The translations under genes were made by a program, and so were the position numbers. A model generated the notes under the pieces. The model was not told where the DNA came from, did not search any database, and worked only from the letters and a program-made list of their open reading frames with translations. This document shows, piece after piece, positions 1-64,000 of a stretch of DNA of 64,000 nucleotides; position 1 is the stretch's first letter, and every line of letters begins with the position of its first letter. Source of the DNA: Corallococcus sp. EGB. GTDB taxonomy: Bacteria > Myxococcota > Myxococcia > Myxococcales > Myxococcaceae. The stretch is from NCBI RefSeq assembly GCF_019968905.1, contig NZ_CP079946.1, forward strand, positions 7,103,356-7,167,355. The letters are read 5' to 3'.

Positions 1-1774
1 TGTTCGCGCGCAGGGTCGTCCCGAAGAACGACGGCTCCTGCAGGACGATGCCCACCTGTCCCCGCACCGCGCTCAAGGACAGCTCCGACAGGTCGACCCC
101 GTCGTAGAGCACCCGTCCGCCCGTGGGCAGGTAGAGCCCCAACAGCAGGTTCGCGAGCGTGCTCTTCCCCGCGCCGGAGCGCCCCACGATGGCCACCAGC
201 TGCCCAGGCTCGATGCGCACGGACACGTCCTGGACCACCATGGACGACAGGGGGCTGAAGCGGAACGACACGCGCTCCATCTCGATGCGGCCCTGGAGGT
301 CCACGCGGGCCTCCGGCCGTGCCGTGTCGCGCTCCGCCGGGGTGTCCAGCACCTCGTCGATGCGCTCGACGTAGCTGCCCACCAGTTGCAGCTGCCCCAT
401 CGTGGCCACCAGGTTCGCCAGTGGTGTGAGCAGGGCCACGGCCAGCGCGTTGAGGCTCAACATCGTCCCCAGGCTCAGCTTGCCCTCCAGCACCTGCAGC
501 GCGCCCAGGCATAACAGCAGCAGCGGCGCGCTCAACTTCAGCGTGCCGGAGAGGGCATCCACCCAGGCGGTCAGCCGGCCTCGCGCGAGCGTGACGTTGA
601 GCACGTCCACGAAGAGGCCGGAGTAGTGCTGGACGGCGCGCTGCTCCGCGCCGAAGGCCTTCAGCGTCTGCATGCCCGTCAGCATCTCAATCTGGTAGCT
701 CTGGTTGCGCGCCTCCAGCTCCAGGTTCCGGGCGAGGAGGCTGCGCTGCTGGCGCCGGGACGCCCAGAACACCAGCAATTGCAGCGCGCCCAGGCCGCCC
801 ACCAGCAGGGCCGTGCCGGGGCTCGCCACGACCAGGATGACGAGGTAGAGCACCACCAGCAGGCCATCCAGCAGCGTGGACACGAGGCTGGAGGAGAGCA
901 CCTCGCGCACGGTGGACGTGACGTTGAGGCGCGCCATCAGGTCACCCGCCGCGCGCACCTGGAAGAAGGGATACGCCAGTGACACCAGGTGCTCGAGGAA
1001 CCCGAGCGTCATGTCCGAGTCCACCCGCGTGCGCAGCTCCAGCAGCAGATGACTGCGCACCAGCGAGGTCAGCAGGTGGAAGCACACCAGCGCGCCCAGC
1101 CCCACGCCCAGCACCAGCAGCAGGTGGTAGTCGCCCCGGGGAACGACCCGGTCCACCACCAGGCCCGTCAGCAGCGGGATGGAGAGCGTCAGGACCTGCA
1201 ACATCAACGACAGGACGAACACCCGCGTGAGCGTCTGGGATTGGCGCGCGAACTTCTCCACGTAGCGGGACATGCGCCGGGCCTTGCCCGGGCCGCGCAC
1301 GAAACCCTCGCCGGGCTCGAAGAGCAGCGCCACGCCGGTGAAGAACTGGCGGAACTGCTCCATGAGCACGAAGCGTCGGCCCTGCTCCGGGTCGACGATG
1401 TGCACGCCTTCGGGGGTCCACCGCTCGAAGACGACGTAGTGGGTGAACTTCCAATGGAGGACCGCCGCCGGGGGCAGGAAGGGCACGCCGTCCAGGTCGA
1501 TGGAGACGCCCCGCCCCCGCAGGCCGAAGGTGCGCCCCGCGGCCAGCAGGTGCGCCGCCGCGAGCCCGGCCTGGGCGGCTCCCGTCACCCGCCGCACCTC
1601 GTCCAGGCCCACGCCCCGGCCGTGGAAGCCCAGCACCATGGCCAGGCACGCGAGCCCGCACTCCGCCGCGGTCATCTGCCGCACTTCCGGGATGCGCCGG
1701 CCGCGCGCCGCTTCCTGCAGCCGCCTCAGCGCGGGGAAGCGCTCCACGAGTCCCCGTCCCGTCTCATCCGCCAT
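1..1774 (-). CDS. lanT: C39-peptidase ABC transporter (lanthipeptide exporter), C-terminus beyond window
   Basis: Processing and export ATPase of the inner membrane; partial, the frame stays open to the left edge (about 591 codons visible). The N-terminus is a papain-like C39 peptidase: [16 protein letters not shown] with catalytic Cys39, followed by FTHYVVFE (His) and [10 protein letters not shown] (Asp). C39 domains cut leaders after Gly-Gly, which fits the precursor at 5031. A polytopic segment follows, then an ATPase domain with Walker [10 protein letters not shown] (about 150-180) and Q-loop [12 protein letters not shown] at the left edge; signature, Walker B and H-loop lie outside. The ATG at 1774 overlaps the end of the adaptor gene by 11 bases, so the two are probably translationally coupled. 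The transporter family is clear; the symbol and the link to this lanthipeptide rest on position. Confidence 0.9.
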
Positions 1775-2711
1775 GGGGGAGCAGCTCCTTCAGTCCGGGG
1801 ACGAGCGTGAGCAGGATGCTCTCCGCCTTCACCCGCGCCTCCGCCCGTGCCGGCATGCCGTCGTAGTAGTTGAAGGTCCGCCCCTCGCGGACGAACGTCC
1901 GCAGCGGCAGCCGCGCGCGCACGAGCACCAGCGCGCCCTCCAGGGGAATGGCATCCGCCAGCTCCGGGCCCAGGTAGCGCCGCGCTTCACCAGGCCCGAT
2001 GATCTGATCACCCACGGACTCGATGACGAGGTCGCGGTACTCGTAGGCGAAGCCCTGCAGCTCCAGGCGCAGGTCCATGCCCGGCACGAGCAGCGGACGG
2101 TACTGGCCCGGCAGGAAGGCCAGCACCGCCACCGTCGCGTCATCTCCCAACAGCGACAGCGCGCGCATGCCCGAGGAGATGTACTGCCCGGGCTGGAGCC
2201 GCACGTCCCCCACGACGCCCGCGTGGGGCGCCCGCAGCGTGCGCTCCTCCAGACGGGCCTGGGCCAGCTCACGTTCGGCGCGAAGCCCCGTGAGCGCCTG
2301 GCGCGCGCCCTCGTCCGTGGGGTCGCGCAGGTAGCGGACGAGTTGCAGCTCGAACTCGCGGGAGATGCGCGCCAGGGTCCCCTGCTCCTGTTCGGACGCG
2401 AAGTGCACCAGCGGCTGGCCCGCCACGACCCGCTGACCGGGCTGCACGTCCACCGTCAGCACCACGCCGGAGAACGCGACCGTCAGGTCCGTCTTGCCCT
2501 CCACGCGGATGAGCGCGGGGCCCGACGCATACTCGAAGAGCGTGCCCACGCAGAAGAAGAGCAGCGAGCAGACCATCACGCCCACGAGCAACCCGTAGGC
2601 CCACCGGGTCCACGCGGGGCTGATCCGCAAGACGTCCCCACCAGACTCCGCGTGGGCCCGCTGCCGGTACTCCAGCGCCTCCTTGCGGAACGGGCTCGGC
2701 CGGGACGTCAT
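1764..2711 (-). CDS. HlyD-family periplasmic adaptor of the C39 exporter
   Basis: A 315-aa membrane-fusion (adaptor) protein that should bridge the inner-membrane C39 ABC transporter to an outer-membrane channel. It opens with a cytoplasmic stretch ([10 protein letters not shown], typical of bacteriocin-type adaptors), then one membrane segment around residues 35-58. A lipoyl half-motif follows ([18 protein letters not shown]), a short helical hairpin, and the second lipoyl half ([20 protein letters not shown]), then a beta-barrel region. The hairpin is short compared with haemolysin-type HlyD. Its ATG shares ATGA with the stop of the adaptor gene upstream, and its 3' end overlaps the transporter gene, so the three form one tight operon. 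Family clear; no outer-membrane partner is visible in the window. Confidence 0.85.
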
Positions 2712-3649
2712 GGCGTGGCCGCCTGGGAAGGAGCCTCGACCTGGACGAACACCCGCACCACGACGCCCGAAGACACCGGCGCGGAGGAGTCCTCGCGGGG
2801 CACGCTCGCGATGGCCAGGATCATGCGTGAGGCCGCGTCCACCTCTGGCGCCACGTGCGCCACCCTGCCCTCCAGGATCTGCTTCAGGGACGGGACCTCC
2901 ACGGACAGCCGCGTCCCCACGGTGAGGTCCGCCGCCTGGTCCTCTGGGATGGCGAAGCGCACCTGCTGCGCCCCGGAGCGGATGAGGTGGTAGAGGGCGC
3001 GGCCGGGGGACACCATCGCGCCGGTGTCCAGGTAGCGGTTCGCCACCTGTCCGTCGAAGGGCGCGAGCACGGAGGCATCGGAGAGCTTCTGGGAGATCTG
3101 CGCCACCCGAGCCTTGCGCTCGGCCACGACGGCCTCCGCCGCGCGCAGGCGGCCCACGGCGGTCTGCTCCTGGTAGCGAGCCGTGGCCACCTCCTCCTCG
3201 GAGAGGGCGCCCAGGGCCCGCTGCCGCGGATCGGCCCGGCGCTGGAGCCGCTCCTGCATCTCCGTGAGCGCGATGGAGGCGATGTGTTGCTCCGCCTCGC
3301 CCGCCTGGAGCGACGCCTGCGCCACGGCCAGCTCCCGTTGCAGGGCCCGCGTGTCCAGTTGGGCGAGGACGGCGCCCTGGCGCACGGTGTCTCCCACCTG
3401 CGCGTTCATGCGCTCGACGGTGCCCTCCATCCGCGCGGCCACGTCCACGCTGCCGCTGGCGACGATGACGCCGAGGAATCCTTCGCGATGGGGCGTCGTC
3501 CCAGCCACGCGGGGTCCGGACTGCGGAGAGGAGGCCGGCGCTCTCGGAGCGACGGCTCCGCGGCCACCGTGCCAGCGGATGAGCAGGAGCGCCCCCAGGA
3601 AGACCAGAGCACCAAAGCTCAGCGCCAATGTCGTGCGTCGTGAAATCAC
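2708..3649 (-). CDS. Second periplasmic adaptor, RND/AcrA-like, of the export operon
   Basis: A 313-aa adaptor of the RND efflux type. A single N-terminal membrane anchor (TLALSFGALVFLGALLLI) is followed by a lipoyl motif (VERMNAQVGDTVRQGAVLAQ), a long coiled-coil hairpin from about residue 95 to 170, the returning lipoyl half (VLAPFDGQVANRYLDTGAMV) and a beta-barrel/membrane-proximal domain. I chose GTG at 3649 because it places the anchor near residue 10; no good ribosome site is visible. An in-frame ATG at 3769 would add 40 residues without hydrophobic character. It is first in the leftward operon and shares ATGA with the next gene. Two different adaptors in one exporter operon is unusual. 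No RND pump or outer-membrane channel gene is visible. Confidence 0.75.
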   Translation of the reverse strand: MISRRTTLALSFGALVFLGALLLIRWHGGRGAVAPRAPASSPQSGPRVAGTTPHREGFLGVIVASGSVDVAARMEGTVERMNAQVGDTVRQGAVLAQLDTRALQRELAVAQASLQAGEAEQHIASIALTEMQERLQRRADPRQRALGALSEEEVATARYQEQTAVGRLRAAEAVVAERKARVAQISQKLSDASVLAPFDGQVANRYLDTGAMVSPGRALYHLIRSGAQQVRFAIPEDQAADLTVGTRLSVEVPSLKQILEGRVAHVAPEVDAASRMILAIASVPREDSSAPVSSGVVVRVFVQVEAPSQAATP

Positions 3650-3892
3650 GCGGGAGTCATACGGGGTGCGGAGCGCACGGGAGCCGGGGACTGAAACGAA
3701 AGAAGATGAGACACGTTGTGACAATCCAGGTTCGAGGCCGGACAGCCCGGCATCCCCCGGATGCCGCATTGTACTTCGGCGGGCCCCGGCGCCACTTTCC
3801 ATTTCGTGCGCCCCCTTCACCCGCGCCCCATTTCTCGTATGTTCGGCGCACCGATTCAGTCTCTGCCCCCCACCGCGCATCCAGGTCATCCC

Positions 3893-4828
3893 ATGCTTCG
3901 TCCGCGATTCGCAGCCCTTGCACTGCTCCCGCTCGTCTCCGCCTGTTCCTCCCCGGAGTGCACGGACACAACGGATTGTGCGTCCCGAGGCCCCGACATC
4001 GTTTGTGTTGAAGAGCGTTGCGTTCAGGCTTCCGCGCCAGACGCGGGGCCCCATGACGCAGGCGCGGATGACGCGGGCGCGGATGACGCGGGCTCGGATG
4101 ACGCGGGCTCCGGCGACGCGGGGACTCCCGACGCGGGGACTCCCGACGCGGGCTCCACGGATGCCGGCGAAGCGGATGCGGGCAGCGTGGATGGCGGTGG
4201 GCCGCCTCCTCCGGAAGCCTCGCTCCGCATCACCGAGATCAACCCCGACCTCCCGCAGGACCTCATCGAGCTGGTGGCCGTCAGCGGCGGGACCCTGGCG
4301 GGCATCTCCCTCCAGGAGCTCACCAACTCGGATTTCACCTTCACCTTTCCCCAGGGCTATACGGTGGAGACAGGCGCCGTGCTCGTGCTCCACCTCGGTG
4401 GCTCCTGCACCGACGCTCCTGGCAATCCGGCCTCCTGCGGACAGACATCCCCGTTCAGCGCCAGTGCCTGGGATTTCAGCATGCCAGGCACGCTGAGCTA
4501 CTCAGGCAAGGTGTTTGAATTGATTTCGTCCAAGGGGACGCCTGTCGATGGCGTTCCCTTCGTCCGAGCCTCCGGGGAGATGCCCTCGAGCATCGTCGCC
4601 GCCGTCCAGCGCCTGCAGGCGGACCGTGTCTGGGATTCCACCCCTTGCATCCACGACATGACCACGGGCTTCGCCAAGGACCGCTACTGCCGGAACATCT
4701 CCGTGAACTGGTCCGACCTCAACGCGAGCACCAGCATCATGCGCATCAGTGGCGCCTCACCGCTGACGACTCCGGGAATCCAGACACAATGGAGCGGCCC
4801 TCTGCCTTCCCGCTGGGGGACCTACTAA
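3893..4828 (+). CDS. Lipoprotein with Asp-Ala-Gly linker and lamin-tail-like domain
   Basis: A 311-aa predicted lipoprotein. The signal peptide ends in the lipobox LVSAC (Cys about residue 17). A Cys-containing stretch (CTDTTDCASR) precedes a low-complexity linker of about 50 residues rich in DAG repeats, common in myxobacterial surface lipoproteins. The remainder (from LRITEINPDLPQDLIEL) resembles the lamin-tail (LTD) beta-sandwich family. ATG 3893 was chosen because it is the only start directly before a signal peptide. It lies between the export operon, which it faces away from, and the lanthipeptide precursor, pointing the same way as the latter but 202 bases upstream. A role in the lanthipeptide system is possible but has no direct support. 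Confidence 0.75.
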   Translation: MLRPRFAALALLPLVSACSSPECTDTTDCASRGPDIVCVEERCVQASAPDAGPHDAGADDAGADDAGSDDAGSGDAGTPDAGTPDAGSTDAGEADAGSVDGGGPPPPEASLRITEINPDLPQDLIELVAVSGGTLAGISLQELTNSDFTFTFPQGYTVETGAVLVLHLGGSCTDAPGNPASCGQTSPFSASAWDFSMPGTLSYSGKVFELISSKGTPVDGVPFVRASGEMPSSIVAAVQRLQADRVWDSTPCIHDMTTGFAKDRYCRNISVNWSDLNASTSIMRISGASPLTTPGIQTQWSGPLPSRWGTY

Positions 4829-5030
4829 GCCTCCACCGCTGACTCATTCAAAGCTTCACAGCGGCCGGGCACTTCACTGAATGTGCCCCCCTTCAGCGCT
4901 CCGGGAAAAGTGAGGCATTCGCGACTCATGTCCGCGTCACTCGCTGATACATGGAAATGCTGGAGAGGTTTGAAGCGACCGGACTGCGCGAGATACCCTT
5001 GGCGGGCCGTCACAAGGAGGCGGCCCCACC
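4829..5030 (+). promoter_or_regulatory. Presumed promoter/leader region of the lanthipeptide precursor
   Basis: This 202-base gap has no credible gene and no clear hairpin after the lipoprotein stop. It must contain the precursor promoter unless the precursor is co-transcribed with the lipoprotein. I cannot point to a convincing -35/-10 pair. Confidence 0.3.
5014..5020 (+). promoter_or_regulatory. Strong ribosome binding site of the precursor gene
   Basis: AAGGAGG lies 10 bases before ATG 5031 and 13 before ATG 5034. It is one of the best Shine-Dalgarno sequences in the window, consistent with a highly translated precursor peptide. Confidence 0.8.
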
Positions 5031-5261
5031 ATGATGACTCCCGACCTGATCATCCGCGCCTGGAAGGACCCGTCGTTCCGCGAGAGCCTCACCGCCGAGC
5101 AGCGCGCTCAGCTGCCCGCGAATCCCTCGGGCGCGACGCTGAACGAGCTGAACGAGTCCGAGCTGCTGGACGTCGTTGGCGGCCTGAAGGACGTAGGCGA
5201 CTTTTTCACCGCCACCAACTCCTGTGAGTACATCTGCACCAACCTGACGTTCGTGTGCTGA
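5031..5261 (+). CDS. lanA: Class II lanthipeptide precursor, mersacidin/lichenicidin leader family
   Basis: A 76-aa precursor. Residues 1-51 form the leader: DLIIRAWKDPSFRESL and the LPANPSG segment are typical of the mersacidin/lichenicidin type 2 lantibiotic leader family, and it ends in ELLDVVGG, the double-Gly site for a C39 protease. The predicted 25-residue core (52-76) holds four Thr (core positions 9, 11, 19, 22), one Ser (13) and three Cys (14, 18, 25, the last residue), so up to three (methyl)lanthionine rings. Spacing suggests Thr11-Cys14 and Thr22-Cys25 rings (inference). A LanM gene follows 134 bases downstream behind a hairpin. ATG 5031 or 5034 may start; the strong ribosome site serves either. 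Assignment is firm; ring pattern and activity are not known. Confidence 0.92.
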   Translation: MMTPDLIIRAWKDPSFRESLTAEQRAQLPANPSGATLNELNESELLDVVGGLKDVGDFFTATNSCEYICTNLTFVC

Positions 5262-5312
5262 GGGACGGGGTGTGATGGGCAGCTCCCACGGGGAGCCCTC
5301 CCGTTTCACCCG

Positions 5313-5348
5313 AGGCGCGGGGGCTCCGGCCCTCGCGCCTGTCTTTTT
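5313..5348 (+). terminator. Attenuator-type hairpin between lanA and lanM
   Basis: Arms AGGCGCG (5313-5319) and CGCGCCT (5334-5340) pair perfectly, with an inner GGG/CCC extension, and are followed by TTTTT at 5344-5348. It is the only intrinsic terminator in the window with a clear T-run directly behind the stem. A weaker stem GCTCCC/GGGAGC lies at 5282-5296. Position between precursor and synthetase suggests partial termination to keep precursor mRNA in excess. Confidence 0.75.
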
Positions 5349-5395
5349 CCACGTCCCGCCGGACGTGAAGTGCGTGCATGCGTGAGGGCTCGAAG

Positions 5396-8300
5396 ATGGG
5401 TGCGTGGGAACGGGCAGCCTTCCTCCATGAGCGGGAGGCCACGGATGCGGACCCTTCCGCCCCGGCGCTCCAGAAGGCCGAGGCGCGCCACCAGGCGTGG
5501 CGGCGCAGCACGCTGGGCGATGAGGCGTCCTTCGACGAGCGGCTCCGCGGCGTGGGACTCGACGCGGCCTCCTTCGTGCGCAGGCTCGCCGCGGGCACCG
5601 CGCGGCCCGAAGCCCTGACGTGGCGGCCACTCCTCGAGGAAGTGCTGGCGGACCGCGCGGCCGATGTCGTCCTGCCGCCCCCCGTGGACGCGGGCCCGCG
5701 GATGCGTGTGCCGTCCCTGACCCGCCGGTTCCTCCAACTGGGCCTTCGCCGGCTGCGCACCGGAATCGCGGCACTGGCCGCCCGGACGAAGCGGGCCGCG
5801 GACACGTTGCTGGACGCGCGCGCCGTGGCCTGGCTCGTGGAGGCGCTGGAGCAGCGGTTGATCCAGGCCGCGACCCGGTCCCTGGTGCTGGAGCTCAACG
5901 TGGCCCGGCTCCGGGGCGAGCTGGTGGGCGAGACGCCTCAAGCGCGCTTCGAGCACTTCGCCCTGCACGCCCTGGAGGCCCCGGGCCGGCTCACCGCGTT
6001 CCTGGAGGAGTACCCGGTCCTGGCGCGACTGCTGGTGACGCACCTGGAGCGCTGGCTCCATACGAGCCTGGAGCTGCTGACGCGCCTGGCGGAGGACCGC
6101 GAGGCATTGGTGGCCCTGCTGGACGCGGGCGTGGATCCGGGCCCGCTCGTGGAGGTGCGCGCCGGAGCGGGCGACTCACACCGCGAGGGCCGCAGCGTGG
6201 CGCTGCTGACCTTCCGCTCCGGACTGCGCGTCGTCTACAAGCCGCGGTCGCTGGAGATCGAAGCGCGCTACCAGGACCTGCTGGAGCAGCTGGAGCGCTG
6301 GGGGTTGCGCCGTCCGCACCGCCGCTTGAAGGTGCTCACGCGCGAGTCGCACGGCTGGGTGGAGTACGTGGAGACCGGCGGGTGCGAGGACCGCGACGCC
6401 GTGGCGCGCTTCTACTGGCGTCAGGGCAGCCACCTGGCGCTGGTGTATCTGCTGCGCGGGGTGGACCTCCACTCCGGCAACCTCCTCGCCGCCGGGGAGT
6501 TCCCCGTCCTGGTGGACCTGGAGGGGCTCTTCCACCAGCTGGCCATCCCTCGTACCGATGACACGGCGATGTCCCGGGCCGCGCGCCTGCTCGAGCGGTC
6601 CGTGATCAGCAGCGGCCTGCTGCCCACGCTGCTCTTCGGCAGGGAGGGCCAGGCCGGCGTGGACCTGAGCGGGCTGGGCGGCGAGGCCGGTCAGCTCTTC
6701 CCCTACGCCGCGCCCACGCTGGAGGACCGCGCACGGGACACCCTGCACGTCGTCCGCCGGCAGCCGGCCACGGCAGCGGCCCACAATCGCCCGCTGCTCC
6801 ACGGGCAGCCCGTGGACGTCACCGCGTTCGCGGCGTGCATCGAAGAGGGCTTCCAGGAGACCTACTCGCTGCTGCTCCAGCATCGCGAGACGGTGGCGCG
6901 GACACTCGAAGGTTTCCGGGACGTGGAGGTGCGTCACATCGCCCGCGCGACGATGCGCTACGGCTTCCTCCTCCAGGAGGGCCTCCACCCGGACTTCCTG
7001 CGCGACGCGCTCGACAGGGATCAGCTGCTCGACAAGCTGTGGGCGGAGGTTCGCGTGCGCCCCGCGCTGGCGCGGCTCACGGCCTCCGAGCACGAGGACC
7101 TCCGGCTGGGCGACGTGCCCGTCTTCACCGCCCGGCCCGGCTCCCGCCACGTCTGGGACAGCCGGGGGCGCTGCATCCCGGATCATCTGCCGCGCCCCGC
7201 CCTGGAGGGCTCGCTCCAACTGCTGGAGTCCCTGAGCGCCGAGGACTGCGCCGCGCAGGTGGCGCTCATCCGTCAGTCACTGGTGACGCTCGAACGGGAG
7301 CAGGAGCCGATGCCCCGCGCGCCGGGGCCAACCACCGGAGACACCCTGCCCCCTCCCGCCATGCCCGAGGCGTGCCTGGCTGGCGCGATCCAACTGGGCG
7401 AGCGGCTGGCGGCCCAAGCCATCCATGGCACGCACGACGCTGGCTGGATTGGAATGGGCCTTCAGGACCTGGAGCGTCGCCGGTGGGGACTCTCCCCGCT
7501 GCACACGGACCTCTTCGATGGCGTCGGAGGCCCGGCGCTCTTCTTCGGCTACCTGGCGGCGGTGACGGGCCGGGAGGACTTCAGGTCGCTGGCGCGCAGG
7601 GCGGCGATGCCGGTGCGCGAAGCGTGGCGCGCGTCCGAGTCCCAGCACCCTCCCGGCGTGGGGGCTTTCTCGGGCCGTGCGTCGCACGTCTATGTCCTCA
7701 GCCACCTCGCCGTGGCGCTGGGCGACGCCGCGCTGCTGGAGGAGGTCCACGCGGGCCTGGGCTCGCTGGAGGCGAGGATCGACGCGGACACGGCGCTGGA
7801 CCTGGTCGCGGGCGTCGCGGGGGCCGCGCTGGTGCTGATGCGGCTCCACCAGCAGACCGGCAGCGAGGAGGCGCTCCGGCTGGCGCGGCGGTGCGGAGAG
7901 CGGATGCTCCAGACCGCGAGCGACGCCGAGCACGGAGGCCGCGCCTGGGTGGTGCCCACGGCGGGTCGCGCGCTCACGGGCCTGGCCCACGGCGCATCCG
8001 GCTTCATCTGGGCCCTGCTGGAGCTGGCCGCGCTCACCGGCGACGAGCGCTACCGGGAGGCCGCGCGCCAGGGCCTCGCCTTCGAACGGGCCTTGTTCGT
8101 TCCGGAGCGCGGCAACTGGAAGGATTTGCGCACGTCGAAGAACGGCGAGCCGATGGTGCCCGGCGGCTTCATGACGGCCTGGTGCAACGGGGCCGCGGGC
8201 GGCGCCCTGGCCCGGCTGTTGTCCCTGCGCCACCTGGACGATGCGCGGCTGCGCGACGAGCTTCGCGCGGGGCTCGCCACCGTGCAGCGAGAGGGCTTCG

Positions 8301-8605
8301 GCGGCAGCCACTGCCTCTGCCACGGGGACGTGGGCAACCTGGAGGTGCTGCACCTGGCGGGAGAGGTGCTGGGCGAGGAGGCCTGGAAGCAGGCCGCGCG
8401 CTCGCGAGCCGCGCGGGTGCTGGCGCAGGGCCTCGATGGGACATGGCGCTGTGGCCTGCCCCGGTTCACCGAGGCCCCCGGGCTGATGCTGGGATTGGCC
8501 GGCATCGGGATGGGGCTCCTGCGCCTCGCCGCGCCCGACGTCGTGCCGTCCGTGCTGGCGTTGCAGGCTCCCCGCCGCGGCCCCTTCCCTTCATCCGCGC
8601 CCTGA
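5396..8605 (+). CDS. lanM: Class II lanthipeptide synthetase LanM
   Basis: Bifunctional enzyme of about 1069 aa that dehydrates Ser/Thr in the core and joins them to Cys; normal length for LanM. Counting from ATG 5378, the kinase-like dehydratase half has VVYKPRS (Lys288), DLHSGN (Asp363, His365, Asn368) and VDLEG (Asp380, Glu382), matching the phosphorylation/elimination residues of known LanMs. The C-terminal LanC-like cyclase carries the zinc ligands Cys936 (AWCNG) and Cys981-His982 (CHGD). All key residues are intact. I prefer ATG 5396 because GAGGG lies 7 bases upstream; ATG 5378 would add six residues. It follows lanA in the same direction. The next gene converges on it, so it ends the locus. 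Confidence 0.95.
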   Translation: MGAWERAAFLHEREATDADPSAPALQKAEARHQAWRRSTLGDEASFDERLRGVGLDAASFVRRLAAGTARPEALTWRPLLEEVLADRAADVVLPPPVDAGPRMRVPSLTRRFLQLGLRRLRTGIAALAARTKRAADTLLDARAVAWLVEALEQRLIQAATRSLVLELNVARLRGELVGETPQARFEHFALHALEAPGRLTAFLEEYPVLARLLVTHLERWLHTSLELLTRLAEDREALVALLDAGVDPGPLVEVRAGAGDSHREGRSVALLTFRSGLRVVYKPRSLEIEARYQDLLEQLERWGLRRPHRRLKVLTRESHGWVEYVETGGCEDRDAVARFYWRQGSHLALVYLLRGVDLHSGNLLAAGEFPVLVDLEGLFHQLAIPRTDDTAMSRAARLLERSVISSGLLPTLLFGREGQAGVDLSGLGGEAGQLFPYAAPTLEDRARDTLHVVRRQPATAAAHNRPLLHGQPVDVTAFAACIEEGFQETYSLLLQHRETVARTLEGFRDVEVRHIARATMRYGFLLQEGLHPDFLRDALDRDQLLDKLWAEVRVRPALARLTASEHEDLRLGDVPVFTARPGSRHVWDSRGRCIPDHLPRPALEGSLQLLESLSAEDCAAQVALIRQSLVTLEREQEPMPRAPGPTTGDTLPPPAMPEACLAGAIQLGERLAAQAIHGTHDAGWIGMGLQDLERRRWGLSPLHTDLFDGVGGPALFFGYLAAVTGREDFRSLARRAAMPVREAWRASESQHPPGVGAFSGRASHVYVLSHLAVALGDAALLEEVHAGLGSLEARIDADTALDLVAGVAGAALVLMRLHQQTGSEEALRLARRCGERMLQTASDAEHGGRAWVVPTAGRALTGLAHGASGFIWALLELAALTGDERYREAARQGLAFERALFVPERGNWKDLRTSKNGEPMVPGGFMTAWCNGAAGGALARLLSLRHLDDARLRDELRAGLATVQREGFGGSHCLCHGDVGNLEVLHLAGEVLGEEAWKQAARSRAARVLAQGLDGTWRCGLPRFTEAPGLMLGLAGIGMGLLRLAAPDVVPSVLALQAPRRGPFPSSAP

Positions 8606-8662
8606 AAGGGACGGCGGGCCACCGCACCGGTCCGCCTCCCCACCCGCCGGCCGATACGGCGG

Positions 8663-9262
8663 CTACTTCACCGTGTCGGTGGCCACCGTCCCGGCCGGAG
8701 CAGCGGCCTCAACGGTCCGTGCCGCCGCCTTTGCCTCGGCCTCGGAGAGGTTCTTCAACGCGGCGAGCCCCGCCTCGAAGTCCGAGCCGACCAGCTTGTC
8801 CATGTCCATGAACACGGAGAATGCCTTGCTCAAGAAACCGTTCTGACCGCTCATCACCCACGTGACCCGGGTGCCGTCCCCTGCCGACTCGAACCGGAAG
8901 ACCGTTTCATTGGTGACCTCGAACGGCTTGACGAAGTCGAGCTGGAGCTGGAGCTGCGCGGGCGGGTTGAGCGCGACGATCGTCATCTTGCCCTGGCTGG
9001 AGCCGTCGCTGGTGGCCCAGGCGACCGAGTGGCCCACCGTGGCGGGAGTGCCCGTGTAGGTGTCCTTCCGGGCAGGGTCGGGCTTCAGGAACGGCGACCA
9101 GGCCCCCACCTTGTTGAAGTCAGCAACGAATCCGTACACCACGTCGGCCGGCGCGCTCACCGTGGTGGAGCGCTCCACCTTGAAGGTGGACGGACGTGTC
9201 GCGACAAAGCCGAGGAACGCAACGAGGACGACGCCGACACCGAGCAGGATCTTCTTGAGCAT
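8663..9262 (-). CDS. SRPBCC (START/Bet v1-like) family protein, membrane-anchored
   Basis: A 199-aa protein with an N-terminal hydrophobic segment (LLGVGVVLVAFLGFVA) followed by a SRPBCC ligand-binding fold: the opening FKVERSTTVSAPADVVYGFV and central VGHSVAWAT are typical of polyketide-cyclase/dehydrase-type members. Most such proteins bind lipids or small hydrophobic molecules; the ligand here is unknown. A Glu/Ala-rich tail (about the last 35 residues) looks disordered. ATG 9262 is preceded by AGGAG at a good distance. It converges with lanM (57 bases apart) and diverges from the amidohydrolase gene. No reason to link it to the lanthipeptide. Confidence 0.8.
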   Translation of the reverse strand: MLKKILLGVGVVLVAFLGFVATRPSTFKVERSTTVSAPADVVYGFVADFNKVGAWSPFLKPDPARKDTYTGTPATVGHSVAWATSDGSSQGKMTIVALNPPAQLQLQLDFVKPFEVTNETVFRFESAGDGTRVTWVMSGQNGFLSKAFSVFMDMDKLVGSDFEAGLAALKNLSEAEAKAAARTVEAAAPAGTVATDTVK

Positions 9263-9457
9263 GCGGAACTCCTGATTCCAACGAGGGCTTTCCAACGCGT
9301 CGAACGAGCCCCCAGCAAATCGACACGTCCGGAGCTTTTCCTGGAACTTCGCACAAACCCCCGGAATCACAGGGGCATTGTCGACGTTCGGGATGCCACG
9401 CCGATTTGACGGGTTCCGCTCCCGGGGGCACGGTGCGGCTCCACGGAGGTGGATTTC

Positions 9458-10789
9458 ATGAAACGAATGGCACTGGTTCTCTGCCTGGCCACCGCGGGCT
9501 GCGCGTCGCGGCAGCATCCCGCGGCCGCCAATCGCTGGCTCCTCACCGGCACGCGGCTCTATGTGGCTCCGGACCAGCCCCCGGTGGACAACGCCTGGGT
9601 GCTCGTGAGCGACGGGAAGATTGAGGCCATTGGCTCCGCGTCCGACGCTCCGCCAGCGGGTCTCCGCCGTGAGGACGCATGCAGCGGCGGGGTCATCACC
9701 GCCGGCTTCCAGAACAGCCACGTCCACTTCACGGACCCCGCGTTCGCCGGGGCCGCCAGCCGGCCGAGCACCGAGCTCCAGCCGCCGTTGAGCGGGATGA
9801 CCACGCGCTTCGGCTTCACCACCGTCGTCGACACCGGCTCTGATCCCGCGAACACCGGGGCACTCCGCCAGCGCATCGAGCGCGGCGAGCTGCAGGGGCC
9901 GGAAGTCCTCACCGTCGGTTCCCCGATGTATCCGGAGAACGGCATCCCCTTCTACCTGCGGGACCTGCCGCCCGAGCTGCTGCGGCAGCTCGCGCAGCCC
10001 GCGTCGGCGGAGGAGGGTCGCGACATCGTCCGGAAGAACTTCGAGAACGGCGCGGGCGGGACCAAGCTGTTCGTCGCCACGCCCCAGGGGCACGGAGAGA
10101 TCCGCCGCATGTCCGCGGACATCGCGCGCGCCGTGGCGGAGGAGACCCACTCGCACAAGGGCCTGGTCATGGTGCATCCCACGGACCCCGAAGGCGTGAG
10201 CGCCGCGGTGCAGGCCGGAGTGGACGTCGTCGTGCACACGACCATCGACCCGCCTAAGTCCACGTGGAGCCCCGAGCTCATCCACCAGATGGTGGAGCGC
10301 CACGTGTCCGTGGTGCCGACGCTCCAGCTCTGGGGCTACGAGCTCGCCAAGGCCCAGGTGCCCGCGGAGGTGACCGAGCGCATCGTGGGCGATGCCGAGC
10401 GGCAGCTCGCCGCGTTCTCCCGCGCTGGCGGACAGGTCCTGTTCGGCACCGACGTGGGATACATGACCGAGTGGGATCCGACGCGCGAATACGTCCTCAT
10501 GGCCCACGCGGGGCTGACGCCGATGCAGATCCTCGCGTCACTGACCACCGCCCCCGCGGCACGCTGGAGCGCCAGCGAGCGCCGCGGCCGCGTCAAGCCG
10601 GGCTTCGACGCGGACCTGGTGGTGCTCGACGGCGATCCCGCGGCGGACGTCCGGCGGTTCACCCACGTGAAGTGCACGTTTCGCGCGGGCAAGCTACTCT
10701 TCGTCCGCGCGGCGGCTGACCGAGCCGGCGTCGATACGCTCGCGGGCGCCCGGCCCAGCCCCGGGCCTGGAGGCCCCCTTGGTCCATGA
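9458..10789 (+). CDS. Amidohydrolase-family lipoprotein (imidazolonepropionase-like)
   Basis: A 443-aa metal-dependent hydrolase exported as a lipoprotein (lipobox TAGC; Cys about residue 14). Metal-binding HVH (His88, His90) follows the first strand region, MVHPTD and VVHTT give later ligands, and FGTDVGYM holds the conserved late Asp. The C-terminal WSASERRGRVKPGFDADLVV motif is standard for the superfamily. Substrates of this branch are usually cyclic amides or peptidic amides, not defined here. GGAGG at 9445-9449 fits ATG 9458; the in-frame GTG at 9449 overlaps that site. Its last 11 bases overlap the following FAD hydroxylase, suggesting co-transcription. Confidence 0.85.
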   Translation: MKRMALVLCLATAGCASRQHPAAANRWLLTGTRLYVAPDQPPVDNAWVLVSDGKIEAIGSASDAPPAGLRREDACSGGVITAGFQNSHVHFTDPAFAGAASRPSTELQPPLSGMTTRFGFTTVVDTGSDPANTGALRQRIERGELQGPEVLTVGSPMYPENGIPFYLRDLPPELLRQLAQPASAEEGRDIVRKNFENGAGGTKLFVATPQGHGEIRRMSADIARAVAEETHSHKGLVMVHPTDPEGVSAAVQAGVDVVVHTTIDPPKSTWSPELIHQMVERHVSVVPTLQLWGYELAKAQVPAEVTERIVGDAERQLAAFSRAGGQVLFGTDVGYMTEWDPTREYVLMAHAGLTPMQILASLTTAPAARWSASERRGRVKPGFDADLVVLDGDPAADVRRFTHVKCTFRAGKLLFVRAAADRAGVDTLAGARPSPGPGGPLGP

Positions 10790-12323
10790 CGTGATCATCG
10801 CAGGGGCTGGCCCGGTGGGCCTGTTCCTGGCCTGCGAGCTGCGGCTCGCGAAGCGCTCCGTGCTGGTGCTCGAACAACTGGAGGATCCGCACTCCCCCCT
10901 GAAGCGGTTCCCGTTTGGAAGGCGGGGGCTCTGGGGCCCCAGCATCGAAGCCTTCCACCGGCGCGGGCTGCTGGAACAGATTGCGTCGCAACGTCCTACC
11001 GGGGGTGACCCTGGCCAACCGAGACCTGGAGCCGTCGCGTCCGGCGCACAGCGGAGCGGCCCGGGCGGCCACTTCGCGGGCATCCCATTCGACTACAGCA
11101 ATATCGATGCGTCGCGGTGGACGTACCATCTCCCGGGCCCGGCCGACACCCAACTGGGGGTCGAAATGGAGCACATCGAGCGCGTCCTCGCCGCTCACGC
11201 ACTCTCCCTCGGAGTGGAGCTCCAGCGCGGCCAGGGTGTCGAAGGCTTCGAGGCATCAAACGATGACGTCACCGTCAGGGCCGGCGAGCAGCGCTTTCGC
11301 GCGCGTTGGCTCGTGGGGTGCGACGGCGGCCGCAGCACCATCCGCAAGCAAGGGGGCTTCGAGTTCGTCGGGACCGGGCCTGAGCTCACGGGCTATTCGG
11401 TCCAGGTCGAGCTCGCCGATCCGGAGAAGCTCCGGATCGGTCGTGTCTCCACGCCGACCGGGACGTACACCCAGATGCAGCGCGGGGCGATCGCGATGGT
11501 CGACTTCGACGGCGGCGCGTTCCATCGCACCCAGCCCATCACCCTCGAGCACGTGCAAGCGGTCCTCCGGCGCGTGTCCGGCACCGACGTGACCGTCACG
11601 GCGTTGCACGTCGCCACCACCTGGACCGACCGCTCACAGCAGGCCACGACCTACCGCAAGGGCCGGGTGCTGCTGGCGGGCGACGCCGCGCACATCCATT
11701 CACCGCTTGGCGGACAGGGGCTGAACCTCGGATTGGGGGACGCCATGAACCTCGGGTGGAAGCTCGCCGCGACCCTCCGAGGCGATGCCCCGGATGGCTT
11801 GCTCGACAGCTACACCGCCGAGCGGCATCCGATTGGCGCGCGCATCCTCGATTGGACGCGGGCCCAGGTCGCGCTGATGCACCCCACCCCCCGTTCCCGC
11901 GCGCTCGCAGCCATCCTCCGCGACCTGCTCGAGACGCGCGACGGTGCGACCTACTTCGCTGAACGCCTCTGGGGTGTATCGCTGCGCTACGACCTCGGCG
12001 GTGAGCACCCGTTGGTGGGCCGCAGCTGCCCGGACTTCGAATTCGAGGACGGAACGAGGCTCGGCACATTGCTCCGGGCTGGAAACGGCGTGCTGTTGGA
12101 CTTCGACCGCCAGCCGTCGCTCCAGGCGCTGGAGGGCCACTGGGGCGACCAGGTCCGGTACGTGGCCAGCGACGCCAGGAATCGCCTTGGACTGAGCGCG
12201 GTGCTCGTGCGGCCGGATGGATTCGTTGCCTGGGCGAGCGATACGGCTCCCGATCCCGAAGACATCACACGCGCCGCGGCGAGGTGGTTCACGAGCCGCG
12301 AGCCGCAGGCCATCCCTCGCTGA
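10779..12323 (+). CDS. FAD-dependent aromatic hydroxylase (PF01494 type)
   Basis: A 514-aa flavoprotein monooxygenase, probably cytoplasmic, using NAD(P)H and O2 to hydroxylate an aromatic or polyketide-like substrate. It shows the dinucleotide motif GAGPVG at the N-terminus, VGCDGGRSTIRK (the DG motif) and LLAGDAAHIHSPLGGQGLN (the GD motif), then a C-terminal thioredoxin-like region as in phenol hydroxylase and PgaE/RdmE-type enzymes. The start is TTG 10779 with GGAGG at 10769-10773; no in-frame ATG precedes the FAD motif. It overlaps the amidohydrolase gene by 11 bases. Substrate unknown; the pair may degrade or modify one compound. Confidence 0.88.
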   Translation: MVHDVIIAGAGPVGLFLACELRLAKRSVLVLEQLEDPHSPLKRFPFGRRGLWGPSIEAFHRRGLLEQIASQRPTGGDPGQPRPGAVASGAQRSGPGGHFAGIPFDYSNIDASRWTYHLPGPADTQLGVEMEHIERVLAAHALSLGVELQRGQGVEGFEASNDDVTVRAGEQRFRARWLVGCDGGRSTIRKQGGFEFVGTGPELTGYSVQVELADPEKLRIGRVSTPTGTYTQMQRGAIAMVDFDGGAFHRTQPITLEHVQAVLRRVSGTDVTVTALHVATTWTDRSQQATTYRKGRVLLAGDAAHIHSPLGGQGLNLGLGDAMNLGWKLAATLRGDAPDGLLDSYTAERHPIGARILDWTRAQVALMHPTPRSRALAAILRDLLETRDGATYFAERLWGVSLRYDLGGEHPLVGRSCPDFEFEDGTRLGTLLRAGNGVLLDFDRQPSLQALEGHWGDQVRYVASDARNRLGLSAVLVRPDGFVAWASDTAPDPEDITRAAARWFTSREPQAIPR

Positions 12324-12348
12324 AACGAAGCGGTTCACCGGAGAGGAG

Positions 12349-12372
12349 CTGGCGCCCGCGCACGGGCGCCAG
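12349..12372. terminator. Bidirectional hairpin between converging genes
   Basis: CTGGCGCCCG and CGGGCGCCAG form a perfect 10-bp stem with a 4-base loop, between the stop of the FAD hydroxylase and the stop of the leftward small gene. No T-run on either side. Confidence 0.6.
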
Positions 12373-12375
12373 GGA

Positions 12376-12720
12376 TTACTCGGCGACGTACACGAGATGA
12401 TCCCCCTGGTAGTAGGGCCGGTAGCGGACGGAGCCGCACTGCTGGTAGGCGACGCCGCCCACGGACGTGGCCGTGCAGCCCGCGGGGAGCGCCGTGACGG
12501 TGTGGGCGCCCGCTGGCACCGCCACCACGGTCGTGTCCGCGGAGTCATGGATGGCGTCCTGACGTGCGGATGTGCGTCGCGCGGTGCGCCGCGCCACCCG
12601 GCGCGACGTGCCGTAATCCTGGGCCAGCACCACCTGAGGAACCATCTCTCCGAGGAAGAAGAGCCCCAGCAACATCGCCGCTGCTCGCTGGCGAGGCCTG
12701 CGCGAGTGCATCATCTTCAT
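12376..12720 (-). CDS. Small secreted protein (DUF6515-like), partner of the DUF2092 gene
   Basis: A 114-aa exported protein: basic N-terminus, hydrophobic signal core (AAAMLLGLFFLG), an Arg-rich mature start (RRVARRTARRTSARQ), then VPAGAHTVTALPAGC and a C-terminus with VRYRPYYQGDHLVYV. The last part resembles the short periplasmic proteins annotated as DUF6515, often next to DUF2092 genes (from memory). The ATG shares ATGA with the stop of the upstream gene and has AAGGAGG just before it. Function unknown; two Cys in the mature part could pair. Confidence 0.7.
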   Translation of the reverse strand: MKMMHSRRPRQRAAAMLLGLFFLGEMVPQVVLAQDYGTSRRVARRTARRTSARQDAIHDSADTTVVAVPAGAHTVTALPAGCTATSVGGVAYQQCGSVRYRPYYQGDHLVYVAE

Positions 12721-13559
12721 TTCGCACCTCCTTGCTGCGCTCCATCCTGCGAGTCCGGTGCGAGGAACGACACGCGCACCGCATCGCGGGGGGGAGTGAA
12801 CTGGAACAGCTCCGGGGTGAACTGGGGCGACAGGTTCCAGTTGGACAGGCGCACCGAGTACTGCGGCGCTCCTGGCAGGTCCCGGGAGGTGATGACGTAC
12901 TTGCGCGGCAGGGGCCGAGGGCCATCTTCGACCCACAACTCCCAGTCCACTCCGTCGCGGTTGCGGAACGCCAGATGGTGCACGGGCACACCGTCCACCT
13001 TGGATTGGCCAAGGTAGCGCCCAGAGCAGACGTCCTCGGTGAGGGCCGCGTAGGGATTGCTGACGAGGAGGTCCGAACCCGGCGCATCCACGCCAAGCCG
13101 CTGTGAGGCCATGTCCAGCGTGGCATCCAGGGTGGAGAGGGCCGGCGTCGTCGCATAGGCGTTGGAGCGCTCGCCGTAGAGGGTGAGCCGCTGGCCGTCG
13201 TAGAAGAGATGGAGCCGGGCCAGGTCTCCGGCGCGATCCACGCGCAGCCGATTGGGGCGCTGCACGCGCACGTCGCCCGCGCGCTGCAGTTGGACCTTCT
13301 GCCCCGAGTCGAGCAGTTCATCGAGCGACCCCTCGGTGCGGACGGAGAACTCACGCTGCGCCCCCAGGAAGTCGCTCATCTGGCGCAGGATGCGCTGGGC
13401 CTGGGGGTCGATCTGGGCTTGAGCATCGGACCCGGTGCGCTCGGCGGAGGCCTGTTCCTGCTGCGCGCCTCCGAGCAGGGGGGCCGTTCCAAGGAGCAGG
13501 GCGAGCAGCGGCCCGCACCTCCTCCTCCTCCACCTTGCGCTGCGACCTGTGTCTGTCAT
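12717..13559 (-). CDS. DUF2092-type periplasmic protein
   Basis: A 280-aa secreted protein. A basic start and hydrophobic signal (GPLLALLLGTAPLLGGA) are followed by a LolA/LppX-like fold typical of DUF2092: ILRQMSDFLGAQREFSVRTE, RVQRPNRLRVDR and LFYDGQRLTLYG. The family is thought to bind lipid-like ligands in the periplasm, by analogy with LolA. A conserved Cys lies in TEDVCSGRYLG. ATG 13559 has AAGGGG upstream; a long in-frame extension to 13751 lacks signal-peptide character. It is the first gene of a two-gene leftward operon, overlapping the next by 4 bases. Confidence 0.8.
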   Translation of the reverse strand: MTDTGRSARWRRRRCGPLLALLLGTAPLLGGAQQEQASAERTGSDAQAQIDPQAQRILRQMSDFLGAQREFSVRTEGSLDELLDSGQKVQLQRAGDVRVQRPNRLRVDRAGDLARLHLFYDGQRLTLYGERSNAYATTPALSTLDATLDMASQRLGVDAPGSDLLVSNPYAALTEDVCSGRYLGQSKVDGVPVHHLAFRNRDGVDWELWVEDGPRPLPRKYVITSRDLPGAPQYSVRLSNWNLSPQFTPELFQFTPPRDAVRVSFLAPDSQDGAQQGGAK

Positions 13560-13897
13560 GAGCCGACCCCTTCTTGTGTCCCGAGAAACGCATCCGACGC
13601 CAGGCGGCTTCGCCTCACGACATCGGACACTTCCCCAGGACGTTGGGGGCGGGGTCCCCGGGCACAAAGGCTCACCGGTTCGACCGCCGCGCTGGCGGGT
13701 GGCTCGCGCAAAGGGAACTGCTTCAGGAGGAGCCTGGCTCAAGAGGCGCATGCCCGGCCTGTGATGGCGAAGGCGGCGCCCGGAAGGACCGCCCTCCCCT
13801 CCTCCACGTGCGGCGATGGAGGAGGGGAGGGAGGCCGCGGTTCCAGGGCGGGCCTGCTCCCCCCGAGGCAGAGGCCCGGCCCTGGCCGCGGAATTCG
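13560..13897. other. Intergenic region of 338 bases
   Basis: It lies between the start of the DUF2092 gene and the 3' end of the helical-repeat gene. It must hold the DUF2092 promoter, which I cannot place. The only clear structure is the hairpin at 13792-13831. Open frames crossing it on the + strand are antisense to the neighbours and lack starts. Confidence 0.6.
13792..13831 (-). terminator. 15-bp perfect hairpin behind the helical-repeat gene
   Basis: CCCTCCCCTCCTCCA and TGGAGGAGGGGAGGG pair without mismatch around a 10-base loop, 67 bases after the stop of the repeat-protein gene. No T-run follows on the minus strand. Confidence 0.6.
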
Positions 13898-15190
13898 TCA
13901 GGACGCCAGGGGCTGGGTGCCGGCGCCGTTCTTCAGCTCCCTGCGCACCGCCTCGCTGACGCGCTCACGGACCAGCTGGGCCATGCGCTCGCGGAGGTCC
14001 TCCCCCACGCGCTCGCGGATGGCGGACACGAGGCTCTCCGTGTCGATCTGGCTGACGCCCGGCCCCTGCATGCCACCCATGAACTGCTCCCCGTACCCGC
14101 CACGCATCATGGGGCCCATCCCGCCCATGGAGCCCATCGACTCGCGGATGGCGTCACCCAGCCGCTCGCGAAGCACGTCGTTCAGGTGCTCACGGAGGTT
14201 GCTCGACATCCGCTCGTGGAGCGTGTCGACGAGCCGCCCGCGGAGCGCCTCGGCGAGGCGCTCGGGGTCCATGCCCCCGAAGCCCTGCTGCTGGAAGCCC
14301 CCGAAGCCCTGCATGCGCTCGCTCATCCTGGCGCGCAGCTCGTCGCCCAGCCGCTCGCGCAGCACGTCGCGCACGCGCTCACGCAGGCCGCTCTGGACGC
14401 GCTCGCGCACGGCGTCCGCGAAGCGCTCGCGCAGGGTGTCCGCGATCCGCTCCGGGTCGATCTGCCCCATGCCCTGCATCCGGCGCTCGGCCAGCGCGGA
14501 GCGCAGCATGTCCGTCATGCGCTCCCGCATCGCCTCGCGGACGCGCTCGCGCACGGCGGTGTGGATCCGGTCGGACACGCTGTCGGCGATCCGGGTGCGG
14601 ATCGTCTCGGCGAGGCGCTCGGGGTCCATGCCCGAGAAGCCCTCCATGCCCATGCGCCGCTCCATCATCGCGGAGCGCAGCGCCTCGCCCAGCCGCTCGC
14701 GCAGCGCATCGCGCACGCGCTCGCGCACGACCAAGGCGAGCCGGTCGCGCAGGACGTCCTCCAGCTTGATGCGCACGCGCTCGGCGATGCGCTGCGGGTC
14801 GAACTGCCCGTGCCCCTGCTGCATGCTCATCCAGTTCTCGGCCAGGGCGGAGCGCAGCGCCTCGCCCATCCGCTCCCGGAGCACCTCGCGGACGCGCTCG
14901 TGCACGCCGCTGAGCACGCGCTCATGGACGGTGTCGGTGAGCCGGTGGTGGATGGCCTCGGCGATCGGATCCATGTCGAACAACTGCCCGCTCCCCTCCC
15001 CCGGATGCATGTTCGTCACGCGCTCGCGAATCGCACCGCGAACCGCGTCGCCGACGCGCTCACGGATTTCCGAGCCGATCCGCTCCTCCAGGCCGGACAC
15101 GACGCGCTCGTGCACGGCATCGACGATGCGAGCCTTGAGAGCCTCGCCAAACATCTGCTGCCCCTGCATGGAGAACTGTTCCTGGTTCAT
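13898..15190 (-). CDS. Arg/Glu-rich helical repeat protein (seven repeats), no known family
   Basis: A 430-aa protein I do not recognise. After a short Gln/Met-rich start it is built from about seven tandem repeats of 50-75 residues. Most begin with D-P-E-R-hydrophobic-A (MDPERLAE, IDPERIAD, FDPQRIAE) and continue as one amphipathic helix with RER or HER triplets every 4-8 residues (for example VRERVRDALRERLGEALRSA). Repeats are separated by Met/Gly/Gln-rich hinges (such as MGSMGGMGPMMRGGYG). There is no signal peptide, no membrane segment and no Cys. The alternating charge suggests oligomerising or nucleic-acid/surface-binding helices (inference). The start ATG follows GAGG at a fair distance. 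Two other frames are also open here, but only this one has an ordered repeat, a start and a ribosome site. Confidence 0.75.
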   Translation of the reverse strand: MNQEQFSMQGQQMFGEALKARIVDAVHERVVSGLEERIGSEIRERVGDAVRGAIRERVTNMHPGEGSGQLFDMDPIAEAIHHRLTDTVHERVLSGVHERVREVLRERMGEALRSALAENWMSMQQGHGQFDPQRIAERVRIKLEDVLRDRLALVVRERVRDALRERLGEALRSAMMERRMGMEGFSGMDPERLAETIRTRIADSVSDRIHTAVRERVREAMRERMTDMLRSALAERRMQGMGQIDPERIADTLRERFADAVRERVQSGLRERVRDVLRERLGDELRARMSERMQGFGGFQQQGFGGMDPERLAEALRGRLVDTLHERMSSNLREHLNDVLRERLGDAIRESMGSMGGMGPMMRGGYGEQFMGGMQGPGVSQIDTESLVSAIRERVGEDLRERMAQLVRERVSEAVRRELKNGAGTQPLAS

Positions 15191-15522
15191 TCAGAGACCT
15201 CGGGTGTTGCGGGTAGAACGGCAGGCGCGGAAGGCACTGGCCCGCCGCGCGAAGCGAATTGATAGGGGCGGCGGCCCCGGCCGAGTACAGGGCGCCGGTG
15301 CCGCGCGAGCGTTGCCGCGGGCACTCCGGACCATGCTCACGGGGGGGGCAGGCGCGGGCATCCACCTGTGGTGAACGGTGCAGCCCTTCGGGGAAAGCCG
15401 TGGCCCCCCAAGCCCGAGGACCTGGCCTCCGTCGAGCAGTCGGGCCGCTCCGCGGACCAGTACCTCCTGACAGGGACGGGGTCCCACTTTCGGCCCGGTT
15501 CTGGAGACCTACTCAAGGGGGC
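15191..15522. other. Intergenic region of 332 bases between divergent genes
   Basis: This gap separates the start of the helical-repeat gene from that of the Tyr-rich lipoprotein, so it should hold both promoters. A small palindrome, GGGACGGGGTCCC (around 15475-15487), lies about 40 bases before the lipoprotein start. I see no gene in it. Confidence 0.5.
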
Positions 15523-16338
15523 ATGATGAAACGGATGAAATGGGCACTGTGGTCGCTGGCGCTGGGTGCGGGCCTCGGCTGCTCCACCACCTACGACCCG
15601 TACTACTACGATGACGCCTACTACGACCCCTACTACGGCGCGTACGACGCGGCATGGAGCTACGCCTGGATCGACCCCGTGTATGGCTCCTGGTATCTAA
15701 GCCTCCCGGCGCTGCCCCGGGTTCTGCGCCAGCAGGCCAACACGGATCCGAACGCGGCGGCCGCCCAGCTCGCGGCGAACGCCAACGCCGCCTTCACCCC
15801 GGCCGGCTGCGCCACCGCGACCGCGTCGGGCGCGACGGTGAACTACACCTTCAACAACTGCACCGCGGCGATCTCGCTCACGCAGATCTCCGGCAACGTG
15901 CAGGTAGCGCTCTCGAACAACCAGGGGCAGCTTGCCGCCACGGCCACCTCCAACAACCTCTCCATCAACGGAGAGCCGTACACCCTGTCCATGCAGATTG
16001 TCGCCTCCCCGCCTCAGGGGGACCAGCGCAAGGTGACCATCACCTCCAACAGCTTCTCGCCGGCTCACCTCGACTCGCGCTCGAACCAGGGGACGGTCAC
16101 CTGGGTGGCGGGCAGCGGGTGCATCACCGTGGACAGCCAGGCGCAGTCCACGAGGGGCAGCCTCAGCTCGACGACCACCGTCTCCGGCTACCAGCGCTGC
16201 GACCACCAGTGCCCCACGGCGGGCTCGGTGCAGGTGCATACGAGCGAGGGGACGTTCACCACGACCTTCAACGGCAGCAACAGCGTTCAGGTCAGCGCGC
16301 CAAACGGCGACACCCGGTCGTTCAACCTCAACTGCTGA
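15523..16338 (+). CDS. Tyr-rich lipoprotein, unknown function
   Basis: About 271 aa. The signal peptide ends in LGAGLGC (lipobox), followed at once by a Tyr/Asp-rich segment (YDPYYYDDAYYDPYYGAYD) likely to be exposed, then a beta-rich Ser/Thr/Asn domain with three Cys-containing spots (TPAGCATA, GSGCITVD, RCDHQC). No family recognised. AAGGGGG at 15515-15521 suits ATG 15526 better than ATG 15523. It stands alone, divergent from the repeat protein and ended by the hairpin at 16468. Confidence 0.75.
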   Translation: MMKRMKWALWSLALGAGLGCSTTYDPYYYDDAYYDPYYGAYDAAWSYAWIDPVYGSWYLSLPALPRVLRQQANTDPNAAAAQLAANANAAFTPAGCATATASGATVNYTFNNCTAAISLTQISGNVQVALSNNQGQLAATATSNNLSINGEPYTLSMQIVASPPQGDQRKVTITSNSFSPAHLDSRSNQGTVTWVAGSGCITVDSQAQSTRGSLSSTTTVSGYQRCDHQCPTAGSVQVHTSEGTFTTTFNGSNSVQVSAPNGDTRSFNLNC

Positions 16339-16467
16339 GCGCCGGGTGTGACCAGGGACACCCTCGCGCCTCCCGGGTACACCAGCGAGGGCAGCGTGTC
16401 CGCCTTGTCGGAGCAGGCCGACAGCAAGCCCCATCCCACTCCAGGGGCTCAGAAGGGATCCCGCAAC

Positions 16468-16500
16468 CGACGGAGCCGTACCTCGCGGACGGCTCCGTCG
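16468..16500. terminator. 12-bp perfect hairpin between converging genes
   Basis: CGACGGAGCCGT and ACGGCTCCGTCG pair perfectly around a 9-base loop, 130 bases after the Tyr-rich lipoprotein gene and 45 bases after the leftward lipoprotein gene. No T-run. Confidence 0.6.
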
Positions 16501-16544
16501 AGCCAGACGGGCTTCAGCGCGGGTCGAGCCACTGGCGCCCCGGC

Positions 16545-17150
16545 TCACGGGTCATACAAATAGGCCCAGTTCAGCTGTGCTCCGGATCCAATGATGGTGT
16601 TGTGCAGCTCATAGGCATTGAAGCTCTGGTAGGGGCTGCTGTAGCAGAGGGTGGCGGTGCAATATTGCAGGCCGCCAGGGTGGGCGCCCGAATAGAGGCT
16701 GCGAACGGCCCCCGCCCAGGTCAGGAAGCGGGTGCCGTCAAAGCGCCGGAGGATCGTTCCCAGGTTCAGCCAGCCTTGATAGGCCCCAACCTGCTTGTAG
16801 AGACAGAGCTGGTTGCCCTGGCGCGACGTTTGATCAAAGAGCCAGAGGCTGGAACCAGCACACCCGCCATCCACGACGAGGTCATCCAGGTCCTGCTGGG
16901 TGACCCCTTCGGCCCGGCGCTGGACGAATGCATCGCGGGCCGCGATCTGGGCCTGCTGCTCCTCCCGGGTGATGAACGTCGTCTCCTGGGAGAGCGTCCC
17001 ATCCGGGAGCTGCCGGACGATGGTTTGCGAAACGAGCCCGTCATCCTGGCCCTCGGGAGTCTGCGTCTGCGCATCTTCGGGCGCCCCTCCACATCCCATC
17101 AGCAGACCCACTGCACAGACGACCGTCCACGGATTCAAACGCTGCATCAT
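16545..17150 (-). CDS. Lipoprotein with crystallin/I36-like C-terminal domain
   Basis: A 201-aa predicted lipoprotein: signal AVGLLMGC (lipobox) then an acidic/Gln-rich spacer and a helical section (TREEQQAQIAARDAFVQRR). The C-terminal part (SLWLFDQTSRQGNQLCLYK, then LNLGTILRRF and GAVRSLYSGAHPGG) has the pattern of beta/gamma-crystallin-like or I36 inhibitor-like domains common in myxobacterial secreted proteins. Five Cys after the lipid-bearing one may include a disulphide. AGGAGG directly precedes the double ATG at 17150. Single gene; function unknown. Confidence 0.75.
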   Translation of the reverse strand: MMQRLNPWTVVCAVGLLMGCGGAPEDAQTQTPEGQDDGLVSQTIVRQLPDGTLSQETTFITREEQQAQIAARDAFVQRRAEGVTQQDLDDLVVDGGCAGSSLWLFDQTSRQGNQLCLYKQVGAYQGWLNLGTILRRFDGTRFLTWAGAVRSLYSGAHPGGLQYCTATLCYSSPYQSFNAYELHNTIIGSGAQLNWAYLYDP

Positions 17151-17287
17151 TGCCTCCTGGGTCCGGGTTGCGCGGACACTGCTTAAGCAAACATAGCACG
17201 TTTTGAGAAGAATGGCTTCATGACCAGGCGTTAGCGGGATGGGAAGCGGATGGGGCGGCGACTATTGATGTCGCCCAAAGGAGCCTC

Positions 17288-18052
17288 GTGGGCACACCGA
17301 CACGGTTGGATGGAAGGGTGTTCGTGTCGGGAACGCGGACGCTCTACGTGGGGCCCCTGGTCGCCACGCTTGAACGCAACGGCGGCGCCAACGCCACCTG
17401 GAGCATCACGCCCTGGCTTCGCGGGCACGCTCCCTCCCGCCAGGCATCAGGTGGGCGATCCGGCCAACATCTCATCTCCTACGGGGACATGGAACGCGGT
17501 CTACGTGCGCGATCCGTCGCTGCTGGACGAGCAGGCACTCCAATCGCTTCGCCCGGAGTTCTCGGGCACGTTGGAGGCCCGGCGCTGGCGGGGCTGGACG
17601 GAGCTGGCGCTGGGGGGGTTGCAGGATGGTGCCGGGCTGGCCCGGAGGGTGTCTCGCGAGCGGGGCGTGGAGGCCTTCTGGGTTCAGCTCCAGACCACCG
17701 CCAGCGTGCGCTGCATCGTCCACCATGACGCTGGAGAACTCTCGCGGCGGCTCGTCCACAGCGATGGTGGGTGGCGCACTGCCGAAGGGCGTCCACTCCC
17801 GTGGGAGGACTCGACGCTGTTCTCCCCACAGAAACTGGGGACTTGCTCCGCGCATCCGCCCCCTCCTTGCGAATCGGAGGAGAAAGGAACCGGAGCCGCG
17901 TGTGGCTCGCCCGCGGGTTGCTGCTGGGCGGTGCCGTGTGCGTGGCCCTGCTCGTCGCGAGCCGTCAGGCGCTGCTCCTTCTCACCGCCGTCGCGCTCCT
18001 GGCCACCGGAGCGTGGCTGCGCTTCGGACGAGGGCTCGGATCCGGACGCTGA
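17288..18052 (+). pseudogene. Frame-disrupted remnant, possibly two decayed genes
   Basis: GTG 17288 follows AAAGGAG and starts a frame (GTRTLYVGPLVATLE) that loses coding character after about 40 codons. From about 17480 a second frame looks genuinely coding (VYVRDPSLLDEQAL, RRWRGWTELALGGL, LPWEDSTLFSP). Around a C-run at 17827-17830 coding returns to the first frame (TETGDLLRASAPSLRIGGE) and continues through two hydrophobic segments (LLLGGAVCVALLV, ALLLLTAVALLATG) to a stop at 18052. A one-base indel at the C-run would join the last two parts. The first part resembles the N-terminus of AraC-type regulators only weakly. Alternatives: a sequencing error, or a separate 50-aa two-helix protein from GTG 17900. 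Confidence 0.4.
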
Positions 18053-18061
18053 CGCGCCAGA

Positions 18062-18088
18062 CGGGCGAGGCCGGGGAGTCCTCGCCCG
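18062..18088. terminator. Hairpin between converging units
   Basis: CGGGCGAGG and CCTCGCCCG form a perfect 9-bp stem with a 9-base loop, between the remnant stop and the stop of the leftward secreted-protein gene. No T-run. Confidence 0.5.
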
Positions 18089-18115
18089 CGAATGCCCTGA
18101 CAGGTAGCTCCCCCG

Positions 18116-18880
18116 TCACGACTCGACGATGAACGTGGTGGAGTCCACCCCGGTGTTGCCGGTGGCGGGGTCGTATGCAGTCACCGTGACTTCATATGCG
18201 CCCTGCTGCTGGACGGAGAGCTCTGCCTCGAAGGTGCTGGTCTTCCCTGCGTACTTCAGGGGGACCTGGGTCAGCGGCTTCCCATTGAGCTTCACCGTGG
18301 CCTGCAACTCATACCGGCTGGAGTCCCAGAGCCCCTTGGGCTCGGTCGGGCAACCGCACATGAGGGTGAGGTTGGCGCGAAGCGGAAGGGTGAGCTTCTT
18401 GTCTCCCGCGAGCTTGAAGAACTCATGAGCGGAGGGCGTCACCACACCCACCACGAAGCCAGGCAGCTCCAGGATGAGGCCATCGCCCTCGATGTGCTTG
18501 CCGGGCAGCAGCCACAACTGGGTCGTGCTGGTCGCGAGCGCCTGCCGCTGCGCAAGGGGCCCCGACACCTCCACCGTCACCAGCCGCGGCTCGGCGATGT
18601 CGAGGGTGGCCGTGAACTTCGCGGAGGACTCATCCGCGAGCGGAGCACCCCGCACTTGTGGCTGCTTCATCAGCGTCTGGGTGTTGCCTGTCGAGCCGGC
18701 GGTGACGCCATTGGCCAGCACCTGGCCGGTCTGCGCGTCCCGAAGCACCACTCGCGCGCCCCCCATGGACGTCCCGACGAACTTGCCGTCCCGGGCGCGA
18801 GCCCTCACGACCAGCCGTGTCTCCGCTGCAAAGGCTGTCGTGGAGAACAACAGCAAGGTCCCGAGAATGAGGCTTCGCAT
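18116..18880 (-). CDS. Secreted protein with Ig/FN3-like beta domains, unknown function
   Basis: A 254-aa exported protein with a clean signal peptide (LILGTLLLFSTTAFA, cut before AETRL). The mature part is beta-rich: an early ARVVLRDAQTGQVLANG segment resembles carboxypeptidase-regulatory-like folds, and the end (GAYEVTVTAYDPATGNTGVDSTTF) resembles an Ig-like strand pair. A CGCP motif lies near the middle. No family recognised. GGAG precedes ATG 18880 by 6 bases. It stands alone, with a promoter expected in 18881-19017. Confidence 0.65.
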   Translation of the reverse strand: MRSLILGTLLLFSTTAFAAETRLVVRARARDGKFVGTSMGGARVVLRDAQTGQVLANGVTAGSTGNTQTLMKQPQVRGAPLADESSAKFTATLDIAEPRLVTVEVSGPLAQRQALATSTTQLWLLPGKHIEGDGLILELPGFVVGVVTPSAHEFFKLAGDKKLTLPLRANLTLMCGCPTEPKGLWDSSRYELQATVKLNGKPLTQVPLKYAGKTSTFEAELSVQQQGAYEVTVTAYDPATGNTGVDSTTFIVES

Positions 18881-19017
18881 GACTCGCTCCGAATCAGAAG
18901 GGAAGATCTGAAGCGAAGTGCCATACCACAGCGGCCGGACGAACGAGCCCCGAGCCTCATCTTGCGGAGCGGCCTGCGTCAGTCGGCGCCCTGTCAGCCG
19001 GGTTCAAGTGGCGAGAT

Positions 19018-19056
19018 GCACTTCGCGCTGGGGAACGCTCCCCCAGCGCGAAGTGC
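19018..19056 (-). terminator. 16-bp perfect hairpin behind the heparin-lyase-like gene
   Basis: GCACTTCGCGCTGGGG and CCCCAGCGCGAAGTGC pair perfectly with a 7-base loop, 42 bases past the stop at 19098. One of the longest perfect stems in the window; no T-run. Confidence 0.7.
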
Positions 19057-19097
19057 TGCAAGCCGGGCGTGAGGCTGCGACATGGCAGCCATCCCGC

Positions 19098-20057
19098 TTA
19101 CACGCCGCGCCGCACAGCCTTCTGGCTGAACATCACGCGACCCGCGGCGGCACACAGGGCGGGCAGCCCCAGGCCGGCCATGGACTCACCCGTCGAGGAA
19201 CACCCGTCCTTCTGGGCGGGCGTGGTGGGGGCAGGCGTGTTGGAGGCCAGCTGGCCGCCACCGCTCGGCGGCTGCCCGGGGGCCGGGGCGGACGCCACCG
19301 GAGGAGGCGCCTCCACGGGCGCCGCCACCGGAGCGTCCTGCACGGGCGCGGGCGGCGGCATCACGTCCTCGAGGCTCGTCGCCTGGATCATGCCGTCGTG
19401 GTAGACGACGCCCGCGGGGCCCACGGCCGCGTCCCGATACAGCCCCTGCTTCAGGTAGTTCTGCATGCCCCAGTAGAGGGTGGCGGCGGGCGTCCTCGGA
19501 AGGACGAGCTGGCCGTTGTAGTACAGCTCGACGAAGCCGACGTTCCGGTCGGAAGACCACTTCACGTGCAGCACGAAGTCGAGCCACTTGCCGCGCTCCA
19601 GCGGAGCCTTCCAGACGATGCGGTCATCCCGGCCCTCGACGCGCAGATGCATGTTCTCGCCGCGCACGAAGAACTCCAGCGGCGGCGAGCCGCTGTTGCC
19701 GTCGTGATGCCACTGCGTGAACAACTGCCAGGTGTTCACGCTGGGGAAGTCCGGCGCGAACATCGTGCTCCACTTGTAGAAGTACTCGGTCCCCTCGGAC
19801 TCGTTGCCGTAGTGCAAGAGCTCGTTGCGGTTGCCACTCGCTCCGATTGGGTCGTCCCCCTGATACACCGTTGCCTTGAGGGCGAACCGGCCCTCGCGCA
19901 CGGGGTCCTCCACAATCTGGAGCCGGTTGGCCGCGACGGACTCGCGGCCCGTCCACTGGGAGAGGTCCCCCGATTCGAAGTCCCCGTGCCATACGGGCGA
20001 AGCCCACGTCGTCAGGGGGAGCACCATCAAGAGGGCCATCGTGCCTGCTCGCTTCAT
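19098..20057 (-). CDS. Heparin-lyase-I-like polysaccharide lyase with C-terminal sorting-type tail
   Basis: A 319-aa secreted protein. The signal peptide (LLMVLPLTTWA) is followed by a jelly-roll domain of about 215 residues resembling the heparin lyase I/polysaccharide lyase family (GDFESGDLSQW, NRNELLHYG, TWQLFTQWHHDG, LHVKWSSDRNVGFVELYYNG). A Pro/Ala linker follows, then DGCSSTG, a hydrophobic stretch and RRGV at the end. Cys-hydrophobic-Arg is the layout of MYXO-CTERM surface-sorting tails, though the hydrophobic core here is short and interrupted. Likely role: cell-surface binding or cleavage of an acidic polysaccharide. Single gene, ended by the hairpin at 19018. Confidence 0.75.
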   Translation of the reverse strand: MKRAGTMALLMVLPLTTWASPVWHGDFESGDLSQWTGRESVAANRLQIVEDPVREGRFALKATVYQGDDPIGASGNRNELLHYGNESEGTEYFYKWSTMFAPDFPSVNTWQLFTQWHHDGNSGSPPLEFFVRGENMHLRVEGRDDRIVWKAPLERGKWLDFVLHVKWSSDRNVGFVELYYNGQLVLPRTPAATLYWGMQNYLKQGLYRDAAVGPAGVVYHDGMIQATSLEDVMPPPAPVQDAPVAAPVEAPPPVASAPAPGQPPSGGGQLASNTPAPTTPAQKDGCSSTGESMAGLGLPALCAAAGRVMFSQKAVRRGV

Positions 20058-20272
20058 TCAGTTCCTTTCAGCGATGCGTGAGGTGTTCAGGACACGCCCC
20101 GGCGCAATCCTCTTCCCGAAACTGAACGGACAGGCCGCGCCACCAGTGGCCTGAAGGGCCCGCTGCCCGGCGTCGAGCAACGATTGCCTCCGCTGCCAGG
20201 GCGCTGCCTCCCAAGCCGATTGAGGTCCGAGGCGCGCGCGAACTACCACGCGGCCTTCACAGGGAGGCCCCG

Positions 20273-22942
20273 ATGGCGCGTGAGTTGAGGCTTGGGTGGA
20301 GCAGATGGGCGCTTGCCCTGGGTGTGCTCGTCACCCTGATGGGTTGCCGTGAGAAGGGAACACGGTCGGTCGCCGATCGAGACGCGGGCACCATCCGACA
20401 GACACCCACGCCCGGCGGGCCCAACGCGTCCCCCTCCGCTCCGGGTGACGGCGGGCCGGAAGGTCCCGGCTCGGATGCCACGCCGCCTGGTCCGCCCAAT
20501 CCCATCACCCTGGAGAATCAGAAGCCAGGGGACGCGGACTGGGCATCCGGCCGGAGCGCGGTGATGGGCGAGCTGGAAGTCTACGCCAGCCCCGAGTCCC
20601 TGGAGGCGGACGAGACGCTGAAGGTGAAGGTCTCCACCAACCTCGACAGCGCGCCCATCACCGCGGAGGTCTTCCGCATCGGTGACTACGGCGGCGCGGG
20701 CGCGCGGAAGGTGTGGAGCGGCGGGCCCTGGCAGGTGCGCCGTCAGGCGCCGTGCACCCGTATGCCCGCCACCTCGCGCGTCGAGTGCAACTGGCACGAC
20801 GCCTTCACCGTCCCCATCCCCGCGGACGGCTCGTGGCTGTCAGGCCTGTATGTGGTGAAGGTGTTGCGCCAGGACGGGTTCATGCGCTTCACGCCCTTCG
20901 TGGTGAGAGACCGGCGCAAGGCCGACTTCCTCTACACGCCGAACTTCACGACGTACCAGGCGTACAACACCTATGGCGGGGAGAGCCTCTACTCCGACGA
21001 CTCGCGGCAGATGCCGAGCGGCCGCGCGTGGGAGGTGTCCTTCAACCGGCCGTACCAGGTGATGGATGGCACCGGGAAGACGTTCTACCTGGATCAGCCG
21101 CTCGTGAGCTTCATGGAGCGCCATGGCTACGACGTCACCTACGCCACCCAGCTCGACTTCGTGCGCTTCCCCGACCTGCTGAAGGACGTCAACGTCTTCG
21201 TGCACGGCGGGCAGGATGAGTACTGGCCCGTCCAGGAGCGCGACCAGGTGGACGCCGCGCTGGCCCGGGGACAGCTGAGCCTCGTGTACTTCGGCGCCAA
21301 TGGCTCGTACTGGCGCGTCCGCCTGCTGCCGGACGCGCAGGGCACCGCGCTGCGCACCATCGCCTGCTACAAGAGCGAGCCCCAGAAGGACCCCGTCCCC
21401 TTTTCGACGACCCGCTACCGGGACCCTCCCGAGGTGCGCGCGGAGAACAACCTCTTCGGCGGCATGTACGAGGGCTGGGTTTTCTTCGGCTACCCGCTGG
21501 TCGTGAGTGATGAATCGCACTGGCTCTTCAACGGGACGGGGCTGAAACAGGGTGACGTGCTGCCGGGCCTCGTCGGCTTCGAGTATGACCGCGCGTTCCC
21601 GAACGAGCCGGGGTATCCGCAGGGCAACCGCGTCAGCTTCAAGAGCCCGGTCGTGAGCGGAGAGGGCCTCCCCTCCTACTCGACGGCCGTCGACCGGACG
21701 CTGCCGTCGGGGCGGCTGGTGTTCTCCGCGGGCACCATCTGGTGGGCGCTGGGGCTGACGGACAAGGCCCCGGGCGCGAGGGACGCGCGCGTGGAGCGCA
21801 TGACGCGCAACGTGCTGGAGCGCGCCTTGATGCACCGGCTCGCACAGGACGAGGCCGGGCCGCTCGAGGGGCCCGTGCCTACTCAGCCCGCGCCGATGGG
21901 CCAGTGGGCGGCCTCGGTGGAGGCCCATGCCGGACGCGTGGGCGAGCCAGGCTGGCAGGACGGCCCGGCGGACACGGCGAGGTTCCAGGCGCCCTCCGGG
22001 CTGGTGGTGACACGCACGGGGGAGGTGGTGGTGGCGGACACCCGCAACAACCGCATCCGCCTCATCCAGCAGCAGGGCGCGGACCGGATGGTGAGCACGA
22101 TTGCCGGCAATGGGGACCTGGGCTACCGCGACGGCGCGGGCAGCCAGGCGATGTTCCGCTTCCCCACGGCGGTGGTGGAGGGGCCGGCGGGAGAGCTCTA
22201 CGTGGCGGACTCGGGCAACCACGTCATTCGCCGGCTCGACCGGGAAGCGGAGGGGTGGCAGGTCACCACCTGGGCCGGGCAGGGCTATGTCGCGGGCTAC
22301 GCGGACGGAGGCCCGGCACGGGCGCGCCTCAGCCGTCCCATGGCGCTCGCCATCGACGCGGTGGGCAATCTCTACGTGGCGGACCAGGACAACCACCGCA
22401 TCCGCATGGTGCGCGCGGGCACGCGCGAGGTCATCACGCTCGCGGGCACGGGCACCCTGGGCACGACGGACGCGCCGCGGGGGCGGGATGCCAGCTTCGC
22501 GGCGCCATCCGCGATCGCGCTCAGCGGGGCGAGCGCGCTCTACGTGCTGGACGCGGCGAGCCAGCGCCTGCGCCGCGTGTCGCTGCAGGGAGCACGTCCC
22601 GTGGTGACGCTCACGGGCACGGGCGAGGGCCAGCCATTCGACTTCCGGGATGGCACGGGCAGCGAGGCCCGATTCCGCGCCCAGCTCGGCATGGCGATGG
22701 GCCCCCACGGCGAGGTGCTGCTCGCGGACACCGCGAACCTGCGGCTGCGCAAGGTGATTCCAGGCGACAGCGCGGCGACCACGCAGGTCGTCACCTTCGC
22801 GGGCTCGGGCCGCGCCGGCACGGCCCTGGGCCGCGCGGACGAGACAGACCTCGGGGCCCCCGCGGGACTCGCCTTCGACGCTGAGGGGCACCTCTACGTG
22901 AGTGATGCCTTCAACCAGGTCATCCGCGTCGTCACGCCATGA
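20273..22942 (+). CDS. Lipoprotein fusing a dimethylformamidase-beta-like domain to six NHL repeats
   Basis: An 889-aa lipoprotein (lipobox VTLMGC) with a Pro/Gly-rich linker. Residues of roughly 85-525 match the C-terminal domain of the N,N-dimethylformamidase beta subunit family (NFTTYQAYNTYGGESLY, RPYQVMDG, VHGGQDEYW). From about residue 570 six NHL blades follow (for example GEVVVADTRNNRIRLI, GELYVADSGNHVIRRL, GNLYVADQDNHRIRMV), enough for one beta-propeller. Other members with this domain are uncharacterised and need not act on formamides. AGGGAGG lies 6 bases before the ATG. It is a stand-alone gene and is unusual for the fusion of the two parts. Confidence 0.85.
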   Translation: MARELRLGWSRWALALGVLVTLMGCREKGTRSVADRDAGTIRQTPTPGGPNASPSAPGDGGPEGPGSDATPPGPPNPITLENQKPGDADWASGRSAVMGELEVYASPESLEADETLKVKVSTNLDSAPITAEVFRIGDYGGAGARKVWSGGPWQVRRQAPCTRMPATSRVECNWHDAFTVPIPADGSWLSGLYVVKVLRQDGFMRFTPFVVRDRRKADFLYTPNFTTYQAYNTYGGESLYSDDSRQMPSGRAWEVSFNRPYQVMDGTGKTFYLDQPLVSFMERHGYDVTYATQLDFVRFPDLLKDVNVFVHGGQDEYWPVQERDQVDAALARGQLSLVYFGANGSYWRVRLLPDAQGTALRTIACYKSEPQKDPVPFSTTRYRDPPEVRAENNLFGGMYEGWVFFGYPLVVSDESHWLFNGTGLKQGDVLPGLVGFEYDRAFPNEPGYPQGNRVSFKSPVVSGEGLPSYSTAVDRTLPSGRLVFSAGTIWWALGLTDKAPGARDARVERMTRNVLERALMHRLAQDEAGPLEGPVPTQPAPMGQWAASVEAHAGRVGEPGWQDGPADTARFQAPSGLVVTRTGEVVVADTRNNRIRLIQQQGADRMVSTIAGNGDLGYRDGAGSQAMFRFPTAVVEGPAGELYVADSGNHVIRRLDREAEGWQVTTWAGQGYVAGYADGGPARARLSRPMALAIDAVGNLYVADQDNHRIRMVRAGTREVITLAGTGTLGTTDAPRGRDASFAAPSAIALSGASALYVLDAASQRLRRVSLQGARPVVTLTGTGEGQPFDFRDGTGSEARFRAQLGMAMGPHGEVLLADTANLRLRKVIPGDSAATTQVVTFAGSGRAGTALGRADETDLGAPAGLAFDAEGHLYVSDAFNQVIRVVTP

Positions 22943-23489
22943 ATGAAGCTCCACCAGGCCTGCGTCCCGACTCCAGGAAGCAGGCCTGCTTCTGGGGCTA
23001 CAGCGCGTAACGCACGCGGAAGCCCTCGCATCAAGGACAGAGAAGTTCGTCGAGCCCCCGCCGAAGGCCACGCCAGCCGAACGCCGGGGGCCCCGAAGCC
23101 GCTGAAACAGGTCGCCGCGAAGGTGATGTTCTTCGTGTACCACACCGCGGCCTCGAAGGAGCCCTGGGCGTCGGAATCACTCCTGTACGCGGCGAGCGCT
23201 TCGACAAGACATGTGAAAGCCCGCTCAGAGGTCCGATTGAACCACCCACGGGCCAAAGCCCTGGATGCCCGCATAGAGCAAGCCCCGGCAAAGACAATCA
23301 AGCACATACACACGACTGCCCCATGTGCTTCCAAGACACTCCCATGACAAAGGACCTGTTCCATCCGCCCCATGGGTGAAACAACACCCACACATATCGC
23401 AGCCCATCATTCACGTGTGGGATTGGGTAGGCACTGCGCATGGACTATGAATGCGCCGCGTTCAAAACCTCTCATCCAGGAAACGCGAA
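22943..23489. other. Intergenic region of 547 bases with a decayed minus-strand reading frame
   Basis: It separates two rightward genes. Part of it (22998-23230) reads as a broken minus-strand coding sequence, described separately. The remainder, 23231-23489, is less GC-rich and should contain the promoter of the metalloprotease gene; no motif is clear. Confidence 0.5.
22998..23230 (-). pseudogene. C-terminal remnant of a frameshifted gene
   Basis: On the minus strand three frames must be joined to read a plausible C-terminus: SFEAAVWYTKNITF, then GVAFGGGSTNFSVLDA, then EGFRVRYAL ending at a TAG at 22998. The last segment has the look of a natural beta-rich C-terminus, and each junction needs a small indel. 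No start or upstream coding part is visible. No family recognised; it could be chance. Confidence 0.25.
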
Positions 23490-24725
23490 ATGCCCCGACC
23501 CATGAAGAAGCCCACGCCCCTTGTCCCCGCCGCGCTGGCCATGACCCTGGTGTGCAGCGCCTGTGGCGCTCCGGACGCACCGGAGAGCCCCCGTGACGAC
23601 CTCGCCACCACCTCCCGGAGAGGCGCCACGTTCGAGGAGTTCCTTTCCACCGTCCAGCGGGACTCGAACGGCCAATACGTCTACGACGGAGACATGCCAG
23701 CCCGTGACATGGCGGACCTGCGGCGCGCCTGGGAGCAGCTGTCTCCGAAGGACGGCGCCCTCACCGTCGATCAGCTCAACGCGGCGCTCGACAACACCTG
23801 GAAGAATGGCGAGCAGCTCAACCTGAGCTATTGCGTCAGCAACGACTTCGGTGCCAACAAACAGGCCATCGTCAATGCCATGAGCTCCGCCGGTGCCGCC
23901 TGGGGGGCGCAGCTGCTCGTCAACTTCGTCTATGTCGCGGCCCAGGACGCCAACTGCAACAGCCAGAACACCAACGTCTTCTTCGACGTCAGCCCCATCG
24001 TCAACGCCCCGTACACCGCCAGGGCGTTCATGCCTGGCTATGCACGTGCGCAGCGCACGGTCTTCATCACCAGCTCGGCGCTCAACAGCAGCTGGCCCCT
24101 GGCGGGAATCCTGACGCACGAGCTGGGGCATACGCTCGGGCTTCGTCACGAGTTCCTCCGCTCCGGCATGTGCTACGCGAGCAGCGAGCCCCAGAACTGG
24201 CGAGGCGTCACGCCTTATGACCCGGGTTCGATCATGAACTATCCCTATCCCGAGTGCGGCGGCACCGGTGGCACCAGCCTGAGCCAGAGCGACGTGGAGG
24301 GCGTCAGCCAGCTCTATGGCAGCCGCGTCCTGGCCCGCCCGGTCACAGCGACGGGCTGTGGAGAGATCGCCGCGGGCAAGGGGCTTGGCGTGGGGGAGCT
24401 GATCTACTCGTGTGATGGGTTGCACTACCTCTCGTTCACCGCGTTCGGGGTGCTCCAACTGGTCAAGGTGATCCCCACATCCAGCGGATATACGTATCAG
24501 ACCACCTGGTCCACGGCGGCCTCGACCAGTGGGCAGGCGGGCTATGGCATGTACATGCAGGGCGACGGCAACCTGGTCATCTACACCGGCCTGATGCGGC
24601 CCCTCTGGCATACCTACACCGGAGGCCGACCGGGCTCCACGCTGCAGCTCCAGAACGACGGCAACCTGGTCATCTACTCGCCGCAGGGACAGCCGCTGTG
24701 GAACACCGGCACGGGGGGACAGTGA
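23490..24725 (+). CDS. Lipoprotein metzincin-type metalloprotease with C-terminal B-lectin domain
   Basis: A 411-aa predicted lipoprotein (lipobox VCSAC). The catalytic domain carries HELGHTLGLRHE (210-221), the HExxHxxGxxH zinc motif of metzincins, and SIMNYPYPEC as the Met-turn, resembling M57/M12-like secreted proteases of myxobacteria. From about residue 300 a bulb-type lectin (B_lectin) domain follows, with paired MQGDGNLVIYT and LQNDGNLVIYS motifs; the consensus mannose-binding pattern QxDxNxVxY is kept in spirit (QGDGNLVIY, QNDGNLVIY). Likely a surface or secreted protease anchored to glycans, useful for predation (inference). ATG 23490 has AGGAAA upstream. Stand-alone gene. Confidence 0.88.
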   Translation: MPRPMKKPTPLVPAALAMTLVCSACGAPDAPESPRDDLATTSRRGATFEEFLSTVQRDSNGQYVYDGDMPARDMADLRRAWEQLSPKDGALTVDQLNAALDNTWKNGEQLNLSYCVSNDFGANKQAIVNAMSSAGAAWGAQLLVNFVYVAAQDANCNSQNTNVFFDVSPIVNAPYTARAFMPGYARAQRTVFITSSALNSSWPLAGILTHELGHTLGLRHEFLRSGMCYASSEPQNWRGVTPYDPGSIMNYPYPECGGTGGTSLSQSDVEGVSQLYGSRVLARPVTATGCGEIAAGKGLGVGELIYSCDGLHYLSFTAFGVLQLVKVIPTSSGYTYQTTWSTAASTSGQAGYGMYMQGDGNLVIYTGLMRPLWHTYTGGRPGSTLQLQNDGNLVIYSPQGQPLWNTGTGGQ

Positions 24726-24940
24726 CCCTGCCGTGAGCCACGACTTCTCACGTCACCGCGAGCATCCGGGTGGCGTGAGGCGCCGGGGCAACGGGATGAG
24801 GGGCGTGGACCTCACTGTGTGGGGGAGATCCATCGCCACGCACCACGGTTTCCACGGCGGCGTCCGCGCTCCGTCCGGGCGAGCGATGGAGTCACCTCCG
24901 TGTCGGGTTTCTGGCACAAGCATTGCCTTTGCGGCGGCGG

Positions 24941-26785
24941 ATGATTTCGCGCGACGCGATGGCACCTGGCACCTGGCGACGCTCCAGCGGGTGGGCCCTG
25001 CTGCTCGTCCTCTGGACGGCCTGCACCGGCGTGGTGGGCGGGCCGTCCGACCAGGACGTGGATCCTTCGGGGTCGCCGGACGCCGGCTGTGAGGACCCCG
25101 CGCCTTCGGGTGACCCCGATGCGGGCGAGAAGAACGACATGCTCGCCCCCAGCCGGCTGCTGCGGCGGGCCTCGCTCGCGCTGCGCGGGACACCTCCGAC
25201 GGACGAGGAGTTCGCCGCGCTCGATGCCGCGGGAGACGACGCCGCGCAGCGGGCCTTCGTGGAGCACTTCGTCGACGAGGCGCTCGGGCAGCCCGTGTTC
25301 TACCGGACGATGTTCGAGCAGGCGCGCGACTGGTTCAACATCCCGCCCGTCCCGCTCACCGCCGACGCGCCGGAGTACGGCGTGCAGCAGCAGCGGTCCA
25401 TCCAGCGCTGCCCCGCGGGCACCGCGAAGGCCGGCGCCTGGAAGTACTTCCGGGGCGACGACACCGCGTGCAACGGGGTGAAGGCGGATGGCTCGCCCGC
25501 GGACGAGCGCACGCTGGAGCCGTGGTGGGCGCCGGGCACCACGGTGACGCTGGTGGGGGCCGCGGCCAACGCCGCCGCCACGGGCACCTCGAACGTCAAC
25601 GGCAACCCCGTGCCCGTCACCTGCGCCACCGCCGGCCCGGTGGGCACCTGCGGCTGCGGCCCCAACGCCGTGCGCTGCCACGCCGACTTCCAGCAGTACG
25701 CCGGCTGGGAGGACTTCCTGCACTACCACGAGCAGGGCCAGCGGCGGCTCGTGGCCGAGGAGCCCGCGCGCCTCTTCGCCCACCTCGCGTGGCACGACCG
25801 GCCGGTGACGGACCTCATCCTCGGCACCTACTCCGTCGCGCCCACCCGGCTCCAGGCGGCGTATGTGATGCAGGGCCTGGCGGGCGGCGCGACCGGGCTG
25901 CTCGATGATGACTCCTGGTGGCGCCCGTCGCGCTTCTCCACCGCGCCGGTGGATCCGGAACACTCGCCGGGGGATCCGCTCGCCTGGCGCGAGTATCAGG
26001 TCCCCGTGCGCGACCCCTTCCTCCTGGCGGATCGCGACTACCGCTACGACCCTCGCACGCAGGCCACCCCGGCCCGGGGGATCCCCGCCGCGGGCATGCT
26101 CACCAGCATGGGGTTCCTCGCGGGCTACCCGCGCGAGCGCGTGCGCGGTGCGCGAGCCCTGGAGACGCTGGCGTGCGAGGTCCTCGCGCCGCCCCTGGGG
26201 CAGAAGTTCAACGAGTACCGGAGGGATCCAGGCACGGAAGGGCCCTGCCAGCACTGCCACCGCCGGCTCGATCCCGCGGCCATCCACTTCAAGCGCTTCG
26301 CGAAGGAGGGCTCGGCGAGCGAGGGATATGGCGCGAAGTACCTGATGCCCGGCGTGGGCACCGCCTGGCATTGGCCCATCCAATGGCGCCGGGGTGAGTA
26401 CCCCTACGGCGGGGATCCGTTCAGCCACTGGAACCGGTGGTACGCGGCCGACACGATGCTCACGCCCGTCACCGAGGCCCAGGCGCAGACGAACCCCGAG
26501 GCCCTCTTCATCGACTTCCTCCCGCCAGGGCAGACGCTGCTGGGGCAGACGGGGGACGGGACGGTGGGCCCGCTCGGCTTCGCGAAGCTCATCGTCGCGG
26601 CGGGGGCCTTCGACCGCTGCGTGGTGCGGCACCTCCATGCGCAGGTGCTGGGGCGGGACATCGACCCGGCCCGCGAGGCGGGCTACCTGGACGCGCAGGT
26701 GGAGCGCTTCATCGCGGGGGGCCGCAAGGTCCGCCCGTTCGTCAAGTCCCTCACGCAGTCCAACCTCTTCCTGCGGGGGCGCTGA
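24941..26785 (+). CDS. Cytochrome-like lipoprotein, first gene of the DUF1501 operon
   Basis: About 614 aa, exported as a lipoprotein (LLLVLWTAC). After a DAG-type linker, RLLRRASLALRGTPPTDEEF matches the DUF1549-type opening (known from planctomycete cytochrome-like proteins). CQHCH in the C-terminal half is a CxxCH haem-attachment motif, in a DUF1585/1588-like context. A Cys-rich insert (CATAGPVGTCGCGPNAVRC) lies in the middle. Starts possible: ATG 24941, ATG 24959, or TTG 24923; none has a strong ribosome site. The stop is one base before the ATG of the next gene, so the operon is tight. Probable role: periplasmic redox or substrate-binding partner of the DUF1501 protein; not established. 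Confidence 0.75.
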   Translation: MISRDAMAPGTWRRSSGWALLLVLWTACTGVVGGPSDQDVDPSGSPDAGCEDPAPSGDPDAGEKNDMLAPSRLLRRASLALRGTPPTDEEFAALDAAGDDAAQRAFVEHFVDEALGQPVFYRTMFEQARDWFNIPPVPLTADAPEYGVQQQRSIQRCPAGTAKAGAWKYFRGDDTACNGVKADGSPADERTLEPWWAPGTTVTLVGAAANAAATGTSNVNGNPVPVTCATAGPVGTCGCGPNAVRCHADFQQYAGWEDFLHYHEQGQRRLVAEEPARLFAHLAWHDRPVTDLILGTYSVAPTRLQAAYVMQGLAGGATGLLDDDSWWRPSRFSTAPVDPEHSPGDPLAWREYQVPVRDPFLLADRDYRYDPRTQATPARGIPAAGMLTSMGFLAGYPRERVRGARALETLACEVLAPPLGQKFNEYRRDPGTEGPCQHCHRRLDPAAIHFKRFAKEGSASEGYGAKYLMPGVGTAWHWPIQWRRGEYPYGGDPFSHWNRWYAADTMLTPVTEAQAQTNPEALFIDFLPPGQTLLGQTGDGTVGPLGFAKLIVAAGAFDRCVVRHLHAQVLGRDIDPAREAGYLDAQVERFIAGGRKVRPFVKSLTQSNLFLRGR

Positions 26786-26786
26786 C

Positions 26787-27791
26787 ATGAACCGCTTCGC
26801 ACACCTCCTGCTCGCACTCCCGGTGGCGCTCGCCTGCGGCAGGGACGGCGCCACGTCCGCCCCGTCCACGCAGGCCCAGAAGGCCTGCGGCACCCCGGCC
26901 AGCTCCGAAACCGTCCGCGTCATGCAGGGCCTGAAGCCGCACTGTGAGGGCTGCCACGCGCAGGGCGCGCGCGGCTACTTCGCGTCGGTGGACGCGTTCC
27001 AGGGCCTGATGGTGTCCGACCCGCGGCTGGTGAAGGCGGGCAGCCCGGACGACAGCGAGCTCATCCGGCTGCTGGAGGGCCGGGGCAGCGCGGCGTTCAA
27101 GCAGATGCCCATTGGAGAGAAGTCCTACGCGCAGCTCGTCTCCGACGGTACGGCGACGCTGTCCGTCGCGGACGTCCGCGCGTGGATCCAGGCGCTCTCC
27201 ACCCAGCAGCGAGACGCGCGACCGGACCCCGAGGCGCCGCGCATCACGCGCATGAGCGCGACGCAGGTGCAGCGGGCGCTGTACCAGCAGCTGGGCCTCA
27301 CGCATGACGACTTCTTCAGCTCCGCGACGGAGTTCGGCATCCCGATGGCCGAGTCCTACGAGGATGATCGCTACCCGATGCAGCCGCCCGACGCCGTGCC
27401 GGCTCCCCGGCAGCAGGCCACGAGCGAGCGCTTCTACGGGCTGGGCGGAGGCTCGGTCATGAACCAGTCGACGCCGGACCGGAGCGCGTCCCCCACGTTC
27501 GCGCTCACGCTGACGCAGGTGTCCCAGCGCTGGTGCCGTCTGGCCCTGGCGAAGAGCGGCAACACGGCCCTCTTCCCCGCGGGCTCGAAGCGCACCGCCG
27601 ACCCCGTGGACGTGAAGGCCACGCTGCGCCGCTGGTCGCTGCACTTCCTGGGGGAGCACTTCAGCGATGCGCAGGTGGACGCGCTCTACGCGGAGGTCTT
27701 CGTGCCGCTCTCGACCCCGACGGACACCGAGCCCGCCTACGTGGGCGTGTGCTCCTACTTCATCCGCCACCCGCACTGGATCTTCTACTGA
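26787..27791 (+). CDS. Cytochrome c-like lipoprotein, second gene of the DUF1501 operon
   Basis: A 334-aa lipoprotein (LPVALAC lipobox) with a c-type haem motif CEGCH near residue 55 in a small cytochrome-like domain (ETVRVMQGLKPHCEGCHAQG ... VADVRAWIQAL). The rest is unrecognised, with a Trp/His-rich end. It starts one base after the preceding stop and is followed by the DUF1501 gene after 10 bases, so all three are probably made together. Confidence 0.75.
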   Translation: MNRFAHLLLALPVALACGRDGATSAPSTQAQKACGTPASSETVRVMQGLKPHCEGCHAQGARGYFASVDAFQGLMVSDPRLVKAGSPDDSELIRLLEGRGSAAFKQMPIGEKSYAQLVSDGTATLSVADVRAWIQALSTQQRDARPDPEAPRITRMSATQVQRALYQQLGLTHDDFFSSATEFGIPMAESYEDDRYPMQPPDAVPAPRQQATSERFYGLGGGSVMNQSTPDRSASPTFALTLTQVSQRWCRLALAKSGNTALFPAGSKRTADPVDVKATLRRWSLHFLGEHFSDAQVDALYAEVFVPLSTPTDTEPAYVGVCSYFIRHPHWIFY

Positions 27792-27801
27792 AGGGGCACC
27801 C

Positions 27802-29394
27802 ATGAAGCTCTCACGTCGCAAGCTGTTCGAGCTGGCCCTGGGGGCCACCCAGATGGGGCTCCTGGCGCGCTACGGGTTGTCCACGGCCTCGGCTGCGTCC
27901 ACGCCGGGACGTCCCACCAAGCTGCTGGGCATCTGGCTGGATGGAGGCCTGCACTGGGAGAGCTTCTTCTCCCCGCTGTCGAGCGCGGGCATCACGAAGT
28001 TCATCCCGTCGCCGCAGGGAGGGGTCATCCCCGTGGGCTACGCGCCCGGGCAGGTGGAGAACTTCGACCGCTCGCCGGTGGACCTGGACGCGCCGGGGCC
28101 CGTGCGGAGGCTGCGCGGGCCCATCTACTGGAACTGGGCGAACCCCTCCGACGCGCAGGGCACGAACCCCGCGGCCAACAACAACCAGCGGTACCGGCCG
28201 TGGGGCTATGCGTGGGCGGACCCCACGTACAAGCTCTATGAGAAGGCCGCGCTGCTGGTGGGCGCGGACCAGAACACGGCCGCGCACGCGAGCGGCATCG
28301 TCGCCAGCATGTGCGGCGTCGCGGGCTCGAGCTTCCGGGCTCCGGCGGTGCAGGCGGTCATCGCCAACGCCATGGCCCAGCGCTTCCCGGACCGGTCCAT
28401 CCCCAACGTCGGCCTGGGCGGCACGCTGCCGAGCGCCTCCGGCCTGCCCGCGCGGGTAAACCCGACGGTGCTGCGCTCCGCGGCGACGGTGGAGCCGACG
28501 CTGTCCGACCGGCGCGGCAACGCCTGGAACGGACTGCGCACCCGCAACGACGTGCCCGACCAGGCCTTTGACGGCTCGGCGCTCCCGGGGACGGTGCCGG
28601 CGACGGCGGTGGACGCGGCGCTCCTGAAGGCCCTGCGTGAGGAGCGGGGCATCTCCACGAGCGGCACGGATGCCCTGCTCGAGCAGCTCTACGACACCTA
28701 CAAGGGCGCGAGCCGGACCATCCGCCGCGACATCCTGTCGGTGCTGGCCGCGACGCCGTCGTGGGAGAAGCTCAAGGCGGACCCGCGCTACCCGGTGGAC
28801 TGGGCCGCGTGCATCGGCGTCGCGGATTCGTGCGGCCAGGGCGCGTCGATGGGTTCATATGACTTCGCGCTGCAGCTGTTGAAGTCGGACCTGGTGACGT
28901 CGGTGAACCTGCGGGCCACGAGCTTCAACAACAACTCCTTCGACACCCACAGCGCGAACGGCGTCCAGATGCACACCAACCACCTGCGCATCGCGCTGGA
29001 GATGGTGGGGCGGCTGTGCATCGAGATGAGCCTCACCCCCAGCAGGTCCGACCCGTCCCGGTCGCTGCTGGATGAGACGCTCGTGTATGTCTACAGCGAC
29101 TTCGGGCGGACCTTCCCGAAGCAGGGCAGCGATCACCACCCGGCGACCTGCGCGCTGCTCGTGGGTGGCGGCATCCAGGGCAACCAGATGCTCGGCGGCT
29201 ACGACGAGACGATGAACGGCTCCCCCATGGGGACGCCGGTGTCGCTGGTGGAGGAGGACGGGAGCCGCGTGTCCCGTGCGCCGCGCTCTCAGGACATCGC
29301 GGCGACGGTGCTCAACGCCTTCGGCCTGGAGCCGGGGAAGGACTTCTTCATCCCCGGCGGCTACGGCGTCTTCGACGGCGTCGTGAAGTCCTGA
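27802..29394 (+). CDS. DUF1501-family Tat-exported protein
   Basis: A 530-aa protein with a twin-arginine signal (SRRKLFELALGATQMG) and the alkaline-phosphatase-like/sulfatase-like fold of DUF1501: GIWLDGGLHWESFF near the start, SFDTHSANGVQMH (the His-rich family motif, NNSFDTH) and VYVYSDFGRTFPKQGSDHHP towards the end, with Asp and His ligands suitable for metals. In other phyla DUF1501 proteins pair with DUF1549/1553 cytochrome-like proteins, as here. Enzymatic activity is not known. AAGGGG lies 5 bases upstream of ATG 27802. Third gene of the operon. Confidence 0.85.
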   Translation: MKLSRRKLFELALGATQMGLLARYGLSTASAASTPGRPTKLLGIWLDGGLHWESFFSPLSSAGITKFIPSPQGGVIPVGYAPGQVENFDRSPVDLDAPGPVRRLRGPIYWNWANPSDAQGTNPAANNNQRYRPWGYAWADPTYKLYEKAALLVGADQNTAAHASGIVASMCGVAGSSFRAPAVQAVIANAMAQRFPDRSIPNVGLGGTLPSASGLPARVNPTVLRSAATVEPTLSDRRGNAWNGLRTRNDVPDQAFDGSALPGTVPATAVDAALLKALREERGISTSGTDALLEQLYDTYKGASRTIRRDILSVLAATPSWEKLKADPRYPVDWAACIGVADSCGQGASMGSYDFALQLLKSDLVTSVNLRATSFNNNSFDTHSANGVQMHTNHLRIALEMVGRLCIEMSLTPSRSDPSRSLLDETLVYVYSDFGRTFPKQGSDHHPATCALLVGGGIQGNQMLGGYDETMNGSPMGTPVSLVEEDGSRVSRAPRSQDIAATVLNAFGLEPGKDFFIPGGYGVFDGVVKS

Positions 29395-29471
29395 ACCGAG
29401 GTCCCAGCCCGGCCCCCGAGACGGAGGATGCGTTGGAAGCCGGGCAATAAACACTGGCAATCACTTCCCAG

Positions 29472-29490
29472 CGCAACAGGGCCTGTTGCG
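29472..29490. promoter_or_regulatory. Inverted repeat upstream of the TIGR03118 gene
   Basis: CGCAACAG and CTGTTGCG are separated by 3 bases, about 75 bases before ATG 29564, in a relatively AT-rich gap. It could be an operator or a terminator of the DUF1501 operon; no T-run follows. Confidence 0.35.
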
Positions 29491-29563
29491 GCGCGTCCCT
29501 CCTCTTCTCAGGTTTTAGTCCGAAGAGAAGGTCACAGCAGCGCGATATCTCAGAGGGGGGAGC

Positions 29564-30715
29564 ATGAAGACAACGTCGATTCGCGGACTGGGGCTGCGGT
29601 GTGGTGGGTATGTGCTTGGTTTGTCGCTTGCCGTGGTGGGCCTGCCTGGAGCGGCCCACGCCCAGGCAGCCAGCGACCTTCCCAATGCGTACACCCAGAA
29701 GAACCTTGTCTCCGACGGCAGCGTGAGCGCGGAGCACAAGGACTCCCATCTGATCAACAGCTGGGGGCTTGCCTTCAACCCGTTCGGCCCCGCATGGATC
29801 GCCGACAACGGGACGGGGGTCTCAACCCTCTATGACGGCAAGGGGAACGCGCAGCCGCTGGTGGTCACCATCCCGGTGCCCACGGGAGCCCAGGCGCCTT
29901 CGAGCCCCACGGGCGTCGTCTACAACGGCTCCGAGGGCTTCGTGGTCAGCGAGGGAGAAAACAGCGGACCTGCTCGCTTCATCTTCGTGACGGAGCAGGG
30001 CGTCGTGGCCGGCTGGTCTCCGATGGCGGCCCCAGCCAGTGCCATCCTCGCGGTGGACAACTCCGGCAAGAACTCGGTCTACAAGGGCGTCGCGCTGGCG
30101 AGCAATGGCACCGCCACCTATCTCTACGCGACCGACTTCCACAACGCGAAGGTGGATGTCTTTGACAGCAAGTTCGCGCCCGTCAAGCTGAGCGGAAGCT
30201 TCACGGACCCGAACCTGCCTGAGGGCTTCGCCCCGTTCGGCATCCAGAACATCCACGGCGACCTCTACGTCACCTATGCGAAGCAGAACGAGGAGCGCCA
30301 CGACAACGTGAATGGCGCGGGCCTTGGCTATGTCAACGTCTTCGATGCGAACGGGAAGCTGATCCGCCGGCTCATCTCCGACGGCAGCCTGAACGCGCCG
30401 TGGGGCATTGCCATGGCGCCGGCCAGCTTCGGGCGGTTCGCCGGGCGCCTGCTGGTGGGCAACTTCGGCGACGGCACCATCAACGCCTTCGACATCGTGA
30501 CGGGCGCTCCGGATGGCACGCTCCAGGACACCGACGGGAAGCCGATCGTCATCGATGGCCTCTGGGCGCTCGAGTTCGGCAACGGCGTCATGAACCAGCC
30601 CACCAGCACGCTGTTCTTCACCGCGGGTCCGAAGGAAGAGACCGAGGGCCTGTACGGCCGGCTGGACGCGGCCACCACCAGCACGACCGAAGTCCCCCTC
30701 AGTCCCGTGCGCTGA
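29564..30715 (+). CDS. TIGR03118-family secreted beta-propeller protein
   Basis: A 383-aa exported protein. The signal peptide ends AHAQA, and the mature start YTQKNLVSDG, followed by NSWGLAFNPFGPAWIADNGTGVSTLYDG, is the hallmark of TIGR03118 proteins, which have an NHL/strictosidine-synthase-like propeller. Later blades include NAPWGIAMAPASFG and LLVGNFGDGTINAFD. Function unknown in the family. A GAGGGGGAG ribosome site precedes the ATG. Single gene, ended by a 13-bp hairpin at 30748. Confidence 0.85.
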   Translation: MKTTSIRGLGLRCGGYVLGLSLAVVGLPGAAHAQAASDLPNAYTQKNLVSDGSVSAEHKDSHLINSWGLAFNPFGPAWIADNGTGVSTLYDGKGNAQPLVVTIPVPTGAQAPSSPTGVVYNGSEGFVVSEGENSGPARFIFVTEQGVVAGWSPMAAPASAILAVDNSGKNSVYKGVALASNGTATYLYATDFHNAKVDVFDSKFAPVKLSGSFTDPNLPEGFAPFGIQNIHGDLYVTYAKQNEERHDNVNGAGLGYVNVFDANGKLIRRLISDGSLNAPWGIAMAPASFGRFAGRLLVGNFGDGTINAFDIVTGAPDGTLQDTDGKPIVIDGLWALEFGNGVMNQPTSTLFFTAGPKEETEGLYGRLDAATTSTTEVPLSPVR

Positions 30716-30747
30716 GCCGCGCGGGGCCAAGGCGGGGAACATCTCAG

Positions 30748-30781
30748 GGATGCGCCCGGGGGAGCCTGCCCGGGCGCATCC
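30748..30781 (+). terminator. 13-bp perfect hairpin behind the TIGR03118 gene
   Basis: GGATGCGCCCGGG and CCCGGGCGCATCC pair perfectly with an 8-base loop, 32 bases after the stop. The arm is nearly the same as that of the hairpin at 34720. No T-run. Confidence 0.65.
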
Positions 30782-30852
30782 TGCTTCCCACATGCCCGCG
30801 AGCGCGGACAAGATGCGATTGCCAGGTTGCTCGCCGCCGCCGGAGGTCCCTG

Positions 30853-31314
30853 ATGGAGTCATCCGCCGAGGAATTCATGCGTGAGGCCATCGCCCTGGCC
30901 CGCGCCAACATCGAGTCGGGGGGCCGTCCGTTCGGGGCCGTGCTCGTGCGCGACGGCCGGGTGATCGCGCGAGCGGTCAACCAGGTCAATCAAACGCAGG
31001 ATCCCACCGCCCACGCCGAGCTTCTGGCCATTCGCGATGCAAGCCAGAGCCTCGGCAGCGCCCGTTTGAGCGGCTGTGTCATCTACGCCAGCGGGCATCC
31101 CTGTCCGATGTGTCTGGCCGCCATGCACCTGTGCGGTATCCAGAGCGCCTGGTTCGCGTACTCCAACGAGGAGGGCGAAGCCTTCGGCCTCTCCACGGCG
31201 TCGATCTACGCGCAGATGGCCCGCGGGCCCCAAGCCCAGTCCGTCGCCTTGCGGCCCCTGCGCCCGGCGGACGAGCATGGGCTGTACGACGCGTGGAAGC
31301 GTCACCAGGAATGA
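30853..31314 (+). CDS. Nucleoside/guanine deaminase (CMP/dCMP deaminase fold)
   Basis: A 153-aa zinc-dependent cytoplasmic deaminase. Zinc and catalysis: HAE at residues 54-56 (His54, Glu56) and PCPMC with Cys84 and Cys87. The phrase GCVIYASGHPCPMCLAAMHLCGI and the FGLSTASIYAQM tail fit the guanine deaminase/nucleoside deaminase branch rather than tRNA adenosine deaminase TadA, but substrate cannot be settled by eye. GGAGG sits 6 bases before ATG 30853. It converges with the regulator gene that ends 46 bases downstream. Confidence 0.85.
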   Translation: MESSAEEFMREAIALARANIESGGRPFGAVLVRDGRVIARAVNQVNQTQDPTAHAELLAIRDASQSLGSARLSGCVIYASGHPCPMCLAAMHLCGIQSAWFAYSNEEGEAFGLSTASIYAQMARGPQAQSVALRPLRPADEHGLYDAWKRHQE

Positions 31315-31360
31315 ACGGGATGAACTCCAGACAAGCGCCGCGGGTTGCCTGGCGCGGTGC

Positions 31361-32359
31361 TCATCCCTGACGGGAGCTCCTCGGCAGTCTGCCGCGGGGG
31401 CTCTCGCCGGCGTACCGCCGGTATACGCGTCGAAAGGCAGCCGCGTCCGCGTAGCCCACCCGGGCGGCGACGTCCTCGACCGAGTCCCGGGTCGTCTCCA
31501 GGAGGTGGGAGGCATGCGCCACGCGGACCCGCTGCACGAACTCGAGCGGCGTCATGCCCAGGCCGGCCTTGACCCGTCGCGCGAGCGTGCGCGGGGACGT
31601 GGCGGCGGCGCGGGCGAGTTCCTCCAGCGTCAACTGCCGGCCGAGGTTCGCGACGATGAACCGTTCGACCGAGCGAAGCACCGGGTCCGAGACGCGCAGG
31701 TGCTCCATCACCATGTAGCGGGCCTGTGAAACGCGCTCGTCGAGCACGAGGTAGCGGGCCACCAGGTGCGCCAGTGACGGGCTCACGACGCGCGCGACGA
31801 TGGCCAGCATCAGGTCGGCATGCGCGAAGGCTGAACCCGCGGTGAGGACGCCGTCACTTTCGATGACCATCCGGTCCGCGCGGACGGTGACCTGGGGGAA
31901 GCGGCGCACGAACGCAGGCACCAGCCACCAGGTCGTCGTCGCGTTGCGTCCCGCGAGGAGCCCCGCCGCCGCCAGGACGAAGGTCGCCGAGCACGATGCC
32001 GCGACCCTCGCCCCCTTCGACGCCGCTCGCGCGAGCAGCTCCATGCCGCGCGCGGTGTCGGCGCGGGAGAGCAGCTGTTCGACGGCGCGCTCGCTGGCCG
32101 CGGAGAGTCCGGGCACCAGCAGCACGTCTCCCGCCTTCACGCTTCGCAGGCTCAGCGCGCCGTCCACGCTGACGGAGCGTCCCGTGCCGGAGCGGACCGG
32201 GCGGCCGTCCAGCGACACCACGCGTTGCCGCAGGGGGTTCGCGCGTGGAGCGCCCGGGACGAGTCCTGCCTCCAAGAGGCGCGTGGCCGTGTTGATCACA
32301 TCGAGGCCGACACCCAGCGGGCCCTCGGCCACGCCATCCAGCACGACATGCAGGATCAT
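31361..32359 (-). CDS. GlxA-type AraC-family transcriptional regulator
   Basis: About 332 aa. The N-terminal two thirds form a DJ-1/PfpI-like amidotransferase domain (VLDGVAEGPLGVGLDV, DVLLVPGL, ASCSATFVLAAAGLLAGRNATTTWW with Cys at the nucleophile elbow), as in GlxA. The C-terminal 100 residues are an AraC helix-turn-helix pair (QLTLEELARAAATSPRTLARRV and SVEDVAARVGYADAAAFRRVY). ATG 32359 is preferred; GTG 32398 would add 13 residues, with no ribosome site at either. It diverges from the dienelactone hydrolase gene over 74 bases, so it probably regulates that gene and itself. Confidence 0.9.
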   Translation of the reverse strand: MILHVVLDGVAEGPLGVGLDVINTATRLLEAGLVPGAPRANPLRQRVVSLDGRPVRSGTGRSVSVDGALSLRSVKAGDVLLVPGLSAASERAVEQLLSRADTARGMELLARAASKGARVAASCSATFVLAAAGLLAGRNATTTWWLVPAFVRRFPQVTVRADRMVIESDGVLTAGSAFAHADLMLAIVARVVSPSLAHLVARYLVLDERVSQARYMVMEHLRVSDPVLRSVERFIVANLGRQLTLEELARAAATSPRTLARRVKAGLGMTPLEFVQRVRVAHASHLLETTRDSVEDVAARVGYADAAAFRRVYRRYAGESPRGRLPRSSRQG

Positions 32360-32433
32360 GCGTGGCAAGAGTAGACCGAAACTTGTCAGTGTCGCCACTG
32401 GCTCGGCAGGGAGGGTTCCATCATCGTCCGGGC
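32360..32433. promoter_or_regulatory. Shared divergent promoter region, regulator / dienelactone hydrolase
   Basis: The 74 bases between two divergent starts must hold both promoters and the likely operator of the GlxA-type regulator. No clear -35/-10 pair or repeat can be named. Confidence 0.35.
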
Positions 32434-33270
32434 ATGACTCCTCCCGCTCTCGAGCCCACCGCCGACGATCCCCTGGATGACTTCGAGCGACGCACGCTCA
32501 CGCTTCAGTCGACCCCGCGCGCCGTCTACGTCGCCGGTCGAGGTCCCGCGGTCATCGTCATGGCCGAGATGCCTGGCATCAGCCCTCACGTCGCGCGCTT
32601 CGCGCGCTGGGTCCGGGACGCCGGCTTCACGGTCTACATGCCGTCGTTGTTCGGGAGGGATGGGGCCTATCCGCAGGCGGAGGCGGGGCTCGCCGTGATG
32701 AAGAAGGCCTGCGTGAGCGCGGAGTTCCGCGCGTTCGCGGCGAATGCGTCAAGCCCGGTGACACAGTGGCTGCGAGCGCTCGCGAGCCTCGCCCACCAGG
32801 AATGTGGAGGACCGGGCGTGGGTGCCATCGGCATGTGCTTCACCGGCAACTTCGCGCTCAGCATGATGCTCGAGCCCGCGGTGCTGGCGCCCGTCCTGTG
32901 TCAGCCCTCGCTGCCGCTCGACAACCCGGGCGCGATTCAGATCGCTCCCGAGGAAGCCGCGGCCGTGAAGGAGCGGCTCGAGCGTGAGGACCTCACGGTG
33001 CTCGCGTACCGCTTCGACGGCGACCGCTTCTGCACGGCGCAGCGCTTCGCCGCGTACGCCGAAGCGCTGGGGCCTCGCTTCCACTCCAAGGTGCTGCCCT
33101 CTTCAGCCGCGAATCCCACCCCCCCACCCTTCTTCGAACGGATCGTCGGTGGCGCGCACAGCGTCGTGACCGCGCACCTCATCGACGCGGCCGGAGAGCC
33201 GACCCTCGCGGCGCGAGATGAGATCCTGTCCTTCTTCGCGCGGAGGCTCCACCAGGCGGTGGCTCCGTGA
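32434..33270 (+). CDS. Dienelactone hydrolase family protein
   Basis: A 278-aa alpha/beta hydrolase of the dienelactone hydrolase type: nucleophile Cys135 in GMCFTGN, a likely Asp in YRFDGDRFC and the His in GGAHSVVTAH. Length is a little over the usual 235-250, with extra sequence at the N-terminus. Such enzymes open lactones in aromatic degradation, but many homologues have other ester substrates. It is divergent from a GlxA-type regulator, a common arrangement for inducible catabolic genes. Cytoplasmic (no signal). Confidence 0.85.
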   Translation: MTPPALEPTADDPLDDFERRTLTLQSTPRAVYVAGRGPAVIVMAEMPGISPHVARFARWVRDAGFTVYMPSLFGRDGAYPQAEAGLAVMKKACVSAEFRAFAANASSPVTQWLRALASLAHQECGGPGVGAIGMCFTGNFALSMMLEPAVLAPVLCQPSLPLDNPGAIQIAPEEAAAVKERLEREDLTVLAYRFDGDRFCTAQRFAAYAEALGPRFHSKVLPSSAANPTPPPFFERIVGGAHSVVTAHLIDAAGEPTLAARDEILSFFARRLHQAVAP

Positions 33271-33493
33271 GGCGCCGGTGAAGAAGACACCGTGAGCACC
33301 GTCTTCACGAGCGCACCATGCCGTGCGATGTGCTCGCCCTGCTCTCCCTCAGGTGTACCAATACGTTCGACGGCCCCATCGAGAAGCGCCGCTCGCCGTT
33401 GTTCCGCGGCCGGGACCAGAGGGCCTGGGCCCCTCATGAGGGTGGTGTAGGCTCACGCCTCGCCACACTCCTTCTGGACGGTCCTCCTTGGAA

Positions 33494-34609
33494 ATGCTTC
33501 TTGCTCCCGCCCGGCGCATCGACCTGGGCAAGCGCGCCGGTGTCACGGGCGGGCTGTTGGGCGTGCTCTGCGTGGTCGCGGAGTTCTGCTTCCTGTTCCC
33601 CCACGTGCTCGTATCCAACGATGGCCGGGCCTTCTACGTAGAGCACCTGGAGGTCTTCCGGGGCATCCTCCAGGTGTCCATCGTCGCCACCTTCCTGCTG
33701 GGCACCTTCAGCGTGATGACCCTGCGCTCCAAGGCGCACGGCGGCATCGCCATGGTGCTGGCGCTGGTGGCGCTGCTTCTGGGAGGCAGCGAGGCGGAGC
33801 CCCTGACGCATACGCCGCGCGCGATGAGCGCGGGCCTGGACTTCTTCGCGTTGGATCTGCTGGTGCTCGGGCTGGTGTTCATCCCCATGGAGCGGCTGTG
33901 GGGGCTGCACGAGCAGAAGATCTTCCGCACCGGCTGGCAGACCGACCTCAAGCACTTCTTCGTCAGCCACGTGGGCGTGCAGCTCATCTCCTTCGCGGTG
34001 CTCATCCCCGTGCAGGTGTTCCTGTCCTGGGCCGTGAAGCTCGACTTCCAGGCGCACGTGGCCGCGCAGCCCATCTGGCTGCAGTTCTTCGAGATCCTGC
34101 TGGTCATCGACCTGGTGAGCTACTGGGTGCACCGGGCCTTCCATACCTTCGGGTGGATGTGGAACTTCCACGCCATCCACCACTCGCCGCTGCAGATGGA
34201 CTGGCTGGCCGCCTCACGCAGCCACCTGGTGGACACCCTGGTCAACCGCTTCGCGGGCTTCGTGCCGGTGTTCCTCCTGGGCTTCCACCCGTCCGCCATC
34301 TACGGCTACCTGGTCTTCGTGTCCTTCCACGCGGTGTACATCCACGCCAACGTCAGCCACCGCTGGCCCTACCTGCGCTGGATCTTCGCGACGCCGGAGT
34401 TCCACCACTGGCACCACACGTCGGATGACGAAGGCATCGACAAGAACTTCGCCGTCTTCCTGTCGTTCATCGACGTCATCTTCGGCACCGCGTACATGCC
34501 GGACCACTGGCCCTCGAAGTACGGGACCACGAAGTTCCAGCCGCCGGAGACCTATCTGGGCCAGCTGGCGTACCCCTTCCAGCGCCACAAGGAAACGCCC
34601 TACGGGTAG
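33494..34609 (+). CDS. Sterol desaturase / fatty acid hydroxylase family membrane protein
   Basis: About 371 aa, with at least six hydrophobic segments (for example GLLGVLCVVAEFCFLFPHV and IVATFLLGTFSVMTL). The diiron histidine boxes of the family (PF04116) are intact: HRAFH, HAIHH and HHWHH. The N-terminal 130 residues form an extra membrane region not found in the minimal family. Substrate may be a sterol, carotenoid or lipid; some myxobacteria do make sterols (established), but no other sterol gene is seen here. ATG 33494 was chosen; TTG 33488 adds two residues. Single gene, ended by the hairpin at 34720. Confidence 0.88.
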   Translation: MLLAPARRIDLGKRAGVTGGLLGVLCVVAEFCFLFPHVLVSNDGRAFYVEHLEVFRGILQVSIVATFLLGTFSVMTLRSKAHGGIAMVLALVALLLGGSEAEPLTHTPRAMSAGLDFFALDLLVLGLVFIPMERLWGLHEQKIFRTGWQTDLKHFFVSHVGVQLISFAVLIPVQVFLSWAVKLDFQAHVAAQPIWLQFFEILLVIDLVSYWVHRAFHTFGWMWNFHAIHHSPLQMDWLAASRSHLVDTLVNRFAGFVPVFLLGFHPSAIYGYLVFVSFHAVYIHANVSHRWPYLRWIFATPEFHHWHHTSDDEGIDKNFAVFLSFIDVIFGTAYMPDHWPSKYGTTKFQPPETYLGQLAYPFQRHKETPYG

Positions 34610-34719
34610 GCCACAAACGCGCGTCCGCCGGTGAGCCGCTGAACCCGCGTCGTTCCGGAGAGCACCGAAGCGACGGCTGGCGAGTCGAGCCGCGAGGCCG
34701 AAGCCGACGGACGTCCAGG

Positions 34720-34754
34720 GGATGCGCCCGGGGAGTCACGCCCCGAGCGCATCC
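34720..34754. terminator. Bidirectional hairpin between converging genes
   Basis: GGATGCGC (34720-34727) pairs with GCGCATCC (34747-34754), and CGGGG with CCCCG inside. It lies 8 bases from the stop of the leftward galactose-oxidase-like gene and ends the rightward membrane-protein gene too. Its arms match those of the hairpin at 30748. Confidence 0.65.
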
Positions 34755-34761
34755 GGCGTTG

Positions 34762-37476
34762 CTACTTCGCCTCCAGGTTCAGCTCCAGGTCGAACGCCGC
34801 GTCGTGTGACTCACCGTTCGCCTGCTTCACCATCACCGCGATGATGTTCTCCCCCACCACGAACGGAGCGCCGTCGAAGGTGGCCGTGCTGATGATGGGG
34901 TCCTTCAAGACGCCGCTCGCGAAGACCCCGTGGGCGAAGCCGTTGTCCATGTACCGGGAGTACACAAGCCTTCCGTTCACCCAGATCGCCACGCCATCGT
35001 CATGCTGCACGCGGATGCTGGCGGAGCGGATGGCGTCCACCAGGGTGAGCTTCTTGCGGAAGTACAGGGTGGGCTGACTGGGGTTCGTCTTGTTGAGCAC
35101 CGTGTGCTCGTCCCCCACCCCGTAGCCAAACTTGCCGGGGCCCGAGCGCCACGCGCTGTCGTTGAAGTTCAGCGACGTCCAGGCGCTGCCCGGATCCACG
35201 TTGCGGTCATCGAACTTCCAGTACTCACCGAAGCCAATGGCCCGGAACTTCGGGCTCGCGGAGATGGTGAAGACCCCGTCAGTCTGGTCGGAGACGTCCG
35301 CCCGCGCCGAGTCCGAGATCCGCAGCAGGCCCGCGGACGTCTCCGTGTTCGGCACCGTCCAGTCATAGAAGCCGGTATTGGCGATGCCCGTCTTGACGGT
35401 CGTCCAGTCCTTCCCATTGTTGGGTGAGAACTGGAGCTGAACGGTGTTGATGCCCGCGCCATGGGTCATCCATTGCAGCGTCTGGACGTTTCCAGGGCGC
35501 AGCGTCTCTCCGCCGTTGGGGCTCTCCAGGAGGAGGGAGGAGTGCGCGTCCTCCTCCGTGACGACCTTGAGTTCCAGATCGAAAGAGGTGTCGCTGGACG
35601 TCGCGTTCGCCTGCTTCACCATGACGGCCAGCGTGTTCTCCCCCATCACGAAGCGAGCGCCGGGGATGGAGCCTTCGCTGATCGCATTGTCGGCGCTGGT
35701 GCCCTGGGCGTAGGCGCTGTGCGCGATGTTGTCCACCAGCTTGGAGAACACCTGGGTGCCGTTGAGCCAGACCACGACGCCATCGTCATACAGCACCTTG
35801 AGCGTGGCCGCGTCCACCATGCCGTGCAGCATGAACTTGTGGCGGAAATACACGCTGGGCTGGCGAGGCGTCTTCGCGGTCAGCACCGTCGCCTCGTCGC
35901 CGTCGCCATAGCCGAGCTGCCCCGGCCCCTTCTTCCAGGCGGAGTCATCGAAGGTGGGCGCGGTCCATCCGGGCCCCGGGTCCACGTTGCTGTCGTTGTA
36001 TTTCCACTCCGCGCCGAAGGCCACCGCGGTGAAACCGGAGTTGGGCGGCGGCTCCGTGGGGTCTGACGTCGAGGTGCCTCCGCCAATGCGGATGATCTTC
36101 GCCACCGAGGGAACGCGATTGGCGTTGAGCAGGAACAGCATGTAGTGACCCGGCGGGGCCCCGTTCGCGCTGGTGGGCGCGGTGACGGTGAGCACGCCGT
36201 TGCCTGCCGTGAACTTCAGCCACTGGAAGCGCTGATTCTCGTCGAACGCGTGCGTGACCGAGCCCAGCCGGATCCAGGACACCTTGGAGATGGCCGCCGC
36301 GTTCGGCGTCGTGACCTGGAACTTCTCGCCATAGGCCACGGAAGTGGGCGCGGTGGTGATGGTGGGCCTGGTGCCCTTGAAGAGATACGGCGGAGAGAAC
36401 ACCTGCATGGTGCGCACGCCGCGGCTGCCCGCGGAGAGCACCCGCCCATCCGGCAGGAGCAGGGTCGTGGAGTGATACCCACGATAGGCGGAGCTGGGAG
36501 CGAGCTCGGACCAGGTCTCGGTGGTGGGGTTCCACAGCTCGGTTTCGTAGCGGGGGAAGCGGGGGTTGTCGACCCCAGGACCGCTGTGGCCGCCGGTGAC
36601 GAGCACCGTCCCGTCGGGAAGGAGCGTGGAGTTGTGCTGGCGACGCACGTACTTCATGGGGGCCACCGTGCGCCAGACGGGGTTCGCCGCGTTGAGGTCG
36701 ATGACCTCCACGTTGTTCGTCGGAGGATTGTCTCCGCCAGTGATGATGACCTTGCCCTCGTCATACATGGCCGCGCTGCCCGCGTTGCGGCTGTTCGCGT
36801 ATTGGGTGCGCGGCCCGGTGGTCCACGAGCCCGTGCCTTCGGTGGACAGGAAGCGCGCCGGCTTCCAGTACCCCGCCATCAACTGCTTGCCGTTGGGCGC
36901 GACGAACATCCACGGGTAATACATGAGCTCGAGGCTCGCGCCGGTCAGGTTGCGCCATGCGTTCTTCGACGGCTGCCAGACCTGTGGAATCAGGTTCTTG
37001 CTCGTGTCCTCCTTGGCCCCGCCGATGACCAGCATCTCTCCGTTGGGGAGCGCGGTGACGGTGGGGTACCAGCGGCCGGCGTTCATGTTCGGCAGCCGCG
37101 TCCAGGTGTTGGTGAAGGGATTGAAGATGGTGGCGTAGGGGAGCCCCGAGTCGTCCGTGATGTGCCCCCCCGCCACGAGCAGGCGGCCGTCCGGCAGGAA
37201 GGCGTGCCCCGCGCAGAAGATGTTGTAGCCCGCCTTGGGGAGGGCCGTGATGGCGTTGGTCTGCGGGTCCCACAGCGTCGGGTTGTCGCCGTCCGCGAAC
37301 TCGGAGAAGAACATCACCTTGCCGGTTGGCAGGAGATGGGTGTGCACTGCGGAATAGGGCCAGTTCTGGACGGGCGTCCATTGACCTGCGACGGCCGGGT
37401 CCAGGGACTGTGCCCCGGCCGTCGCCGTGAATGCCCATACGGCCATGACTGCGAAACGCCACGCACGGAACAGCAC
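34762..37476 (-). CDS. Copper-radical galactose-oxidase-like kelch protein with two C-terminal jelly-roll modules
   Basis: A 904-aa secreted protein. After the signal (WAFTATAGAQS) a seven-bladed kelch propeller holds the expected copper/radical residues: Cys in NIFCAGHAF and Tyr in RWYPTVTA (the thioether pair), Tyr-His in YRGYHSTTLL, and His in GSVTHAFDEN, which opens the E-set/DUF1929 domain. From about residue 480 two copies of a beta-sandwich module occur (FGAEWKYNDSNVDPG and FGEYWKFDDRNVDPG, each with a later DDGVVVWLNG or DDGVAIWVNG), separated by an Ig-like segment (LLESPNGGETLRPGN). It should oxidise primary alcohols or sugars to aldehydes with release of H2O2. GTG 37476 is preceded by GGGGGGTGG; ATG 37446 is possible. 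Next to a sugar dehydrogenase gene on the same strand. Confidence 0.88.
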   Translation of the reverse strand: MLFRAWRFAVMAVWAFTATAGAQSLDPAVAGQWTPVQNWPYSAVHTHLLPTGKVMFFSEFADGDNPTLWDPQTNAITALPKAGYNIFCAGHAFLPDGRLLVAGGHITDDSGLPYATIFNPFTNTWTRLPNMNAGRWYPTVTALPNGEMLVIGGAKEDTSKNLIPQVWQPSKNAWRNLTGASLELMYYPWMFVAPNGKQLMAGYWKPARFLSTEGTGSWTTGPRTQYANSRNAGSAAMYDEGKVIITGGDNPPTNNVEVIDLNAANPVWRTVAPMKYVRRQHNSTLLPDGTVLVTGGHSGPGVDNPRFPRYETELWNPTTETWSELAPSSAYRGYHSTTLLLPDGRVLSAGSRGVRTMQVFSPPYLFKGTRPTITTAPTSVAYGEKFQVTTPNAAAISKVSWIRLGSVTHAFDENQRFQWLKFTAGNGVLTVTAPTSANGAPPGHYMLFLLNANRVPSVAKIIRIGGGTSTSDPTEPPPNSGFTAVAFGAEWKYNDSNVDPGPGWTAPTFDDSAWKKGPGQLGYGDGDEATVLTAKTPRQPSVYFRHKFMLHGMVDAATLKVLYDDGVVVWLNGTQVFSKLVDNIAHSAYAQGTSADNAISEGSIPGARFVMGENTLAVMVKQANATSSDTSFDLELKVVTEEDAHSSLLLESPNGGETLRPGNVQTLQWMTHGAGINTVQLQFSPNNGKDWTTVKTGIANTGFYDWTVPNTETSAGLLRISDSARADVSDQTDGVFTISASPKFRAIGFGEYWKFDDRNVDPGSAWTSLNFNDSAWRSGPGKFGYGVGDEHTVLNKTNPSQPTLYFRKKLTLVDAIRSASIRVQHDDGVAIWVNGRLVYSRYMDNGFAHGVFASGVLKDPIISTATFDGAPFVVGENIIAVMVKQANGESHDAAFDLELNLEAK

Positions 37477-37597
37477 AGTCCACCCCCCGTGTATTGGTTG
37501 CGAGTGCGAGCCATCGTAGACAAGCGCACTGCGTACACCATCGGCTCCCCATGCAGGGGCAACGACGACGGGCGGACAGTGATGCGACGGAGGACAC

Positions 37598-38863
37598 TCA
37601 GCGCGGCGTTATCTTGAGCAGTCGGCCGTTCGTCGGCTCATCCGTGAGCAGATAGAGCGCGCCTTCAGGGCCCTGCACGACGTCGCGGATGCGGGCGTTC
37701 CCCGCGGGGTGCATCCGCTCCTCGCCTTGCACCCGGTCGTTCTTCATCACCAGGCGCACCAGGGCGTGACCGGCCAGCCCGCCGATGAAGAAGTTGCCCT
37801 TCCACTCCGGGAAGAGGTTCCCGGAGTAGATGGTCATCCCGGAGGGAGCGATGACCGGATCCCAGAAGTAGACCGGCTGCTCCATGCCCGGGCCCTGGGC
37901 GCTCTGGTGGATGGGCGCGCCGGAGTACTCCCTGCCGTAGCCGATGGTGGGCCAGCCATAGTCCTTGCCCGCGCCAATGAGGTTGAGCTCGTCCCCTCCG
38001 AGCGGCCCCATCTCCACCTCCCAGAGGCGGTTCTGGCTGTCGAGCGCGGCGGCCAGGACGTTGCGGTGGCCCAGGGAATAGATCTCCGGCCGCGCGTCGC
38101 TGCGATTCACGAAGGGGTTGTCCGCGGGCACCGTGCCGTCGGGGTTGATGCGGACCGTCTTCCCGAAGTGGCTGTTCAGCTTTCGGGCCTGGACGCGGCC
38201 CGGGAGGATGGAGCGCTCCCCCAGGGTGACGAACAGGGTACCGTCGGGATGGAACACCAGACGCCCGCCTGCGTGCATCGTCGAGTCGAGCGTGGGCTTC
38301 ATGCGGAAGATGATCCGCAGCGCTTCAATGCGGGGCTGCGGGCCCTCCTTGAGCTTCCCGCGGCCCACCGCGAGCCCGTTGCCGGCCGCGCGCGGCTCGT
38401 AATAGGTCCAGAAGATGAGGCGGCTCGTGGCGAAGTCGGGTGACACCTCCACGTCCAGCAGGCCGCCTTGATCCCTGCCATCCACGGGGGGCAGGCCCGC
38501 GATGGGAGGGGACTTCACGCCCTCGGGCGTGACGATGAAGAGGTTGCCGGTGTGCTTCTCCGTCACCAGCATCCGCCGGTCCGGAAGGAAGGCGACGGCC
38601 CAGGGATAGTCGAAGCCAGAGGCCACCTGCGTGACCTGATAGCGGGTCTGTGATGTGACGGCAGGGGCGTTCGTCTGGCCGGGGAAGGCCGGAGGGAACT
38701 GGGACGCCGTGGGAGAGGCTTGCGGCGAGGCGCTCTCCGCCGGACCCGGGACCGGATCTTCGCTTGGGGCCGTGGGCTCCACGGACTCCTGTCCTCGCGC
38801 GGGCCCCGCGAAGGATAGGAGGGATAGGAAGGCAAGGGACATCAGGACGGCGCGCAAGCGCAT
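37598..38863 (-). CDS. PQQ-dependent sugar dehydrogenase (aldose dehydrogenase type)
   Basis: A 421-aa secreted soluble enzyme. The signal (LMSLAFLSLLSFAGPARG) is followed by a Pro/Ser-rich spacer of about 45 residues and the six-bladed glucose/sorbosone dehydrogenase propeller: GFDYPWAVAFLPDRRMLVTE, GLLDVEVSPDF, HAGGRLVFHPDGTLFVTLG, YSLGHRNVLAAALD, WEVEMGPLGGDELN and APSGMTIYSG, typical of YliI/Asd proteins that oxidise aldoses with PQQ in the periplasm. GAGGAG lies 7 bases before ATG 38863. It precedes the galactose-oxidase-like gene by 121 bases on the same strand; both are extracellular carbohydrate oxidoreductases. Confidence 0.9.
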   Translation of the reverse strand: MRLRAVLMSLAFLSLLSFAGPARGQESVEPTAPSEDPVPGPAESASPQASPTASQFPPAFPGQTNAPAVTSQTRYQVTQVASGFDYPWAVAFLPDRRMLVTEKHTGNLFIVTPEGVKSPPIAGLPPVDGRDQGGLLDVEVSPDFATSRLIFWTYYEPRAAGNGLAVGRGKLKEGPQPRIEALRIIFRMKPTLDSTMHAGGRLVFHPDGTLFVTLGERSILPGRVQARKLNSHFGKTVRINPDGTVPADNPFVNRSDARPEIYSLGHRNVLAAALDSQNRLWEVEMGPLGGDELNLIGAGKDYGWPTIGYGREYSGAPIHQSAQGPGMEQPVYFWDPVIAPSGMTIYSGNLFPEWKGNFFIGGLAGHALVRLVMKNDRVQGEERMHPAGNARIRDVVQGPEGALYLLTDEPTNGRLLKITPR

Positions 38864-39523
38864 GGGGCACTCCTCTTGGGGCGGCTGAGTGGGGCGTGCA
38901 GCAGCTAACCACCGCGCGCGCGACGCGCGGCCCAATGCCTCACGCCGCTGTGCATGTCCAAACACGCGCAAGGCCAGGATCTGCCCTGGGGGGAGGGGGC
39001 GCTCCCCGACAGTGTTCACTGTCAGGAGCGCGCCCTGGACCTGGGTTCACCGAGACATGGCGCGAGCAGCGCGAGCCCATGCAAGCCGTCACGCAAAGGA
39101 TGTGCTCAGTGCGGCGATGGCGGCATTGAGCAGCCCTCCAGGAGCGAAGGACAGGAAGCCATCATGGGAGGCGGTCGCCATGTCGAGAGAGGCCGCCTCG
39201 GCCGTGATGGTGAAGGAGCGCACACCCCGTTGGGGCTGAGCCGGGCTGCTGAAGAGGACGTTCGCCCTGGACGTGTTCGCGCACGTGAGGGGAGCAGGAG
39301 GGGCGAGAGCGATTCTGGAGCACCTGGGGTTGCCCACGGCGAGTGCGCACCTGGCCCCTGCCGCGCCCAGATCACGCCGCCATGGTGACCGGCGGCAGAA
39401 GACTCCCCCGTGAGCTGGTGCCGGTGGGGGCGGATACGCCAACTGCGGGATGAGGCCCTGCTCCGCCTCACCCGCAGGACATGTCGCCTCCGACAAGCAA
39501 CCGCGCTTCGAGGAACACGTAGA
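38864..39523. other. Intergenic region of 660 bases
   Basis: I see no gene that I can support. A minus-strand frame of 135 codons (39089-39496) has a plausible C-terminus (SFTITAEAASLDMATASHDG) but no start context or family. The clearest structure is an imperfect palindrome at 38997-39035 built on GACAGTG-TT-CACTGTC with GC-rich outer arms. The region also holds the promoter of the sugar dehydrogenase gene. Confidence 0.5.
38997..39035. promoter_or_regulatory. Imperfect palindrome upstream of the sugar dehydrogenase gene
   Basis: GACAGTG and CACTGTC flank TT, extended by GGGCGCTCC and GGAGCGCGCCC. It is about 135 bases before the sugar dehydrogenase start. It could be an operator or a cruciform-type terminator. 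Confidence 0.35.
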
Positions 39524-40135
39524 CTACGGCACGTAGCAAATCCCATTACACTTGTAAGACCACAAAGTTCCGCAACCATTAACCTGATCGCAATTGGCGG
39601 AGTAGCACTTATGGCCGGAGCCACAATAGTCAGATGCCGTCGAACAGGAACACTGGACTCCTGGCACCGCAGCAGCCTCTTCGGGGCCGAGCTGCGCGAT
39701 GATGTTCGCGAGTTCGTCCTTCGTGAAGACCTCTGAGCCGCGCGTCTTCAAGGCACCAATCTGGTACGAACCGCTGGCCGCGGTAGCATTCTGAAAGAAC
39801 TCGGGCGTCAGCGTGGCAATTGCCTGTTGAATGAACTCCACCTGCTTAGAGTTCAGCGCGGGATGCTCCTGGAGGTACTGCTCAAGGTGGGCCCTCCAGA
39901 GCGCCGCCTTCGTCTCAGGCGACGATGCGGAATAGATAGCCTTTCGATACATCATTGGCTGCTGAATGAATTCAGCATATGTCCTAGGGAGCGAATCCGC
40001 ATGCTGCGCCACCCATGCATTGGCCTCCTCGCAACCACTCGCCAATGCGTGAGCAGGGAGCAATCCAAGCACGCCCATGGCCATCGCAACGACCAAACCA
40101 GCCATTCGACTCGACATCCTGATCCAGATATTCAT
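39524..40135 (-). CDS. Fulvocin C-like bacteriocin precursor
   Basis: A 203-aa secreted precursor. The signal peptide (MGVLGLLPAHALA) is followed by a helical pro-region of about 120 residues (CEEANAWVAQHADSLP, YLQEHPALNSKQVEFIQQ) and a C-terminal Cys-rich part of 44 residues (160-203). That part begins near CSCSTASDYC, identical to the start of fulvocin C of Myxococcus fulvus as I recall it, and keeps eight Cys and the later GCGTLW/GCGTGW-like motif. Eight Cys suggests four disulphides. The cleavage site before QCSC is inferred. GGAG lies 6 bases before the start. Base composition is clearly lower in GC (some 60-base lines are 47-53%) than all neighbours, and it lies just downstream of ssrA, both signs of transfer. 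No immunity gene is evident. Confidence 0.88.
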   Translation of the reverse strand: MNIWIRMSSRMAGLVVAMAMGVLGLLPAHALASGCEEANAWVAQHADSLPRTYAEFIQQPMMYRKAIYSASSPETKAALWRAHLEQYLQEHPALNSKQVEFIQQAIATLTPEFFQNATAASGSYQIGALKTRGSEVFTKDELANIIAQLGPEEAAAVPGVQCSCSTASDYCGSGHKCYSANCDQVNGCGTLWSYKCNGICYVP

Positions 40136-40740
40136 TTCCACTCCGGCATTGAGAGGGAACCACACCTGTCGGGACAAACTCCTCAATCGGGCCACGGGAG
40201 CCCAGGCCATCCCTATCAACAACCATCAACATGTAAAACCTCCATAACCAGATAGACCCAACCTCCGTCCAAAGGGAAACACCTCTTTGCCCTTTGGGGC
40301 CGGCGGCGCGAAGCCAGACTTGCATGGAAAGCCAATCTCAACCGTGACGTCAGGCTCGAAGGCTGAAGGGTAATCGGCGTGGATTGATGCCCGATCCTTT
40401 GCGAAGACTCGGCGCGCTTCGAGCGGGCGCTTGCGAGCCCTGTCCGAGCCGATGTCCCGGTGCAGAACCAGCGTAGGTGTCCGAGCGTCAGCGGACGAAT
40501 GTCACGAACGTAAAGCGCGTGAGCTCGAACCGGGTAGGTGTCGATTCGTGCAAGAACGTTCGCAAGCCACGCGAATGATTCCAGGATGAGCCCCTGCGCT
40601 GGAGCCGCGCATCACGCTTGGCGGCCGAGGCTTCGTGGTCCCCCACAACGGCCAGCGGCCGGTGAAGCGGGACGTGGCCCCAGGCCTCGACACGCCCTTG
40701 CTGGCGTGGGGCAAGACAGGGGCACCGGCCGTGCGGTGGA
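40136..40740. other. Intergenic region between the bacteriocin gene and ssrA
   Basis: About 600 bases with no supported gene. It holds the upstream region of the bacteriocin gene, including an 8-bp inverted repeat CCAAAGGG/CCCTTTGG (40269-40297) 134 bases before its start. Both strands have short open frames, none with a start, ribosome site or known motif. GC content rises from the bacteriocin side to the ssrA side. Confidence 0.5.
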
Positions 40741-40744
40741 AAAT

Positions 40745-40782
40745 GAAAGGGCCCGTAATCCCTGAGGATTACGGGCCCTTTC
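40745..40782 (-). terminator. Intrinsic terminator of ssrA
   Basis: A 17-bp perfect stem: GAAAGGGCCCGTAATCC (40745-40761) and GGATTACGGGCCCTTTC (40766-40782) with a 4-base loop, starting 3 bases after the mature 3' end of tmRNA. On the minus strand it is followed by ATTTT. The longest perfect stem in the window. Confidence 0.9.
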
Positions 40783-40785
40783 AAG

Positions 40786-41146
40786 TGGAGGCGGAGGGAA
40801 TCGAACCCTCGTCCGAAAGCCGTCGGCTCTTCGACCCTACGTGCGTAGTCCGCGATTTGCTACGTCACCAGGGCTCCCACGGACGGGATACCTGATGCCG
40901 GTCCTGGAAAGGTCTCGCCGCCTCGGGCCCAGGCACCCTCGGCAGCCAGTCCGCATTATGACGGCCCATCCCTACCCCACGGACCGAGAGCAGGGGGACC
41001 GCGCACTAGAGACTGCTAGTTAGGCAGCCAGCGCGAGCTCAACGTTGTCGTTGGCTTTTGTGTTGTTGTCGGAAGTTTTACGAGCACCCAACAAGCTCGG
41101 CACGCGTCTCGAACGTCATTGCCCCCGTCGAAGCCAGGTCGCCCCC
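40786..41146 (-). ncRNA. ssrA: tmRNA (trans-translation RNA)
   Basis: About 361 nt. The 5' end reads GGGGGCGACCTGGCTTCGAC and the 3' end GGTTCGATTCCCTCCGCCTCCA, which pair as the tRNA-like acceptor and carry the T-loop. The tag reading frame at 41020-41055 encodes ANDNVELALAA followed by TAA; the ALAA end is the usual proteolysis signal. The 3' CCA is not encoded (CTT follows the discriminator A), so it must be added. It rescues stalled ribosomes with SmpB and marks peptides for degradation. Ends are estimated from pairing. Confidence 0.95.
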
Positions 41147-41191
41147 GGTTCGATGTACGTCATGCGGCCCCAACGGCTCCGCACTCGACCT

Positions 41192-41219
41192 ACATTAACC
41201 GCTGAACGCCCCCCGTCAA
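41192..41219 (-). promoter_or_regulatory. Probable ssrA promoter
   Basis: On the minus strand TTGACG (41219-41214) and TAATGT (41197-41192) are 16 bases apart, about 45 bases before the mature 5' end of tmRNA. This fits a housekeeping sigma promoter with a short processed leader. Confidence 0.6.
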
Positions 41220-41303
41220 TCCTCCTGAGGCCACGACGGTCGCCCCTGCTACATCCCCTCCCCTGCCTGCTCCTCGGGCAGGCCCCTCACTGGAGACACT
41301 TCC

Positions 41304-42311
41304 ATGCAGGCGTACGAGCTGAAGACTCCCACCGGCTCCTCCAGTTGGAACCTCGTGGAGGCGCCCCAGCCCCAGCCGGGCTCCGGCCAGGCGCTCGTCC
41401 GCATCCACGCCGTCTCCCTCAACTACCGCGACCTCATCATCGCCCGGGGCACCTACCCCGGCCTCAAGCTGCCCCTCATCCCCTGCTCTGACGGCGCTGG
41501 CCAGGTCGTCGCCGTGGGCCCCGGCGTCACCCGCGTGAAGCCCGGCGACCGCGTCGCCCCCACCTTCTTCCAGGTCTGGACCGACGGTGAGCGCACCCCG
41601 GAGCGGGTCGCCCACGCGCTCGGCGGCAGCGTCCCCGGCGTCCTCGCGGAGTACGTCTGCGTGGACGCCGAAGGGCTCGTGCACCTGCCGGACTGGCTCT
41701 CCTTCGAGGAGGGCGCCACCCTCCCCTGCGCCGCCGTCACCGCCTGGAACGCGCTCATCCCCCAGGGCGGCCTCAAGCGGGGGCATACCGTGCTCGCGCA
41801 GGGCACCGGGGGCGTGTCCGTCTTCGCGCTCCAGTTCGCCCGCCTCCTCGGAGCGCGCGTCATCATCACCTCCAGCCAGGACGACAAGCTCCAGCGCGCG
41901 AAGGAGCTGGGCGCGCAAGGGCTCGTCAACTACCGCCGCACGCCGGACTGGGAGCAGGAGGTGCTCACCCTCACCGGCAACCAGGGCGTGGACCACGTGC
42001 TGGAGGTGGGCGGCGCGGGCACGCTGCCGCGCTCCATCACGGCCACCAAGGCGGGCGGCCACATCGCGCTCATCGGCCTGCTCACCGGCGCCCCCGGCAA
42101 GCCGGACCCCGCCGCCACCGGCACCAAGGGGCTGCGCGTCATCAGCACCTACGTGGGCAGCCGCGAGATGTTCGAGGGCATGCTCAAGGCCATGTCCCAG
42201 GAGAAGACCCGGCCCGTCATCGACCGCGTCTTCCCCTTCGCCCAGGCGCGCGAGGCCCTCCAGTACATGGAGTCCGGCGGCCACTTCGGGAAGATCGTCA
42301 TCAGCGTGTGA
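41304..42311 (+). CDS. Zinc-type alcohol dehydrogenase family protein (MDR), NAD(P)-dependent
   Basis: A 335-aa medium-chain dehydrogenase/reductase, cytoplasmic. SLNYRDLIIARGTYP and PLIPCSDGAGQVVAVGPGV mark the quinone-oxidoreductase-like branch, in which the catalytic zinc Cys is usually absent (NYRD instead of CGTD). The nucleotide fold is AQGTGGVSVFALQFA. It should reduce an alkenal, ketone or quinone; substrate unknown. A GGAGACA site precedes the ATG. It diverges from ssrA over 157 bases. Confidence 0.88.
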   Translation: MQAYELKTPTGSSSWNLVEAPQPQPGSGQALVRIHAVSLNYRDLIIARGTYPGLKLPLIPCSDGAGQVVAVGPGVTRVKPGDRVAPTFFQVWTDGERTPERVAHALGGSVPGVLAEYVCVDAEGLVHLPDWLSFEEGATLPCAAVTAWNALIPQGGLKRGHTVLAQGTGGVSVFALQFARLLGARVIITSSQDDKLQRAKELGAQGLVNYRRTPDWEQEVLTLTGNQGVDHVLEVGGAGTLPRSITATKAGGHIALIGLLTGAPGKPDPAATGTKGLRVISTYVGSREMFEGMLKAMSQEKTRPVIDRVFPFAQAREALQYMESGGHFGKIVISV

Positions 42312-42452
42312 GGCGCGACTCTGGCGCGCAGACGACAGGCGCCATCAGAAAGCCTCCCCCATCCGGCCTACCTCCAGCGTAAGGTCCCGCGTTCCTCCCG
42401 GGACCGTCCGCTCCAGCACAGGGGCGCGTCCCGGCAACGAAAGGGTCCGCGC

Positions 42453-43814
42453 ATGCGCCGCCTGTTGCCCCTCCTGCTGCTGCTCCTGATGCCGGCGCTG
42501 CCGGCGCTGGCACAGCAGCCTTCAGACGCCTCCCGCTTCTTCCCCTACACGATGAACACCACGCGCCTGCCCAACGGGCTCACCGTGGTGCGCGTGCCGT
42601 TCAACTCGCCCGGCATCGTCGCGTACGTCACCGCCGTGCGCGTGGGCTCGCGCAACGAGGTGGAGCCCGGGCGCACCGGCTTCGCCCACTTCTTCGAACA
42701 CATGATGTTCAAGGGGACGAAGGCGAACCCGGAGGGCCAGCGCGAGCGCATCCTCGGCGGCTTCGGCTTCGACGACAACGCCTTCACCACCGACGACATC
42801 ACCGTGTATCAGGTGTACGGCCCCACCGCCGGCCTGGAGAAGCTCATCAACCTGGAGGCGGACCGCTTCCAGCACCTGGAGTACTCCGAGCCGTCCTTCC
42901 AGACGGAGGCGCTCGCCGTCCTGGGCGAGTACCACAAGAACGCCGCGGGCCCGGACCTGAAGCTGGAGGAGGCCCTGGCGAAGACGGCCTTCACCCGCCA
43001 CACGTACCAGCACACCACGCTCGGCTTCTACGAGGACGTCAAGGCCATGCCCCAGGCGTATGCGTACAGCCGCTCGTTCTTCGAGCGCTGGTACACGCCC
43101 GCCAACACCCTCATCTTCATCGTCGGTGACTTCAACGACGCGCAGGTGGTCGCCCAGGTGACGAAGGCCTACGGCAACTGGCAGCCCAAGCCCACCAACG
43201 TCACCATCCCCACCGAGCCCGAGCAGACGAAGCAGCGCTCCGTCCACGTGGACTGGCCGCAGCCCACCCAGCCGCGCCACGTGCTCGCGTGGCACACGCC
43301 CGCGGCCCGCGCGGACACCCCCGACGCCTCCATCCAGGCCATCCTCGCCGAGTACCTCGTGGGCGACACCAGCCCCGCGTACAAGGAGCTGGTGCTGGAG
43401 AAGCAGTACGTGGAGTCGGTGAACGTCTACACCACGCCCCACCGCGACCCGTACCTCTTCCCCATCGACGTCACGCTCCAGGACGAGAAGTACCGCGCCG
43501 ACGTGGACGCCGTGCTGCGCCGCGAGGTGAAGACCCTGGCCGACGGCAAGGTGGACCCCGCGCGCGTGAAGGCCATCCAGGACCACCTGCGCTACGGCCT
43601 GCTGATGGACATGGAGACGCCGCGCGACGTGGCCATCGACCTGGCCCTCTACGCGGGCGTGATGGGCCGCCCGGATGCGCTCGCCAGCTACCTGAAGTTC
43701 CTGGGCACCGTGACGCCCCAGCAGCTCACCACGTTCGCGAAGAAGTACCTCAAGGACACCAACCTCACCGTCCTCACCCTCACCCCCAAGGTCTCCGCCG
43801 GAGGGACGCCGTGA
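42453..43814 (+). CDS. M16-family zinc peptidase, catalytically competent subunit
   Basis: A 453-aa exported peptidase. The signal peptide is LLPLLLLLLMPALPALA. The inverted zinc motif HFFEH (79-83) and the downstream acidic ligand region (TEALAVLGEYHKN) are intact, as in pitrilysin and processing-peptidase beta subunits. It shares TGATG with the next gene, an M16 homologue lacking the zinc motif, so the two probably form a periplasmic heterodimer that degrades oligopeptides. AAAGGG lies before the ATG. Confidence 0.92.
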   Translation: MRRLLPLLLLLLMPALPALAQQPSDASRFFPYTMNTTRLPNGLTVVRVPFNSPGIVAYVTAVRVGSRNEVEPGRTGFAHFFEHMMFKGTKANPEGQRERILGGFGFDDNAFTTDDITVYQVYGPTAGLEKLINLEADRFQHLEYSEPSFQTEALAVLGEYHKNAAGPDLKLEEALAKTAFTRHTYQHTTLGFYEDVKAMPQAYAYSRSFFERWYTPANTLIFIVGDFNDAQVVAQVTKAYGNWQPKPTNVTIPTEPEQTKQRSVHVDWPQPTQPRHVLAWHTPAARADTPDASIQAILAEYLVGDTSPAYKELVLEKQYVESVNVYTTPHRDPYLFPIDVTLQDEKYRADVDAVLRREVKTLADGKVDPARVKAIQDHLRYGLLMDMETPRDVAIDLALYAGVMGRPDALASYLKFLGTVTPQQLTTFAKKYLKDTNLTVLTLTPKVSAGGTP

Positions 43815-45415
43815 TGAAGACCCACGCCACCGTGTCGCTTGTCCTGGCCGCCGCGCTGTCGCTCGCCGGCTGCGCCTCCGCGCCCAAGCCCGCTCCGGAG
43901 GCTCCGCCGCCGCCCCCGCCCGAGAAGCCCGCGCCCCTGGAGGCGGAGCCGGGCGCCGTGCCCGCGGTGCCGCTGAAGCAGCCACAGCCGATGCAGCTCG
44001 TGGTGCAGGCCCGGCCGGACACGCCGATCGTCAGCCTGCGGCTCGTCTTCCACACGGGCTCCATCGACGACCCGAAGGGCAAGGAGGGGCTCACCGCCCT
44101 CACCGCGAAGCTGATGGCGGAGGGCGGCACGCAGAAGCTCACCGCCGCGCAGCTCCTGGAAGCGCTCTACCCCATGGCCGCGGAGCTCAAGGTCTTCACC
44201 GACAAGGAGATGACCACCCTCTCCGGCCGCGTCCACCAGGACTACCTGCCCGCGTTCCTGGAGATCTTCACCGACACGCTGCTCGCGCCGCGCTTCGACT
44301 CCGCGGAGTTCGAGCGCCAGCGCGCCAACGCGCTCAACGCCGTGCGCAACGGCCTGCGCAGCGAGGACGACGAGACGCTGGGCAAGGTGGGCCTGGACGC
44401 GCTGCTCTACGCGGGGCACCCCTACGCCCACTTCACCGGCGGCACCGTGCAGGGGCTGCAGTCCCTCACGCTGGAGGACGTGAAGGCGCACGCGCGCCGC
44501 GTCTTCACGCAGGACCGGCTCGTCATCGGGCTCGCGGGCCCGGTGGATGCGAAGCTCCAGCAGACCGTCACCTCGCGCCTGGGCGCGCTGCCCGCCACGG
44601 GCGCGCCCCGGGTGGAGCTGCCCCCCGTGCCGTCGTCCGCGGGGCGCACGCTCATCCTCCAGAAGCCCGCGCTCTCCACCGCCGTGAGCATGGGCTTCGT
44701 CACGCCGCTGCGCCGCGGAGACCCGGACTTCTTCCCCGTGGCGTTCGCGCTGTCGAACCTGGGCGAGCACCGCCAGTTCATCGGCGTGCTCTTCAACGAG
44801 CTGCGGGAGCAGCGCGGCCTCAATTACGGCGACTACGCCTACGCCGAGCACTTCATCGAGGACCGGGGCAACGGCACCTTCAACCGCACCAACCTGGTGC
44901 GCACGCAGCAGGACATCTCGCTCTGGCTGCGTCCCGTGGTGCCCGCCAACGCCGTGTTCGCCACGCGTGGCGCGGTGTACTTCCTGGAGCGCATGTCGAA
45001 GGAGCCCCTCTCGCAGGACCGCTTCGACCTGGTCCGCGGCTTCCTCCAGGGCTACACGCGCCTGTGGGAGCAGACGGACCAGCGGCGGCTGGGCTACGCC
45101 ATCGACTCGCTCTACTACGGCACGCCGGACTTCCTGGACGCGTACCGCGAGGCGCTGAAGACGATGACGCCGGAGTCCGTGCAGGCCGCCGTGCGCCGCC
45201 AGCTCCCGCCGGAGAAGCTGGCGTTCGTCTACGTGACGGAGGACGCGCAGGGGCTGACGCAGCAGCTGAAGTCAGGCGCGCCATCGCCCATCACCTATGC
45301 GTCGCCCAAGACGCCGGAGCTGCTCAAGCTGGATGAGACGCTCATCCAGCAGAAGCTGCCGGTGCGCCCGGACGCCATCCAGGTCGTCCCGGCGGCGCAG
45401 TTCATGGAGCGCTGA
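43814..45415 (+). CDS. M16-family inactive partner subunit, lipoprotein
   Basis: A 533-aa lipoprotein (lipobox SLAGC) with a long Pro/Ala/Glu linker. It has the M16 fold (PIVSLRLVFHTGSIDDPKGKEGLTALTAKLMAEGG) but at the zinc-motif position there is no HxxEH, so it should be non-catalytic, like the alpha subunit of mitochondrial processing peptidase. The gly-rich region RTNLVRTQQDI and the second domain (PALSTAVSMGFVTPL) are kept. It starts one base inside the previous stop. The lipid anchor may hold the pair at the membrane. Ended by a hairpin at 45429. Confidence 0.9.
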   Translation: MKTHATVSLVLAAALSLAGCASAPKPAPEAPPPPPPEKPAPLEAEPGAVPAVPLKQPQPMQLVVQARPDTPIVSLRLVFHTGSIDDPKGKEGLTALTAKLMAEGGTQKLTAAQLLEALYPMAAELKVFTDKEMTTLSGRVHQDYLPAFLEIFTDTLLAPRFDSAEFERQRANALNAVRNGLRSEDDETLGKVGLDALLYAGHPYAHFTGGTVQGLQSLTLEDVKAHARRVFTQDRLVIGLAGPVDAKLQQTVTSRLGALPATGAPRVELPPVPSSAGRTLILQKPALSTAVSMGFVTPLRRGDPDFFPVAFALSNLGEHRQFIGVLFNELREQRGLNYGDYAYAEHFIEDRGNGTFNRTNLVRTQQDISLWLRPVVPANAVFATRGAVYFLERMSKEPLSQDRFDLVRGFLQGYTRLWEQTDQRRLGYAIDSLYYGTPDFLDAYREALKTMTPESVQAAVRRQLPPEKLAFVYVTEDAQGLTQQLKSGAPSPITYASPKTPELLKLDETLIQQKLPVRPDAIQVVPAAQFMER

Positions 45416-45428
45416 GGTCCGCGCTCCT

Positions 45429-45459
45429 CCCGGCGCTCGAGCTCTTTTCGAGCGCCGGG
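45429..45459 (+). terminator. 12-bp perfect hairpin behind the M16 pair
   Basis: CCCGGCGCTCGA and TCGAGCGCCGGG pair perfectly around a 7-base loop, 14 bases past the stop at 45415. T's lie in the loop, not behind the stem. Confidence 0.65.
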
Positions 45460-45602
45460 GCAGCCTGGAAGTGTGTCTTGAGCAACACCCCCTGAAACAC
45501 AGCCACGCATCCCGCATGTGTAGAAATGGCATGGAGCTGTAGCGCGCACGCGGAGGGTGGGTTTTCTTCCGGCGGGAGGAGGTGGGTGCTAAGAGCCTCA
45601 GG

Positions 45603-47480
45603 ATGCAATGCCCCGACTCCGAACCTTCGTGGAGCCGGTCCGCGTGCGGCGCGGCCCTGCGACTCGCGCTCCTGGGCCTGCTGCTCACCACGGCAGCGGC
45701 CCACGCCCAGCCAGACCCCTTCTCCCGCGGCTTCGACGCCGTCCCGGTGAAACCGACGCCCGCGCAGGACAGCGGCATTGGACTGGAGGGCGCCACCGTG
45801 GAGCCGGTGGGCAGCTACCGGGGCGCGCTGCTCCTGGACTTCAACTGGCGAATCCTCGCGTTGAAGCTGGGTGACGACAAGCTGGGGGACCTGCTGCCGT
45901 ACCGGCTGGACGCGCACCTGCTGTTCTCCTACCAGTTGCTGGAGCGGTTGGAGCTGGGCGTGGACCTGCCCGTCACGCTGGTGCAGGGCGACAACTTCTC
46001 GCTCCTCGGGGACGCGCTGAACTCCCCGAACTTCCCCGGCGCCGCGGGCGTGAGCAGCACCACGCTGGGCGACATCCGCGTGCTGCCGCGCGTGAGCCTG
46101 CTCAACCCGAACCACTTCCCGGTGGGGCTCTCGCTGGTGGCGGAGGTGCGGCTGCCCACGGGCAGCGCGCAGAGCTTCACGGGTGAGCGCGGCGTGGTCG
46201 TGGCCCCGCGCCTGGCGGTGGAGCGGAAGTTCGGCCCGGTGCGCGTGCTGGGCAACGCGGGCGTGCTGATCCGCCCCGCCGCGCAGTACCTCAACCTGCG
46301 CGTGGACGACGAGCTGACGCTGGGCGCGGGCGGCATCGTGGACCTGCCTGACATCAGCCGGCTGCACGAGGTGAAGGCCACCGCGGAGATGCACCTGCGC
46401 ACGCCGCTGGCGCGCCCCTTCAACTTCGACCAGGCGGCTTCGCTCAAGTCGCCGTGGGAGCTGTTGGTGGGCGCTCGCGCGAAGGTGTGGGGCGACTGGG
46501 GCGTGGAGCTGGACGTGGGCCGCGGCCTCAACGCCACCACTGGCTACGGCCGCGAGGCCCTGCGGGTGATGCTGGCCGTGCGCTACGACAAGACCTTCAA
46601 GGACGAGGGCCCGGACTCGGACGGCGACGGCGTGCCCGACGTGCGCGACCGCTGCCCCACGCTGCCCGAGGACAAGGACGGCTTCGCGGACGAAGACGGC
46701 TGCCCGGATCCGGACAACGACGGCGATGGCGTGGCGGACGGCGAGGACGCGTGCCCCAACAAGCCCGGCCCGAAGGAGAACAAGGGCTGCCCGGTGGAGC
46801 CGGACAAGGACACCGACGGCGACGGCGTCGTCGACCGGCTGGACAAGTGCCCGCTGGTGCCCGGCCCGAAGGACTTCGACGGCTGCCCGGACACGGACCT
46901 CGACGAGATTCCGGACGGCGAGGACGACTGCCCCGACGTGGCCGGACCGCCGGAGAACAACGGCTGCCCGTACGACGCCCCGCCCTACGTGGTGGTGGAG
47001 TCCGACCGCATCCGCATCAAGGGCAACATCCTCTTCGAGACCGGCTCCGCGATCATCCAGAAGCAGTCGTACCCGCTGCTGGACGAGGTGGCGACGGTGC
47101 TCAACAAGAACCCGACGCTGGGGCCGGTGCAGATTGAAGGGCACACGGACAACAAGGGCTCGCGCGCGCTGAACATGGACCTGTCCAACCGGCGCGCGAA
47201 GTCGGTGCTCGACTACCTGGTGAAGAAGGGCATCGACCGCAAGCGCCTCACGTCCGAGGGCTTCGGGTTCGACCGGCCCATCGCCAGCAACGACACGGCC
47301 CTGGGCCGCGCGAAGAACCGGCGCGTGGACTTCAAGCTGGTGAAGTCGGAGGTGGAGACCGGGCCGAAGGAGACGGTGGTGCCCCACGGCCAGCCGCCGC
47401 CGCCCGGCACCGAGCCCGTCCCCGGCCCCGGCGCGCCTCCCGCGACGCCCGCGCCGGGCACGCCAGCCGGCAAGAAGTAA
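45603..47480 (+). CDS. OmpA-family outer-membrane protein with thrombospondin type 3 repeats
   Basis: About 625 aa. The signal peptide (LALLGLLLTTAAAHA) leads a beta-barrel-like region of about 300 residues, then a calcium-binding TSP3 region (DSDGDGVPDVRDRCP, DNDGDGVADGEDACP, DTDGDGVVDRLDKCP, DLDEIPDGEDDCP) with paired Cys, then a peptidoglycan-binding OmpA domain (ILFETGSAIIQKQ, IEGHTDNKGS, NRRAKSVLDYL, GRAKNRRVDF) and a Pro-rich tail. It should link the outer membrane to the cell wall. ATG 45603 is preferred; GTG 45582 overlaps a GGAGGAGG run, which is too close to act for it. Single gene. Confidence 0.9.
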   Translation: MQCPDSEPSWSRSACGAALRLALLGLLLTTAAAHAQPDPFSRGFDAVPVKPTPAQDSGIGLEGATVEPVGSYRGALLLDFNWRILALKLGDDKLGDLLPYRLDAHLLFSYQLLERLELGVDLPVTLVQGDNFSLLGDALNSPNFPGAAGVSSTTLGDIRVLPRVSLLNPNHFPVGLSLVAEVRLPTGSAQSFTGERGVVVAPRLAVERKFGPVRVLGNAGVLIRPAAQYLNLRVDDELTLGAGGIVDLPDISRLHEVKATAEMHLRTPLARPFNFDQAASLKSPWELLVGARAKVWGDWGVELDVGRGLNATTGYGREALRVMLAVRYDKTFKDEGPDSDGDGVPDVRDRCPTLPEDKDGFADEDGCPDPDNDGDGVADGEDACPNKPGPKENKGCPVEPDKDTDGDGVVDRLDKCPLVPGPKDFDGCPDTDLDEIPDGEDDCPDVAGPPENNGCPYDAPPYVVVESDRIRIKGNILFETGSAIIQKQSYPLLDEVATVLNKNPTLGPVQIEGHTDNKGSRALNMDLSNRRAKSVLDYLVKKGIDRKRLTSEGFGFDRPIASNDTALGRAKNRRVDFKLVKSEVETGPKETVVPHGQPPPPGTEPVPGPGAPPATPAPGTPAGKK

Positions 47481-47489
47481 CCCGCGCCG

Positions 47490-47519
47490 TTGGGACGGCC
47501 CCTCCCCGGGCCGTCCCAA
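47490..47519 (+). terminator. 12-bp perfect hairpin behind the OmpA gene
   Basis: TTGGGACGGCCC and GGGCCGTCCCAA pair perfectly with a 6-base loop, 9 bases past the stop. No T-run behind it. Confidence 0.7.
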
Positions 47520-47698
47520 ATCACCGGCATTGTTTCTCCTCCGGGTGGCGGGAGGACTGGGGCGAAATGCCCCGCCCGCGCGTCGTCGTCCCGCGCCGCA
47601 CGACGCGCCTGGTCGGGCGCGCTGCGTCGAAATTCTCGGGAATATCGCCGTGGGTCGCTTTTACCCAGTGACCCGCGCTGACCGGATATTCTCGAAAC

Positions 47699-50600
47699 AT
47701 GGGGACATTTGAAGGGGAAGGTATTGGCGCGGAGCTGACCCCGGAGCAGAAGCGGGCGCGGCTGGCGGAGCTGTTGCGCGGCAAGGTCCGCCCCACGCAT
47801 GCACCGGTGTCCTTCAGCCAGGAGCGCATGTGGTTCCAGGACCGCCTGAGCCCGGGCAGCGCGGCCTTCAACATCCCGGTGCGCGTGCGGTTCTCCGGCG
47901 TGCTCGACGTGGCGGTGCTGCGCGCCAGCCTCCAGGCGCTGGTGCGGCGTCACGCGCCGCTGCGCACCACGTTCATCGAACAGGATGGCCGGCCGCTGCA
48001 GCACATCGCGCCGGCGATGGAGCTCGCGCTGGCGCTGGTGGACCTGCAGTCGCTGCCCGCTCCCGAGCGGGAGGCCGAGTCCCTGCGGCTCATCACGGAG
48101 GAGGCGCGCCGGCCCTTCGACCTGGAGAAGGGGCCGCTGCTGCGCACCGTGCTGTACCGGCTGGACGCGCTGGAGCACGTGCTGTTGCTCAAGCTGCACC
48201 ACATCATCACGGACGGCTGGTCCATGGGCGTGCTGGTGCGCGAGCTGAGCGCGCTGTACCCGGCGCTCGCGGAAGGGAGGCCTTCACCGCTGGCGCCGCT
48301 GCCCATGCAGTACGCCGACTATGCGGGCTGGCAGCGCGAGTTCCTGCGAGGCGAGGTGCTGGAGTCGCACCTGGCCTTCTGGCGCGGCCGGTTGGATCCG
48401 GACGCGGTGCTGGAGCTGCCCACGGACCGGCCCCGTCCGGCGGTCCTCTCCGGACGCGGCGCGCGCCTCCACGCGGTGCTGCCCGTGCCGCTGGTGGAGT
48501 CGCTCAAGGCGCTCGCGCTGGCGGAGGGCAACACGCTGTTCGGCGTATTGCTGGCGGGCTTCCAGGTGCTGCTGTCGCGTTACAGCGGCCAGCAGGACGT
48601 GGTGGTGGGCACGTCCGTGGCGGGCCGTGGCCGCGCGGAGCTGGAAGGGCTCATCGGGCTGTTCACCAACTACCTGGCCTTCCGCACGGACCTGTCCGGA
48701 CAGCCGTCCTTCCGCGAGCTGCTCGGCCGCGTGCGCGAGACGACGCTGGAGGCCTACGCGCACCAGGACGTGCCCTTCGAGAAGCTGGTGGACGCGCTGA
48801 AGCCGGAGCGCCAGCTGAGCGTGAATCCGCTCTTCCAGGTCGCGCTGACGCTGCAGAACGCGCCCCTGCCGCCGCTGCGGTTGCCGGGGCTCGTCCTGGA
48901 TGCGGAGCCGGTGGACAACCGCACCAGCAAGACGGACCTGTCGCTCATCGCCATGGAGGTGCCCCAGGGCATGCGCCTCACGGCGGAGTACAACACGGAC
49001 CTCTTCGACCCCGGCACCATGCAGCGGCTGCTCGCGCACCTGCGCACGCTGCTGGAGGGCGCGGTCGCGGATCCGGGCCGGCGCGTCGGTGACCTGCCCC
49101 TGATGGACGCGGCCGAGGCGGCGCGGCTCCAACGCGATTGGGCCGGAGATGCCGCGCCCTTCCCGGAGGACCGCTGCCTGCACACGCTCTTCGAGGCGCA
49201 GGCGCGGCGGACACCTGACGCCGTGGCCGTCCGGTTCCAGGGGCGGACGCTCACGTACGCGCAGCTGGACGCGCGCGCCAACCAGCTCGCGCACGCCCTG
49301 CGCCGCCGGGGCGTGGGGCCGGAGGTGCGGGTGGCCTTGAGCGTGGAGCGCTCGCTGGAGGTGGCCGTGGGGCTGCTCGGCATCCTCAAGGCGGGCGGCG
49401 CGTGGGTGCCCGTGGATCCGATGCTGCCTCGGGAGCGGCTGGCCTTCATGCTGGAGGACAGCGGCGCCACGGTGCTGGTGACGCAGGCTCCGCTGCTGGA
49501 GCGCTTCCCTGAGGGTGCTCGCGCCCGGGCGCTGTGCCTGGACGTGGAGGGGGAGCGGCTCGCGGCAAAGAGCGTGCTGGCGCCTGCCTCCGGCGTGGGG
49601 CCGCGGAACCTGGCATACGTGCTCTACACCTCCGGCAGCACGGGCACTCCCAAGGGAACCGCCATCGAGCACCGGGGCGTCTGCAACCTGGTCACGCATG
49701 AGGCCACGGCCTACGGCATCGGGCCGGGCAGCCGCGTGCTCCAGTTCGCCAGCCTGTCGTTCGACCTGTCGGTGGAGGAGATCTTCACCACGCTGTGCAG
49801 CGGCGCGACGCTGGTGCTGGCGCCGCGGGAAGACCTGATGCCGGGCGAGCCGCTGCGCACGCTGCTGCGCGACGAGGCCCTCACCGTGATCAGCCTCACG
49901 CCCGCGACGCTCGCGGCCACGGCGCCGGAGGGGCTGCCCGCGCTGCGGACCGTCATCTCGGGCGGTGAGGCGCTGCCTCCGGAGGTGGTGGCGCGGTGGG
50001 CGCCGGGCCGCACGTTCCTCAACACGTATGGCCCCACGGAGGCCACCGTGATGGCCACGCTCACCGGGTGCACGGCGGACGGCCGTGTGCCCTCCATCGG
50101 CCGGCCGCTGGCCAACGTGCGCGCGTACGTGCTGGATGCTCGGGGCGGGCTCGTGCCCGTGGGCGTGAAGGGTGAGCTGTACCTGGGCGGCGTGGGCGTG
50201 GCGCGAGGCTATTCGGGCCGGCCCTCGCTCACGGCCGAGCGCTTCGTACCGGATGCCTTCTCTGGCGAAGCGGGCGCGAGGCTGTACCGCACGGGCGACG
50301 TGGTGCGCTGGCGCGAGGACGGCACGCTGGAGTTCGTGGGCCGCGCGGACGCGCAGGTGAAGGTGCGCGGCTTCCGCATCGAACTGGGCGAGGTCGAGGC
50401 CGCGCTGGCGAAGCTGCCCCCGGTGCGTGACGCCGTGGTGGTGGCGCGCGAGGACGGGCCCGGCGGCAAGGGGCTGGTGGGCTACGTCGTGCTTCGCGAC
50501 GGTGTCACCGCCACCGGAACCGAGCTGCGGACGGCCCTCAAGGACGCCCTGCCCGAGTACATGGTGCCCTCCGCCGTCGTGGTGCTGCCCGCGCTCCCGC

Positions 50601-53600
50601 TCACGACCAACGGCAAGGTGGACCGCAAGGCCCTGCCGGCTCCGGACGTGGCGGGAAGCGATCCCCGGGAGTACGTGGCGCCACGCACCCCCACCGAGCA
50701 GCGCCTGGCGGGGCTGTGGCAGGAGCTGCTCGGCGTGACTCGCGTCGGAGCGAATGCTCACTTCTTCGACCTGGGTGGGCACTCGCTGTTGGCCACGCAG
50801 GCGCTCAGCCGGATCCGCCAGACCTTCACGGTGGACCTGCCCCTGCGGCGCCTGTTCGAGTCCCCCACGCTGGAGGCCGTGGCCCGCCTCATCGACGAGG
50901 CGCTCGCAGGCAAGGGGCCGCCGGCTGCGTCACCGACCAAGCCACGGGAGGCCCGTGCCCGGCCCGTGCCCATGGTTCCGCTGGAAGACGTCGCGCGTGA
51001 GTGGGCGGCCCGCGCCGCAGCGCAGCCGCGTGACACGGTGACGGTTCTCGCGGATGAACACCGTCAGCAGGTGCTGGTGGAGTGGAACGCGACCGCAGCC
51101 GAGTACCCGCGTGACTCCACGCTGCCATCAGTCTTCCAGCAGGTGGTGGCCCGCTTCCCGGAAAAGGTGGCCGTCGAGTTCGGGGATGCGCGCCTCACCT
51201 ACCGGGAGCTGGACGCACGCGCCAATCAGCTCGCGTGGCACCTGCGCTCACTGGGCGTCACCGCTGACGCGCGCGTGGCCGTGGCCCTGGAGCGCTCGCT
51301 GGACCTCGTCGTCTCCCTCGTCGCCATCCTCAAGGCCGGTGCGGCCTACGTACCGCTGGACCCTGCCTATCCACGCTCGCGCCTGGACGCGATGGTGGAG
51401 GATGCACGGCCTCACGTCCTCCTCACCTCTCGCGCGCTGCTCTCGCGGCTGCCTTGCGAGAACTTGCGGCCCGTCGTGCTGGAGGAACTGGCTCTCGACT
51501 CGCTGCCCACGCATGCGCCCTCCTCGGGCGCCCTGCCCCAGAGCCTCGCGTACATCGACTTCACCTCCGGCTCCACTGGCAGGCCCAAGGGCGTCGGCAC
51601 GCCTCACGCCGCCGTGCTCCGCACCCTCCTCGGTGTCGACTACGCTCGCTTTGGGCCCGATGAGACGCTGCTGCTCATGGCGCCCCTCGCCTTCGATGCC
51701 TCCACCCTGGAGGTCTGGGGCGCGCTGCTGCATGGCGCGAAGCTGGCCGTCTTCCCCGCCCACCCGCCGACGGACCCGCTTGAGTTGGAGCGCGTGTTGG
51801 TGCGCCACGGCGTGACGACGCTGTGGCTCACCGCGGGCTTCTTCTCCCAACTGGTGGACTCGCACCTGCCCGCGCTGCGCTCGCTGCGCCAGGTGCTCAC
51901 CGGTGGCGACGTCGTCTCCGCTCCTCACGTGCGTCGCGTGCTGGAGCTCCTGGGCCTCCCCGTCATCGCGGGCTATGGCCCCACCGAGACCACCGTCTTC
52001 GCCACCAGTCACCGCTTCACCCATGCCTCGCAGGTAGGTACGTCCGTCCCGCTGGGACGCCCCCTGGGCAACACCCAGGTGTACGTGCTGGATGCTTCGG
52101 GACACCCTCTTCCTCCGGGTGTCCAGGGAGAGCTCTACGTCGGGGGCGATGGACTGGCTCGCGGCTACGTGGGCCAGCCCGCCCTCACCGCGGAGCGCTT
52201 CGTCCCTGACCCGTTCTCCTCCACTCCTGGCGCGCGCCTCTACCGCACGGGCGACCTGGCCCGTTGGCGTGAGGACGGTGTGCTGGAGTTCCTCGGCCGC
52301 GCGGACGCACAGGTGAAGGTGCGCGGCTTCCGCATCGAGCTGCCTGAAATCGAAGCCGCCCTGCGCTCTCACCCTGACGTCCGCGAAGCCGTCGCAGTCG
52401 TCCGTGAGGACGTGCCCGGCGACAAGCGGCTCGTGGCCTACGTCGTCGCTGCCCCATCCCTGGACATGGCGGAGCTGCGCTCCTTCCTCAAGCACCGGCT
52501 GCCCGACTACATGGTGCCCTCGGCCCTGGGCCACCTCGACGCCCTGCCCCTCTCCTCCAACGGCAAGGTGGACCGCAGGGCCCTGCCGGCCCCCTCCACC
52601 TTCCAGACTCGCGCACGGACGCGCCCGGCGCGCACGGACACCGAGCGGCTGCTCACCACGCTCTGGGAAGAGGTCCTCCAGGCGGGCACCGTCGGCGCCG
52701 AGGACAACTTCTTCGACCTGGGCGGCAACTCGCTCAGCGCCACGCAGCTCCTCTCGCGCATCCGGCGCGCGTTCCAGGCGGAGCTGTCCATCGCGGACTT
52801 CTTCGCGGCCCCCACCGTGGAAGCCATTGCCCGGCGCCTGGAGTCCCAGGGCCCGGTGCGTCCCGCGTTGTCAGTGCCCTCGCTCAAGCCGGTGCCACGC
52901 GATGGCGGACTGCCCCTGTCCTTCGCCCAGCAGCGGCTGTGGTTCTTCGCGAAGCTGGAGCCCGACAGCACCGCGTACAACCTCCCGTTCGTCATGCGGC
53001 TCGAAGGAGCCCTGGACGTGCCCGCGCTCACTCGCGGCCTGCGCGACCTGCTCCAGCGCCATGAATCCCTGCGCACCACCTTCCGTGAGCAGGAGTCCGG
53101 CCCCGTCCAGGTCATCGCGTCCGCCCCCTCGCTGCCCGCCGCGTGGATGGACCTGAGCGCCCTGCCCGACGCGGAGCGCGCGCTCGGCACCATCCTCGAC
53201 GACGAGGCACGACAGGTCTTCGACCTGGAAGCCGGCCCGCTGTGGCGCGTCCTCGTGGTTCGCATGGACGAGCAACACCACCTGCTGCTGCTCACCATGC
53301 ACCACGTCATCTCCGACGCCTGGTCCATGGGCGTGCTGCTCCAGGAGCTGACCACGCTGTACGCCGCCCACGCCGAGAGCCGCGCCCCCCACCTGAAGCC
53401 GCTGCCCGTGCAGTACGCGGACTTCGCCGTCTGGCAGCGCGGCTGGCTGCGCGACGCGGCGCTGGAGTCGCAGCTCGGCTGGTGGCGCCAGCAACTGCAC
53501 GGCGCACCGAAGGCCCTGGAGCTGCCCACGGATCGCCCCCGGCCCGCGACACAGACCTTCCGTGGCGCTGTGGTGCCCTTCCAGTTCTCGCGTGAGCTGT

Positions 53601-56600
53601 CAGACGCGATGCACGCGCTCTGCCGGAGCGAGGGCGTCACGCCCTCCATGGTGGTGCTGGCCGTGTTCCAGTTGCTGCTCTCGCGCTACAGCGGCCAGGA
53701 GGACATCTCCGTGGGCTCGCCCATCGCGGGCCGCACGCAGGCGGAGACAGAGGGGCTCATCGGCTTCTTCGTCAACACCCTGGTCCTGCGCACGAAACTG
53801 GACGGCGACCCGAGCTTCCGCGAGCTGCTCGCGCGCGTGCGCGACGTGGCCCTGGGCGCGTACGCGCACCAGGACGTGCCCTTCGAGAAGCTCGTGGAGG
53901 CGCTGAAGCCAGAGCGCGACCCGCGCCGCCCGCCTCTCTTCCAGGTGATGCTCGCGTACCAGAACGCTCCCATGCCGGAGACGCTGAGCACGGGCCTGAA
54001 GCTTCAGCCGCTGGAGCCCCGGGGCGGCACGGCGAAGTTCGACCTCACCCTCGCGCTCAACGACACCGCCGGAGGGCTGAAGGGCCTGCTCGAATACAAC
54101 ACCGACCTCTTCGACGCCGCGACCGCCAGCCACATGGTGGGGCACCTGCGCGTCCTGTTGGACAGCGCCCTCCACGCTCCGGAGCGCCGCCTCTCCGCGC
54201 TTCACATGCTCACGCTCGCGGAGCGCGGGCTCCTGCTCCACTCCTGGAGCGAGGCCGGCAACGCCTCGGCGGAGGATGCCTCCCTGCACCGGCTCCTCCA
54301 GGCCCAGGCGCTGCGCCACCCCGACACAGTCGCCGTCGAACACGAAGGCCACACGCTGACCTGGGCGGAAGCGTTCCGCCGGGCCCGCGAGGTCCTCCGG
54401 GAGCTGCGCATGCGCGGCGTGGTGGCCCTGCCTCCCGCGCCGCCGCTCGTCCCCGTCCCGCGCACCGGCCCGCTGCCGCTGTCGTTCTCACAGCAGCGGC
54501 TGTGGCTGATTGATCAGCTTGAGCCGGGCAGCGCCGCCTACAACATCTTCCTGGCCCTGCGCGTGGAGGGCGCGCTGGATGTGGCCGCGCTGGAAAAGGC
54601 CTTCGCAACGCTCATCGCCCGCCACGAATCGCTGCGCACCGTCTTCGTCTCCCAAGGCGGAGAGCCCGCCCAGGTCATCCTCCCCGAGGTGCCCTTCGCA
54701 CTGGACGTGGTGGAGCTGGGCGAAGCCTCCCGTGAGGTGCTGGAGGCGCGGCTGCGAGAAGAAGCGCGGCGCCCGTTCGACCTGACACGCGGACCGCTGC
54801 TGCGCGTGTCGCTGCTGCGCTTGGGAGCCGAGGCGCACGTGCTGTGGCTGAACATGCACCACATCGTCTCCGACGGGTGGTCCATGGGAGTGCTCGTGCG
54901 CGAGCTGTCCGCGCTGTATGGCGCCCATGTTTCGGGCCGGCCCTCGACGCTGGCACCCCTGCCTGTCCAGTACGTGGACTACGCCGCGTGGCAGCGCGAC
55001 TGGCTGAAGGACGAAGCCCTGGAGCACCACCTGTCCTACTGGCGCCGTCAGCTCGCCGGAGCACCGCCGCTGTTGGAGCTGCCCACCGACAAGCCACGCC
55101 CGCGCGTCCTGTCCCACCAGGGAGCGCAGGTCCCCGTGCGCCTGCCGGGCTCGCTGTCGGAGTCCTTCCAGGCGCTGTGCCAGCGCGAGGGCGCCACGCT
55201 CTTCATGGGCCTGGTGACCGCGTGGCAGGTGCTGCTTGCGCGCTACGCAGGGCAGGAGGACATCACCCTCGGCTCGCCCATCGCCGGCCGCACGCGCGAG
55301 GACACGGAGGGGCTCATCGGCTTCTTCGTCAACACGCTGGTGCTGCGAACGCACGTCGACGCGAAGGCGCCCTTCCGCCAGGTGCTGGCCCAGGTGCGCG
55401 CCACCACGCTCGCCGCCTATGAGCATCAGGACGCGCCCTTCGAGAAGCTGGTGGAGGCGCTGCAACCCCAGCGCAGCCTGAGCCACTCGCCGCTCTTCCA
55501 GGTGCTGATCGCCCTGCAGAACGCGCCGACGCAGCCCCTGTCGCTGCCAGGTGGATCCGCGCCGCTTCGCCTGCTGCCCCTGGAGCAGGAGGAGCAGACG
55601 ACCCAGTTCGACCTGACGCTGGCCCTGGCTCCGACACCCCAGGGACTCCAGGGCGCGTTGAGCTACCGCACGGACCTGTTCGAGGCCGCCACCCTCCGCC
55701 GGATGGCGGAACATCTGCGCGTGCTGCTGGAAGGCGTGGTGGCGAAGCCGGACGAAGCCGTGGGGCTGCTGCCCATGCTCACGGCCGCGGAGCGTCAGCA
55801 GGTCCTGGTGACGTGGAACCAGACGCGGGCGGAGTATCCGCGCGACGCGACGATCCCCCGCCTCTTCGAAGCGCAGGCCCGGCGCACGCCGGAGGCCGTC
55901 GCGGTGGTGAGCGGCGAACAGCGGCTGACCTATCAGCAACTGGAGCTCCGGGCGAACCGGCTGGCCCACCGGCTGCGCAAGCTGGGCGTAGGCCCCGAGT
56001 CGCGGGTCGGCCTATGCGTGGAGCGCACGGCGGACGTGGTGGTGGGGACGTTGGGCATCCTCAAGGCGGGCGGCGCGTACGTGCCGCTGGATCCGAGCTA
56101 TCCGAAGGAGCGCCTGGGCTGGCTGCTCGAAGACGCGGACGGTCCGGCCCTGGTGATGCATTCGCGGCTGCGGGAGTTCCTGCCCGCCTTCACCGCGCAG
56201 GCGGTGTGCCTGGACACGGACGCGGACCTCCAGGAGGGACCGTCCACACCGCCCTCGGTGGAGGTCCACCCGGAGAACGTGGCGTACCTCATCTACACGT
56301 CCGGAAGCACGGGGCGCCCCAAGGGCGTGGCGGTGACGCACCGGAACGCGGTGGCGTTCCTGACGTGGGCCACGGAGACGTTCACGGAGGAGGAGACGAA
56401 GGCCGTGCTCGCGGCGACGAGCCTCAACTTCGACCTCTCCGTCTTCGAGCTGTTCGCGCCGCTGATCCGGGGCGGCAGCGTGGTGGTGGTGCAGAACGCC
56501 CTGTCCCTGGCCGAAGCGAAGCCAGACGCCGAGGTCACGCTGATCAACACGGTGCCCTCGGCGATGGCGCAGCTGGTGAAGCTGGGGGCGGTGCCGCTGT

Positions 56601-59600
56601 CGGCGCAGGTCATCAACCTCGCGGGCGAAGCGCTGCCGGAGACGCTGACGAAGGCCGTGTACGCGCTGCCCTCGGTGAAGAAGCTCTACAACCTCTACGG
56701 CCCGTCGGAGGACACGACGTACTCGACGTGGTCGCTGGTGGGGCGCGAGGAGGTTCCGAACATCGGCCGGCCTCTCACCAACACGCGGGCGTACGTGCTG
56801 GACAAGTTCCTCCAGCCGGTGCCGGTGGGAGTAGCCGGAGAGCTGTACCTGGCGGGCGAAGGCCAGGCGCGCGGCTACCTCCAGCGGCCTGAGCTGACGG
56901 CGGAGAAGTTCCTCCCTGAGGTGTACGGCCCCGAAGGCAGCCGCATGTATCGCACGGGAGACCGGGTGCGTTACCGCGCGGATGGCGTGCTGGAATACCT
57001 GGGCCGGGTGGACTTCCAGGTGAAGGTGCGAGGCTTCCGCATCGAACTGGGTGAAGTGGAGTCCGCGCTGCGCCAGCAGGAAGCGGTGAAGGACGCGGTG
57101 GTGGTGGCGAAGGGCGAGGGCGCGGAGAAGCACCTCGTGGCGTACGTGGCACCGAAGGCAGGCGCGACGATTGAAGCGCAGGTGCTGAGGACGCGCCTGC
57201 GTCAGCGCTTGCCGGAATACATGGTGCCGGGAACGGTGGTGGTGCTGGAGGCGCTGCCGCTCAACGCCAACGGCAAGGTGGACCGCAAGGCCCTGCCGGA
57301 GCCCGACGCGCCGGCGTCCGTCAGCACGTACGAAGCGCCGCGCACGGCGCTGGAAGCGAAGCTGGCGGCCATCTGGGCGGAGGTGCTGCGAGTGCCCCGG
57401 GTGGGTGTACAGGACGACTTCTTCGCGCTGGGCGGCCACTCCCTGCTGGCCACGCAGGTGGTGTCGCGGGTGCGCACGGAGACGGGCGTGGAGCTGCCGC
57501 TGCGCGCGTTGTTCGAGGCGCCTTCCGTGGCGTCGCTCGCCTCGCGCATCGAGGGCGGCTCGCATCCCCGGCAGGCCGTGCGGCGTCCTCCGCTGGTGCC
57601 TGTTCACCGCACCGGCCCACTGCCGCTGTCCTTCGCGCAGCAGCGCCTGTGGTTCCTCGACCGGCTCCAACCGGGAAGCGTCCACTACAACATCCCCGCC
57701 GCCTTGCGGCTCGACGGCCCGTTGAGCGCCGAGGCGCTGTCTCGAAGCCTCCAGGAGCTCGTCCACCGTCACGAAGCCCTGCGCACCACGTTCCACGCAC
57801 GTGAGGACGGAGAGCCGGTCCAGCACCCGCATCCGCATGTGGAGCTGGTCGTGCCCCTGGTGGAGCTGCGCCACCTGCCGGAGGCGGAGCAGCCCGAGGA
57901 GGTCCGCCGGCTGGCCCAGGAAGAAGCGCGCAAGCCCTTCGACCTTTCGCGTCCGCCCCTGATGCGCGCCACGCTGCTGCGCCTGTCGGAGCAGCGTCAC
58001 GTCGTGCTCGTCACGTTGCACCACATCGTCTCGGACGGTTGGTCCAACCGCATCCTCGTCGAGGAACTGGGAGCGCTCCATGCGGCGTTCTCGCGGGAGC
58101 AGCCTTCGCCCTTGCGGCCCCTGCCGCTCCAGTATGCGGACTACGCCGCATGGCAGCGGGACTGGCTCCGGGACGAGGTGCTGGAGCAGCAGGTGCAGTG
58201 GTGGAAGCAGCAGCTCGACGGCGTGCCGCATGCGCTGGAGCTGCCCACGGACAAGCCTCGCCCGGCCGTGCAGACCTACCGTGGCGCGCGGGTGCCCGTG
58301 GTCCTGTCGGAGAAGGTCGCGCAGGGGCTCAAGGCCCTCTGCCAGCAGGAGGTCGTCACGCCATTCATGGCGCTGCTCGCGCTCTGGCAGATCCTGCTGG
58401 CCTTCTGCTCCGGGCAGGAGGACTTCGCCGTCGGCTCGCCCATCGCGGGCCGTGAGCATGAACAACTGGAGGGGCTCGTCGGATTCTTCGTCAACACGTT
58501 GGTGCTGCGCGCCTACGTGGACCGCCGCGATTCCTTCCGCCAGGTGCTGCGCCGGGTGAAGGAGGTCGCGCTGGGGGCCTACGCCCACCAGGACCTCCCG
58601 TTCGAAAAGCTGGTGGAGGAGCTGAAGCCAGCGCGTGACCCGAGCCGGTCGCCGCTATTCCAGACGGTCTTCACGCTGCAGGACCCCGCACCTTGGTCAC
58701 CGCGCGCGGACGCACTGACGATGCACGCGCTGGACGTGGAGGACACCACGGCCAAGTTCGATCTGGAGTTGAACCTGGCGGAGTCCTCCGACGGGTTCGT
58801 GGGAACTCTCGGCTACAACACCGACCTGTTCGAGCCGCGCACGGCCACTCGCATGGCGGAGCGACTCCGCATGTTGGCGGAAGGGCTCGTGGCCCGGCCC
58901 GGAGCGCCCCTGGGGGCCGTATCCCTGCTGACGGAGGCAGAGCGTCAGCAGGTGCTGGTGGAGTGGAACGCGACCGCGGCCGAGTACCCGCGTGACTCCA
59001 CGCTGCCATCAGTCTTCCAGCAGGTGGTGGCCCGCTTCCCGGAGAAGGTGGCCGTCGAGTTCGGGGATTCGCGCCTCACCTACCGGGAGCTGGACGCACG
59101 CGCCAATCAGCTCGCGTGGCACCTGTGCTCACTGGGCGTCACCGCTGACGCGCGCGTGGCCGTGGCCCTGGAGCGCTCGCTGGACCTCGTCGTCTCCCTC
59201 GTCGCCATCCTCAAGGCCGGTGCGGCCTACGTACCGCTGGACCCTGCCTATCCACGCTCGCGCCTGGACGCGATGGTGGAGGATGCACGGCCTCACGTCC
59301 TCCTCACCTCTCGCGCGCTGCTCTCGCGGCTGCCTTGCGAGAACTTGCGGCCCGTCGTGCTGGAGGAACTGGCTCTCGACTCGCTGCCCACGCATGCGCC
59401 CTCCTCGGGCGCCCTGCCCCAGAGCCTCGCGTACATCGACTTCACCTCCGGCTCCACTGGCAGGCCCAAGGGCGTCGGCACGCCTCACGCCGCCGTGCTC
59501 CGCACCCTCCTCGGTGTCGACTACGCTCGCTTCGGCCCCGACGAGACGCTGCTGCTCATGGCGCCCCTCGCCTTCGATGCCTCCACCCTGGAGGTTTGGG

Positions 59601-61549
59601 GCGCGCTGCTGCATGGCGCGAAGCTGGCCGTCTTCCCCGCCCACCCGCCGGCGGACCCGCTTGAGTTGGAGCGCGTGTTGGTGCGCCACAGCGTGACGAC
59701 GCTGTGGCTCACCGCGGGCTTCTTCTCCCAACTGGTGGACTCGCACCTGCCCGCGCTGCGCTCGCTGCGCCAGGTGCTCACCGGTGGCGACGTCGTCTCC
59801 GCTCCTCACGTGCGCCGCGTGCTGGAGCTCCTGGGCCTCCCCGTCATCGCGGGCTATGGCCCCACCGAGACCACCGTCTTCGCCACCAGTCACCGCTTCA
59901 CCCATGCCTCGCAGGTGGGGACGTCCGTCCCGCTGGGACGCCCCCTGGGCAACACCCAGGTGTACGTGCTGGATGCTTCGGGACACCCTCTTCCTCCGGG
60001 TGTCCAGGGAGAGCTCTACGTCGGGGGCGATGGACTGGCTCGCGGCTACGTGGGCCAGCCCGCCCTCACCGCGGAGCGCTTCGTCCCTGACCCGTTCTCC
60101 TCCACTCCTGGTGCGCGCCTCTACCGCACGGGCGACCTCGCCCGTTGGCGTGAGGACGGTGTGCTGGAGTTCCTCGGCCGCGCGGACGCCCAGGTGAAGG
60201 TGCGCGGCTTCCGCATCGAGCTGCCTGAAATCGAAGCCGCCCTGCGCTCTCACCCTGACGTCCGCGAAGCCGTCGCAGTCGTCCGCGAGGACGTGCCCGG
60301 CGACAAGCGGCTCGTGGCCTACGTCGTCGCTGCCGCATCGCTGGACATGGCGGAGCTGCGCTCCTTCCTCAAGCACCGGCTGCCCGACTACATGGTGCCC
60401 TCGGCCCTGGGCCACCTCGACGCCCTGCCCCTCTCCTCCAACGGCAAGGTGGACCTCCAGGCCCTTCCCGCGCTGGAGACCTCCACGTCCGGAAGCCACG
60501 TCACACCCCGCACGTCGCTCGAAGAGCAGCTGGCCAGGTCCTTCACGGAAGTGCTTCGCGTGCCTCGCGTCAGCATCACCGACAACTTCTTCGAGCTGGG
60601 TGGCCACTCGCTGCTGGCCTTGCGGTTGATCGCTTCCATCCGCGTGCACACCGGGCACGCGCTCCCCATGGCGGCCCTCTTCCAATACGGCACCGTCGAG
60701 CAACTGGCACGGCGGCTCCAGCAGGAGACGCCTTCGCTTCCCGCGAACCTCGTGCGACTGGCGGCCGGCGCGGAGGGCATCCGACCCTTCTTCCTCGTCC
60801 ACGGCGGCGGCGGTGGCGTGATGGGCTATTCCGAGCTCGTCCGCCAGCTGGGCCGCGAACGGCCTGTCTACGGCCTGTCCGCGCCGGGCCTGGAGGGCGG
60901 TGCGCTTCCTCCCGCGTCCGTCGAAGCGCTGGCTCGCGACTACCTCGACCAGGTCCGCACCGTGCAGCCGCGAGGGCCGTACCTGCTGGGAGGCTGGTCC
61001 TTCGGAGGACTCGTCGCACTGGAGATGGCGCGTCAACTCCAGGCGCTGGGTGAGCAGGTGGAGCTGCTGGCCTTGATGGACTCCACCGTGCCCACACCCC
61101 AGCCGCGGCCCGAGGCGGATCCGCTCGGCCTGCTGGCGCTTTGGGGTCGGACGCTCGGCGTGCGGTGGCAGGAACAGTCCCTGCACCTGGAGCGGCTGCG
61201 CCGCATGGATGGACGCGAGCGCCTCGCGTACATCCTGGAGCAGCTCCGGAACACGCCCGAAGGCAATCCCGGGCTGGACCTGGAGAGCGCCGAGCGCCTC
61301 CTCGCCCTGCACACGCGGCTCTACGAGGCACAGCGCCGCTACGTGCCCACCGGTGGCTACTCGGGGCCCACGCTCCTCTTCCGCGCCACCGCGGGACAGC
61401 AGCCCGCCTCCGGGGAGCCCCTCTGGAGCACGTGGCTCACGGGGCCCGTCACCATGCACGACGTGCCCGGAGAGCACTACACGATGCTGAGCGCCCCCCA
61501 TGTCTCCACCGTGGCGGAGCACCTGCGCCGCCACCTGCAGGGGCGGTAG
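47699..61549 (+). CDS. Nonribosomal peptide synthetase, 4 adenylation domains, terminal thioesterase
   Basis: One 4616-aa assembly line. Order with approximate residues: C1 (36-470, HHIITDG 167), A1 (485-984), T1 (Ser1029), A2 (1127-1626) without a preceding C domain, T2 (Ser1678), C2 (1738-2170, HHVISDA 1868), a 54-residue A-domain N-terminus (2193-2246), C3 (2258-2700, HHIVSDG 2387), A3 (2714-3200), T3 (Ser3248), C4 (3307-3740, HHIVSDG 3441), A4 (3754-4252), T4 (Ser4304), TE (4355-4616, GWSFGG Ser4434, His4593). All four carrier serines and the TE catalytic residues are present. By-eye pocket residues: A3 like known Ala codes, A2 and A4 alike and near Val codes, A1 unassigned. No epimerase, MbtH or tailoring gene is seen. 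The start has no clear ribosome site. Product unknown; probably a small linear or cyclic peptide. Confidence 0.95.
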   Translation: MGTFEGEGIGAELTPEQKRARLAELLRGKVRPTHAPVSFSQERMWFQDRLSPGSAAFNIPVRVRFSGVLDVAVLRASLQALVRRHAPLRTTFIEQDGRPLQHIAPAMELALALVDLQSLPAPEREAESLRLITEEARRPFDLEKGPLLRTVLYRLDALEHVLLLKLHHIITDGWSMGVLVRELSALYPALAEGRPSPLAPLPMQYADYAGWQREFLRGEVLESHLAFWRGRLDPDAVLELPTDRPRPAVLSGRGARLHAVLPVPLVESLKALALAEGNTLFGVLLAGFQVLLSRYSGQQDVVVGTSVAGRGRAELEGLIGLFTNYLAFRTDLSGQPSFRELLGRVRETTLEAYAHQDVPFEKLVDALKPERQLSVNPLFQVALTLQNAPLPPLRLPGLVLDAEPVDNRTSKTDLSLIAMEVPQGMRLTAEYNTDLFDPGTMQRLLAHLRTLLEGAVADPGRRVGDLPLMDAAEAARLQRDWAGDAAPFPEDRCLHTLFEAQARRTPDAVAVRFQGRTLTYAQLDARANQLAHALRRRGVGPEVRVALSVERSLEVAVGLLGILKAGGAWVPVDPMLPRERLAFMLEDSGATVLVTQAPLLERFPEGARARALCLDVEGERLAAKSVLAPASGVGPRNLAYVLYTSGSTGTPKGTAIEHRGVCNLVTHEATAYGIGPGSRVLQFASLSFDLSVEEIFTTLCSGATLVLAPREDLMPGEPLRTLLRDEALTVISLTPATLAATAPEGLPALRTVISGGEALPPEVVARWAPGRTFLNTYGPTEATVMATLTGCTADGRVPSIGRPLANVRAYVLDARGGLVPVGVKGELYLGGVGVARGYSGRPSLTAERFVPDAFSGEAGARLYRTGDVVRWREDGTLEFVGRADAQVKVRGFRIELGEVEAALAKLPPVRDAVVVAREDGPGGKGLVGYVVLRDGVTATGTELRTALKDALPEYMVPSAVVVLPALPLTTNGKVDRKALPAPDVAGSDPREYVAPRTPTEQRLAGLWQELLGVTRVGANAHFFDLGGHSLLATQALSRIRQTFTVDLPLRRLFESPTLEAVARLIDEALAGKGPPAASPTKPREARARPVPMVPLEDVAREWAARAAAQPRDTVTVLADEHRQQVLVEWNATAAEYPRDSTLPSVFQQVVARFPEKVAVEFGDARLTYRELDARANQLAWHLRSLGVTADARVAVALERSLDLVVSLVAILKAGAAYVPLDPAYPRSRLDAMVEDARPHVLLTSRALLSRLPCENLRPVVLEELALDSLPTHAPSSGALPQSLAYIDFTSGSTGRPKGVGTPHAAVLRTLLGVDYARFGPDETLLLMAPLAFDASTLEVWGALLHGAKLAVFPAHPPTDPLELERVLVRHGVTTLWLTAGFFSQLVDSHLPALRSLRQVLTGGDVVSAPHVRRVLELLGLPVIAGYGPTETTVFATSHRFTHASQVGTSVPLGRPLGNTQVYVLDASGHPLPPGVQGELYVGGDGLARGYVGQPALTAERFVPDPFSSTPGARLYRTGDLARWREDGVLEFLGRADAQVKVRGFRIELPEIEAALRSHPDVREAVAVVREDVPGDKRLVAYVVAAPSLDMAELRSFLKHRLPDYMVPSALGHLDALPLSSNGKVDRRALPAPSTFQTRARTRPARTDTERLLTTLWEEVLQAGTVGAEDNFFDLGGNSLSATQLLSRIRRAFQAELSIADFFAAPTVEAIARRLESQGPVRPALSVPSLKPVPRDGGLPLSFAQQRLWFFAKLEPDSTAYNLPFVMRLEGALDVPALTRGLRDLLQRHESLRTTFREQESGPVQVIASAPSLPAAWMDLSALPDAERALGTILDDEARQVFDLEAGPLWRVLVVRMDEQHHLLLLTMHHVISDAWSMGVLLQELTTLYAAHAESRAPHLKPLPVQYADFAVWQRGWLRDAALESQLGWWRQQLHGAPKALELPTDRPRPATQTFRGAVVPFQFSRELSDAMHALCRSEGVTPSMVVLAVFQLLLSRYSGQEDISVGSPIAGRTQAETEGLIGFFVNTLVLRTKLDGDPSFRELLARVRDVALGAYAHQDVPFEKLVEALKPERDPRRPPLFQVMLAYQNAPMPETLSTGLKLQPLEPRGGTAKFDLTLALNDTAGGLKGLLEYNTDLFDAATASHMVGHLRVLLDSALHAPERRLSALHMLTLAERGLLLHSWSEAGNASAEDASLHRLLQAQALRHPDTVAVEHEGHTLTWAEAFRRAREVLRELRMRGVVALPPAPPLVPVPRTGPLPLSFSQQRLWLIDQLEPGSAAYNIFLALRVEGALDVAALEKAFATLIARHESLRTVFVSQGGEPAQVILPEVPFALDVVELGEASREVLEARLREEARRPFDLTRGPLLRVSLLRLGAEAHVLWLNMHHIVSDGWSMGVLVRELSALYGAHVSGRPSTLAPLPVQYVDYAAWQRDWLKDEALEHHLSYWRRQLAGAPPLLELPTDKPRPRVLSHQGAQVPVRLPGSLSESFQALCQREGATLFMGLVTAWQVLLARYAGQEDITLGSPIAGRTREDTEGLIGFFVNTLVLRTHVDAKAPFRQVLAQVRATTLAAYEHQDAPFEKLVEALQPQRSLSHSPLFQVLIALQNAPTQPLSLPGGSAPLRLLPLEQEEQTTQFDLTLALAPTPQGLQGALSYRTDLFEAATLRRMAEHLRVLLEGVVAKPDEAVGLLPMLTAAERQQVLVTWNQTRAEYPRDATIPRLFEAQARRTPEAVAVVSGEQRLTYQQLELRANRLAHRLRKLGVGPESRVGLCVERTADVVVGTLGILKAGGAYVPLDPSYPKERLGWLLEDADGPALVMHSRLREFLPAFTAQAVCLDTDADLQEGPSTPPSVEVHPENVAYLIYTSGSTGRPKGVAVTHRNAVAFLTWATETFTEEETKAVLAATSLNFDLSVFELFAPLIRGGSVVVVQNALSLAEAKPDAEVTLINTVPSAMAQLVKLGAVPLSAQVINLAGEALPETLTKAVYALPSVKKLYNLYGPSEDTTYSTWSLVGREEVPNIGRPLTNTRAYVLDKFLQPVPVGVAGELYLAGEGQARGYLQRPELTAEKFLPEVYGPEGSRMYRTGDRVRYRADGVLEYLGRVDFQVKVRGFRIELGEVESALRQQEAVKDAVVVAKGEGAEKHLVAYVAPKAGATIEAQVLRTRLRQRLPEYMVPGTVVVLEALPLNANGKVDRKALPEPDAPASVSTYEAPRTALEAKLAAIWAEVLRVPRVGVQDDFFALGGHSLLATQVVSRVRTETGVELPLRALFEAPSVASLASRIEGGSHPRQAVRRPPLVPVHRTGPLPLSFAQQRLWFLDRLQPGSVHYNIPAALRLDGPLSAEALSRSLQELVHRHEALRTTFHAREDGEPVQHPHPHVELVVPLVELRHLPEAEQPEEVRRLAQEEARKPFDLSRPPLMRATLLRLSEQRHVVLVTLHHIVSDGWSNRILVEELGALHAAFSREQPSPLRPLPLQYADYAAWQRDWLRDEVLEQQVQWWKQQLDGVPHALELPTDKPRPAVQTYRGARVPVVLSEKVAQGLKALCQQEVVTPFMALLALWQILLAFCSGQEDFAVGSPIAGREHEQLEGLVGFFVNTLVLRAYVDRRDSFRQVLRRVKEVALGAYAHQDLPFEKLVEELKPARDPSRSPLFQTVFTLQDPAPWSPRADALTMHALDVEDTTAKFDLELNLAESSDGFVGTLGYNTDLFEPRTATRMAERLRMLAEGLVARPGAPLGAVSLLTEAERQQVLVEWNATAAEYPRDSTLPSVFQQVVARFPEKVAVEFGDSRLTYRELDARANQLAWHLCSLGVTADARVAVALERSLDLVVSLVAILKAGAAYVPLDPAYPRSRLDAMVEDARPHVLLTSRALLSRLPCENLRPVVLEELALDSLPTHAPSSGALPQSLAYIDFTSGSTGRPKGVGTPHAAVLRTLLGVDYARFGPDETLLLMAPLAFDASTLEVWGALLHGAKLAVFPAHPPADPLELERVLVRHSVTTLWLTAGFFSQLVDSHLPALRSLRQVLTGGDVVSAPHVRRVLELLGLPVIAGYGPTETTVFATSHRFTHASQVGTSVPLGRPLGNTQVYVLDASGHPLPPGVQGELYVGGDGLARGYVGQPALTAERFVPDPFSSTPGARLYRTGDLARWREDGVLEFLGRADAQVKVRGFRIELPEIEAALRSHPDVREAVAVVREDVPGDKRLVAYVVAAASLDMAELRSFLKHRLPDYMVPSALGHLDALPLSSNGKVDLQALPALETSTSGSHVTPRTSLEEQLARSFTEVLRVPRVSITDNFFELGGHSLLALRLIASIRVHTGHALPMAALFQYGTVEQLARRLQQETPSLPANLVRLAAGAEGIRPFFLVHGGGGGVMGYSELVRQLGRERPVYGLSAPGLEGGALPPASVEALARDYLDQVRTVQPRGPYLLGGWSFGGLVALEMARQLQALGEQVELLALMDSTVPTPQPRPEADPLGLLALWGRTLGVRWQEQSLHLERLRRMDGRERLAYILEQLRNTPEGNPGLDLESAERLLALHTRLYEAQRRYVPTGGYSGPTLLFRATAGQQPASGEPLWSTWLTGPVTMHDVPGEHYTMLSAPHVSTVAEHLRRHLQGR
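51063..52574 (+). repeat. A2 copy of a 1.5-kb near-identical repeat
   Basis: This segment covers the A2 domain and repeats at a constant offset of 7881 bases (58944-60455) with no indels and 19 mismatches by my count, about 98.7% identity. It starts at the end of the C-domain remnant and stops at the A10 motif NGKVD. Confidence 0.9.
54276..54435 (+). other. In-frame remnant of a deleted adenylation domain
   Basis: This stretch encodes LHRLLQAQALRHPDTVAVEHEGHTLTWAEAF and a little more, the ordinary N-terminal 50 residues of an A domain, and then passes directly into the linker and start of C3 (PLVPVPRTGPLPLSF). All A core motifs after A1 and a carrier domain are missing. Confidence 0.85.
58944..60455 (+). 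repeat. A4 copy of the 1.5-kb near-identical repeat
   Basis: Second copy of the segment at 51063-52574, covering A4. Identity ends abruptly after GGTGGACC in the A10 region (GACCGCAGG in copy 1, GACCTCCAG in copy 2), so carrier domains T2 and T4 differ. Confidence 0.9.
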
Positions 61550-61560
61550 CGCGCGGGAGC

Positions 61561-61582
61561 GCGGGCCTGGACGCGGGCCCGC
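61561..61582. terminator. Short hairpin between converging NRPS and FBP genes
   Basis: GCGGGCC and GGCCCGC form a 7-bp stem in the 37-base gap between the two stops. No T-run. Confidence 0.4.
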
Positions 61583-61586
61583 CTCC

Positions 61587-62057
61587 TCAAGCGTCCGCGT
61601 CGGGCTCCAGCCCCAGCGCCTCGCTCGCGAAGCGCGCCATGCGCTCGAGGAGCCGCGCCTTCTCGTCCAGGGCGCTGCGACCCGAGCGGTCCGCGAGGGC
61701 CTCCAGGCGCTCACCGCAGCGCAGGTCGAGGCAGACGTTCACGCCCACGCGCCGCTTCGAGTCGACATCCGTCGTAAGCAGGCCCACCTCCGCTTCGGTG
61801 GGTGTTTGGCACCAGTCACACATCTTGGGCGCCAGGGTCGGGTCGCCCTGCTGATCCCTACGGAAGGTGATGCCCGTGGGCTGCTTGCTCCCGGGCGCGA
61901 CGAACACGAGGAAGACGCGCACCCCATACGGATCCACCCACGAGAGGTAGTCCCGGACGAAGAGTGGAAGCTGGGTGCCCCTGGGCAATTCAACGTACTT
62001 GCGGTCCCGCGAGCGGAACGCGCGCTGCAACTCTTTCTCCGACTCGACTCGAAACAT
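61587..62057 (-). CDS. FBP/FusB-like EF-G-binding domain protein (treble-clef zinc finger)
   Basis: A 156-aa cytoplasmic protein. The opening MFRVESEKELQRAFRSRD, the LSWVDPYGVRVFLVFV strand pair and two Cys pairs, MCDWCQ and VCLDLRC, match the C-terminal zinc-binding domain of elongation-factor-G-binding proteins (FBP_C; FusB family). In staphylococci FusB releases EF-G from stalled ribosomes and gives fusidic acid resistance; here the N-terminal helical domain is missing, so only the zinc domain is present. ATG 62057 has GGAAGAG upstream; a TTG at 62096 is the longer choice. It converges on the NRPS. Confidence 0.8.
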   Translation of the reverse strand: MFRVESEKELQRAFRSRDRKYVELPRGTQLPLFVRDYLSWVDPYGVRVFLVFVAPGSKQPTGITFRRDQQGDPTLAPKMCDWCQTPTEAEVGLLTTDVDSKRRVGVNVCLDLRCGERLEALADRSGRSALDEKARLLERMARFASEALGLEPDADA

Positions 62058-62193
62058 GTCGTGCTCTTCCCTGCCTGCCTTCACGGCCAACCCCAACGTG
62101 CGTCAGCCTGATTTTGTCCGGTCCCTCCGGACACTGGGTTGAAATCACCATCGGATACCAGCTTGCCGGGCACTCGCGCTTCCGAGGCCCCCC

Positions 62194-62877
62194 ATGCTCC
62201 CCTCCAAGCAGCTCCTCCTGCCCCTGCTGCTCGTCGGAACGGGGGGCAGCGCCTGCGGCAACGATGCGTCCAACCAACCGCCCACCGTCAGCGACGCCAT
62301 CACCGCGCCCACCGCCCTGGTGGCCGGAGCGACCGGCACCTTCACCGTCGCCGCGGAGGATCCGGACGGAGACCTGCTGACGTACAAATGGACGCAGGTC
62401 TCTCCAAGCACTCCAGGTACCTGGGTGGGTGACACCATCCGCGAGCGCATGCAGTGGTATTCGCCCGTCGTGGCCGCGCAGACCGCGTTCACCTTCGCCG
62501 TGAGTGTCACGGACGGCGTGAACCCACCCGTGGTGCGGACCGTCACGCTGCCAGTGTCCGTGCCCCGCTACGCCGCGGATGTCCAGCCGGTGTGGAGCTC
62601 CTCGCAGTGCACGAACTGCCACGGCAAGGCAGGCAACCTGAGCCTCGCGGCGGACAGCAGCCATGCGAGCCTGATGGACACCCTCGCCATGGCCTGTGGC
62701 GGCACGCTCCCGCGCGTCACGCCCGGCGCCCCGGAGCTGTCCGCGCTCGTGCGCAAGATGGAGGGCACGGCGTGCGGGGACCGCATGCCCATGGGCACGC
62801 CGGAGTACTTCGATCAGCACCCGGGGCTGAACGTCCTGGTCCGCTCGTGGATCCTCGCGGGCGCGGCCAACGACTGA
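62194..62877 (+). CDS. Lipoprotein with PKD-like and cytochrome c-like parts
   Basis: A 227-aa predicted lipoprotein (lipobox GGSAC). Residues 30-125 form a PKD/Ig-like domain (VAAEDPDGDLLTYKWTQV, FAVSVTDGVNPPVVRTVTL). The last 100 residues carry a c-type haem motif CTNCH followed by MPMG and WILAGA, as in single-haem cytochromes or their non-haem relatives in myxobacterial lipoproteins. Probably a surface or periplasmic redox protein; no partner is seen. Single gene, with no strong ribosome site before the ATG. Confidence 0.75.
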   Translation: MLPSKQLLLPLLLVGTGGSACGNDASNQPPTVSDAITAPTALVAGATGTFTVAAEDPDGDLLTYKWTQVSPSTPGTWVGDTIRERMQWYSPVVAAQTAFTFAVSVTDGVNPPVVRTVTLPVSVPRYAADVQPVWSSSQCTNCHGKAGNLSLAADSSHASLMDTLAMACGGTLPRVTPGAPELSALVRKMEGTACGDRMPMGTPEYFDQHPGLNVLVRSWILAGAAND

Positions 62878-62932
62878 TGGCCGGGCCACGGGGGGCTCGC
62901 ACCGCTTCCGGCCCGGGCATAGGCTCGCCTCC

Positions 62933-63853
62933 GTGGCCGCGAACCCGCCCCTGCTGGACGACATGCTCCTCTTCGCGGAGGTGGTGGCGGCGGCCAGCAT
63001 CACGTCCGCGGCGGAGCGCCTGGGCCTGCGCAAGTCCACGGTGAGCCGCCGGCTGGCCGCCCTGGAGGAGCGCCTGGGCATCCGGCTGCTCGAGCGCAAC
63101 ACGCGCAGGCTCCGCCTCACGGAAGCAGGCCGCGAGTACCACGCCCACTGCGCGCGGCTCGTGGCCGAGGCCCGCGAGGTGAACGCGGCGGTGAGCGAGT
63201 CGCGCGGCACGCCCCAGGGCACGCTGCGCATCGCCACCCTGTCGCTCCTGGGCGAGTTGCTCACGCCCGTCATCGCGGAGCTGCTGCTGCACCAGCCCCG
63301 GCTGCGCGTGGAGGTGTCGCTCGCGCAGACGCACGTGGACCTCATCGCGGAGGACTACGACCTGGCGCTGCGCACCGGGCCGCTCGCGGACTCGTCGCTG
63401 ATGGCGCGCAGGCTCGGGCGCGTGCGCACGGGCTACTACGCCAGCCCGCACTACCTCAGCCGCCACGGCACGCCCCGGACACCAGAGGCGCTGACGGCGC
63501 ACGAGTGCATCCTGCTGGCCGAGTCCGGCACCGACGAGGTGTGGTTCTTCGGCGAGGGCCGGAGCGCGCGCACCGTCCCGGTGACGGGCCGCCTGCGCGT
63601 GCCGAGCGAGCGCGCGGGCCAGGCAGCGGCGCGCGCGGGGCTGGGCATCGTGCGGCTTCCGGCCTCGCTCGTGGCGGACGACGTGCGCGCGGGGCTGCTC
63701 ATCCCCGTGCTCGCGGCGGACACGCCCCCGGGCCTGCCCATCTACGCCGTCTATCCCAGCCGCCGGCAGCTGCCCCTCAAGGTGCGCGCCTTCCTGAAGC
63801 TGCTGTCCGCGCGCGGCGCCGCGCTGCCGTGGGAGGAGGAAGAGGGCTCCTGA
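62933..63853 (+). CDS. LysR-family transcriptional regulator
   Basis: A 306-aa regulator, normal length. The N-terminal winged helix-turn-helix reads LLFAEVVAAASITSAAERLG and LRKSTVSRRLAALEERLGIRLLER; the effector domain follows from about residue 90 (GTLRIATLSLLGELLTPVIAELL) and is of the CrgA/DsdC-like group with DYDLALRTG and SLMARRLG. GTG 62933 is the start; no earlier ATG in frame. The target may be the next, truncated gene at the right edge or its own promoter. It follows the lipoprotein by 55 bases. Confidence 0.9.
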   Translation: MAANPPLLDDMLLFAEVVAAASITSAAERLGLRKSTVSRRLAALEERLGIRLLERNTRRLRLTEAGREYHAHCARLVAEAREVNAAVSESRGTPQGTLRIATLSLLGELLTPVIAELLLHQPRLRVEVSLAQTHVDLIAEDYDLALRTGPLADSSLMARRLGRVRTGYYASPHYLSRHGTPRTPEALTAHECILLAESGTDEVWFFGEGRSARTVPVTGRLRVPSERAGQAAARAGLGIVRLPASLVADDVRAGLLIPVLAADTPPGLPIYAVYPSRRQLPLKVRAFLKLLSARGAALPWEEEEGS

Positions 63854-63960
63854 CGGAACAATGCGTCCCGCCAGGGGCGCTCGTCCGAGGCGCCGCCCGC
63901 GACTACATCCCGTGGACACGAGGCGCGGCCCCGAAGGAAGCCCGCGCCCTTCACGCGAGG

Positions 63961-64000
63961 ATGGGACACATGGCTGGCGACGTCATCGAGCTGGGAGACG
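63961..64000 (+). CDS. Possible start of a gene running off the right edge
   Basis: ATG 63961 follows GCGAGG and opens MGHMAGDVIELGD to the edge; ATG 63970 is an alternative. Only 13 codons are visible, so the product cannot be named. Confidence 0.35.
   Translation, partial: MGHMAGDVIELGD

Follow-up and report, generated by a model that had tools for sequence, protein, structure and literature searches.

A stretch of 64,000 nucleotides from Corallococcus sp. EGB, referred to here as the window, carries an open reading frame of 203 codons whose product has a hydrophobic N-terminus and a Cys-rich C-terminal tail. This locus raises the question of whether the gene encodes a bacteriocin of the fulvocin C type and, if so, how the killing peptide would be carried, folded and freed.

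Precursor architecture and family membership

The sequence-only reading had described a 203-residue precursor with an export signal and a C-terminal 44-residue tail holding eight cysteines. This layout was borne out by the open reading frame and its translation, in which the tail (VQCSCSTASDYC...CYVP) starts with CSCSTASDYC (Table 1). The assignment to a fulvocin-type precursor was likewise upheld: residues 64-201 matched the NCBIfam subfamily model NF033852, 'bacteriocin fulvocin C-related protein', over its entire length (profile positions 1-150 of 150), with a score of 123.9 bits (E 9.5e-36) against a curated cut-off of 35 bits. Both the pro-domain and the core fell within the match, and we found nothing that excludes membership; furthermore, the window protein places an 8-Cys core at the C-terminus behind a predicted helical pro-region, as do most NF033852 members, although this arrangement is not a written rule of the model. 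Because NF033852 already covers both parts, the family had been catalogued with its pro-region included, and the window gene is an ordinary new member of it. The full precursor, which had been presented as news, thus had a name, and that product name stands on 7 of the 14 matching plasmid records (four others are unannotated and three lack a feature at that place). Pfam and PADLOC returned no match for the window precursor, and PHROGs returned two weak matches only, to families of unknown function (best E 0.074).

Table 1. Features of the precursor gene and of the adjoining ssrA gene, in window coordinates
Feature	Position	Strand	Basis
Prepro-protein gene, 203 aa, NF033852 family	39524..40135	minus	ORF and NF033852 match
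GGAG, Shine-Dalgarno-like, 5 nt before ATG	40141..40144	minus	sequence
Export signal, residues 1-32, ending ...AHALA/SG	40040..40135	minus	alignment; putative cleavage site placed by eye
Pro-domain, residues 33-151, predicted helical, conserved across phyla	39683..40039	minus	alignment and model
Linker, residues 152-159, likely cleavage zone, length variable among relatives	39659..39682	minus	alignment
8-Cys core peptide, C-terminal, residues 160-203	39527..39658	minus	sequence and alignment
ssrA (tmRNA)	40785..41146	minus	3' end is the edge of conserved synteny adjoining the gene

In the alignment of myxobacterial members, A32 of the export signal was invariant and A30 nearly so. A structure model of the window precursor, built on 7 sequences, contained helices at residues 15-19, 32-44, 53-56, 61-70, 73-90, 96-108, 111-115, 120-136 and 139-146. 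The pLDDT block means were 66 for residues 31-40, 75-96 for residues 41-150 and 32-51 after residue 160. The helical pro-region proposed earlier is therefore supported, at the level of a prediction, by the helices modelled between residues 32 and 146. A PDB profile search with the precursor yielded no credible relative (best E 0.036), and a Foldseek search with the model yielded nothing (best E 0.55).

We then compared the tail with fulvocin C of Myxococcus fulvus, using a provisional sequence of that peptide, the published one being absent from the sources searched; the string NCSCSTASDYC was not found in the full-text literature searched. The provisional fulvocin C sequence shares with the window tail the CSCSTASDYC stretch, the eight cysteines, GCGT.W.Y and a CNG near the end, and differs from it in the middle loops. 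The likeness extends beyond CSCSTASDYC, as had been anticipated: 23 of 37 aligned residues were identical to the provisional sequence, and none of 1000 shuffles of the tail's non-Cys residues scored as high. The window gene is not the nearest to fulvocin C, since L002 (same genus, sister species) was identical to the provisional sequence at 34 of 44 aligned residues. The L002 tail begins with ANCSCSTASDYC; should this be how the isolated fulvocin C peptide starts, as we take it to be, the family tail would be released just before the CxC. A sequencing slip in the printed C-terminus of fulvocin C, considered in view of its misfit to the family C-x-G-x-C, was dropped, the printed sequence being represented here by the provisional one. 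Judging by the titles of two references in PMC8708641 (Hirsch 1977; Tsai & Hirsch 1981), fulvocin C was known as a discrete peptide with a primary structure of its own, and PMC8708641 and PMC12333140 mention the bacteriocin in passing.

Conservation, distribution and horizontal exchange

All eight core cysteines and one cysteine at the start of the pro-domain were invariant in 17/17 myxobacterial members. Between the window gene and its closest relative, L005, the pro-domain gave a dN/dS of 0.14 (Nei-Gojobori), and across the 23 pairs (of 136) with more than 55% pro-domain identity the values ranged from 0.14 to 0.40. For the core, dN/dS was 0.00-0.62 in 10 of these 23 pairs, the other 13 being saturated, among them the window/L005 pair (dN 0.153). 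These results show that the gene is under purifying selection.

The gene is present as a single copy in its own genome and was found in 14 of 96 genomes of the host family Myxococcaceae, its own included, at 17 loci; a search of 195 genomes of the phylum returned the same 14 carriers and no others. It was also detected in 8/393 genomes of the order of a Bacteroidota carrier (one of these with pro-domains only), in 13/394 genomes of the class of Saccharopolyspora, in 15/295 Streptomyces genomes (one of these already counted) and in one of six genomes of the family of G327. Plasmids contributed 14 records, 13 from Streptomyces and one from Gemmatirosa, and genome_contigs contributed six loci (two myxobacterial, one Saccharopolyspora, one Gemmatimonadota MAG and two Bacteroidota MAGs); scans of viral_contigs and genome_contigs with single sequences found no relative. 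A 39-row tree paired the window protein with L005, which belongs to another genus (100/99), and scattered the four rows of the window's genus over four places. The Bacteroidota fell on one side of a branch (99/99) and the actinobacteria did likewise, weakly (81/69). The tree does not include L024, L076-L078, duplicates such as L021, the pro-domains that stand alone or the rows from the Streptomyces survey.

The GC content of the gene is about 0.56, compared with 0.64-0.76 in the surrounding region, and the gene lies beside ssrA. Among 15 further genomes of the genus, eight matched continuously at 91-93% from window position 40774-40785 through to the right-hand limit of the query; one more (G025, 85%) matched from 40661 on, and the remaining genomes held pieces. 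None of the matches listed in these 15 genomes overlapped the gene. Moreover, DNA similarity to the L005 locus was limited to window 39525-40092, that is, to the open reading frame alone. Given its patchy distribution, its AT-rich composition, its position beside ssrA at the end of synteny and a tree that conflicts with the genus, the window gene is a single gene passed on by horizontal exchange. Mobile elements commonly insert at the 3' end of ssrA, and here too it (40785-40829) looks like such a landing place; a second copy closing an integrated element was not found within the 64-kb window, and thus no such element is delimited.

Several further observations concern this region and its counterparts. 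Both G018 (L047) and G020 (L053) have the ssrA 3' end a second time as a short copy, at distances from ssrA of about 7.2 kb and 2.6 kb respectively, and the window's own genome holds a 45-base copy of the 40785-40829 segment about 1 Mb away. Just downstream of the gene, window 39041-39368 is a dispersed repeat, short stretches of which recur in dozens of the genus matches listed. Window 47699-61549 encodes a 4616-residue non-ribosomal peptide synthetase with four each of condensation, adenylation and carrier stretches and one thioesterase. In a Gemmatimonadota MAG (L044:4710-7360), ABC ATPase-like and permease-like frames and a weak 6-bladed-propeller match precede the family gene on the same strand.

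The neighbourhood offers little that is shared. A Pfam scan of 10 selected window ORFs recognised a glucose/sorbosone dehydrogenase, a kelch/galactose-oxidase-like protein, an AraC-type regulator, DUF1501, a zinc-type alcohol dehydrogenase and an M16 peptidase, and left four without a match. Two myxobacterial loci have a dehydrogenase in common with the window, another two have its AraC-type regulator, and no neighbour family, apart from the gene itself and antisense or shifted frames, occurred at more than 5 of the 17 loci. No conserved immunity gene was found beside the family gene in the myxobacterial loci. The most widely shared neighbour was a secreted subtilase, which five of the 17 loci (L030-L032, L038, L039) have at a distance of 2 to 5.5 kb; these loci form two syntenic groups, between which the subtilases are about 30% alike, and a search of the 64-kb window with these two subtilases as queries found none. 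Subtilases are common in myxobacteria, and we therefore keep this neighbour only as a lead to a possible processing protease, which may also reflect chance. Since the loci share no immunity neighbour, the similarity is confined to the ORF and no subtilase came up in the window with these queries, we can assign the window gene neither a protease nor an immunity gene; the earlier reading, which had left both unnamed, agrees with this, none being recognisable beside the gene.

Redox modules and free-standing pro-domains in relatives

Actinobacterial members carry an additional N-terminal region. A profile of 12 aligned actinobacterial N-termini gave 31 matches in the PDB at E up to 1, of which 29 were thioredoxins or PDI (best E 0.002), and CxxC and PTL lined up in the two PDB alignments shown. 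Pfam matches of single members were weak (Thioredoxin in 6/12, best 0.0072; DCC1-like in 5/12, best 0.037). By this profile, the pro-domain is preceded by a fused thioredoxin-like domain in 32/33 actinobacterial rows; 12 of these rows had built the profile, and 20 of the other 21 matched it. The CxxC was present in 29/33 rows and missing in L079 (a free-standing pro-domain with no such domain), L068 (at a contig edge), L110 and L113. The 33-row count leaves out the duplicates L021 and L043, L116 (the second piece of L112), L024 (unreadable in one frame) and unfetched plasmid matches; the members carrying a fused CxxC domain are L018-L021, L023, L043, L069-L078, L100-L109, L111, L112, L114 and L115. 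Several annotated gene starts in the plasmid records cut off the thioredoxin-like domain. A model of one such N-terminal domain also gave thioredoxin-like matches (best E 0.0027); as this single-sequence model was poor (pLDDT 57), we take them as an addition to the profile result.

In Bacteroidota, a redox module often lies next door. In 5 of 8 full-length loci (seven from the order survey genomes and L046 from genome_contigs), the next gene downstream encodes a membrane protein of several helices that ends in a TlpA/ResA-like domain (G197, G251, G327, G354 and G420). Four of the five partners passed Pfam thioredoxin/redoxin cut-offs, and L085 matched weakly (best E 0.0043). As a control, the G327 partner was searched against 19 genomes, of which 9 carry the family and 10 do not. 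Near-full-length relatives, defined as starting no later than query position 53 and ending no earlier than 278 (limits chosen after seeing the list), occurred in those five genomes, in every case adjacent to the family gene; one further such match, in G199, contains three internal stops; the other matches in the 19 genomes were shorter, mostly the thioredoxin part alone. The partner was missing in the three remaining loci, G198, G223 and G381; G198 and G223 have in common a weakly matching transglutaminase-like gene, and G223 also has DUF1573. A search of 16 myxobacterial loci together with 12 kb of the window found neither redox module, the best matches having E values of 0.056 and 0.71.

Together, these results suggest that the core cysteines are handled by thiol chemistry in the actinobacterial and Bacteroidota lineages, with either oxidation or reduction and shuffling compatible with the association. 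Proteins of the TlpA/ResA type are often reductases, and the Bacteroidota partner may therefore reduce or shuffle rather than form disulphides. The actinobacterial domain precedes the hydrophobic segment and so would be cytosolic unless the whole protein is exported folded. A search of the literature for pro-domains and thioredoxins in bacteriocins found nothing relevant.

The pro-domain also occurs alone. Five free-standing rows lack the Cys core (L065, L066, L067, L079 and L022), one of them under the family cut-off; the loci noted for such pro-domains are L082:6529-7687, L086, L087, L079 and L022. In G381, a free-standing pro-domain lies directly downstream of a full gene, and G566 has two in one genome, one of which, at 34.1 bits, is just under the cut-off of 35. 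In addition, the actinobacterial L076, L077 and L078 keep the CxxC domain and the pro-domain with a tail of only four cysteines. Given these free-standing copies and 4-Cys tails, the pro-domain can persist without a full core.

A probable prepro-bacteriocin and its alternatives

We consider it probable that the product of the window gene is a prepro-bacteriocin belonging to the fulvocin C-related family. Sec would export the protein; its helical pro-domain (residues 33-151) would fold and hold the 8-Cys tail inactive, and the eight cysteines would pair into four disulphides outside the cytosol. A protease would cut the short variable linker and free a compact peptide of about 42-45 residues, which would pass the outer membrane and kill related bacteria, with the producer presumably protected by some form of immunity. 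For the steps after export we draw on fulvocin C, in its provisional sequence, and on the precedent of PAMP from Propionibacterium jensenii (PMC5756557). That propeptide has 198 residues, 27 of them in the signal, and extracellular proteolysis makes its C-terminal part active. PAMP resembles the window precursor in being a secreted propeptide of about 200 residues with a C-terminal active part activated by a protease outside the cell; the likeness is an analogy of layout and activation, and the passages available of PMC5756557 are silent on a Cys-rich core. The same passages describe propionicin F as a small bacteriocin cut from a larger precursor as an internal fragment trimmed at both ends; unlike the window gene, beside which no such genes were seen, it is accompanied by pcfB-D and the immunity gene pcfI. 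Double-glycine (class II) leaders offer no parallel: a pro-domain of about 120 residues stands behind the export signal, and no GG precedes the core. Neither an ABC transporter nor a lanthipeptide/RiPP modification enzyme was found by Pfam among the 10 selected window ORFs.

That the pro-domain itself is the functional part, as an exported folding or binding protein with the Cys-rich tail as a structural or metal-binding appendage and no released killer, seems unlikely to us. The pro-domains that stand alone and the degenerate tails of L076-L078 speak for it, yet the full 8-Cys tail is kept in every one of the myxobacterial members and stays intact while the linker varies in length. The titles cited in PMC8708641, moreover, present fulvocin C as a peptide in its own right. 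Rather less probable still is that the gene is decaying or silent mobile cargo, acquired horizontally, from which the strain no longer makes an active bacteriocin. Its low GC content and the lack of an immunity gene beside it would fit such cargo, as would the absence of a promoter-like match in 39000-41300 (sigma-70 consensus only; 0.2 expected by chance), whereas the intact reading frame with its Shine-Dalgarno-like stretch, the low pro-domain dN/dS against L005 and the retention of all family cysteines speak against it.

We regard as very improbable a lipid-anchored surface toxin passed by outer-membrane exchange in place of a free bacteriocin. Myxobacteria are known for lipoprotein toxins passed in this way (PMC8546572), and lipobox-like signals were seen by eye in L003 (Corallococcus sp. 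AS-1-6) and in Bacteroidota members. In the window protein, however, no good lipobox was seen by eye, the cysteine lying about 8 residues after the hydrophobic stretch, where the nearest relative has DGC; the lack of an adjacent immunity gene also argues against such a toxin.

The prepro-bacteriocin reading may extend to the family as a whole. As a tentative proposal, one that may well prove wrong, fulvocin-type proteins would be widespread disulphide-rich bacteriocins on pro-domain carriers. Folding of the core would fall to a thioredoxin-fold module dedicated to it, which actinobacteria have as an N-terminal fusion and Bacteroidota often as a next-door membrane TlpA-like protein, or, in myxobacteria, to general cell machinery; free-standing pro-domains, such as the one directly downstream of a full gene, would then be immunity proteins or folding helpers. 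The redox link, which was not seen in the window's own lineage, and the free-standing pro-domains are, as a lead, the part worth following.

The fulvocin references that we found date from 1977 and 1981, and the bacteriocin is otherwise mentioned in passing in the parts available of the full-text literature searched. The window gene now provides a testable fulvocin-type precursor in a sequenced strain, and the cross-phylum comparison, not met with in the literature searched, offers a lead on how such peptides fold and perhaps on how their producers are protected.
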